32,249 bases of DNA from the NCBI GenBank assembly GCA_016789365.1, contig JAEURH010000036.1:1-32249 (forward strand), in the 5' to 3' direction. This stretch comes from Anaerolineales bacterium (GTDB lineage: Bacteria > Chloroflexota > Anaerolineae > Anaerolineales > Villigracilaceae). The translations under genes were made by a program, and so were the position numbers. Positions 1 to 32,249 of the stretch are shown one piece after another (the first letter of the stretch is position 1; each line of letters begins with the position of its first letter). Under the pieces are notes generated by a model. That model worked only from the letters and a program-made list of their open reading frames with translations, had not been told where the DNA came from and did no database searches.

Positions 1-489
1 AACAGTGGCACGACCGCCACACAAGTTTTACAACACATCCGCAGAGATTCAAACATCACAGTTTTTACGAATAACGTCAGTGCTGTGATGGAATTGGGAA
101 ATCCGGGCTTTCATTATTTTTTGATTGGAGGAGAATTTCAACCTCGTTCAAACTCTATTGCTGGGCGCTTCGCTCTCGACAATTTAGGCTTGGTCTATGC
201 TAACAAAACGATTCTTGGCGTAGACGGTATCTCTCTCAAACATGGTTGTACAGTCCCCACCAATGCTGAGGCAGAAGTGGTGCGTAAAATGATTGAACGT
301 ACAAAAGGTTCTATCATCATCGCCGCAGACTATAGTAAATGGGGCGTGGTTTCCAATTTTCAAATTGCAAATATAGATGAAGTTGACAAACTTATTTCAG
401 ACGATAAACTAGATTCATCTGCTTTAGAGGCATTAGAAGAACATAATATCGAAACTTTAATTGCTTCATCCACACCAGTGATGGCATAG
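1..489 (+). CDS. DeoR-family transcriptional regulator, C-terminal sensor domain (5' end outside window)
   Basis: The open frame runs in from the left edge and ends at the TAG at 487-489. Only the effector-binding half is present. It starts with a phosphate-loop motif (N-S-G-T-T-A-T), then V-F-T-N-N, then a G-G-E-F segment, which are typical of the DeoR/GlpR C-terminal fold. Members of this family normally have an N-terminal winged helix and sense phosphorylated sugars or related phospho-metabolites. The helix-turn-helix part lies upstream and cannot be seen. The gene is 14 nt upstream of the metallophosphoesterase on the same strand, so it is probably the local regulator of the catabolic cluster at 504-9967. 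A phosphorylated effector would fit the kinases and phosphoesterase in that cluster, but this is an inference. Confidence 0.85.
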   Translation, partial: NSGTTATQVLQHIRRDSNITVFTNNVSAVMELGNPGFHYFLIGGEFQPRSNSIAGRFALDNLGLVYANKTILGVDGISLKHGCTVPTNAEAEVVRKMIERTKGSIIIAADYSKWGVVSNFQIANIDEVDKLISDDKLDSSALEALEEHNIETLIASSTPVMA

Positions 490-503
490 AGACTTGGAGA
501 AAC

Positions 504-1499
504 ATGTCTTTCTTTTCAAAGAAACCCCAAAAAAATCCAACCCGTTTATTCTTCGCAACGGATATTCATGGCTCTGAACGCACGTTTCGTAAGTTTATTA
601 ACGCTGGAAAATTTTACGAAGTCAATGTTATCGTCATGGGTGGCGATATTCAAGGCAAGTTGATGATTCCGATTATTAAAGAATCAAACGGGCATCATCG
701 CGCCACTGTGCAAGGTCGTGTAGAACATTTGACAACCGAAGAAGAATTGAAAGCATTAACTTCTAAATTGGATATTCTCGGCTTTTATCACAAAGTGATG
801 GAAGAAGATGAATTCAAAAGTTTACAAGCCGACCCGAAAGCCGTGGAAGCATTATTCAATGAATTAGCCAAACAAAAATTAATCAATTGGGTTAATTTAG
901 CAGAAGAACGTTTGAAAGGCACAGGCATTAAGTGCTTTGTCACTGGTGGGAATGATGATGAATGGGAAGTATTGAATGTGATGAAGAAAGAACCGACAGA
1001 ATCTTTCTTCGCTTGTGAAAATGAAATGGTGTTCATAGATGATGCTCACTCGATGATTTCGGTTGGCATTAGCACACCGACTCCATGGAAAACTCCGCGT
1101 GAAGTTTCGGAAGAAGAATTAGGAAAATTAATTGAAGAGATGGCATTAAAAGTGCCTAATATGAACAAGGCGATTTTTAACTTCCATGACCCGCCAAAAG
1201 ATTCGACATTAGATACATGTCCGATGTTGGATTGGGATAAAGATCCCCCTGAGCAAATTGTTCAAGGTGGGCAACCAGTTCTCCACGGCGCAGGAAGCGT
1301 AGCAGTCCGCGAGGCGATTGAAAAATATAAACCCATGCTTGGGCTTCATGGTCATATTCATGAATCTCAATCGGTTGCGAAACTTGGTAGAACCACTTGT
1401 ATCAACCCCGGCAGTGAATATGCTGAAGGTATATTGCGCGGTTGTTTGGTGACGTTTGTTGATGGTGAAGTGTTAGGCTATCAGATGACGAGTGGATAA
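504..1499 (+). CDS. calcineurin-like metallophosphoesterase
   Basis: A 331-residue protein with the dinuclear-metal phosphoesterase motifs in order: D20-x-H22 (ATDIHG), G-G-D48, G-G-N150-D, H228 in an N-F-H-D-P-P context, and H282-G-H284-I-H286 near the C-terminus. It has no signal peptide, so it should be cytoplasmic. The substrate is unknown. The start ATG has GGAG about 4 nt upstream. The gene sits between the DeoR-type regulator and a permease at the head of the catabolic cluster, and may remove phosphate from an intermediate made by the kinases encoded downstream. An insert of about 90 residues between the GGD and GND motifs is longer than in small phosphoesterases and may shape substrate choice. 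The family call is secure; the role is inferred from context only. Confidence 0.85.
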   Translation: MSFFSKKPQKNPTRLFFATDIHGSERTFRKFINAGKFYEVNVIVMGGDIQGKLMIPIIKESNGHHRATVQGRVEHLTTEEELKALTSKLDILGFYHKVMEEDEFKSLQADPKAVEALFNELAKQKLINWVNLAEERLKGTGIKCFVTGGNDDEWEVLNVMKKEPTESFFACENEMVFIDDAHSMISVGISTPTPWKTPREVSEEELGKLIEEMALKVPNMNKAIFNFHDPPKDSTLDTCPMLDWDKDPPEQIVQGGQPVLHGAGSVAVREAIEKYKPMLGLHGHIHESQSVAKLGRTTCINPGSEYAEGILRGCLVTFVDGEVLGYQMTSG

Positions 1500-1511
1500 C
1501 AATTTTGGAGT

Positions 1512-1593
1512 CAAGTAACTTGTTACTTGGTAAGGAGGTGGCTGATTCGTAAGATAAAGTTTTCACAAATGGGGATGAGCTTTTGCTCATTTT
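1512..1593. repeat. two small intergenic hairpins between phosphoesterase and permease genes
   Basis: An 18-nt perfect inverted repeat (CAAGTAAC-TT-GTTACTTG, 1512-1529) is followed at 1575-1590 by ATGAGC-TTTT-GCTCAT and a short run of T. The second is a weak terminator-like stem with only six pairs. A strong Shine-Dalgarno-like AAGGAGGTG lies between them at about 1532-1540, but no convincing reading frame follows it. Partial termination or processing between the two genes is possible. Confidence 0.4.
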
Positions 1594-1630
1594 GAAATAT
1601 AAAATTTGATTTTCAAATAAAGGAGAATGT

Positions 1631-3259
1631 ATGGCTACTGCAACTGCAAAACCAGAAGTCTTTACTCGAAAAGCCTCCGGGCTTGTACGTGTGATGTCTC
1701 CATTTTCAGCCTTCGTCTATAACATTTTGACGATGGGTCTGATTTTCCCCTGGACGTATTTGTGGGCACCAGGCGCATTGCCTGGCGGCAAACTCGTTTG
1801 GGGTATTTTGTTAGCAATGGCAATCGAAATTCCGATTGCGCTTGTTTATGTTTGGTTATCCACCGCACTTCCACGTTCCGGTGGTGACTATGTTTTCCAA
1901 AGCCGTGTGTTTGGTGGCGGTGTGGCGTTTACCGTTGTCATGTCCGGTTATGTGATTTGGATTTTGCAATGGGTTGCCCTTTCAGGCTGGCTACTTTCGT
2001 ATCTTGGATTCGCTCCGCTCTTCCTCGGGCTTGGAGCAACGATGAGTAACGCGGCTCTCACTGGACTGGGAATTTGGTTCACCACCTCAAACGGAATCAT
2101 TATCACCAGCATTTTGAATGCCTTTGTTGCTATGATGATTCTCATCAGCGGTTTCAAAAATTACGTCCGCTTTCAAAATGTGATGATTGTCGGTACATTG
2201 CTTGCCTTTTTCACAATGTTAATTGTGTTATTTATGGGCAACCCTACTGCTTCTGCCGCACGGCTTGATGCGTTCGCATTGGCAATCAGCGGCGTAGAAA
2301 ACTTTGTGCAAACCGCACGCGATGCAACTACCGCCGCAGGTGTAGATTTGAATCCGCCATTTAGTCTGATTGCAACAATTTTAGTTGCACCCATTGCATG
2401 GACTTCACTACAATGGGCAACTTATTCTGCTCAACAAAATGGTGAAATCAAAAATGCGCGTTCCTTCAAAGACCAAATGTTTATCATTGTTGGCTCATTA
2501 ATCTTTGCTGGCGTATTACTTGCTGTGCTTGCCTTTGCCTTAGAAAAAGCAGTCGGCACAGAATTTTTGTATATTGCTGGTGCAGGTTACTGGCTTGGGC
2601 TTGGCGAAGCATTAATCTCAGGCTTCTATTTATGGCCCAATATGATTGCCGTAGCATTAGCCGCCAATCCATTAATTGTGTTCATTATTGGTCTCGGTTA
2701 CATTTTGAACTCACATCAAATCGTGCATAACTGCTACATCGGCATGACTCGTGTGATGGTTGCTATGTCACTTGACCGCTTGCTCCCCGAATGGATTAGT
2801 CAAGTAGATGAAAAACGACACACACCTGCTAATGCGCATTGGGCGTACTTCATTGCTAGCATCCCAGTCATTTTGCTTTACAACATGCATCCCGGCTGGG
2901 TAGGTCTCACACTTGGTGTGACCTTTGCTTGTGGTTATGTCTTCGTTATCACATGTCTTGCTGGTGCATTGCTTCCATATCGCGCCAAAGATGTATACGA
3001 ATCATCACCGGGCGCGGCGTATAAAGTCGGTGGCATTCCACTTGTCACTATTCTTGGTGGCTTAGGCTTCCTCCTCGGTAGCGGAATGCTCTTCCTGTTC
3101 ATGTTTGATGCTCGGCTTGGCTTAACAAGTGCGTTAGCCTATCAAGTTGTATTTGGCATATTACTTGTTTCAGCCATTTGGTATTTCATTGCCAAGAATG
3201 CACAAAAATCCAAAGGCATCAACGTAGATTACGCTTTCAAGGAAATTCCGCCAGAATAA
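1631..3259 (+). CDS. APC-superfamily amino acid/amine permease
   Basis: A 542-residue, strongly hydrophobic protein with about 12 predicted membrane segments. The first segment region contains the APC-type unwound-helix pattern (hydrophobic stretch, then P-R-S-G-G-D-Y after the second helix), which is typical of amino acid-polyamine-organocation carriers. AAGGAG lies just upstream of the ATG. The length is within the usual 450-550 for the superfamily. The substrate cannot be read from the sequence. The position between a phosphoesterase and a choline-kinase-like gene, in a cluster with demethylating enzymes, suggests an amine, a betaine or an amino acid derivative. The gene is followed by two hairpin repeats (3273-3381), so the downstream gene may be transcribed at a different level. 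Confidence 0.85.
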   Translation: MATATAKPEVFTRKASGLVRVMSPFSAFVYNILTMGLIFPWTYLWAPGALPGGKLVWGILLAMAIEIPIALVYVWLSTALPRSGGDYVFQSRVFGGGVAFTVVMSGYVIWILQWVALSGWLLSYLGFAPLFLGLGATMSNAALTGLGIWFTTSNGIIITSILNAFVAMMILISGFKNYVRFQNVMIVGTLLAFFTMLIVLFMGNPTASAARLDAFALAISGVENFVQTARDATTAAGVDLNPPFSLIATILVAPIAWTSLQWATYSAQQNGEIKNARSFKDQMFIIVGSLIFAGVLLAVLAFALEKAVGTEFLYIAGAGYWLGLGEALISGFYLWPNMIAVALAANPLIVFIIGLGYILNSHQIVHNCYIGMTRVMVAMSLDRLLPEWISQVDEKRHTPANAHWAYFIASIPVILLYNMHPGWVGLTLGVTFACGYVFVITCLAGALLPYRAKDVYESSPGAAYKVGGIPLVTILGGLGFLLGSGMLFLFMFDARLGLTSALAYQVVFGILLVSAIWYFIAKNAQKSKGINVDYAFKEIPPE

Positions 3260-3272
3260 AATTTCTTTCTTT

Positions 3273-3320
3273 CCCTCACCCCCAACCCCTCTCCCATTGG
3301 GAGAGGGGCAGGGGTGAGGG
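3273..3320. repeat. inverted repeat, CCCTCACCCC / GGGGTGAGGG family, full copy
   Basis: Two C-rich and G-rich arms of 22-23 nt (3273-3295 and 3299-3320) face each other across a 3-nt loop just after the permease gene. A shorter relative with the same left arm lies at 29691-29728 between rpsP and khpA. The two copies in one window show it is a dispersed intergenic repeat of the REP/miniature-element type. Confidence 0.8.
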
Positions 3321-3350
3321 CGAATTAGCATTTATTTGTAAATAAGAATT

Positions 3351-3381
3351 ATGTAGGTCGCGTTTCAAACGTGACCTACAT
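3351..3381. repeat. inverted repeat ATGTAGGTCRCGTTT
   Basis: Arms of 15 nt (3351-3365 and 3367-3381) match with one mismatch around a single central base. It lies 24 nt upstream of the kinase start codon. It looks like a second family of palindromic intergenic repeat; an operator role is not excluded. Confidence 0.7.
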
Positions 3382-3404
3382 CTGCTTTCAACTCAGGAGC
3401 AACA

Positions 3405-4304
3405 ATGGCAATCATTGATGAAGCCGTAAAAAAAATTGACGATTGGCGTGGCAAAAATATTTCCATTCATCCGCTTTCGGGCGGGCTTACCAACACCAAC
3501 TACAAAATTGAAGTAGATGGCAAGCCATATTTTGTGCGCGTGCCAGGCGCAAGCACTGATTTACTTGCCATTGACCGTAACAATGAGTATCACAATACCA
3601 AAGCCGCTAGTCAAGCAGGTGTTGCTCCACAAGTTTTGTATCACTTGCCTGAATACAATGTGATGGTGATTGAATTTATCAACGGCAAAACGATGTCGAA
3701 AGAATCGTTGAACGAAAAAGGAATGCCAACGCGCATGGCGCACGCGATTAAGAAATTGAATCAAGGTCCGCGCTTCTTACTTGACTTCAACATGTTTCGG
3801 CTCACGGAATATTATCTTAGCCTGTGCAGTGACCGTGCTATCAAAATCCCTGATGGATACACAGAACGCATGGAAACAGTCAAACGCATTGAACAGGCGA
3901 TGAATGTTAAACCTTTAGCAACTGTTCCATGCAATAATGATTTATTAGCAGAAAATTACATTGACGATGGTCAGCAATTATGGTTAATTGATTATGAATA
4001 CAGCGGAAACAACGACCCAACTTTTGAACTTGGAAATACCTGTCAAGAAATGCAGTTTAATGATGAACAAATTGCCGAAGTATGTTCGGCATATTTTGGC
4101 GAAGCCAAACCAAATATGATTGCCCGCATGAAATTAAATATGATTATGTCTGACGTGGGTTGGGGATTGTGGGCGGCGATTCAAGCCAGCATCTCCACCA
4201 TTGATTTTGATTTTTGGGGTTGGGCAATCGAACGCTGGGGCAGAGCCGTAGAAAAAATGGATTCGGACGAGTTTGAGAAGTGGTTAGTGGAAGTAGCGAA
4301 GTAA
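3405..4304 (+). CDS. choline/ethanolamine-kinase-like phosphotransferase (APH/LicA fold)
   Basis: A 299-residue protein of the aminoglycoside-phosphotransferase/choline kinase fold. Visible motifs are a glycine-rich nucleotide loop (GGLTNTNYK, 26-34), the Brenner-type catalytic segment N177-N178-D179 through N184, and the metal-binding D196 in I-D-Y-E-Y-S-G, followed by N-N-D-P-x-x-E-L-G-N. The catalytic segment has Asn where LicA and choline kinases usually have His before N-D-L. The likely reaction is ATP-dependent phosphorylation of an amino alcohol such as choline or ethanolamine, but the true substrate is unproven. GGAG precedes the ATG. The stop codon falls inside the first unit of the 8-bp repeat array that starts the four-helix-bundle element. 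Confidence 0.8.
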   Translation: MAIIDEAVKKIDDWRGKNISIHPLSGGLTNTNYKIEVDGKPYFVRVPGASTDLLAIDRNNEYHNTKAASQAGVAPQVLYHLPEYNVMVIEFINGKTMSKESLNEKGMPTRMAHAIKKLNQGPRFLLDFNMFRLTEYYLSLCSDRAIKIPDGYTERMETVKRIEQAMNVKPLATVPCNNDLLAENYIDDGQQLWLIDYEYSGNNDPTFELGNTCQEMQFNDEQIAEVCSAYFGEAKPNMIARMKLNMIMSDVGWGLWAAIQASISTIDFDFWGWAIERWGRAVEKMDSDEFEKWLVEVAK

Positions 4305-4340
4305 ACAAATAGACAGGTAAACAAGTAGACAGGTAAACAT
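4301..4340 (+). repeat. left octamer array, five units of GTARACAR type
   Basis: Units in order are GTAAACAA, ATAGACAG, GTAAACAA, GTAGACAG and GTAAACAT, with no spacer. The first unit includes the kinase stop codon (TAA at 4302-4304). The last supplies the A and T of the ATG start codon of the four-helix-bundle gene. Confidence 0.9.
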
Positions 4341-4827
4341 GTCAGAGAAAAAACCTTTATACCAATCTCCCGGTGAAAAAGGGAAACGTGGCTTTGAAGA
4401 TTTGGAATGCTATCAATTGGCATTGGAAGCCATGGCAAAGATACATGCTTTTTCAGAGACTTTGCCTGCCAAAGAAAAGTATGATTTGTATTCTCAAATT
4501 CGCCGTGCCTCAAAAGGTGTAACTGGCAATATCGCTGAGGCTTATGGTCGTTATCATTATTTAGATAGCTTGCATTATTACTCTATTGCGCGTGGAGAAT
4601 TAAACGAAACATTAGCAAAATTAATTGACGCGCGAGTTTTGGAATACATAAATCAAACTGAATTTGAAGAACTTTATAAACTCATAAGACAAACAGAACA
4701 AACATTGAATGGATTTATGTCTTTTGTGCGCCGTCAACGCGCAGGCTCGCAAGAATATGGTGATAAGAAATTAAGAGAAGAACAAACAGAATATGAAATT
4801 GAAATTGATGAAAATGGCGAAAGGTAG
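4339..4827 (+). CDS. four-helix bundle protein (23S rRNA intervening-sequence protein family)
   Basis: A 162-residue protein. After about 17 residues the core begins with the family opening (G-F-E-D-L-E-C-Y-Q-L-A). It continues with Q-I-R-R-A-S-x-G-V-T-G-N-I-A-E-A-Y-G-R near residues 54-72, which is the hallmark of the S23/IVP family, and with two further amphipathic helices. The tail from about 140 is charged (Glu/Lys-rich) and probably disordered. Members fold as four-helix bundles that assemble as pentamers; in ribosomal intervening sequences their role is unknown, and the related Avd binds nucleic acid. This gene is not in an rRNA. Its ATG is part of the left octamer array and no clear ribosome-binding site precedes it, although AGACAGG lies nearby. 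Function is unknown; nucleic-acid binding is inferred. Confidence 0.85.
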   Translation: MSEKKPLYQSPGEKGKRGFEDLECYQLALEAMAKIHAFSETLPAKEKYDLYSQIRRASKGVTGNIAEAYGRYHYLDSLHYYSIARGELNETLAKLIDARVLEYINQTEFEELYKLIRQTEQTLNGFMSFVRRQRAGSQEYGDKKLREEQTEYEIEIDENGER

Positions 4828-4855
4828 AAAATTATATAAGGAAACAGGAGTGAAC

Positions 4856-4887
4856 TTGTATACCTGTATACTTGTTTTCTTGTCTAC
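4856..4887 (-). repeat. right octamer array, four units in reverse orientation
   Basis: On the + strand the units read TTGTATAC, CTGTATAC, TTGTTTTC and TTGTCTAC, the reverse complement of the left-array type (GTADACAR). The arms would pair imperfectly across the gene at the DNA or RNA level. The array ends at the ribosome-binding site of the flavoprotein. Confidence 0.85.
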
Positions 4888-4898
4888 CTCCGAAGGAG
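4888..4898. promoter_or_regulatory. palindromic ribosome-binding site of the flavoprotein gene
   Basis: CTCCGAAGGAG forms a 4-bp stem with a 3-nt loop that holds the GGAG Shine-Dalgarno sequence, 4 nt upstream of the ATG at 4903. The same core occurs in the hairpin at 20969-20981. The stem is short, so any effect on translation would be modest. Confidence 0.35.
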
Positions 4899-4902
4899 AT
4901 AA

Positions 4903-7326
4903 ATGAAGAGTCAAGCAGAAATCGTAGTTATCGGCGGGGGAATTTATGGGGCGCAAGTTGCATATCATCTTGCAAAGTTTGGGAAGAAAGATGTAGTTAT
5001 TGTTGAAAAAGGCGAAATTGCAAGTGGTGAGTCATCCCACGCGGCTGGGCTTGTGACTCAATTTGCCACGTCACAAGCAATGCTTCGTTTTCGTATGTAT
5101 AGCATTGAGTTATATAGCGAACTCGGTTTATTCAATCATGTAGGGAGTTTGAGAGTCGCGTCAAGCAAAGAGCAATTGCTGGAAATGGAAAGAAGCGTGA
5201 GCCGCGCGAAGGCATTAGGCTTGGATTGTGAAATTATCACGCCAGAAGAATCTTTGAAAATCATGCCGCAACTTTCTAAAAAAGATTTATATGGTGGCAT
5301 TTATCTTCCGCGTGATGGGCAACTTGACCCATATACAGTTACCACTTCAATGGTGAAATTTGCAAAAGAACTTGGCGTAGAAGTTTATACAAACACGCGC
5401 GTCACTGGAATCAAATTATCAGCCAAAGGAGAGATTGAGGCTGTGCAAACAGATAAGGGCGAGATTCGATGCGAGATTATTGTCAATGCGGCGGGAATGT
5501 GGGCACCACGCATCGCCGCAATGGCTGGGTTGCAAATCCCAACCACCCCAGTTGACCATCAACATATTGCATTGCGTGCTGTGCCTGGGCATGAATTTGC
5601 TCCGAATACACCTTGCTTGCGTGACCCTGATAACTTAGTTTACATGCGTCAAGAAGCGGGTGGATTGGTGATTGGCGGTTATGAACCAAATCCGTTGCCG
5701 CGTTGGATTGATGGCGCGCCGTGGGAACATGGTTCTAAAAGTTTCCCCGGTGATTTTGACCAATTTGAAATGTTGCTTGAAGGTGCGATTCGTCGTTTGC
5801 CATTTTTAGAACAGGCAGGCATTATTACTTTGGTTCGTCATCCTGGTGCATACACACCTGATTGTCAGCCATTGCTTGGACCAATGGCGGGTGTAAAAGG
5901 CATGTGGATGTTGGCGGGCATGTCTTTGAATGGTTATGGTGGCGCGGGTGGCATGGGCAAGTTGATGGCGGAATGGATTATTGATGGCGAAGCACCGATT
6001 GATGTCTATGGTTATCGCGCGACTCGTTTTGGAAATTATTATTCCGATTTCAATTATGCCGCTGAACGAACAGTCGAAGCAGTCAAATATTATTATCGCA
6101 TGAAATTTCCACATGATGAAAGTGAAGCAGGCAGACCGTATCGCACGAGTCCTGTTCATTATCGTTTGATTGAAAATGGCGCAGTGTTTGGTGAAAAATT
6201 TGGTTGGGAACGTGTTAACTATTATGATAAAGAATCGCGCCGCATGGGTGAAGACCAACGTCTGTGGGGTTGGAATAAACCTCCATACTTTGAGCGTATG
6301 CGACTCGAACATAATTCCACGCGTGAAGGCGTAACTTTATTTGACTTAACTTCATTTGGAAAAATTGAAGTTAAGGGAAAAGGTGCATTGCCGTTATTGC
6401 AAAGATTAACCGACAGCAATATTGATAAACCAGTTGGCAGTGCAATTTATACACAATTCTTAAATAAAAATGGCGGCATTGAATCTGATTTAACGGTCAC
6501 TCGCTTGGGTGAAGAATATTTCTGGGTGATTACTGGCTCAGGTTTTATTGCCAACGATTTAGCTCGCATTCAAATGTATGTAGATGAAAATGATGGTTAC
6601 GTTTCGATTCGTGACATCACACAAGAGTTTGCTTGTCTGGCACTGTGGGGACCAAAATCTCGCGATGTGCTAAAGAAAATTACAAGCAGTGACATTTCAA
6701 ACGAAGCGCATCCTTACTTGACCACGAAACTGATTCTGATTAACGGAACGAAGGTTTACGCCCAGAGAGTCAGCTATGCAGGTGAGCTTGGCTGGGAACT
6801 TTACATTCCAAATAACCGTGCCACAATGGTTTGGGATTTGTTAGTAGAAGCAGGCAAAGAGTTTAACTTACAACTCGGTGGCTACAAAGTGCTTGACCCA
6901 CTTCGTTTGGAAAAAGGATTCAAATATTTCACAACAGATTTAACACCAACAACAACTCCTTATGAAGCAGGTTTAGGATTTTGTGTTGATTTAAACAAAG
7001 GTGATTTTATTGGACGAGATGCTTTGGTTAAACAAAAAGCAGAAGGATTACGAAGAAAACTTTGTACATTGGTCTTGACTGGCACTGATGAATTTGTTCA
7101 AATCTATGGTGGTGAGGCGGTTTATCATGAAAATAAATTAGTCACTCGTGTGCGTAGTGGTGGCTATGGATTCACTGTCAAGAAAAATATCCTTTATGCT
7201 TTCTTGCCGATTGAATTAGCAAAACAAGGTACCCTCCTTAAAGTAGAGTTAATTGAAGGCATGTATGATGCAGAAGTGACTCCTTCTGTATTATTCGACC
7301 CGAAAGGCGAAAAGACTCGTGCATAA
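4903..7326 (+). CDS. dimethylglycine/sarcosine-dehydrogenase-like FAD oxidoreductase with GcvT folate domain
   Basis: An 807-residue two-module protein. Residues 1-380 form a DAO-type FAD domain with the dinucleotide motif G-G-G-I-Y-G (11-16) and H46 in G-E-S-S-H-A-A-G-L, the position where dimethylglycine and sarcosine dehydrogenases bind FAD covalently. From about 440 to the end is an aminomethyltransferase (GcvT)-like domain, including T-D-L-T-P and Y-E-A-G-L-G-F segments near the folate site. The expected chemistry is oxidative N-demethylation with transfer of the one-carbon unit to tetrahydrofolate. The length fits the eukaryotic and bacterial DMGDH architecture. AAGGAGAT precedes the ATG. 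The neighbouring MttB-family gene supports methylated-amine catabolism; the exact substrate is not determined. Confidence 0.88.
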   Translation: MKSQAEIVVIGGGIYGAQVAYHLAKFGKKDVVIVEKGEIASGESSHAAGLVTQFATSQAMLRFRMYSIELYSELGLFNHVGSLRVASSKEQLLEMERSVSRAKALGLDCEIITPEESLKIMPQLSKKDLYGGIYLPRDGQLDPYTVTTSMVKFAKELGVEVYTNTRVTGIKLSAKGEIEAVQTDKGEIRCEIIVNAAGMWAPRIAAMAGLQIPTTPVDHQHIALRAVPGHEFAPNTPCLRDPDNLVYMRQEAGGLVIGGYEPNPLPRWIDGAPWEHGSKSFPGDFDQFEMLLEGAIRRLPFLEQAGIITLVRHPGAYTPDCQPLLGPMAGVKGMWMLAGMSLNGYGGAGGMGKLMAEWIIDGEAPIDVYGYRATRFGNYYSDFNYAAERTVEAVKYYYRMKFPHDESEAGRPYRTSPVHYRLIENGAVFGEKFGWERVNYYDKESRRMGEDQRLWGWNKPPYFERMRLEHNSTREGVTLFDLTSFGKIEVKGKGALPLLQRLTDSNIDKPVGSAIYTQFLNKNGGIESDLTVTRLGEEYFWVITGSGFIANDLARIQMYVDENDGYVSIRDITQEFACLALWGPKSRDVLKKITSSDISNEAHPYLTTKLILINGTKVYAQRVSYAGELGWELYIPNNRATMVWDLLVEAGKEFNLQLGGYKVLDPLRLEKGFKYFTTDLTPTTTPYEAGLGFCVDLNKGDFIGRDALVKQKAEGLRRKLCTLVLTGTDEFVQIYGGEAVYHENKLVTRVRSGGYGFTVKKNILYAFLPIELAKQGTLLKVELIEGMYDAEVTPSVLFDPKGEKTRA

Positions 7327-7333
7327 AAACTTT

Positions 7334-7411
7334 TTAACCACAAAGGGAACAAAGTGTCACAAAGGAAAAGATTTAAAAACTTTGTGTTCCTTTGTGACAC
7401 TTCGTGGTGAA
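7334..7411. repeat. inverted repeat of the CCACAAAG/CACAGAG type
   Basis: The left arm (about 7334-7368) and right arm (about 7380-7411) share ACCAC and AAGTGTCACAAAGGAA in inverted orientation, with an 8-10 nt insertion in the left arm. It fills the gap between the flavoprotein and PfkB-fold genes. A relative with CACAGAG arms is at 22384-22468. Confidence 0.75.
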
Positions 7412-7419
7412 TTAAACTT

Positions 7420-8508
7420 ATGAAAAAAGATTCACCTGCTTATGTCGGCTTCGGTATGCTAACACCTGTTTACATCATGGCTTTGGATAAACTCCCAAAA
7501 CATAATACAGGCGCAATTGTGCATGAAGTCAGCGATTATGTATATGACGATGCCGCGATTATTGCTTGTAATTTAAGCCAATGGAATGTATCCGCTGGCA
7601 TGATTGGTACAGCCGTTGGTGATGATTTGTTGGGGCATGATGTCGCCGATAAATTAAAGAAATGGGGCGTGCAAGGCAAAGTACGCTTTACAAAAAAATA
7701 TAAAACGCCCCTTGAAGTTAATGTCTCAGACAAAAAAGGTGCACGCACGTTTTTCTGGCAAAGGTCAGAAGAAATTCTCAGTACATTAGATACAGCAGAT
7801 TTGTCTTTGATTAAGAAAGCAAAATTATTGTACGTTGATTGGTATGATGGTGATACACATATTTTACGAGCTATGGAATATGCCAAGAAAAATAATGTTC
7901 CCGTCTTTTTGAATTTTGAGCATGGACATAAAAATAATGACTTACTCAAAAAATATTCTGGCTTGGTCACAATTTGTCAGGCAGTGACCGATGCCGCACA
8001 AATTGGTAAAAAGCAATTGATGCTTTCTGTAGCAAGAAAATTATTTAATTCGGGAATTCAAACGGCGATTATTACGATGGCAAGTCAGGGGTGTATGGTA
8101 GTACAAGGTGATGAAATTATCCGAGTCCATGCGCCGAAGGTGAAAGCAGTAGATGGTTCTGGAGCAGGGGCAACATTTTCGTCAGGGTATATTTATGGAT
8201 ATTTGCAGGGCTGGAGTTTGGAAGAGTCTGTCCGTTTTGCGATTGCGGCGGCTTCATTAAAAGTGACACGCTCTGGATTGCAAATGTTTTCTGTAAAACA
8301 AATCAAGGCATTAGCCCGCACCTTGCGTGTAGACAGAATGGCATATCGCGGCGACCGATTTATTCGAATTAAGAAATTATTCCGCTTGCCTTCGAATAGT
8401 CCGCTTTTAGATAATGTGCTTGTGAAAGAAACACGAAAATTGGCTGAAAGATTATTGCCAAAAAGAAAAACAGATAACAGAAAAATTAAGAAATCATTGG
8501 TTGAATAA
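7420..8508 (+). CDS. PfkB/ribokinase-fold protein lacking the catalytic Asp
   Basis: A 362-residue protein with the ribokinase fold: an N-terminal substrate-lid region with G-T-A-V-G-D-D-L-L-G (about 63-72) and a C-terminal signature region at 245-256 reading D-G-S-G-A-G-A-T-F-S-S-G. In active PfkB kinases the anion-hole motif is followed by an Asp (T-G-A-G-D) that acts as the base; here residue 251 is Ala, with codon GCA at 8170. The N-terminus also lacks the usual G-G-N/D substrate motif. The tail after about 290 is basic and unlike standard sugar kinases. It may be a pseudokinase, or use a different base. It lies in the methylated-amine cluster, 19 nt upstream of the MttB-family gene, so the two are probably co-translated partners. 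Confidence 0.75.
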   Translation: MKKDSPAYVGFGMLTPVYIMALDKLPKHNTGAIVHEVSDYVYDDAAIIACNLSQWNVSAGMIGTAVGDDLLGHDVADKLKKWGVQGKVRFTKKYKTPLEVNVSDKKGARTFFWQRSEEILSTLDTADLSLIKKAKLLYVDWYDGDTHILRAMEYAKKNNVPVFLNFEHGHKNNDLLKKYSGLVTICQAVTDAAQIGKKQLMLSVARKLFNSGIQTAIITMASQGCMVVQGDEIIRVHAPKVKAVDGSGAGATFSSGYIYGYLQGWSLEESVRFAIAAASLKVTRSGLQMFSVKQIKALARTLRVDRMAYRGDRFIRIKKLFRLPSNSPLLDNVLVKETRKLAERLLPKRKTDNRKIKKSLVE

Positions 8509-8527
8509 ATAAAAAAGGATGTAACCC

Positions 8528-9967
8528 ATGTCATCATTTGCAAATTTGCTTACTCAAGAACAAGTTCAAAGAATTCACGATGCTTCACTTGAAATTTTAG
8601 AAGAGGTTGGATTAAAAGTCCGTTATGAACCTGCGCGTGAATTATTCAAGGAACATGGATGTTCTGTAGAAGATGAACGTGTTAAATTTCCGCGAGCGGT
8701 TGTTGAAAAATATCGCAAACTCGTTCCATCATCTTTTACTTTTCATGGACGTGACCCAAAATTTGATAAAACGATTCCACGGGATAGCCCGGTCATAGTA
8801 ACAGCCAGTTCTGCTCCAGATATCATTGACCCAGTTACAGGTCAAGAAAGACGCGCTGAATCATCCGATATTGCCCGCATTGCTCATCTCATCAATGAAT
8901 TGCCGGGCTATGACATGTTTTCTATTTCAACATTAGCAGATGATGCACCTGCGGATCAATTTACTATTTCGCGTTTGTATCCAGCAATTAAGTATTGTCT
9001 TAAACCGATTCGTGCAACGACGACAGACCATAAAGATACATTGGCAATGATGAAAATGGCATACATTGTGGCGGGTGGGGAAGAAGCGTATAAAGAACAT
9101 CCATTTCTGACGCATCATTATTGTCCTGTGGTTTCACCTTTGACGATGGATAATCTTTCTACTGAAAATGTGATGTATTTTGCAAAAGAGGGATTGCCGG
9201 TTTATCCGACGATTGTGCCAAATGCAGGCTTAACTTCTCCGATGTCAATGTCTGGAACTTTGGTGCAAGGCAATGCAGAATTTTTATCGGCATTGATGTT
9301 GATGCAAATGACAAAAGAAGGCACACCAACAATTTACGCAACGCTTGGCACTGTTGCAGATATGCGTAGTGGTGCTTATACATCTGGCGCAATTGAATGC
9401 GGTATGTTGCACATGGCATTTGCACAATTGGCTCGTTTTTACAATGTGCCATGTGGCGGTTATGTTGGATTAACCAATTCAAAATTAAATGATGCCCAAG
9501 CCGGTTACGAAACTGGGATGTCTGGCATTGCAGGTGTATTGGGTGGCATGGATATGTTTAACATTGGTGGCTTGATTGATGCGCTCAAAACTTTTGATTT
9601 TGCCAAAGCAGTCATTGATGATGAGATGGCTCAAATGATGAAGCGCATGAAGCATGGCATTTCATTTAATGATGAAGATTTGGCTTTAGATTTAATTAAA
9701 GAGATTGGACCTGGCGGTTCATTTATCACAGCTAAACATACCATTAGCAGAATGAAAACAGAAGCCGTGATGACAAAAATCGCAGACCGCGATGCTCGCA
9801 CGATTTGGGTCAAGAAAGGTGCTACTGATACACAAGCAAAGGCGATGAAAAAAGCAAAAGAAATTATGACGACAAACCCAACGCCTCTTCTCTCGCCCGA
9901 AGTTGATTCTGCTATTCGTGAAGCATTTCCCGGTCTGATAGCAGGTGAGTTGCTACCGATTGCGTAA
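8528..9967 (+). CDS. MttB-family (trimethylamine/glycine-betaine) methyltransferase, non-pyrrolysine type
   Basis: A 479-residue member of the trimethylamine methyltransferase family. The opening resembles the family start (L-T-x-E-Q-V-x-x-I-H, then L-E-x-V-G). The frame is open throughout, with no in-frame TAG, so it belongs to the large pyrrolysine-free group that includes glycine betaine methyltransferase MtgB. Such enzymes pass a methyl group from a quaternary amine to a cobalamin protein. No corrinoid protein or reactivase is encoded in this window. AAGGATG lies upstream of the ATG. With the DMGDH-like and kinase genes it suggests stepwise demethylation of a betaine- or choline-like compound. 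The family is secure; the substrate is inferred. Confidence 0.85.
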   Translation: MSSFANLLTQEQVQRIHDASLEILEEVGLKVRYEPARELFKEHGCSVEDERVKFPRAVVEKYRKLVPSSFTFHGRDPKFDKTIPRDSPVIVTASSAPDIIDPVTGQERRAESSDIARIAHLINELPGYDMFSISTLADDAPADQFTISRLYPAIKYCLKPIRATTTDHKDTLAMMKMAYIVAGGEEAYKEHPFLTHHYCPVVSPLTMDNLSTENVMYFAKEGLPVYPTIVPNAGLTSPMSMSGTLVQGNAEFLSALMLMQMTKEGTPTIYATLGTVADMRSGAYTSGAIECGMLHMAFAQLARFYNVPCGGYVGLTNSKLNDAQAGYETGMSGIAGVLGGMDMFNIGGLIDALKTFDFAKAVIDDEMAQMMKRMKHGISFNDEDLALDLIKEIGPGGSFITAKHTISRMKTEAVMTKIADRDARTIWVKKGATDTQAKAMKKAKEIMTTNPTPLLSPEVDSAIREAFPGLIAGELLPIA

Positions 9968-10068
9968 TGTTATTGCGAGGGCGATGCACTTTCGCCCGAA
10001 GCAATCTTATGATTAAGTAGGAGATTGCTTCGCCATAAAGAACAAGTGCATGGCTCGCAACGACATAA
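9968..10068. repeat. imperfect long inverted repeat, ATTGCGAGGGCG / GAAGCAATC family
   Basis: The left arm (about 9968-10008, with TTATTGCGAG and GAAGCAATCTT) pairs with the right arm (about 10021-10068, with GAGATTGCTTCG and CTCGCAACGAC). The arms are about 40 nt. A partial relative (CATTGCGAG...GAAGCAATCTC) occurs at 26010-26053. It is a dispersed palindromic element that closes the catabolic cluster. Confidence 0.75.
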
Positions 10069-10080
10069 TAAAAGGATTTT

Positions 10081-10701
10081 ATGTTCCGTATTTTTAAACG
10101 TAAAGAAGATAAGTTCCAAAAATTAATTGAAGAGCAAGCATCGCTTGCTTTTGAGGGGATGAAGTTGCTTGTCAAATATTTGGAGACGGCAGATGCCGAA
10201 GTGGCAGAACAACTGTCCTTCAAAGAAAAAGAAGCGGATGAAGTTCGTCGAATCTTAATTGATGAATTGAATCGTACTTTCATCACACCTTTTGACCGTG
10301 AAGATATTTTTTCATTATCTCGTTCTATTGATGATGTGATTGATTATGCAGATACTACTGTGGTTGAAATGGTAATTTTGAATGTTAAGTCTACACCTTT
10401 TATGTTGCGAATTGCATCCTTATTAAAAGATGCGGCGTATGAAATTTGGCAAGGTGTTTTGCGTTTACCAAAAAATCCAAACGTAGCACTTGACCATGCT
10501 CAACGTGCAAAGGCTTTGGAGAATCGAGTCGAAGCTGTGTATCGTGAAGCGGTTGCAGATTTATTCAGCGGACCTGAAGATGTGCACCATGTGGTCGAAA
10601 TGTTGAAGATGCGTGAAGTCTATCGTCATTTATCCAATGCGGCTGACCGAGGTGATGAAGCGGCAAATATCATTGCGGATATAGTTGTAAAGAAAACATA
10701 A
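10081..10701 (+). CDS. DUF47 (PhoU-like) family protein, Pit-transporter partner
   Basis: A 206-residue all-helical protein of the PhoU-like DUF47 family. It has long amphipathic helices, the E-K-E-A-D-E-x-x-R segment (about 48-58), and T-P-F-D-R-E-D-I, which is characteristic of the family. These proteins are encoded beside Pit phosphate transporters and probably modulate them; the mechanism is not settled. The Pit gene follows after 4 nt, so the two form an operon. AAAGGA precedes the ATG. No membrane segment is apparent. Confidence 0.88.
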   Translation: MFRIFKRKEDKFQKLIEEQASLAFEGMKLLVKYLETADAEVAEQLSFKEKEADEVRRILIDELNRTFITPFDREDIFSLSRSIDDVIDYADTTVVEMVILNVKSTPFMLRIASLLKDAAYEIWQGVLRLPKNPNVALDHAQRAKALENRVEAVYREAVADLFSGPEDVHHVVEMLKMREVYRHLSNAADRGDEAANIIADIVVKKT

Positions 10702-10705
10702 CAAA

Positions 10706-11704
10706 ATGTTAATATCTAGTTCACTGCTGTTTGTTATTATTCTCGCTTTGATATTTAATTTTATTAACGGAATGCGAGATGCAAGCAATATTGTTGCGAC
10801 GGTCATTTCTTCGCGTGCGTTTAGTCCACGTATGGCATTGAGTATGACCGCCATTGCAGAATTTTGCGGACCATTTTTGTTCGGCGTCACAGTAGCGAAA
10901 ACAATTGGTAATGACATTGTGACTTCAGAATTAATTTCATTGAATACATTATCCGCAAGTTTAATCAGTGCAATTGTATGGAATTTAATTACTTGGTTTT
11001 TTGGGATACCAAGTAGTTCCTCTCATGCTTTAATAGGCGGTTTGATTGGCGCGGCGTTTGCATCTTCTGGTATAGATGCAATTAATCTAACAGGTTTATG
11101 GAAAGTGTTATTGGCTTTGTTTGCATTTCCACTGGCTGGATTTTTAATCGGCTTCTTGTTGTTAAAGTTAATTTATTTTCTTGCACAGAATGCTTCTCCG
11201 AACATTAATAATTTTTTCAAACGAAGCCAATTCATAACATCTATTGCTTTGGCTTTAGGTCATGGAACAAATGATGCTCAAAAACCAATCGGTATTATTA
11301 CATTGAGCTTAATCATTAGTGGCGTGTTGAGTGATTTTTCTGTTCCTCTTTGGGTCATTTTTGCCAGCGCATTGACGATGGCATTGGGTGCATCACTTGG
11401 CGGCTGGAGATTAATCCGCACGCTTGGTGGAAAGTTTTATAAAATCCGCCCTGTGCATAGTTTTGCAACACAGTTAACTTCTGGGGCGGTTATCTTAACC
11501 GCTTCAGTTTTCGGTTTGCCAATTAGTACATCACAAGTAGTCAGTTCTGCAATTGTGGGTGTTGGTGCATCTGAAAGAGTCGGCAAAGTCCGTTGGAGTG
11601 TAGCAGGCGACATCTTAACCGCTTGGTTGATTACGATACCCGTTAGTGCCTTGGTTTCTGCTGGTATCTGTTCATTGTTTAGTGTAGTTGGTGTAAGGTT
11701 GTAA
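10706..11704 (+). CDS. PiT-family inorganic phosphate transporter
   Basis: A 332-residue membrane protein with the duplicated PiT signature: N-G-M-R-D-A-S-N-I-V-A-T near the N-terminus and G-H-G-T-N-D-A-Q-K near the middle. About ten hydrophobic segments can be seen, and the size matches short bacterial PiT carriers. It should move phosphate (often as a metal-phosphate complex) with H+ or Na+ across the cytoplasmic membrane. It starts 4 nt after the DUF47 gene, which fixes it as a two-gene unit. No terminator hairpin is obvious after the stop; the next operon has its own promoter at 11748. Confidence 0.9.
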   Translation: MLISSSLLFVIILALIFNFINGMRDASNIVATVISSRAFSPRMALSMTAIAEFCGPFLFGVTVAKTIGNDIVTSELISLNTLSASLISAIVWNLITWFFGIPSSSSHALIGGLIGAAFASSGIDAINLTGLWKVLLALFAFPLAGFLIGFLLLKLIYFLAQNASPNINNFFKRSQFITSIALALGHGTNDAQKPIGIITLSLIISGVLSDFSVPLWVIFASALTMALGASLGGWRLIRTLGGKFYKIRPVHSFATQLTSGAVILTASVFGLPISTSQVVSSAIVGVGASERVGKVRWSVAGDILTAWLITIPVSALVSAGICSLFSVVGVRL

Positions 11705-11747
11705 TTTAATTGTCTGGTCATTCATTCAAAGCCATTCATCTGTTCGT

Positions 11748-11795
11748 TTGACTTTGAATATTGATAATGCTAAAATGTTAACAGTTTGTTAACAG
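11748..11795 (+). promoter_or_regulatory. sigma-70 type promoter with GTTAAC repeat over the start point
   Basis: TTGACT (11748-11753) and TAAAAT (11771-11776) are 17 bp apart, close to consensus. GTTAAC occurs at 11777-11782 and again at 11788-11793, each palindromic and separated by 5 bp, covering the expected transcription start. This layout suits a repressor site. The leader before the binding-protein gene is about 90 nt. Confidence 0.6.
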
Positions 11796-11876
11796 ATTGG
11801 AGGTACCAAAAAATAATAAAAAATAAAGTGTTGTGTTTCGTCCAATCCATTAATTTAATAAAATAGGAGATAGAGA

Positions 11877-13034
11877 ATGCGTACTAAAAAGTTTGCTTAT
11901 CATTTGATTGCTCTTTTTGTCATAGCCGCTACATTGCTTTCTGCATGTGGTGGCGGTGGTAGTGCACCCAGTGGTTTCGACTGGAGTACTGCTACTTCTG
12001 CTGAAGATGGCGGTGGTATGGATGCGCTCATTGCCGCGGCAAAGGCTGAAGGCACGGTGACAACCATTGCTTTGCCACATGACTGGTGTAACTACGGCGA
12101 AGTCATTGAGACCTTCAAAGCCAAATATGGTCTAGAAGTCAATGAATTAAACCCAGATGCTGGTTCTGCTGATGAAATTGAAGCCATCAAAGCCAATAAA
12201 GACAACAAGGGTCCACAAGCCCCAGATGTCATTGATGTAGGCTTCTCATTCGGTGAATCCTCCAAAGCCGAAGGCTTGATTACACCTTATAAAGTAGCCA
12301 CTTGGGATTCCATCCCTGCTGATGCAAAAGATGCAGACGGCTATTGGTATGGTGACTATTATGGTGTGTTGGCATTCTTGGTGAACACTGATGTGCAACC
12401 AGACGTTCCACAAGATTGGGCTGACTTGCTCGACCCGAAATACAACGGTCAAATTGCTCTTTCTGGTGACCCACGCGTTTCCAATCAAGCGATTCAATCT
12501 GTCTATGCCGCCGCACTTGCCAATGGTGGTTCATTAGATGATGCCCAACCCGGCTTAGATTATTTTGCTCAATTGAATGCCGCTGGCAATCTCATTCCTT
12601 TGATTGCTAACAATGGTTTGGTTGCGACTGGTGAAATCCCTGTCCGCATCACTTGGGACTATAACGCCCTTGCCGCTATTGACACATTCGAAGGCAACCC
12701 GAACGCTACTGTTGTAGTTCCTGCTACTGGTCGCTTCGCTGGTGTGTATGTTCAAGCCATTAGTGCTTATGCTCCACAACCTGCTGCCGCTCGCTTATGG
12801 CAAGAATTCCTTTATTCAGACGAAGGTCAACTTCTTTGGATGAAGGGCTACTGCCACCCAATTCGTGAAGCGGATTTACGCGCACGCGGTGTTATTCCAC
12901 AAGATTTGCTTGATAAATTGCCCGATGTTTCTGGTGCAGTATTCCCAAGCCTTGCTCAACTCAATACCGCACGCGACCTGATTACCACTCAGTGGGATGC
13001 AGTCGTTGGTGCAGATGTTCAAGCCGCACCCTAA
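11877..13034 (+). CDS. ABC transporter substrate-binding lipoprotein (spermidine/Fe3+-type cluster)
   Basis: A 385-residue secreted protein. It has a basic N-terminus, a hydrophobic segment and a lipobox L-L-S-A-C with Cys24 as the lipid-bearing residue, followed by a Gly/Ser linker. The mature part resembles the periplasmic binding fold of the PotD/FbpA class, including E-T-F-K-A-K-Y-G-L-E-V near the start of the first lobe. It would be held at the outer face of the cytoplasmic membrane and deliver ligand to the permeases encoded next. AGGAGA lies upstream of the ATG. The ligand cannot be told from the sequence: polyamine, iron or an organophosphonate are all possible. The gene is separated from the permeases by a strong hairpin, so it is probably made in excess. 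Confidence 0.88.
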   Translation: MRTKKFAYHLIALFVIAATLLSACGGGGSAPSGFDWSTATSAEDGGGMDALIAAAKAEGTVTTIALPHDWCNYGEVIETFKAKYGLEVNELNPDAGSADEIEAIKANKDNKGPQAPDVIDVGFSFGESSKAEGLITPYKVATWDSIPADAKDADGYWYGDYYGVLAFLVNTDVQPDVPQDWADLLDPKYNGQIALSGDPRVSNQAIQSVYAAALANGGSLDDAQPGLDYFAQLNAAGNLIPLIANNGLVATGEIPVRITWDYNALAAIDTFEGNPNATVVVPATGRFAGVYVQAISAYAPQPAAARLWQEFLYSDEGQLLWMKGYCHPIREADLRARGVIPQDLLDKLPDVSGAVFPSLAQLNTARDLITTQWDAVVGADVQAAP

Positions 13035-13057
13035 TTAATAAGTTTTGATGTATGATA

Positions 13058-13087
13058 GTGAGACCCTGCTGTACAGCAGGGTCTCAC
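13058..13087 (+). promoter_or_regulatory. perfect 13-bp hairpin between binding-protein and permease genes
   Basis: GTGAGACCCTGCT and AGCAGGGTCTCAC flank the loop GTAC. No T-run follows, so it is better read as an mRNA-stabilising or processing stem than as a terminator. Such stems commonly raise the level of the binding protein over the membrane components. Confidence 0.75.
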
Positions 13088-13120
13088 TTCAAAATGATTG
13101 GTCACAAGGAAATTAAGGCT

Positions 13121-14008
13121 ATGGCACAAACTACTGTTCCCCTTAAGAAAACCCCCGCACCAACAAATTGGAAAACATGGCTAGGTGTTGCTCCATTTTT
13201 TCTCTTTGCAATTCTTTTTCTGTTCCTGCCTTCCATGCGCTTAATTACTGCCAGTTTTACATCGCCAGAAGGTAACTTTACTCTTGATAATATTCGGCAA
13301 CTGTTTACAGTACCTTTAATAGTAAATGCTTATAAATTAAGCATCCAAATCAGTGCTATTACTGCTTTGGGCGGCGGAATTTTAGGGTTTTTACTTGCAT
13401 ACGCTGTAACAGTTGGCGGTTTACCCAAATCTCTACGCCCTATCTTAATGACCTTTTCAGGTGTTGCTTCTAACTTTGCAGGCGTACCTTTAGCATTTGC
13501 ATTTGTGGCAACATTAGGTCGTCAGGGGTTTATCACACATGTCTTAAGAGATTATCTCGGCGTAGATTTATATAGTGCAGGTTTTAACCTATATAGTTTT
13601 GCAGGCTTAAGCCTTGTTTATATGTACTTTCAATTTCCATTAATGGTGCTTATTATGGCACCTGCCTTAGATGGATTAAAACGCGAATGGCGTGAAGCCG
13701 CAGAAAATTTAGGTGCTACAAGCACACAGTATTGGCTTCGCGTTGCTTTGCCTGTTTTATTACCTTCTATTCTTGGGGCAATGATTTTATTGTTTGGAAA
13801 CGCCTTCGGGGCATACGCAACTGCATACGCCCTCACGGGAGGAAGAATTGGCATCGTCACGATTCAGATTGGGGCGCAGATTCGAGGCGATGTTTTATAT
13901 AATCCTGGGCTTGGATATGCAATGGCTGTTGGCATGGTGGTTATCATGGCAATTTCGCTGGCGGGCTATTCATGGCTTCAAGCAAAGACAGAAAGGTGGC
14001 TGAGATGA
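13121..14008 (+). CDS. ABC transporter permease (first)
   Basis: A 295-residue inner-membrane permease with about six hydrophobic segments. Its coupling motif E-A-A-E-N-L-G-A with the L-P that follows is the EAA loop that contacts the ATPase. The frame is open further upstream, to 13052, but that stretch runs through the 13058-13087 hairpin, so the ATG at 13121 with AAGGA about 10 nt upstream is preferred. The stop overlaps the start of the second permease (ATGA at 14005-14008), indicating coupled translation. The class is the spermidine/putrescine-iron type; the substrate is unknown. Confidence 0.85.
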   Translation: MAQTTVPLKKTPAPTNWKTWLGVAPFFLFAILFLFLPSMRLITASFTSPEGNFTLDNIRQLFTVPLIVNAYKLSIQISAITALGGGILGFLLAYAVTVGGLPKSLRPILMTFSGVASNFAGVPLAFAFVATLGRQGFITHVLRDYLGVDLYSAGFNLYSFAGLSLVYMYFQFPLMVLIMAPALDGLKREWREAAENLGATSTQYWLRVALPVLLPSILGAMILLFGNAFGAYATAYALTGGRIGIVTIQIGAQIRGDVLYNPGLGYAMAVGMVVIMAISLAGYSWLQAKTERWLR

Positions 14009-14835
14009 AATTCCTTAACCGCCTGCGTAAATTTCCCTTTTTAGCTTGGTTGTGGTTTTTGCTAGGTGCTTTATATTTTGTATTGCCACTACTCGCAACC
14101 TTTGAATTTTCACTAAGCTGGGACCCAGCAGTACCTTTCAAAGCGTATCAAAGAGCATTTGAAGATGTTCGTTTTTGGAGAAGTTTTATCGCATCGAATG
14201 TGTTTGCAGTAATCACAATCATTGCTTGTATTATCTTAGTAGTGCCAACAGCATATTGGATTCGCTTACGTTTACCACAAGCCCGCCGCATTGTTGAATT
14301 CATTACATTGATGCCATTCGTTGTGCCGGCAATTATCTTAGTGTTTGGTTTAATTCGCGTGTATAGTACACCGTTTACAATTCCATTTACCAATATTGTC
14401 TTCATGCAGGCATTAACGCAATTCAAAGCAGGCACAAATATTTTGATTGTTGCTGGATATATGGTGCTTGCCATGCCCTACATGTATCGCTCTGTGGATA
14501 CGGGTATGCGAACAGTAGATATTCTTACGCTGACAGAAGCGGCTCAAAGCCTCGGGGCAAGCTGGTTTGTGATAATCACCCGAGTCATACTCCCCAACAT
14601 CCGTTCCGCATTGTTAAGTGGTGCTTTGCTTACTTTCGCAATCGTGGTTGGCGAAGTGATTTTGGCTTCTTTCCTCGGCGTGAACGCTTTTGGTCCATAT
14701 TTATTTTTACTTGGTCAACATCGCGCCTACGAACCTGCCGCGCTTTCATTTGTCAGCTTCCTACTTACATGGATTGCTATGGGTATGATTCAACTCGTCA
14801 CCGGCGGACAAAACCAAACCGCAGGCGGACATTAA
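14005..14835 (+). CDS. ABC transporter permease (second)
   Basis: A 276-residue permease with about six membrane segments and an EAA loop (E-A-A-Q-S-L-G-A ... L-P). I chose the ATG at 14005 because it overlaps the stop of the first permease as ATGA and has AAGGTGG just upstream. An upstream in-frame start at 13972 would overlap the preceding gene by 37 nt. It pairs with the first permease as a heterodimer in the membrane. The next gene, the ATPase, follows after 19 nt. Confidence 0.85.
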   Translation: MKFLNRLRKFPFLAWLWFLLGALYFVLPLLATFEFSLSWDPAVPFKAYQRAFEDVRFWRSFIASNVFAVITIIACIILVVPTAYWIRLRLPQARRIVEFITLMPFVVPAIILVFGLIRVYSTPFTIPFTNIVFMQALTQFKAGTNILIVAGYMVLAMPYMYRSVDTGMRTVDILTLTEAAQSLGASWFVIITRVILPNIRSALLSGALLTFAIVVGEVILASFLGVNAFGPYLFLLGQHRAYEPAALSFVSFLLTWIAMGMIQLVTGGQNQTAGGH

Positions 14836-14854
14836 GGAAACAGTGGAGAATTCG

Positions 14855-15916
14855 ATGTCTTATTTATCTATTTCAAATGTTACAAAACAATTTGGTGATA
14901 CAGTCGTTGTAGATAACTTCAACCTTGAAATTGGCAAAGGTGAGTTTGTCTCTTTCCTTGGTCCATCAGGTTGTGGCAAAACTACCACGTTACGTATGGT
15001 GGCTGGTTTTGAAAACCCCACTTCTGGAAAAATTTTGTTAGATGGTGCCGATATTACAGACAAAGCACCCAATCAACGTAACGTCGGTATGATTTTTCAA
15101 TCGTATGCGTTGTTTCCAAATATGACCGTCGCCCAAAATATTGGATTTGGTTTGAAGGTCCGAAAAGAAGCGGATGCAGTCGTTAAGCAACGTGTTTCCG
15201 AAATGATAAGTCTAATTAACCTTGAAGCACACGCCAACAAATATCCTTATCAACTTTCTGGCGGACAACAACAACGTGTTTCATTAGCGCGCGCGCTTGC
15301 TATCCGTCCGCAAGTATTGTTGCTTGATGAACCGCTTTCGGCATTAGATGCAAAAATCCGTGTTTCATTGCGCTCTGAAATTCGCTCCATTCAAAAGTCT
15401 TTGGGAATTACAGCCATCTTCGTTACCCACGACCAAGAAGAAGCCCTTTCTATTTCTGACCGAATTGTTGTGATGAATGCTGGTGAAATGGAGCAGGTAG
15501 GCACACCATTTGAAATTTATAATTTCCCCAAGACTCGCTTTGTGGCAAACTTTGTCGGTTCATTAAATACTGCTGATGCTGAAGTTGTTGACACTGCTAA
15601 AGGTTTGGTCAGTGTAGATGGTGTTCAATTCACTTCTGCAGAAGGCACCAAAGGCAGAAATAAAGGTGATAAAGTGAAGGTTGCCATTCGCCCCGAGCGT
15701 TTTAGTTTTGCTACCCAACAACATAAAGATAATGTTGTGGATGCGATTATTGAAAACATTACCTTCTTAGGTTCGGTGGTGCGTATTCAAATAAAAATTG
15801 GGAATACGAGTTTTAATATGGATACATTCAATAATCCATTTTTAGAATTGCCTAAGATTGGCTCTAAACAACAAGTCACTTGCTCAAAAGAAGCCGTGTT
15901 GGTTTTGGATGAGTAA
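14855..15916 (+). CDS. ABC transporter ATP-binding protein (PotA/FbpC class)
   Basis: A 353-residue ATPase with Walker A G-P-S-G-C-G-K-T-T, Q-loop region, signature L-S-G-G-Q-Q-Q-R, Walker B L-L-L-D-E-P followed by L-S-A-L-D, and the switch T-H-D. After about residue 235 comes a TOBE-type C-terminal domain (R-P-E-R region), as in spermidine, iron and sugar importers. A GTG lies 12 nt upstream in frame, but the ATG at 14855 has GGAG at the right spacing. It powers the importer encoded by the three genes before it. The operon ends at the terminator at 15921-15952. Confidence 0.9.
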   Translation: MSYLSISNVTKQFGDTVVVDNFNLEIGKGEFVSFLGPSGCGKTTTLRMVAGFENPTSGKILLDGADITDKAPNQRNVGMIFQSYALFPNMTVAQNIGFGLKVRKEADAVVKQRVSEMISLINLEAHANKYPYQLSGGQQQRVSLARALAIRPQVLLLDEPLSALDAKIRVSLRSEIRSIQKSLGITAIFVTHDQEEALSISDRIVVMNAGEMEQVGTPFEIYNFPKTRFVANFVGSLNTADAEVVDTAKGLVSVDGVQFTSAEGTKGRNKGDKVKVAIRPERFSFATQQHKDNVVDAIIENITFLGSVVRIQIKIGNTSFNMDTFNNPFLELPKIGSKQQVTCSKEAVLVLDE

Positions 15917-15920
15917 TCAA

Positions 15921-15952
15921 AAATCGGAAGTCGCAAGACTTCCGATTTTTTT
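15921..15952. terminator. bidirectional intrinsic terminator
   Basis: AAATCGGAAGTC and GACTTCCGATTT form a 12-bp stem around GCAA, followed by seven T on the + strand. On the opposite strand the same stem is followed by five T. It lies between the convergent ABC operon and the PfpI-like gene and can serve both. Confidence 0.9.
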
Positions 15953-15954
15953 AT

Positions 15955-16479
15955 TTAACCTTCGATTAACGCCTTCACAAGTTCACGGTTGAAATCTGGA
16001 ATATCCGCCACGACACGACCCCATACTTGGTTACTTTCACGAAAAGCCGCTTCATCTGCCCACACCCCGCCGACATTTTCAAGGTCATCTTTGATTCCAG
16101 TTGAGCCAGTCACACGTTGACCTTTTTTGATAATGCCTGCTGAAACAGCAGTTGAGCCACCATGACAAATAATGCCAATGATTTTATTTACATCATTCAT
16201 TTCTTTCACAAGTTTTTTGACAACATCATATCTTCTTAATTTATCAGGTGCAAAACCGCCAGGGATAATTAATGCAAAAAGCTCGCTGGCTTTCAAATCC
16301 TCAATTTTTGCATCAGGCGTAATAACTAAGCCATTTTTTCCTTTAACAGATTTCAAATCTAAGCCTGCACTTAAAACTTTTGCACCTTCTTCTTGCAAGC
16401 GCATCAGTGGAACATAATATTCAAGGTCTTCTACGCCTTCGGCGATTAAGGTAGCGATGGTTTTATTTTGTAATTTCAT
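15955..16479 (-). CDS. DJ-1/PfpI family protein
   Basis: A 174-residue protein of the DJ-1/PfpI class-I glutamine-amidotransferase-like fold. It has an early conserved acidic stretch (A-E-G-V-E-D, 13-18) and the nucleophile elbow I-I-C105-H106-G-G-S. Most PfpI proteases and deglycases read C-H-G-P; the Gly-Ser here is a mild variant. A role in stress response, such as protein or glyoxal repair, is usual for the family but not shown here. The size is standard (about 170-190). It is transcribed alone, leftwards, and ends at the shared terminator with the ABC operon. Its upstream region is shared with the divergent class V aminotransferase gene. Confidence 0.85.
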   Translation of the reverse strand: MKLQNKTIATLIAEGVEDLEYYVPLMRLQEEGAKVLSAGLDLKSVKGKNGLVITPDAKIEDLKASELFALIIPGGFAPDKLRRYDVVKKLVKEMNDVNKIIGIICHGGSTAVSAGIIKKGQRVTGSTGIKDDLENVGGVWADEAAFRESNQVWGRVVADIPDFNRELVKALIEG

Positions 16480-16495
16480 GGGCTTCTCCTATTTT

Positions 16496-16530
16496 TTGAT
16501 AATTTTATCAAACTAGTTCTCTTTTATAAT
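16496..16530 (+). promoter_or_regulatory. promoter of a leaderless aminotransferase mRNA, with TTGATAA/TTATCAA palindrome
   Basis: TATAAT at 16525-16530 ends 6 nt before the ATG at 16537, so transcription should start at or next to the start codon. No good -35 hexamer is at 17 bp. An inverted repeat (TTGATA ATTT TATCAA, 16496-16511) lies between the divergent genes and may be a regulator site. Confidence 0.5.
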
Positions 16531-16536
16531 GATTAA

Positions 16537-17679
16537 ATGTTTAACCTCAAAAAAGACTTCATGCTCGACCCCTCTGTAACTTTTCTTAATCACGGCTCGT
16601 TTGGGGCGACTCCAAAACCTGTATTCAAAGAATATCAACGCTGGCAAAGAGAGTTGGAGAATCAACCTGTGGAATTTTTAAGCAGGCGACATAATGATTT
16701 AATGCTTGCCTCTCGTATGGCTTTGGCAAATTATCTTGGTACAAAAGCCGAGAATTTAGTTTATGTGCAAAACGCAACAATTGGTTTGAATATTGTGGCG
16801 CGTTCATTAAATTTGAAAGCGGGCGATGAGGTTTTATCTACCAATCATGAATATGGCGCGCTGGATAGAACTTGGCGATTTCTCGCAAAAGAAAAAGGGT
16901 TTACTTACATTAATCAAAAAGTTGATTTAACCTCACATGACGATTCTGTAAAATCTTTTTTGGCAGGTGTTACTGCAAATACCAAAGTGATTTTCTTGAG
17001 CCATATCACTTCATCAACGGCAACGATATTTCCGCTTGAAAAAATTATTCAATTCGCAAAATCAAAAAATATTATTACTGTCATTGATGGCGCACACGCG
17101 CCAGGGCAAATTAACTTAAACCTTGATTCACTCAATGCGGATTTTTATGGGGGCAATTTGCATAAATGGCTGTGCGCTCCAAAAGGCGCTGGGTTTTTGT
17201 ATGCAAACCCTGAAAAGCAACATTTACTTAAGCCATTAATCGTGTCATGGGGATATGAGCCTGAAACGCCGAGTAATTCAAAATTTGTGGATGAACACGA
17301 ATGGCAAGGCACGCGCGATATTGCGGCGTTTTTAACTGTCCCGCAAGCAATTGCTTACCAGCAGGAACAGGATTGGGCTAGGGTAAGAAGCGCATGTCAT
17401 CAACTGGCTGTGGAGGCTTGGAATCAAATTCATCAACTAACAAAAATGAATCCGCTTCATGCGAACCCTGAACTTTGGTTTGCCCAAATGAGTGTTTCCT
17501 CACTTCCAATTAATACGGATGTTTTATCGTTTAAGAAAAAGTTGTATGAAGATTATCGAATTGAAATTCCTGTGGTTGATTGGCATGGGAACAAATTAAT
17601 TCGTTTATCCGTCCAAGGATATAATTCTAGGCAAGATATAAACCATTTATTGCAGGCTTTGAAAAAATTATTAAATTGA
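16537..17679 (+). CDS. class V aminotransferase (isopenicillin-N-epimerase-like PLP enzyme)
   Basis: A 380-residue PLP-dependent enzyme of fold type I, class V. It opens with L-N-H-G-S-F-G-A (17-24), a hallmark of the isopenicillin N epimerase/cysteine desulfurase-like branch. Also visible are D184 in I-D-G-A-H-A-P-G, which contacts the PLP ring nitrogen, and the Schiff-base K210 in G-N-L-H-K-W. The precise reaction is unknown; this branch includes epimerases, sulfur lyases and transaminases. The mRNA appears leaderless. The CAP-domain gene follows almost without a gap, but a functional link is not obvious. Confidence 0.85.
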   Translation: MFNLKKDFMLDPSVTFLNHGSFGATPKPVFKEYQRWQRELENQPVEFLSRRHNDLMLASRMALANYLGTKAENLVYVQNATIGLNIVARSLNLKAGDEVLSTNHEYGALDRTWRFLAKEKGFTYINQKVDLTSHDDSVKSFLAGVTANTKVIFLSHITSSTATIFPLEKIIQFAKSKNIITVIDGAHAPGQINLNLDSLNADFYGGNLHKWLCAPKGAGFLYANPEKQHLLKPLIVSWGYEPETPSNSKFVDEHEWQGTRDIAAFLTVPQAIAYQQEQDWARVRSACHQLAVEAWNQIHQLTKMNPLHANPELWFAQMSVSSLPINTDVLSFKKKLYEDYRIEIPVVDWHGNKLIRLSVQGYNSRQDINHLLQALKKLLN

Positions 17680-17681
17680 TT

Positions 17682-18704
17682 ATGAAAAAGATAAATATAT
17701 TTTTTATTTTGCTTTTGATTTTATTAATGCTTTTCAGTATTTTTCCGTCAAAAGAAGTTGTAGCAAAACCTACTCGTTACCCTATCACCACATCTGCGCA
17801 AATGATTGAGGCGGTGAATAATTTACGAGCCTCTTATGGGCTTGCGCCTTTGGCATCGCACCCAATATTGATGCAATCGGCGCAATCGCAAGCGGATTAC
17901 ATGGCGGCAACAGGCAATGTGACTCATGCCCGCCCTGGCGGCATTACATACACTCAACAATTGATTTCACTGGGTTTTCCATTGGCAGGTGATTTGTCAC
18001 TTGGTGGGTTTCGCGCCGAAAATATTTTATATAGCACTGGTTATTTGGATTGGAACGGCGTTCCGCCTGGCTGGCAAGATGATGCCCACATGAATACCAT
18101 GCTTTCGCAAAACTTTACACACATTGGCGCAGGCATTTCACAATCGGGCGGTGCTTATTATTATGCCGTAGATACTGCCGCCTCAACAGCGAATGGTCAA
18201 ATGCAAGAGACGGCGAAAGATGTGGTTTCTGGCTCTTCGGGCAATTCAGGTGAAGCGGCAGGCGTTAGCCAATTCATGGTGCCGATTACAGTAAGCACTG
18301 CCGATGCAAATGGCAATGTATATCATCAAGTGCAGTATGGCCAAACCTTGTGGAGCATTGCTATTGCTTATGGTACTACAATAAAAATTATTCAAGCCTT
18401 GAATAATTTAGGCGAAGACTTAACAATTTATCAGGGACAAAAATTATTGGTGTTGCAAGGTGTTCCGCCAGCGGTTTCTACTGCTGAATCTACTGCAACG
18501 ATTCAACCTACGAATACATCCATTGCAACATCAACTAGTATTCCAACAACGCCAACTCAAATTGTTGTTACGCCAACCATAGAAAATATTGAAGCAAATA
18601 GTTCTACTTCTACCAATTCACGCCTGCTTGTGATTTTATTAATCGTTGCCGCGTTCGTTGGCGCAGGCATGGCAGTTTGGTTGATACGAGACCCAAGCAA
18701 CTAA
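17682..18704 (+). CDS. CAP-domain (SCP/PR-1) protein with LysM domain and C-terminal membrane anchor
   Basis: A 340-residue exported protein. Its layout is an N-terminal signal or anchor helix (about 4-22), a CAP domain (about 35-170) with N-N-L-R, T-H-A-R and A-E-N segments and the late H-M-N-T-M-L, then a LysM domain (about 210-255, Y-G-Q-T-L-W-S-I) that should bind peptidoglycan or chitin-like glycans. A Ser/Thr/Pro-rich linker and a C-terminal hydrophobic helix (about 312-332) follow. I prefer the ATG at 17682, two bases after the stop of the aminotransferase; a TTG two codons upstream overlaps that stop. It probably acts at the cell surface or wall. Bacterial CAP proteins have no settled function. 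Confidence 0.85.
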   Translation: MKKINIFFILLLILLMLFSIFPSKEVVAKPTRYPITTSAQMIEAVNNLRASYGLAPLASHPILMQSAQSQADYMAATGNVTHARPGGITYTQQLISLGFPLAGDLSLGGFRAENILYSTGYLDWNGVPPGWQDDAHMNTMLSQNFTHIGAGISQSGGAYYYAVDTAASTANGQMQETAKDVVSGSSGNSGEAAGVSQFMVPITVSTADANGNVYHQVQYGQTLWSIAIAYGTTIKIIQALNNLGEDLTIYQGQKLLVLQGVPPAVSTAESTATIQPTNTSIATSTSIPTTPTQIVVTPTIENIEANSSTSTNSRLLVILLIVAAFVGAGMAVWLIRDPSN

Positions 18705-20041
18705 ATGCTAATCTTCCTTGCTTCCATATAAAATCTTTTTTCTTTCGCTTCGCCCATCGAAAATGCTTTGCGGGGCAACACACCATCCACAATCACAGTT
18801 TTGAACAAATCTGATTTGTGCATCCCAGCCAAATAAAAACCTACATGTTCGTTTTGTGAAGCGATTTTTTTCAACACATCTTCACCATGCACATAATCAA
18901 TTTTTTCTGCGCCAGTATTTTTCATAAACGAATCTAAGAAAGATTGAATCGTACCAACTGCCAAATTAGATGTTGGATTTGCAATCTCTATCACGCCAAA
19001 TTGATTCGCGCCTCTTACCAGACCGACGACCTGTTTCTGACCCTCAGCCGAATCTACACTTCGAGTCATTTCTTCAAAACTGGATACTGCTGAATAAACA
19101 AAGTTTTCGCCAAAATAATTTTTCAACTCAACTAACAAATCCTTATTCACATTAAACAAAATACGATGAATCGGTTCAAACTCTAAGGCTTCATCATGCA
19201 CGTTTTCAATTTCAACCAAAGCATATCGTGCAGGGTGATTCATCCCAACCTGTGACTTAATCTGCTCCCAATATTCTTTTGCCGCCGCCATCGAATGGTT
19301 GCCATCTCCCATAGCAAACAACAAGACCGAGGCATCTTCATTCAAATTATATTTATTTATAAAGTTTTCATGTTTCGCAAGCACTCGTAGTGATTCAATT
19401 ACTTGATTTTCAAGTTCCTCTGTCACTGCGTACCCTGCCAAATGACCACTTCCGAGCATTAAATCAAAATCATATAATTTTCTTAACTCTGATTTTGCAC
19501 TGCTAACCGACTCAATAACTGTATGATTTGGGTCATCAATTAAGACAAGAATATGAGGCAATTCCAACATAGCACCTTCACGAATTTTAACGCGCGGTGG
19601 TAAACGGTCAACAATTGTGCCTTCGGTAGGATGAATTAAAACTTTTGCTTCGCCTCTGAAATCATACTGTTCAAGGTCAAGGCACAGCATAATGCCTTTG
19701 CGGGTTTTTCCATGAATGGTTCTTTCAACATAAATTAAACCTTCATGCACTTCAAAAATATCATCTTCGATGTATTTCTTCATCATGTTTTGGATATTTT
19801 TAACCCGCTCGTCTTTGTCTTCATTTTCCAAATACACTTCTGGAAAAATCAATTTTAAAGTTGAAAGCGAGTTACCCACAAACTTTTCAACTTCATGCCA
19901 ATATTCTGGTTCAGATGTGAACTGGTCGCAAGCAATGACTGCCCATTTACTTAAATCAATATTTGATTTTGGAAGATACACTTGCGGAATTTGAATCCCA
20001 AGGTCGTTAATTGTTTTTTGTTCATTTTTTTGTGCCAACAT
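18701..20041 (-). CDS. DUF1015 family protein, serine-operon partner
   Basis: A 446-residue protein of the DUF1015 family. The signature G-D-G-N-H-S-M-A-A-A-K lies about three fifths of the way along, with family-typical E-x-x-Y-W-H-E-V and D-Q-F-T-S-E segments near the N-terminus. The ATG at 20041 is preferred because it lies only 5 nt after the serA stop and gives the usual family start; an in-frame upstream extension to 20173 would lie inside serA. DUF1015 genes often accompany serA or serC, and the function is not established. The D-G-N-H motif resembles the D-G-x-x-R motif of ParB/SerK-fold serine kinases, so a role in phosphoserine metabolism is a reasonable hypothesis. The 3' end overlaps the convergent CAP gene by 4 nt. 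Confidence 0.8.
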   Translation of the reverse strand: MLAQKNEQKTINDLGIQIPQVYLPKSNIDLSKWAVIACDQFTSEPEYWHEVEKFVGNSLSTLKLIFPEVYLENEDKDERVKNIQNMMKKYIEDDIFEVHEGLIYVERTIHGKTRKGIMLCLDLEQYDFRGEAKVLIHPTEGTIVDRLPPRVKIREGAMLELPHILVLIDDPNHTVIESVSSAKSELRKLYDFDLMLGSGHLAGYAVTEELENQVIESLRVLAKHENFINKYNLNEDASVLLFAMGDGNHSMAAAKEYWEQIKSQVGMNHPARYALVEIENVHDEALEFEPIHRILFNVNKDLLVELKNYFGENFVYSAVSSFEEMTRSVDSAEGQKQVVGLVRGANQFGVIEIANPTSNLAVGTIQSFLDSFMKNTGAEKIDYVHGEDVLKKIASQNEHVGFYLAGMHKSDLFKTVIVDGVLPRKAFSMGEAKEKRFYMEARKISI

Positions 20042-20046
20042 ACTTT

Positions 20047-20949
20047 TTATCCAACCTTTGTAAAGGCAATAATTTTTTCTGCAACTTCGGCACCCACGCG
20101 CGCTTGCGCTTCTTTTGTTGCCGCGCCAATGTGTGGCGATGCAATCACATTTTCTAATTTCGCTAACTTCCAATCAGTGGGTGGTTCTTCATTAAATACA
20201 TCTAATGCCGCGCCTGCAACTTTGCCATTCACCAACGCATCATATAAAGCATTTTCATCAATGATTCCACCGCGCGCACAATTGATAATTCGCACGCCAT
20301 TTTTCATTTTTGCAAATTGTGCCTTGCTAATCATATTGGCTGATTCATTCGTCTTTGGTAAATGCAAACTGATGTAATCTGCTTGAGCAAGTAATTCATC
20401 TAAACCAAGTAACTTGATTCCTTCCACTTCTTTTACATAAGGGTCATACGCAAGCACAGTCATGCCCAAAGCATTGGCACGTTTGGCAACTTCTTTACCA
20501 ATATTTCCAATGCCAATTAATCCTAAAACTTTTCCACCAATTTCATCGCCTTCAAAACTTTTCTTATCCCAAGTTTCTGCTTTCATCGAAGCACTGGCTT
20601 TATATAAAGACCTTGCTAACATAAACATATACCCGATGGCTAATTCTGCAACAGATGCAGAACTGGCTAAGGGCGTATTCATCACTTTGATATTTTTGGA
20701 TTGAGCATATTCATAATCAATGGTATCGAGACCAACCCCGCCTCTTACAATGACCTTCAAGTTGGGACATGCATCTATCAAATTTTTTCTTACCTTCGTC
20801 CTTGACCTGACCACCATGCCATCATAATTTGGCAAAACAGTTAACAACTCTTCGGGAGAAATATCATCACGCACATCTACCGTTAAACCTGCAGAACGCA
20901 TTTGTTCAATATATTCTTTTTCCATTTTGTCGCAGATAATAATTTTCAT
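20047..20949 (-). CDS. serA: D-3-phosphoglycerate dehydrogenase, short form without ACT domain
   Basis: A 300-residue D-2-hydroxyacid dehydrogenase. The Rossmann motif is G-L-I-G-I-G-N-I-G. The catalytic Arg is in N-C-A-R-G-G, the Glu in N-E-E-P-P and the His in S-P-H-I-G-A. The N-terminal V-V-R-S-R-T-K-V and R-G-G-V-G-L-D-T segments fit 3-phosphoglycerate dehydrogenases. It lacks the C-terminal ACT/regulatory domains, so allosteric serine control is not expected. It catalyses the first step of serine synthesis. serC is divergent across a 316-nt spacer, which supports this specific call over a general hydroxyacid dehydrogenase. DUF1015 follows in the same operon. Confidence 0.85.
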   Translation of the reverse strand: MKIIICDKMEKEYIEQMRSAGLTVDVRDDISPEELLTVLPNYDGMVVRSRTKVRKNLIDACPNLKVIVRGGVGLDTIDYEYAQSKNIKVMNTPLASSASVAELAIGYMFMLARSLYKASASMKAETWDKKSFEGDEIGGKVLGLIGIGNIGKEVAKRANALGMTVLAYDPYVKEVEGIKLLGLDELLAQADYISLHLPKTNESANMISKAQFAKMKNGVRIINCARGGIIDENALYDALVNGKVAGAALDVFNEEPPTDWKLAKLENVIASPHIGAATKEAQARVGAEVAEKIIAFTKVG

Positions 20950-20968
20950 TTAATAATCCTTAATGACA

Positions 20969-21114
20969 ACTCCGAAGGAGTGAAATTTTTATAGAATTTG
21001 GTGAGATGATATGCCAACCCCGAAGGGGTGTCATAATTTTTAATTCTATGTCATCCCTTCGGGATTTATTTTTATTAGATGTGATTTTCTATAATCCTAT
21101 CATCCCTACGGGAT
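20969..21114. repeat. array of four CCGAAGG hairpins in two orientations
   Basis: The copies are ACTCCGAAGGAGT (20969-20981), ACCCCGAAGGGGT (21017-21029), ATCCCTTCGGGAT (21053-21065) and ATCCCTACGGGAT (21102-21114). With their flanks, the last two are reverse complements of the first two. Each makes a 4-5 bp stem around a 3-nt loop. Spacings are 49, 36 and 49 nt. Confidence 0.8.
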
Positions 21115-21164
21115 TATTCACACAAGGCGTTATTCTATCATGGTGATAGAGTTTGTCAATTATT

Positions 21165-21195
21165 TTGATAAAATTTGTTGAAGGAACAGTATAAT
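21165..21195 (+). promoter_or_regulatory. probable serC promoter
   Basis: TTGATA (21165-21170) and TATAAT (21190-21195) are 19 bp apart, longer than ideal. The -10 is a perfect match. The resulting leader before the serC ATG is about 80 nt. Confidence 0.45.
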
Positions 21196-21280
21196 CAAAT
21201 GAAAGAAAATGTTAGACAACTAGAATCAACTTTCCCCGTCGTCAGAGGCGGTAAGTAATTATCTTATGAGGAGTATTTCA

Positions 21281-22372
21281 ATGTCAGCACTATATCGTAG
21301 TCATAATATGAATGCAGGACCAGGCGCATTGCCTCTTGAAGTTTTGCAACAAGCGCAAGCCGAGTTGTTGGATTTCAAAGGCACAGGCATGTCTGTGATG
21401 GAAATGAGTCATCGTTCGAAAGAATTTGATGAAGTGATTCAAACTGCCGAAGCCGATTTGCGCGAGTTAATTGGAATTCCATCCAATTATAAAATTATGT
21501 TTTTACAAGGCGGGGCATCGTTACAATTTGCAATGGTGCCGATGAATTTGAGACCAGCGAGTGCATCGGCAGATTATATTGTTACAGGCACATGGAGTAA
21601 GACGGCTGTAAAAGAATCTAAAAAATTGGGAACAGTTCGTTTAGCGGCGAATACCGAAAGTGAGGGATTTAAAACTTTACCGACAACATTAGACCTTGAC
21701 CCGAAAGCGGCGTATTTACATTTCACATCGAATGAAACGATTCATGGTGTGGAATTTTTTAATGAGCCAACACCACCGAGTGGCGTGCCTTTGTTTTGTG
21801 ATGCATCTTCTGATTTTATTAGCCACCCTGTTGATATTTCAAAATATGCTTTGATGTATGCAGGCGCACAAAAAAATGCTGGACCTGCTGGTGTAACCGT
21901 TGTGATTTTGCGTGAAGATATGTTGGAGCGCGTGCCAGCGAACTTACCTGTGATGTTAGATTATAAAATTCAGGCAGAGAGTGGCTCAATGCATAATACG
22001 CCTCCATGCTTTTCAATTTATATGATTGGTTTGGTTTTTAAATGGGCGAAAAAAGTTGGTGGACTTTCTGCGATTGAAAAAATGAATCGAGCAAAATCTG
22101 ATTTGTTGTATAAAGCCATTGATGAAAGTGGTGGTTTTTATACTGGACATGCCAAACCCGAAGCACGTTCTTTGATGAATATTCCTTTCCGATTGCCGAG
22201 TGAAGAGTTAGAAGAGTTATGTGCGAAAGAAGCCAAGAAAGCAGGCATTATCGGGTTGAAAGGTCACAGGTCAGTGGGTGGGATGCGCGCTTCTTTATAT
22301 AATGCGGTGACAATTGAAAGTGTAGATGTGTTGGTGAATTTCTTGAAAGAGTTTCAACGACGAAATGGGTAG
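21281..22372 (+). CDS. serC: phosphoserine aminotransferase
   Basis: A 363-residue class V PLP enzyme with the SerC opening N-M-N-A-G-P-G-A-L-P, M-E-M-S-H-R, and the F-L-Q-G-G-A-S-L-Q-F phosphate-cup region. The PLP lysine is K198 in G-A-Q-K-N-A-G-P. It converts 3-phosphohydroxypyruvate plus glutamate to O-phosphoserine, the second step of serine synthesis. GAGGAG 8 nt upstream selects the ATG at 21281 over an earlier in-frame codon. It is divergent from serA and followed by a ParB/SerK-fold gene. No serB phosphatase is present in the window. The match to known SerC motifs is strong. Confidence 0.92.
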   Translation: MSALYRSHNMNAGPGALPLEVLQQAQAELLDFKGTGMSVMEMSHRSKEFDEVIQTAEADLRELIGIPSNYKIMFLQGGASLQFAMVPMNLRPASASADYIVTGTWSKTAVKESKKLGTVRLAANTESEGFKTLPTTLDLDPKAAYLHFTSNETIHGVEFFNEPTPPSGVPLFCDASSDFISHPVDISKYALMYAGAQKNAGPAGVTVVILREDMLERVPANLPVMLDYKIQAESGSMHNTPPCFSIYMIGLVFKWAKKVGGLSAIEKMNRAKSDLLYKAIDESGGFYTGHAKPEARSLMNIPFRLPSEELEELCAKEAKKAGIIGLKGHRSVGGMRASLYNAVTIESVDVLVNFLKEFQRRNG

Positions 22373-22383
22373 TTGAAAATCAT

Positions 22384-22468
22384 AGCCACAGAGCACACAG
22401 AGGTCACGGAGATTTTTTGAGAGAATACTTAATGGCTTTTCTCATTTTTCTCTGTGACCTCTGTGGCT
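22384..22468. repeat. inverted repeat of the CCACAGAG type
   Basis: AGCCACAGAG...GAGGTCACGGAGA (22384-22412) pairs with CTCTGTGACCTCTGTGGCT (22450-22468) around an AT-rich centre. It occupies most of the gap between serC and the next gene and is related to the 7334-7411 repeat. Confidence 0.75.
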
Positions 22469-22506
22469 TAAGAATTAAACTTAATTTATAAGGTATTTCA
22501 CTCTTA

Positions 22507-23337
22507 ATGATAACCACTCTACCAACTCTAAAAATTTTGCCAATTGATAACGTCATTTTGCATGAAGACCATGACATGCAAAGAAGTTTGCCATTAATTG
22601 AAAAACTTCGTGCGGCGGGAATTATGCGTAACCCGCCAATTGTGATGCCACTGACTGACGGTTCAAATCGTTACATGGTTTTGGATGGTGCGAATCGTGT
22701 CACATCATTATTAGAAATGGAATTTCCGCACATTGTGGCGCAAGTGGTGCAACCCAATGACCCCAATGTTAATTTGCAAACATGGAATCATATTTTGTGG
22801 GGCATGAATCCAAAAACATTGATGAGTGCTTTGAAAAAAATAAAAGGCACAAAACTTGTAAAAGTTAATTCTAGAAAATCAATGGATGCACCGAAATACA
22901 TGCCTGTCAACATCCGCTTGCCAGATGGGACGTTGCATTTGTTGTTAGAAGACCCTGCTGATTTGCCGAGTCATATCAAAACATTACATTCAATTGTGGA
23001 TGCGTATAAAACTCGCGCTTCATTAGATAGAACGAGTCAAACTTTAATTGATACTTTTCGTGGCATTCATAAAGACTTAACTGCCTTAGTTATTTTCCCG
23101 CATTTCAAAATTCGCACATTGCTCAAATTGGCTGGTCAACAAGTTGTGTTGCCAACAGGCATTACTCGTTTCACCGTTTCGCCGCGGGCTTTGCATTTGA
23201 ATTATCCACTGCATGAGTTATCCAGTGGCAAGCCGATTGAATATAAACAAGAATATCTCCAACATTGGATAGATGAACGAGTCAAGAAAAAAGGCGTGAG
23301 ACTTTATTCCGAAGCGACATTTTTATTTGATGAATAA
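22507..23337 (+). CDS. ParB/Srx-fold protein, candidate SerK/SbnI-like free serine kinase
   Basis: A 276-residue protein whose first 85 residues fit the ParB/sulfiredoxin fold: an L-P-I-D opening with I-L-H-E20, a helix ending in G-I-M-R-N-P-P-I-V, then Y-M-V-L-D60-G-A-N-R64-V-T-S-L. This arrangement matches free serine kinases of the SbnI and archaeal SerK type, where an early Glu and a D-G-x-x-R motif are needed. Chromosome-partitioning ParB proteins instead carry a G-E-R-R box and a DNA-binding helix domain, which are absent here. It lies next to serC, with serA divergent, which supports phosphoserine or serine metabolism. The C-terminal two thirds look specific to this family. Enzymatic function is inferred. 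Confidence 0.6.
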   Translation: MITTLPTLKILPIDNVILHEDHDMQRSLPLIEKLRAAGIMRNPPIVMPLTDGSNRYMVLDGANRVTSLLEMEFPHIVAQVVQPNDPNVNLQTWNHILWGMNPKTLMSALKKIKGTKLVKVNSRKSMDAPKYMPVNIRLPDGTLHLLLEDPADLPSHIKTLHSIVDAYKTRASLDRTSQTLIDTFRGIHKDLTALVIFPHFKIRTLLKLAGQQVVLPTGITRFTVSPRALHLNYPLHELSSGKPIEYKQEYLQHWIDERVKKKGVRLYSEATFLFDE

Positions 23338-23442
23338 CCGCTTCTTTATCTGACTTCAACTTGATTTTTGAAATTAGGCTTTTTGCTTGCTTATATTTTT
23401 TTTTGCAAATACGAAACGCCACACAACGCCTTGTAGTACTGC

Positions 23443-23730
23443 TTAAAAATTAAGTTTGAGTTGTATCTTGACTGTATCGCCCTCTTCAAGATTTTCTTTT
23501 TTGCGAACGACAACTTTAAGTGGCACAAGGTATAAGCCATCTTTTGGGAATAATGAAGTAGTGAACTCTGTTTTCCCGATGCGAACTGTAACAGGAATCA
23601 CACCCCAGCCATACGTCACAAGTGCCGAAACGGATTTTATCTCCTGACTTTGTTTCTTTGGAACTTGCACAAAGAAAAATGGAGAGGGTCCCTTCCAAAA
23701 AATAATCTTGCCAGAAAATTTTATATCCAT
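23443..23730 (-). CDS. DUF1905 domain protein
   Basis: A 95-residue beta-rich protein matching the DUF1905 pattern: F-x-G at the start, a central G-W-G-V-I-P-V-x-V-x-I-G, T-S-L-F-P-K-D-G-x-Y-L-V-P, and a C-terminal G-D-x-V-x-I. The family's function is unknown. It is a stand-alone domain here. It is convergent with the ParB/SerK-fold gene across 105 nt that hold nothing recognisable. Confidence 0.8.
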   Translation of the reverse strand: MDIKFSGKIIFWKGPSPFFFVQVPKKQSQEIKSVSALVTYGWGVIPVTVRIGKTEFTTSLFPKDGLYLVPLKVVVRKKENLEEGDTVKIQLKLNF

Positions 23731-23778
23731 AGTGGATAGTATATCAAATAAAAATTATTCAATATTTTCCAACTTCTT

Positions 23779-24354
23779 TTACTTCCACTCATCTTCTATA
23801 ACTGCTACATCTGCTAACTTATAAATATCAGATGGCTGAAATGCCTCCCAATCCACTTTTTCGAGTTTTGATTTATTGAAGCCCAAGTCTATTACTTCTA
23901 TTTCAAAATTACTACCAGACTCGTCTGGTATCGGAAATGTTCCAATCAAAATGACATAAACAAAGCGGGTTTTATGTTCCTCAAGAATCTTAAGAATATT
24001 TGTAGCATCTATTTGAGCATTGACTATTCTTGAACTTTGAATAGCATGGTAATTGATTGTCCAAATGATGGTTATATCAGCGCGTTCGGGATAGTTATAG
24101 GAAATTTTTGTAAGTCGCGATACATCTCTATTTCCATCACCTAATGCTTGAATAAGACTTTCTTGCAAAGCAATCTTTTCATCAAAAGCCTCCGTAGGTG
24201 ATACGACATTAATTGCAGTAGGCTCAATTTTTGCCTCACAAGAAGGCATAAGAATATAAATCAATATAGTAAATCCAATCCTTGTTGATTTGCTTAACAG
24301 ATTGCTGAAAAAATCTTTGATTGAATTCATGTAAGTTTTTTTGTCCAGTATCAT
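23779..24354 (-). CDS. uncharacterised small lipoprotein candidate
   Basis: A 191-residue frame that I do not recognise. A hydrophobic stretch (about 25-38) ends in L-M-P-S-C39, which is a weak lipobox. The remainder is mixed alpha/beta with no motif I can name. A second ATG at codon 9 (24330) is an equally good start; neither has a clear ribosome-binding site. Codon use resembles the neighbours and the frame is uninterrupted. It may be exported and lipid-anchored. It lies 48 nt upstream of the DUF1905 gene on the same strand. Confidence 0.55.
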   Translation of the reverse strand: MILDKKTYMNSIKDFFSNLLSKSTRIGFTILIYILMPSCEAKIEPTAINVVSPTEAFDEKIALQESLIQALGDGNRDVSRLTKISYNYPERADITIIWTINYHAIQSSRIVNAQIDATNILKILEEHKTRFVYVILIGTFPIPDESGSNFEIEVIDLGFNKSKLEKVDWEAFQPSDIYKLADVAVIEDEWK

Positions 24355-24674
24355 CTTGTTCTGCGCGTAGGCATACGCTTTCCCTGCACATACTACTTCA
24401 CAACTGAAACAATAATATAAAAAGAACTCGGAAGCCTTTAAAACTTTCGAGTTCTTCTATTTTATAGACCTGACATGTCTTACTAGAAGTTTTGCAAATC
24501 AAATCCTATAATGCAAGCTTTGTGATGGATATTCATCTTTCTTAAACTTTCACTATGATAACATCTACAGACTAATTTTTAATAGTAAATTACACAATTG
24601 GCAGTCGCTTGGTATATTCAATAGAATAAGAGACATTGAATTTAGTTGCTAGATACTAATGGCCCAACTAGGTG
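24355..24674. other. AT-rich intergenic stretch with one orphan hairpin
   Basis: I see no gene here. A 13-bp stem with a G-T pair (24422-24434 with 24444-24456) is followed by a T-run on the - strand, so it looks like a leftward terminator. However, no - strand gene ends there. The remainder up to the operator at 24675 shows nothing I can name. Confidence 0.5.
24422..24456 (-). terminator. orphan terminator-like hairpin
   Basis: AAGAACTCGGAAG and CTTTCGAGTTCTT pair around a 9-nt loop. On the - strand the stem is followed by TTTTTATATTAT. The gene it would serve is not visible; it may be a remnant. Confidence 0.5.
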
Positions 24675-24720
24675 TTATACAGAATAATTCTGTATAATAG
24701 ACTATGTACAGAATTGTACA
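24675..24720 (+). promoter_or_regulatory. palindromic operator over the CoA-transferase promoter
   Basis: A perfect 23-bp palindrome (11-nt arms around A, 24675-24697; half-site TACAGAAT) overlaps the -10 TATAAT (24693-24698). A third half-site lies within TGTACA-GAAT-TGTACA (24705-24720), covering the expected transcription start. This is a strong candidate repressor site. The -35 region is poor. Confidence 0.65.
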
Positions 24721-24790
24721 ATCAGTTAGATTCAGAAGCAAGAAACTGACCACTACTCACTCTGACCTATCCCCTCACTGGACAAACCAC

Positions 24791-25999
24791 ATGCAACCTC
24801 TTAACGGAATCCGAATACTAGACATGACCCGCGCCTTAGCAGGTCCATACTGCACCATGATGCTCGGCGACTTAGGCGCAGATGTTATAAAAATTGAACG
24901 ACCACAAGTTGGCGATGAAACGCGTGGCTGGGGTCCGCCGTTTGTGGGCAAGCCGTATGGAAATTATCCAGGTGAGTCCGCTTATTTTATTGCCGCGAAT
25001 CGGAATAAACGAAGTATCACAGTTAACATTCAAAGCAAAGAAGGGCAAGACCTCATAAAAAAACTTGCTGGCGAATGTGATGTGTTTGTAGAAAATTATC
25101 GCACTGGCGATTTAGATAAACTTGGTTTGGGTTACAACGATTTGCACAAACTTCATCCCAAGTTAATTTATTGTTCAGTTAGCGGATATGGTCGCACAGG
25201 TCCGTATGCCGAACGCCCTGGTTATGATGCCGTACTTCAAGCCGAAGGCGGCATGATGAGTATTACAGGTCCAGCCGATGGTGCGTTATCTCGCGTGGGT
25301 ATTCCAATCATTGATATTACGTCTGGCATGTTTGCATCCACTGCAATTCTTGCGGCATTGCGTGCGCGTGATTTAACGGGCGAAGGTCAGCTGGTTGATA
25401 TTTCACTTTTTGATTCGCATCTCGCTTTGCTTACCAATGTCGCCTCAAATTATTTGGTCGGTCAAAAACCGCCAACGCGTTTGGGAAATGCGCATCCAAA
25501 CCTTGTGCCGTATGATTCTTTTCGTGCGCGCGATACTTGGTTTATTCTCGGCGTTGCCAATGAAAAGCAATGGGGCATTTTGTGCGATGTTTTGAATCGC
25601 CCCGAATGGAAAAATGATTCGCGTTTTGAATCGAATCGTAAACGAGTTGAGAATCGTACTACTGTTGTAGATGAATTAAATAAAATATTTTCAAGTGAGA
25701 ATGCTGAACATTGGCTTAATCAATTACGAAAAGCAGGTTTGCCTTGTGGAAGAATTAATACTGTGCCAGAAGTTTTTGACCTTGAACATGCTCGCGCGCG
25801 AGAAATGATTCTTGAAACCCAACACGCTTCAGCCGGGACTTTGAAGTTGGTCGGTTTTCCCTATAAATTATCCAACACCCCAGCCGATGTGTTAAAGCCG
25901 CCGCCCATGCTTGGCGAACACACAGATGAAGTGTTGAAAAGTTTATTAAATTATTCAAGTGAAGAAATTAATTTGTTACGAGATAAAAAAATTATATAA
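24791..25999 (+). CDS. class III (CaiB/BaiF) CoA-transferase
   Basis: A 402-residue family III CoA-transferase. It opens with L-N-G-I-R-I-L-D-M-T-R-A-L-A-G-P-Y, then L-G-D-L-G-A-D-V-I-K-I-E-R-P, F-V-E-N-Y-R-T-G, and G-Y-D-A-V-L-Q-A-E-G-G-M, where the Asp is the catalytic nucleophile. It moves CoA between carboxylic acids through an enzyme-bound anhydride. The acid pair (for example succinate with formate, citramalate or mesaconate) is not evident. The frame extends to an ATG at 24704, but that codon lies at the transcription start and under the operator, so the ATG at 24791 is chosen; it also matches the family start. The gene seems to be transcribed alone. Confidence 0.88.
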   Translation: MQPLNGIRILDMTRALAGPYCTMMLGDLGADVIKIERPQVGDETRGWGPPFVGKPYGNYPGESAYFIAANRNKRSITVNIQSKEGQDLIKKLAGECDVFVENYRTGDLDKLGLGYNDLHKLHPKLIYCSVSGYGRTGPYAERPGYDAVLQAEGGMMSITGPADGALSRVGIPIIDITSGMFASTAILAALRARDLTGEGQLVDISLFDSHLALLTNVASNYLVGQKPPTRLGNAHPNLVPYDSFRARDTWFILGVANEKQWGILCDVLNRPEWKNDSRFESNRKRVENRTTVVDELNKIFSSENAEHWLNQLRKAGLPCGRINTVPEVFDLEHARAREMILETQHASAGTLKLVGFPYKLSNTPADVLKPPPMLGEHTDEVLKSLLNYSSEEINLLRDKKII

Positions 26000-26009
26000 A
26001 AGTCATTCC

Positions 26010-26053
26010 GTCATTGCGAGCCGCGCTCTTGTTTTTTGCGGCGAAGCAATCTC
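26010..26053. repeat. partial copy of the CATTGCGAG / GAAGCAATC repeat
   Basis: TCATTGCGAGCCGCG and GCGGCGAAGCAATCTC repeat the left-arm pattern of the element at 9968-10068. No right arm is seen, so this is a half copy. Confidence 0.6.
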
Positions 26054-26064
26054 ATAGCAATTAA

Positions 26065-26117
26065 GTGCGTCGCGCCATTTTTTTCAAAATTAATCTAATC
26101 TGTTAAGCGCGACGCAC
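26065..26117. repeat. inverted GTGCGTCGCGC arms overlapping the DUF2877 3' end
   Basis: Perfect 11-nt arms lie at 26065-26075 and 26107-26117, 31 nt apart. The right arm is inside the DUF2877 coding sequence and encodes part of its C-terminus. A related pair flanks the start of dprA (30515-30603). Confidence 0.7.
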
Positions 26118-26934
26118 CCTTTGCTTGCGCGACATCAAGAAACCCCATCAACGCATCTGAGCCAGATGTTTCCCCAACTGAAATTATTTTGCTCAACGGT
26201 AAATAAATATTTTCATCTTCAATCAACGCCTCAAAAAAATCATGCCATAATTCTCCCGCTTCACCCTTCGCCGCTGACTTCAACCATGCACCCGAAAGGG
26301 AAGTTGTTAATGGGGTTGCTACATTTGCAATTTCTTCTGAAATTTGTTTTGCAATTTTTTCTGGATGAATCATCCAAGCCGCATACATCGCTCCCATCAG
26401 AAAATCATCACCAGCAGGGGTGAGACCGATTCCTAAGCCAGCAAGTTTTGATGAAATATTTTTTATTGTGGGAATATCTGCATTGATAATTGCACTTGAT
26501 AAAGAATTAGCGAATTGAAGAATCGTTTCGTTTTCATGGTCAATTTGTAATAGCGATAAATGATTAATGATTTCATCTTTATTCTTTCGAATTTCCTCCC
26601 ACCTTGGCATCGGATTCCACGCTTGCGCGTAGCCAAACGAGATTGCCAAATCCCCAACTTTGATTTGCTTATCTTCAATCGAAATTTTAGAATGGACATC
26701 AAGATGTTTTGTAAATGATACTGGTTCTTTGATAACTAAACTAAACGGTCCATTCCCAATATCTGCATTGACAATAGACAGAATTTCTCTTTTCTCATTA
26801 ATTAAATTACAAACTTCATCAAACACATGCAAAATTTTTGGTTGATCCGAATTGTTTATCCAATTCGTTGAAATATTTGTAAGAGATAAAGCATTAATAT
26901 ATTGCATTATTAACGGATTGATAATTGTTTCCAA
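26095..26934 (-). CDS. DUF2877 (AllH-like) protein
   Basis: A 279-residue protein with the DUF2877 signature G-L-T-P-A-G-D-D-F-L-M-G-A in its C-terminal half. AllH of the oxamate carbamoyltransferase complex (with AllF and AllG) belongs to this family, but no partner genes are present here, so that role is not claimed. The TTG at 26934 has GAGGA at good spacing but overlaps the upstream gene by 25 nt; an ATG at 26907 avoids the overlap but lacks a ribosome-binding site. The last residues (A-S-R-L-T-D) are encoded by an intergenic-type repeat that runs into the gene. It is third in a leftward group after the NmrA-like and uncharacterised genes. Confidence 0.75.
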   Translation of the reverse strand: METIINPLIMQYINALSLTNISTNWINNSDQPKILHVFDEVCNLINEKREILSIVNADIGNGPFSLVIKEPVSFTKHLDVHSKISIEDKQIKVGDLAISFGYAQAWNPMPRWEEIRKNKDEIINHLSLLQIDHENETILQFANSLSSAIINADIPTIKNISSKLAGLGIGLTPAGDDFLMGAMYAAWMIHPEKIAKQISEEIANVATPLTTSLSGAWLKSAAKGEAGELWHDFFEALIEDENIYLPLSKIISVGETSGSDALMGFLDVAQAKGASRLTD

Positions 26935-27455
26935 TTGTCCTCAGTTTTTCCATTTGCACTTGTATGGGAATATTGACCATCTGCTCTTAATGTAAAAACT
27001 TTACCTGAAGGCTCATAAAGAAGCCAAAGTTCACTGTCTAAATCGTATTTTTTATGATTGGGAATGCTAATTAATTTTCTACCTAAATCAAATTCAAATG
27101 TAGTTATAAAAGATTTATCAATCGTTACATTAACAAGTGCTTCACCATTAAGCTCGGCTGTTGCTTTTTGAATTACTTTTCTACTTGAAGAGTGATTTGC
27201 TACTTCTTTTCCTAAAATAGATATTTTCCAATTGCAGATATAAATCCATAAGTGCCATTTCCCATGAACATATACTTGTCTTCGAGTTGCTCTTCTCTTA
27301 ACGCTTTTATGTGCTTCAGAGGTAGCTTCCCTTGGCACATAGATATGCAAGCGTGGCTCTCCAAATTCAAGAGTTAGAAAAGAACCATAACCTTGTTTAA
27401 CTTCCCACGAAGGTTTTCCATAAACTGGTTTGAAGACTTTTTGAATAATATCCAT
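26910..27455 (-). CDS. uncharacterised protein
   Basis: A 181-residue soluble protein that I do not recognise. It is rich in aromatic residues and predicted beta strands, with a basic segment (K-R-R-A-T-R-R, about 53-59) and W-H-L-W-I-Y-I near the middle. There is no signal peptide or membrane helix. It begins 12 nt after the NmrA-like gene and its end overlaps the start of the DUF2877 gene, so the three are probably one transcript. The composition does not differ from the neighbours. No function is proposed. Confidence 0.6.
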   Translation of the reverse strand: MDIIQKVFKPVYGKPSWEVKQGYGSFLTLEFGEPRLHIYVPREATSEAHKSVKRRATRRQVYVHGKWHLWIYICNWKISILGKEVANHSSSRKVIQKATAELNGEALVNVTIDKSFITTFEFDLGRKLISIPNHKKYDLDSELWLLYEPSGKVFTLRADGQYSHTSANGKTEDNWKQLSIR

Positions 27456-27467
27456 AGAATAAGAGTA

Positions 27468-28310
27468 TTAGTTATTAATTCTATCAACAAAACCTTCTAA
27501 CGAATTTGATTCTCTTTTCAGAATCCATTTCAACACATTTGAATTTCCAGCCAATCCCCATTTATCGTAATATTCAAACATCCTGACCAAATTCTCCAAA
27601 GCATATTCACTCGACCCAGTTACCCCAAGTCTCCAGTCTCTAATCTCCATTTTTTCAGCCTTCACTTCACGTTCTAAAACTTTGCTGAAAATTTCTGCCA
27701 CTTCAATATGTGACATGGGCATTGTTCCAGATAATTCATAAATTGCGTTTTTATGATTCGGTTCTGTCAAAACTATTTTTGCAACTTCGGCAAGGTTTTC
27801 TAAATCTATAAAACTGAATTTTGACTCGATAGAATATGGCACTTTCAATATTCCATTTTCAACAATACTTTTCCAATTGGCTAATAAATTTTGCATGTAG
27901 GGAGCAGGCTGTAGAATCGTAAAAGGAATCCCAGACTCAAAAATCATTTCTTCCACTCGCATCTTTTGCCAGTGGTGATTCATTATTTCAATTTGTGGAT
28001 GCAAAACGGAATGATAGACAAAATGTTCAACTCCATTTTGCTTTGCTATATCAAGCATGATTTTCCCAATATGCACCTCATGCGGATTCATGTTGGGGCA
28101 AATGTGATAAATAGCTCTGATATTTTTTGTGGCGGACAGAAGTGCAGATTTATCCTCCAAATCTCCAATGAAAACTTTTTCAGATCCAAGAGACTTTAGA
28201 ATATCAACATGTTTTTTGTCTCGAACAAAGGCGCAGACACTTTCAACTTGTGAAAGTGTCTTGATAACTGCTTTACCTGTCTTTCCGCTTGCACCTGTAA
28301 TGAGAATCAT
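27468..28310 (-). CDS. NmrA/SDR-type NAD(P)-binding protein
   Basis: A 280-residue atypical short-chain dehydrogenase. The nucleotide motif G6-A-S-G-K-T-G12 sits at the N-terminus, followed by F-V-R-D-K, D-L-E-D-K and Y-H-S-V segments typical of NmrA and NAD(P)H:quinone-oxidoreductase-like proteins. The Y-x-x-x-K active-site pair of classical reductases is not evident. Such proteins may be redox sensors or reductases; the substrate is unknown. It is divergent from the Rid-family gene, and their promoters appear to overlap in the 35-nt gap. Confidence 0.85.
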   Translation of the reverse strand: MILITGASGKTGKAVIKTLSQVESVCAFVRDKKHVDILKSLGSEKVFIGDLEDKSALLSATKNIRAIYHICPNMNPHEVHIGKIMLDIAKQNGVEHFVYHSVLHPQIEIMNHHWQKMRVEEMIFESGIPFTILQPAPYMQNLLANWKSIVENGILKVPYSIESKFSFIDLENLAEVAKIVLTEPNHKNAIYELSGTMPMSHIEVAEIFSKVLEREVKAEKMEIRDWRLGVTGSSEYALENLVRMFEYYDKWGLAGNSNVLKWILKRESNSLEGFVDRINN

Positions 28311-28345
28311 ATTTTGACTATAATCAATTATACAAAGGATTTAAC
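28311..28345. promoter_or_regulatory. overlapping divergent promoters
   Basis: TATAAT occurs on the + strand at 28319-28324 for the Rid-family gene, and on the - strand at 28332-28327 for the NmrA-like gene. Neither has a good -35 at the standard spacing. The two cannot easily be used at once, which would give opposed expression. Confidence 0.4.
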
Positions 28346-28732
28346 ATGACGACTACAAAACATAACCCTAAAGAACTGTTTCCGCCTTATCGAAATTATA
28401 GCCATGCCATTGAAGTGAGCAGTAATACTCGACTTTTGTTTATCAGTGGACTGAATGGATATTTGGCTGATGGAAAAACAATGCCAGATTCGTTTGAAGA
28501 ACAAGGTGACTTGATTTGGAAACATATTGGCAGTATTCTTAACTCAGCAGGTATGACCTACGACAATATTGTTTCATTACGAACTTACTTAGCCAGTCCT
28601 GAGTATGATGAGCCGAATGTCAAATTGCGGATGAAATATTTAGGAAACAATCACCCTGCTTCAACAGTGATTTGCTGTCAATTGTTAGAGTCGAAATGGA
28701 AGTTAGAAATTGAAGCGGTTGCGGCAGAATGA
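28346..28732 (+). CDS. Rid (YjgF/YER057c/UK114) family protein, variant lacking the catalytic Arg
   Basis: A 128-residue single-domain protein of the Rid fold: L-F-I-S-G-L-N-G, E-E-Q-G-D-L-I-W-K-H-I-G, L-R-T-Y-L, N-H-P-A-S-T-V, and a C-terminal K-L-E-I-E-A-V-A. True RidA enzymes deaminate enamines and imines using an Arg in the P-A-R-S segment; here the aligned segment reads P-A-S-T. It is therefore more likely one of the Rid subfamilies without that activity. AAAGGA precedes the ATG. The following gene overlaps by ATGA (28729-28732), so both proteins come from one message. Confidence 0.8.
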   Translation: MTTTKHNPKELFPPYRNYSHAIEVSSNTRLLFISGLNGYLADGKTMPDSFEEQGDLIWKHIGSILNSAGMTYDNIVSLRTYLASPEYDEPNVKLRMKYLGNNHPASTVICCQLLESKWKLEIEAVAAE

Positions 28733-29220
28733 ATATGTTTTCCATTGAAAAAATCCCTGCACCTGAAAATACATTCCTTAAGAATTATTTGGTAGATGGA
28801 AATTATGTTGATTGTTATACCACAACGATTGATAAACAAATTTCTTTTTCTGAATTTGTTTTTGCATTTTACACAACTTGGCTTTTCAAGACAGAAGCAT
28901 TTATTTTGACGTACACTGTCAGAAAGCCATCGTCTGATTTGGAAGCAAAAAAATTAGCAAATGCTGAAATTGACAAATTCGCCGCATGGACAGTTGAAGA
29001 TAGAAACGAAAATCAAATATTGATGTGTGATTTTGTTGGTCGCACACGCTCGTGGTTCATGGTCGAAAAGGCTGGGGTTAAAACAAAACTATACTTTGGG
29101 TCGGCAGTTGTCCCCAAGAAGAGAGGCGAGGGTTTGGGTTTCATCTTCATTATTTTGTTAGGGTTTCATCAAATCTATTCGATATTGTTGCTGTGGTTTG
29201 CAAAATCAAAGTTGCAATGA
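28729..29220 (+). CDS. uncharacterised protein coupled to the Rid-family gene
   Basis: A 163-residue protein of a family I cannot name with certainty; it may belong to the DUF2867-like group. It has a distinctive centre (R-T-R-S-W-F-M-V, then L-Y-F-G-S-A-V-V-P) and a hydrophobic C-terminal stretch (about 137-155) that could lie on or in the membrane. The start ATG overlaps the previous stop; a second ATG two codons later is also possible. No catalytic motif is evident. Confidence 0.65.
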   Translation: MNMFSIEKIPAPENTFLKNYLVDGNYVDCYTTTIDKQISFSEFVFAFYTTWLFKTEAFILTYTVRKPSSDLEAKKLANAEIDKFAAWTVEDRNENQILMCDFVGRTRSWFMVEKAGVKTKLYFGSAVVPKKRGEGLGFIFIILLGFHQIYSILLLWFAKSKLQ

Positions 29221-29252
29221 GCGACCCTTACTCTCAATTATCATTCTTCTGG

Positions 29253-29258
29253 TACAAT
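29253..29258 (+). promoter_or_regulatory. possible -10 element upstream of rpsP
   Basis: TACAAT lies about 85 nt upstream of the rpsP start. A -35 is weak (TTACTC at 19 bp). It is the only candidate in the 123-nt gap after the previous gene. Confidence 0.35.
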
Positions 29259-29343
29259 AGCCTCCGCGATTTCAGCCCGCACCCTCTCTTTAGTCTCTAG
29301 TGCCTGTCTGAAACGCAAACTACATTAAAGGAGCAAGTTTAAG

Positions 29344-29688
29344 ATGGTTAGATTACGTTTACGTCGTATTGGCTTAAAAGGTCAACCCACGTACCGCATT
29401 GTGGCAGCCGAAAAGGAAGCCCCACGCGATGGTCGCTTTTTGGAAATTTTAGGGATTTATAATCCTCGCACCAACCCAGCGACAATTAAATTACAAGAAG
29501 ACCGCATCTATCACTGGATGAAGAATGGTGCACAACCTTCCGAATCTGTGGCGCAGATTTTTAAAGCGGCAGGCACGCTCGAACGATTTGACCGATTCAA
29601 AAAAGGTGAAGCAGTTGAAACCTTAGTGGCAGAAGCGGTAGAAGCAGAAGCCAAACGCGCGGCACCAGTTAAGACGCGAAAAGATTAA
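29344..29688 (+). CDS. rpsP: 30S ribosomal protein S16
   Basis: A 114-residue protein with the S16 pattern: V-R-L-R-L-R-R-I-G, Y-R-I-V-A-A-E, P-R-D-G-R-F-L-E-I-L-G-x-Y-N-P, and Y-H-W-M-K-N-G-A-Q-P-S-E-S-V. It is about 30 residues longer than the E. coli protein, because of an Ala/Glu/Lys-rich C-terminal tail common in several phyla. It binds 16S rRNA and is needed for 30S assembly. AAGGAG lies upstream of the ATG. The order rpsP-khpA-rimM is the classic arrangement. Confidence 0.95.
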   Translation: MVRLRLRRIGLKGQPTYRIVAAEKEAPRDGRFLEILGIYNPRTNPATIKLQEDRIYHWMKNGAQPSESVAQIFKAAGTLERFDRFKKGEAVETLVAEAVEAEAKRAAPVKTRKD

Positions 29689-29690
29689 TT

Positions 29691-29728
29691 CCCTCACCCC
29701 TGACCCCTCTCCCAAAACAGGAGAGGGG
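29691..29728. repeat. short copy of the CCCTCACCCC repeat
   Basis: CCCCTCTCC (29704-29712) and GGAGAGGGG (29720-29728) pair; the left flank CCCTCACCCC is kept but its partner is lost. It lies 2 nt after the rpsP stop and may work as a stem between co-transcribed genes. The full copy is at 3273-3320. Confidence 0.75.
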
Positions 29729-29745
29729 AATAGAAAGCATTTATT

Positions 29746-29979
29746 ATGAAAGAACTCATCGAATATATTGCCAAAGCACTCGTTGACCATCCTGAAGAAG
29801 TTTCTGTCAAACAAAATGGCGGAAATCGCGCACGCATTGAGTTGAGCGTTGCCAAAGAAGATATGGGGCGCGTGATTGGCAAGGGTGGTAAAGTGGCAAA
29901 TTCCATTCGGACTTTGTTGCGAGTAGCCGCCGAGAAACAAGGCAAGCAAGCCACCTTGGATGTATCTGAACCAAAATGA
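29746..29979 (+). CDS. khpA: KH-domain RNA-binding protein
   Basis: A 77-residue single KH domain. The G-x-x-G loop is in V-I-G-K-G-G-K-V-A-N-S-I-R, preceded by the usual E-L-I-E-Y-I-A-K-A-L-V-D-H-P opening. KhpA proteins bind RNA, often with KhpB, and affect cell division and ribosome-linked functions. The stop overlaps the start of rimM as ATGA (29976-29979). Position and size are standard for the family. Confidence 0.93.
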   Translation: MKELIEYIAKALVDHPEEVSVKQNGGNRARIELSVAKEDMGRVIGKGGKVANSIRTLLRVAAEKQGKQATLDVSEPK

Positions 29980-30509
29980 GCGAAAAGAAATCAGGCTCGC
30001 CAACAAAAGGCGAGTCTATTTATTTAGCAGTTGGATTTTTACGCCGCCCGCATGGTGTGATGGGGGAAATGATTATGGATTTGCATACGGATTTTCCTGA
30101 ACGCTTCAAACCTGGACGTAAAGTGTATCTTGGACCTCAACATGAAGCCGCCACTTTGGGCAGTGTTCGTCCACATGCTGAAAATTTGCTTGTCAAAATT
30201 CGCGGGTGTGACACGCCCGAATCAGTTGGTAAATATCGCAATACATGGGTATATGTAAAATCATCAGAAGTGCCGCCGTTGCCAGAGGGTCAAGTGTATA
30301 AATATGAGTTAATCGGTTTAAATGTAATTGATGATGCTGGTAATTCGTTAGGTAAACTGACAGAAATTTTAGAAACTGGCGCAAATGATGTGTATGTAAT
30401 CAAGAATGATGAAAAAGAAATTTTGTTGCCTGCCATTCCAGATGTGATTTTGAAAATAGACATGGAATCAAAAGTAGTAACGGTTCATTTAATTGATGGT
30501 CTTGTTTAG
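29976..30509 (+). CDS. rimM: ribosome maturation factor RimM
   Basis: A 177-residue protein with the N-terminal RimM beta-barrel (G-F-L-R-R-P-H-G-V-M-G-E-M near 22-34) and a C-terminal PRC barrel (G-A-N-D-V-Y-V-I and L-L-P-A-I-P-D-V-I-L). It helps 30S head assembly and binds S19. Translation is coupled to khpA by overlap. trmD and rplS, which usually come next, are missing here; dprA follows instead. Confidence 0.93.
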   Translation: MSEKKSGSPTKGESIYLAVGFLRRPHGVMGEMIMDLHTDFPERFKPGRKVYLGPQHEAATLGSVRPHAENLLVKIRGCDTPESVGKYRNTWVYVKSSEVPPLPEGQVYKYELIGLNVIDDAGNSLGKLTEILETGANDVYVIKNDEKEILLPAIPDVILKIDMESKVVTVHLIDGLV

Positions 30510-30513
30510 CAAG

Positions 30514-30603
30514 GGTGCGTCGCACCACACGGGTAGACATTTTTGAGTTAATCAGGCACAATCTAATTGTATGGATTTTTTTATTAATAAAGGTGCGACG
30601 CAC
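30514..30603. repeat. inverted GTGCGTCGCAC arms around the dprA leader
   Basis: GGTGCGTCGCACC (30514-30526, itself nearly palindromic) and GTGCGACGCAC (30593-30603) face each other across 67 nt. This is the same repeat type as 26065-26117. The right arm ends 9 nt before the preferred dprA start. Confidence 0.7.
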
Positions 30604-30612
30604 TCTCTCACT

Positions 30613-31728
30613 ATGACTGATAAAAAATATTGGATTGGTTTCAACTTAATCAAAGGCATTGGCGCGGTGCGGATGCAGAATCTCGTTGCCTATTTTGGGG
30701 ATTTAGAATCCGCTTGGAATGCCGATGCAAATGAATTAGCACAATCAGGCTTGGGGGCAAAGCTAGTAGAAAAAGTTGTCGGCGCAAGAAAAGATATAAA
30801 CTTGAATCAAGTATGGGCGAAGATTGAAGCGCAAGGAATCAAAATCGTCACATGGGCGGATGAAGAATATCCAAATCGTTTACGAGAAATTGACCAGCCT
30901 CCTCCTATCTTATATATTCGTGGTGAATATTTACAAGATGATTTATTTGCTGTTGCAATTGTTGGCACAAGAAAAGTCACAGCGTATGGCAGGCAAGTGA
31001 CGGAAGAAATCGCTTCATTCTTAGCCTCGAATGGGATTACTGTTATCAGCGGCTTGGCGCGTGGCGTGGATGCGATTGCTCATCAAACCGCATTGCAAGT
31101 TGGTGGAAGAACGATTGCAGTTTTAGGCAGTGGGGTAGATAAAATTTATCCGCCTGAGCATCGTGGGCTTGCAGAACAAATGATGGAACGCGGCGCGGTT
31201 ATCAGTGATTATGCTGTTGGCACTCCACCGGATGCATCGAACTTTCCGCCACGCAATAGAATCATTTCGGGTTTATCACTTGCAGTAGTTGTGATTGAAG
31301 CCGCTGAAACAAGTGGCGCGTTAATCACTGCTGAGTTTGCGGCAGAACAAGGGCGAGAAATTTTTGCAGTGCCGGGCAGTATCCTTGCGCCACAAAGCAA
31401 AGGCACAAATCGATTAATTCAAAAGGGTGCATTGCCTTTATTATCGCCAGATGATTTAATGCAAGCATTAGATTTGACTCGCGTGGGCGAGCATAAATCT
31501 GCTAGAAAAATTTTACCCGCCGATGAAACGGAAGCGAAAGTATTAAGTGTTTTATCTAGTGAGCCGTTGCATGTGGATGAAATTCGAAACCAAGCAGGTT
31601 TGCCAATTGAGAAAATATCTGCTACGCTTGCTCTCATGGAATTAAAAGGTATGGTTCGTCAGGTTGGTGGTATGAATTATGTTTCTGTAAGAGAAGAAGT
31701 TGGAGAATATAAAGTAAGTGGTAAATAG
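30613..31728 (+). CDS. dprA: DNA processing protein DprA
   Basis: A 371-residue protein. An N-terminal SAM-like region (G-I-G-A-V-R-M near 14-20) is followed by the Rossmann-like DprA domain with V-G-T-R-K-V-T-A-Y-G, I-S-G-L-A-R-G-V-D-A-I-A-H, G-S-G-V-D-x-I-Y-P-P and F-P-x-R-N-R-I-I-S-G-L, and a C-terminal winged helix (about 300-360). It loads RecA on incoming single-stranded DNA during transformation and is found in most bacteria. The frame continues up to 30571, but that part runs through a repeat arm and is not typical of DprA, so the ATG at 30613 is chosen. Confidence 0.9.
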   Translation: MTDKKYWIGFNLIKGIGAVRMQNLVAYFGDLESAWNADANELAQSGLGAKLVEKVVGARKDINLNQVWAKIEAQGIKIVTWADEEYPNRLREIDQPPPILYIRGEYLQDDLFAVAIVGTRKVTAYGRQVTEEIASFLASNGITVISGLARGVDAIAHQTALQVGGRTIAVLGSGVDKIYPPEHRGLAEQMMERGAVISDYAVGTPPDASNFPPRNRIISGLSLAVVVIEAAETSGALITAEFAAEQGREIFAVPGSILAPQSKGTNRLIQKGALPLLSPDDLMQALDLTRVGEHKSARKILPADETEAKVLSVLSSEPLHVDEIRNQAGLPIEKISATLALMELKGMVRQVGGMNYVSVREEVGEYKVSGK

Positions 31729-31745
31729 TAGGTATCCTTAAGTTC

Positions 31746-31777
31746 TTTTGACAGCGGTCTGTGGTCGGCGGTCAAAA
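31746..31777. repeat. stem around a CGGTCTGTGGTCGGCGG motif
   Basis: TTTTGAC (31746-31752) and GTCAAAA (31771-31777) enclose an 18-nt G-rich segment with repeated GGTC. It lies between dprA and the sugar-nucleotide gene. It could act as a weak terminator, since an A/T stretch follows, or be another repeat family. Confidence 0.45.
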
Positions 31778-31815
31778 AATTATTTGTTTTACTTAAAAGG
31801 ATTTAACCAGAACTT

Positions 31816-32249
31816 ATGTCAAACAATCATCATTACGCAATCATCATGGCAGGTGGAGGTGGGACGCGCTTGTGGCCCATTTCCAGAAAAGAAAGTCCAA
31901 AACAGTTATTGCCATTATTAGGTCAAGAGACTTTGTTTCAAAGCACTGTTAGGCGTTTGGAAAATTTATTTCCACCTGAAAGAATTTTGGTGGTGACCAT
32001 TGAAGAACAAGCGCGTGAGATGAAAAAACAAGCGCCTGAAATACCCGAAGAAAATTATATAATTGAACCTGCTCCGCGTGGTACAGCATCTGTAGTTGGG
32101 TTGGCGGCGATGGTATTAAAGAAGCGAGACCCCAATGCTAGTATGGCAATTTTGCCGTCTGACCATTTCATTCGCAATGTGGATTTGTTTCATTATTTGT
32201 TGAAGACGGCGTTTGAGGTGGCAGAAAACAAATATTTAGTGACCTTGGG
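31816..32249 (+). CDS. mannose-1-phosphate guanylyltransferase (3' end outside window)
   Basis: The first 144 codons are present. The nucleotidyltransferase signature I-I-M-A-G-G-G-G-T-R-L-W-P-I-S-R followed by P-K-Q-L-L-P-L is clear, as is P-S-D-H-F-I further on, where the Asp helps bind metal. The pattern L-W-P-I-S-R fits GDP-mannose pyrophosphorylases (ManC/RfbM type) better than glucose-1-phosphate enzymes. It makes GDP-mannose from GTP and mannose-1-phosphate for glycans. Whether a C-terminal isomerase domain follows cannot be seen. AAAAGG lies about 14 nt upstream of the ATG. Confidence 0.88.
   Translation, partial: MSNNHHYAIIMAGGGGTRLWPISRKESPKQLLPLLGQETLFQSTVRRLENLFPPERILVVTIEEQAREMKKQAPEIPEENYIIEPAPRGTASVVGLAAMVLKKRDPNASMAILPSDHFIRNVDLFHYLLKTAFEVAENKYLVTL

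Follow-up and report, generated by a model that had tools for sequence, protein, structure and literature searches.

Positions 4301–4887 of the window, the 32,249-nt stretch of DNA analyzed here, probably constitute a minimal mobile element acting at the DNA level, in which inverted arrays of an 8-bp sequence flank a single gene for a four-helix-bundle (FHB) protein; the protein is apparently matched to this repeat, and the unit would depend on an enzyme supplied in trans. The first-pass annotation had suggested a minimal mobile element at this place, a suggestion now strengthened by empty sites, copies at unrelated sites and plasmid alleles; mobility itself we infer from filled and empty alleles. 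FHB-array units look like widespread, little-noticed jumping DNA.

Organization of the window unit

The unit is preceded by a choline/ethanolamine-kinase-like gene (3405–4304, plus strand; PF01633), whose stop codon TAA (4302–4304) lies within the first of the five degenerate octamers forming the left array (4301–4340, plus strand; in order, GTAAACAA ATAGACAG GTAAACAA GTAGACAG GTAAACAT). The fifth octamer overlaps the start codon, at 4339, of the FHB gene (4339–4827, plus strand; 162 aa). Four degenerate octamers in inverted orientation make up the right array (4856–4887, minus strand; as reverse complement, GTAGACAA GAAAACAA GTATACAG GTATACAA), which ends 5 nt before the AAGGAG motif (4893–4898) of the downstream gene, an FAD oxidoreductase with GcvT domains (4903–7326, plus strand) starting with ATG at 4903. 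This layout agrees with the first-pass annotation: the left array begins at the kinase stop codon and gives part of the FHB start codon, the right array ends at the ribosome-binding site of the next gene, and the whole is inserted at an operon junction, between that stop codon and that ribosome-binding site. The octamer counts and their inversion also stood, but the proposed consensus GTARACAR fits exactly only three of the five left and one of the four right octamers, the arrays thus being degenerate. Near the FAD/GcvT protein, the open reading frame (ORF) at 8528–9967 appears by eye to be MttB-type methyltransferase-like, which may point to a methylamine or betaine operon.

Single GTARACAR words are not rare in the window, where they occur seven times against 3.4 expected; this count, reached in 4 of 100 shuffles, is not significant. 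It is the tandem inverted arrangement of the octamers, not the single octamers, that goes beyond chance. TRF detects the left array with a score of 71, and alignment of the 260 nt upstream of the FHB gene with the reverse-complemented downstream flank scored 41, compared with at most 33 in 3000 shuffles (0 reaching 41) and at most 30 over 595 places when the comparison was slid along the window's contig. Chance or AT-rich repeats as the source of the arrays were ruled out by these shuffles and sliding windows, together with the neighbor-gene controls described below.

Between the arrays, the FHB gene is the only sense-strand ORF of at least 80 aa, with no IS-type transposase gene and no recombinase in the unit. 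That neither a reverse transcriptase nor a transposase is present, as originally stated, is borne out on the window's contig for the two families searched (0 RVT_1 and 0 Y1 matches). No Rfam match was found in the window or in seven further loci.

The FHB protein matches PF05635 at 93 bits (cut-off 33.8) as well as TIGR02436, and its AF2 model is a four-helix bundle with a mean pLDDT of 84.9. A search with this model returned Xcc0516 (2gsc) and 2rld as the closest structures, followed by the Avd proteins of diversity-generating retroelements (DGRs; 8ub7, 4dwl) with weak E-values and a TM of about 0.6. Its earlier assignment to the protein family of 23S rRNA intervening sequences (IVSs), related to Avd, is consistent with the profile match and with this structural likeness. 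One FHB query gave no match in phage records.

Inverted arrays and matched repeats in the FHB family

To score inverted flanks, the upstream 260 nt were compared with the reverse complement of the downstream 260 nt against dinucleotide shuffles, a locus passing at z ≥ 4. In the related genomes and the window's own genome, 28 of 35 FHB loci passed (36 given, one too short), with a shuffle matching the score at a few. All seven FHB loci of the own genome passed, with unlike repeats; when gene starts were re-drawn, five of seven did so, the others reaching 3.7 and 3.2. A database sample covering Chloroflexota, Bacteroidota, Verrucomicrobiota, Planctomycetota, Cloacimonadota and others yielded 46 passing loci of 79 (80 given, one short), compared with 2 for neighbor genes, 1 for mismatched flanks and 9 for direct orientation on the same 79 loci. 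At both passing neighbor genes, the flanking arrays were of the type found in the FHB unit itself. A phylum sample gave 16 of 31. Among the genes fetched from FHB-rich genomes, 9 of 9 passed in G122 (of 14 counted), 5 of 11 in G310 and 7 of 13 in G086 (of 15 counted each). Pooling the relatives, database, phylum and FHB-rich samples without redundancy, 102 of 167 loci passed and 65 failed. Inverted arrays were also present at 9 of 10 FHB loci on cyanobacterial plasmids (10 of 27 matching records looked at). The upstream repeat had a period of 7 in 44 of the 87 loci measured, of 8 in 20 and of 9 in 10. Judged from these sequences, inverted arrays are a common property of the FHB family in several phyla, with different repeats in different clades, a generality that the first-pass annotation had missed.

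Two side observations concern the flanks. Across the 79 database loci, the upstream 80 nt were C-poor (0.11) and the downstream 80 nt G-poor (0.13), a strand rule common to unlike repeats. At locus L116, a neighbor gene also has the same type of repeat in inverted arrays on its two sides, perhaps forming a composite unit.

Repeat similarity rises with FHB protein identity (Mantel/Spearman rho 0.31; 0 of 1000 permutations, which ignore phylogeny; 96 passing loci without internal stops). With pairs sharing a homologous neighbor segment left out, the mean repeat cosine was 0.04 below 30% protein identity, 0.12 at 50–60% (n = 254), 0.26 at 60–70% (n = 32) and 0.65 at 70% or above (70–95%; n = 5). 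The nine FHB genes of G122 have, by eye, nine unlike repeats, so host composition alone is insufficient to explain the pairing.

The window octamer follows the same pattern. In the own genome, a tandem octamer 16-mer had 18 exact matches at 15 places, compared with 1 for a reversed-pattern control. A window-like FHB gene lies within about 1.5 kb only at the place in the window, and many of the other places are short intergenic hairpins of constant polarity. Among 44 array loci in the own and related genomes (arms sought within 110 nt), the arrangement was '><' in 19, '<>' in none, mixed in 4 and one-sided in 21. The 16-mer was found in 32 of the 61 genomes searched.

The closest FHB homologs with octamer arrays lie at the kinase junction in G001 and between the genes for ornithine carbamoyltransferase (OTC) and carbamate kinase in G019, G030 and G036; the gene has an in-frame stop in G019 and is interrupted in G036. 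Truncated forms also occur: in G035 (L335, G035:C189, 1000–1101), a 34-codon FHB remnant with decayed octamers directly precedes a window-type oxidoreductase gene, perhaps representing a step from full unit to hairpin. The search for octamers beside family members proposed in the first-pass annotation was positive at the array threshold for five of the six window-clade FHB genes examined in the genus, the exception being the G035 remnant. Octamer arrays adjoined 0 of 14 other FHB stretches from octamer-bearing genomes (part of those genomes' FHB genes) and, on one side only, 1 of 162 other pooled FHB loci. A related FHB protein of G041 (54%) is accompanied by a 9-bp repeat that is related to the octamer but different. 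As a mark of all FHB genes, octamer arrays are ruled out, other clades going with other repeats; on sequence grounds, the octamer goes with the window clade.

Outside the FHB locus, five clade-bearing genomes of the genus (G035 not counted) hold 2, 17, 35, 67 and 69 octamer 16-mers (median 35), whereas the 32 remaining genus genomes have a median of 2 (p 0.004). FHB-locus arrays were removed for this comparison; with them included, p was 0.001, most G030 matches then coming from the FHB unit itself. G015 (48) and G054 (71) have many 16-mers, with no clade FHB among the matches listed, nor did the matches listed include two clade copies at different sites within one genome.

Filled and empty junctions

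The oxidoreductase gene is next to the kinase gene in 12 of 30 kinase loci. Octamers and an FHB gene fill two of these 12 gaps, which measure 598 nt in the window and 739 nt in G001. The gap of G017 contains just an octamer hairpin, one gap carries a different insert of 151 nt, and the remaining eight measure 17–68 nt. In G011, the closest genome by kinase (95% identity), the oxidoreductase start lies 18 nt past the kinase stop codon with no unit, which provides the clean empty site that the first-pass annotation named as support; a target duplication is unreadable at the window junction. Among the other 18 kinase loci, the kinase gene is followed by an octamer hairpin in G036 and by a different array in G005. 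The latter (L072) is a long GTGAATGG-type array running from the kinase stop codon, with the contig end nearby.

The clade and its octamers at the OTC–carbamate kinase junction are copies at an unrelated site, the second kind of support that had been named. As refuting outcomes, that annotation had named a gene sitting always at this locus and octamers that fail to recur beside family members; we found neither to be so.

In the top 30 of the 58 genomes matched by the kinase, the OTC–carbamate kinase gap holds FHB units in four (two interrupted, one with another repeat) and, by eye, array hairpins of other repeats in several, and measures 11–43 nt in five. AGTC-type inverted array hairpins with no FHB gene were noted there at L296, L297, L298, L300, L302, L316 and L320. 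Given the several hairpin repeat types in this gap, intercistronic gaps look like hot spots for repeat families. One could accordingly regard the arrays as independent slippage repeats or hairpins that gather at such gaps, the FHB genes merely landing between them, and the different repeat in the G005 kinase gap would fit this account as well. Neighbor genes, however, are rarely so flanked (the 2 of 79 described above), and the repeat follows the FHB clade between loci that have no common neighbors, which makes independent accumulation highly improbable.

The window and G001 units, which have their junction in common, are 81% identical and their kinases 82%. This similar divergence fits vertical descent with loss in G011, a possible history for the window copy itself. 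It also agrees with a different explanation, in which the FHB protein is a host regulator binding RNA or DNA, the arrays are operators or mRNA hairpins, the dispersed hairpins form its regulon, and presence or absence reflects ordinary loss or transfer. Such a role could account for the repeat–protein pairing, for the co-oriented neighbor genes and for hairpins at many intercistronic sites. Against it, position is not conserved, one clade occupying both the kinase and the OTC–carbamate kinase junctions; in some relatives these two junctions measure only 11–20 nt with no array; the numerous FHB genes of FHB-rich genomes have repeats that differ from one another; and plasmids with about 98% identical flanks differ by the unit. 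We regard regulation as an improbable explanation and favor a DNA-level mobile element.

The plasmid alleles involve FHB-array units of another clade and include near-identical empty sites. The plasmids of Trichormus variabilis ATCC 29413 and Scytonema NIES-4073 carry a unit at a site that is empty in Fremyella diplosiphon NIES-3275 and five others, with flanks 97–98% identical to the filled alleles. The breakpoints overlap by GTAAT (5 bp), over the upstream stop codon. At the same site, the FHB gene of Nostoc C052 plasmid E is decayed, and Brasilonema has only a hairpin; with such outgroup remnants, precise loss in the empty group and repeated gain are indistinguishable at this site. An intact FHB gene of the same family lies at another site in Nostoc C052 plasmid D. 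In Nostoc ATCC 53789, two junctions show opposite states on plasmids a and c, each plasmid being filled at one and empty at the other. Further units occupy the cas6–cas4 and cas10–cmr3 gaps of cyanobacterial plasmids (L269, L271, L274): the cas10–cmr3 unit, present in Picosynechococcus PCC 7003, is missing in PCC 7002, where the flanks are 89% identical, and the cas6–cas4 unit in Dolichospermum UHCC 0315A, which has another insert there. Over ten filled/empty comparisons, an exact 5-bp GTAAT duplication was seen in two (one site), 3 bp in one and no exact overlap in seven.

Orientation, helper enzymes and relation to known systems

By a simple ORF call, the 167 loci divided into 115 where the FHB gene and both neighbors are co-oriented, 4 where both neighbors are opposed to it, and 48 that are mixed or open. 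Since a flip of the unit would swap the co-oriented and opposed classes, this sense bias needs no genome background. It can stem from insertion or from survival, given that an antisense copy would be unexpressed and could decay to a hairpin. The first-pass annotation had also allowed for an RNA-level insertion with ends that fold together. The strength of the bias speaks for such an RNA-level element, like the 23S rRNA IVS, in which the arms would pair in the mRNA, RNase III would cut the stem, the unit would be removed or silent, and spread would occur via RNA. Consistent with this, in the predicted fold of the window RNA the two arrays pair with each other and enclose the ORF (MFE −146.4; 20 shuffles, −126.5 ± 5.8, none as low), and rRNA IVSs have a protein of the same family inside an RNase III-cut stem, according to excerpts of PMC4990558. 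Differences between arms, on the other hand, comprised 136 G-U-compatible and 169 incompatible changes (p 0.07, in the opposite direction); selection for RNA pairing of the arms is thus unsupported, and the arms have the appearance of copied DNA, not of a stem selected as RNA. The target duplication at one site likewise points to DNA insertion, and RVT_1 is absent in 8 of 20 FHB-bearing genomes, those with at least four FHB matches. Taken with these observations, spread at the RNA level seems unlikely to us, though less so than regulation, and movement as DNA remains the reading we prefer.

With RVT_1 missing in those eight genomes, reverse transcriptase as a general helper is unsupported, and FHB units do not generally require one in their genome; the own genome has a single RVT_1 match, on another contig than the window's. 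Y1_Tnp, in turn, was matched in all 20 of these genomes, compared with 8 of 19 Chloroflexota genomes lacking FHB (Fisher p 5e-5), two of the eight matches lying below the Pfam cut-off. One FHB and one Y1 match were found in G051, which is outside the 19. Because the genomes were assigned to the two sets by their number of FHB matches, and the sets are of different family composition (taxonomic confounding), this association is only a lead. The own genome has five Y1_Tnp matches, all on contigs other than the window's (C298).

We propose that FHB units insert into the spaces between genes of an operon, in some cases across the stop codon of the preceding gene, such that the neighbors would keep their stop codon and ribosome-binding site, and that sense-oriented units may persist as their gene can be read from the operon transcript. 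The FHB protein, Avd-like and with relatives that form rings, would bind the array or hairpin of its own unit, whereas cutting and joining of the DNA would fall to a trans-acting enzyme, for which a Y1-type transposase is a candidate only. The hairpin-only forms, which are directly visible in these genomes, may derive from full units and have become dispersed, much as MITEs or REPs relate to their parent elements.

More tentatively, and with somewhat less than even confidence, FHB-array units may form a pan-bacterial class of recombinase-less mobile elements, in which a ring-forming, Avd-like protein encoded by the sole gene recognizes its own repeat and spawns hairpins of the kind known as STRR, with rRNA IVSs as the branch that settled in rRNA. 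If so, the class would link the S23/IVP proteins of rRNA IVSs, the IVP genes reported in cas loci (PMC3936711) and the scattered hairpin arrays of Chloroflexota and cyanobacteria, and would be a mobile element whose only gene cannot explain its movement. The clade-matched repeat offers a concrete ligand to test for PF05635 proteins.

In the full text of one open-access library, we found no description of FHB genes in inverted tandem arrays. Excerpts of PMC4990558 call the Coxiella 23S rRNA IVS selfish, with inverted ends, RNase III cutting and suspected mobility, place a PF05635-family protein within the stem of rRNA IVSs, and describe PF05635 proteins as present in many bacteria without known function. 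From the corresponding portions of the other sources come 18 IVP genes in cas loci (PMC3936711), which the units in the cas6–cas4 and cas10–cmr3 gaps may explain, the Avd–PF05635 relation (PMC10053308), IVP named in a figure legend (PMC10910872), IVP ORFs in CPR rRNA insertions (PMC11270868) and table rows that list an FHB gene flanked by those for guanylate kinase and a nicotinic acid mononucleotide adenylyltransferase (PMC5524665). Intergenic FHB units with matched arrays are not described in these portions of the six papers.

Several known systems resemble the window unit in part. With DGRs it shares the Avd fold, as judged from the model search (8ub7, 4dwl), but it has no reverse transcriptase; the RVT_1 match of the own genome lies elsewhere, and 8 of 20 FHB-bearing genomes lack one. 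Cyanobacterial STRR sequences are tandem arrays of degenerate heptanucleotides and, to our knowledge, have been described as repeats without a gene. By their description, they look like the Nostoc-type plasmid FHB arrays, being degenerate short tandem arrays between genes, whereas FHB arrays are inverted pairs around an FHB gene.

REP/RAYT systems and MITEs are dispersed intergenic palindromic hairpins with a repeat-matched protein, in which gene-less forms outnumber full units. The window octamer is likewise a dispersed intergenic palindromic repeat, the own genome having 15 places with a total of 18 exact 16-mers. In contrast to REP/RAYT, the FHB gene has no known nuclease, no Y1 match lies on the window's contig, and the clearest FHB case shows a 5-bp target duplication, a feature that Y1 enzymes are not known to produce.

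The 23S rRNA IVS combines an S23p/23S_rRNA_IVP ORF with complementary ends able to form a stem, and the window unit has both. IVSs, however, lie in rRNA helices, whereas the window unit lies between kinase and oxidoreductase genes and has no Rfam match, and FHB units differ further in their tandem-array ends (mostly 7–9 bp), in the repeats proper to each clade and in their dispersed hairpin-only copies.
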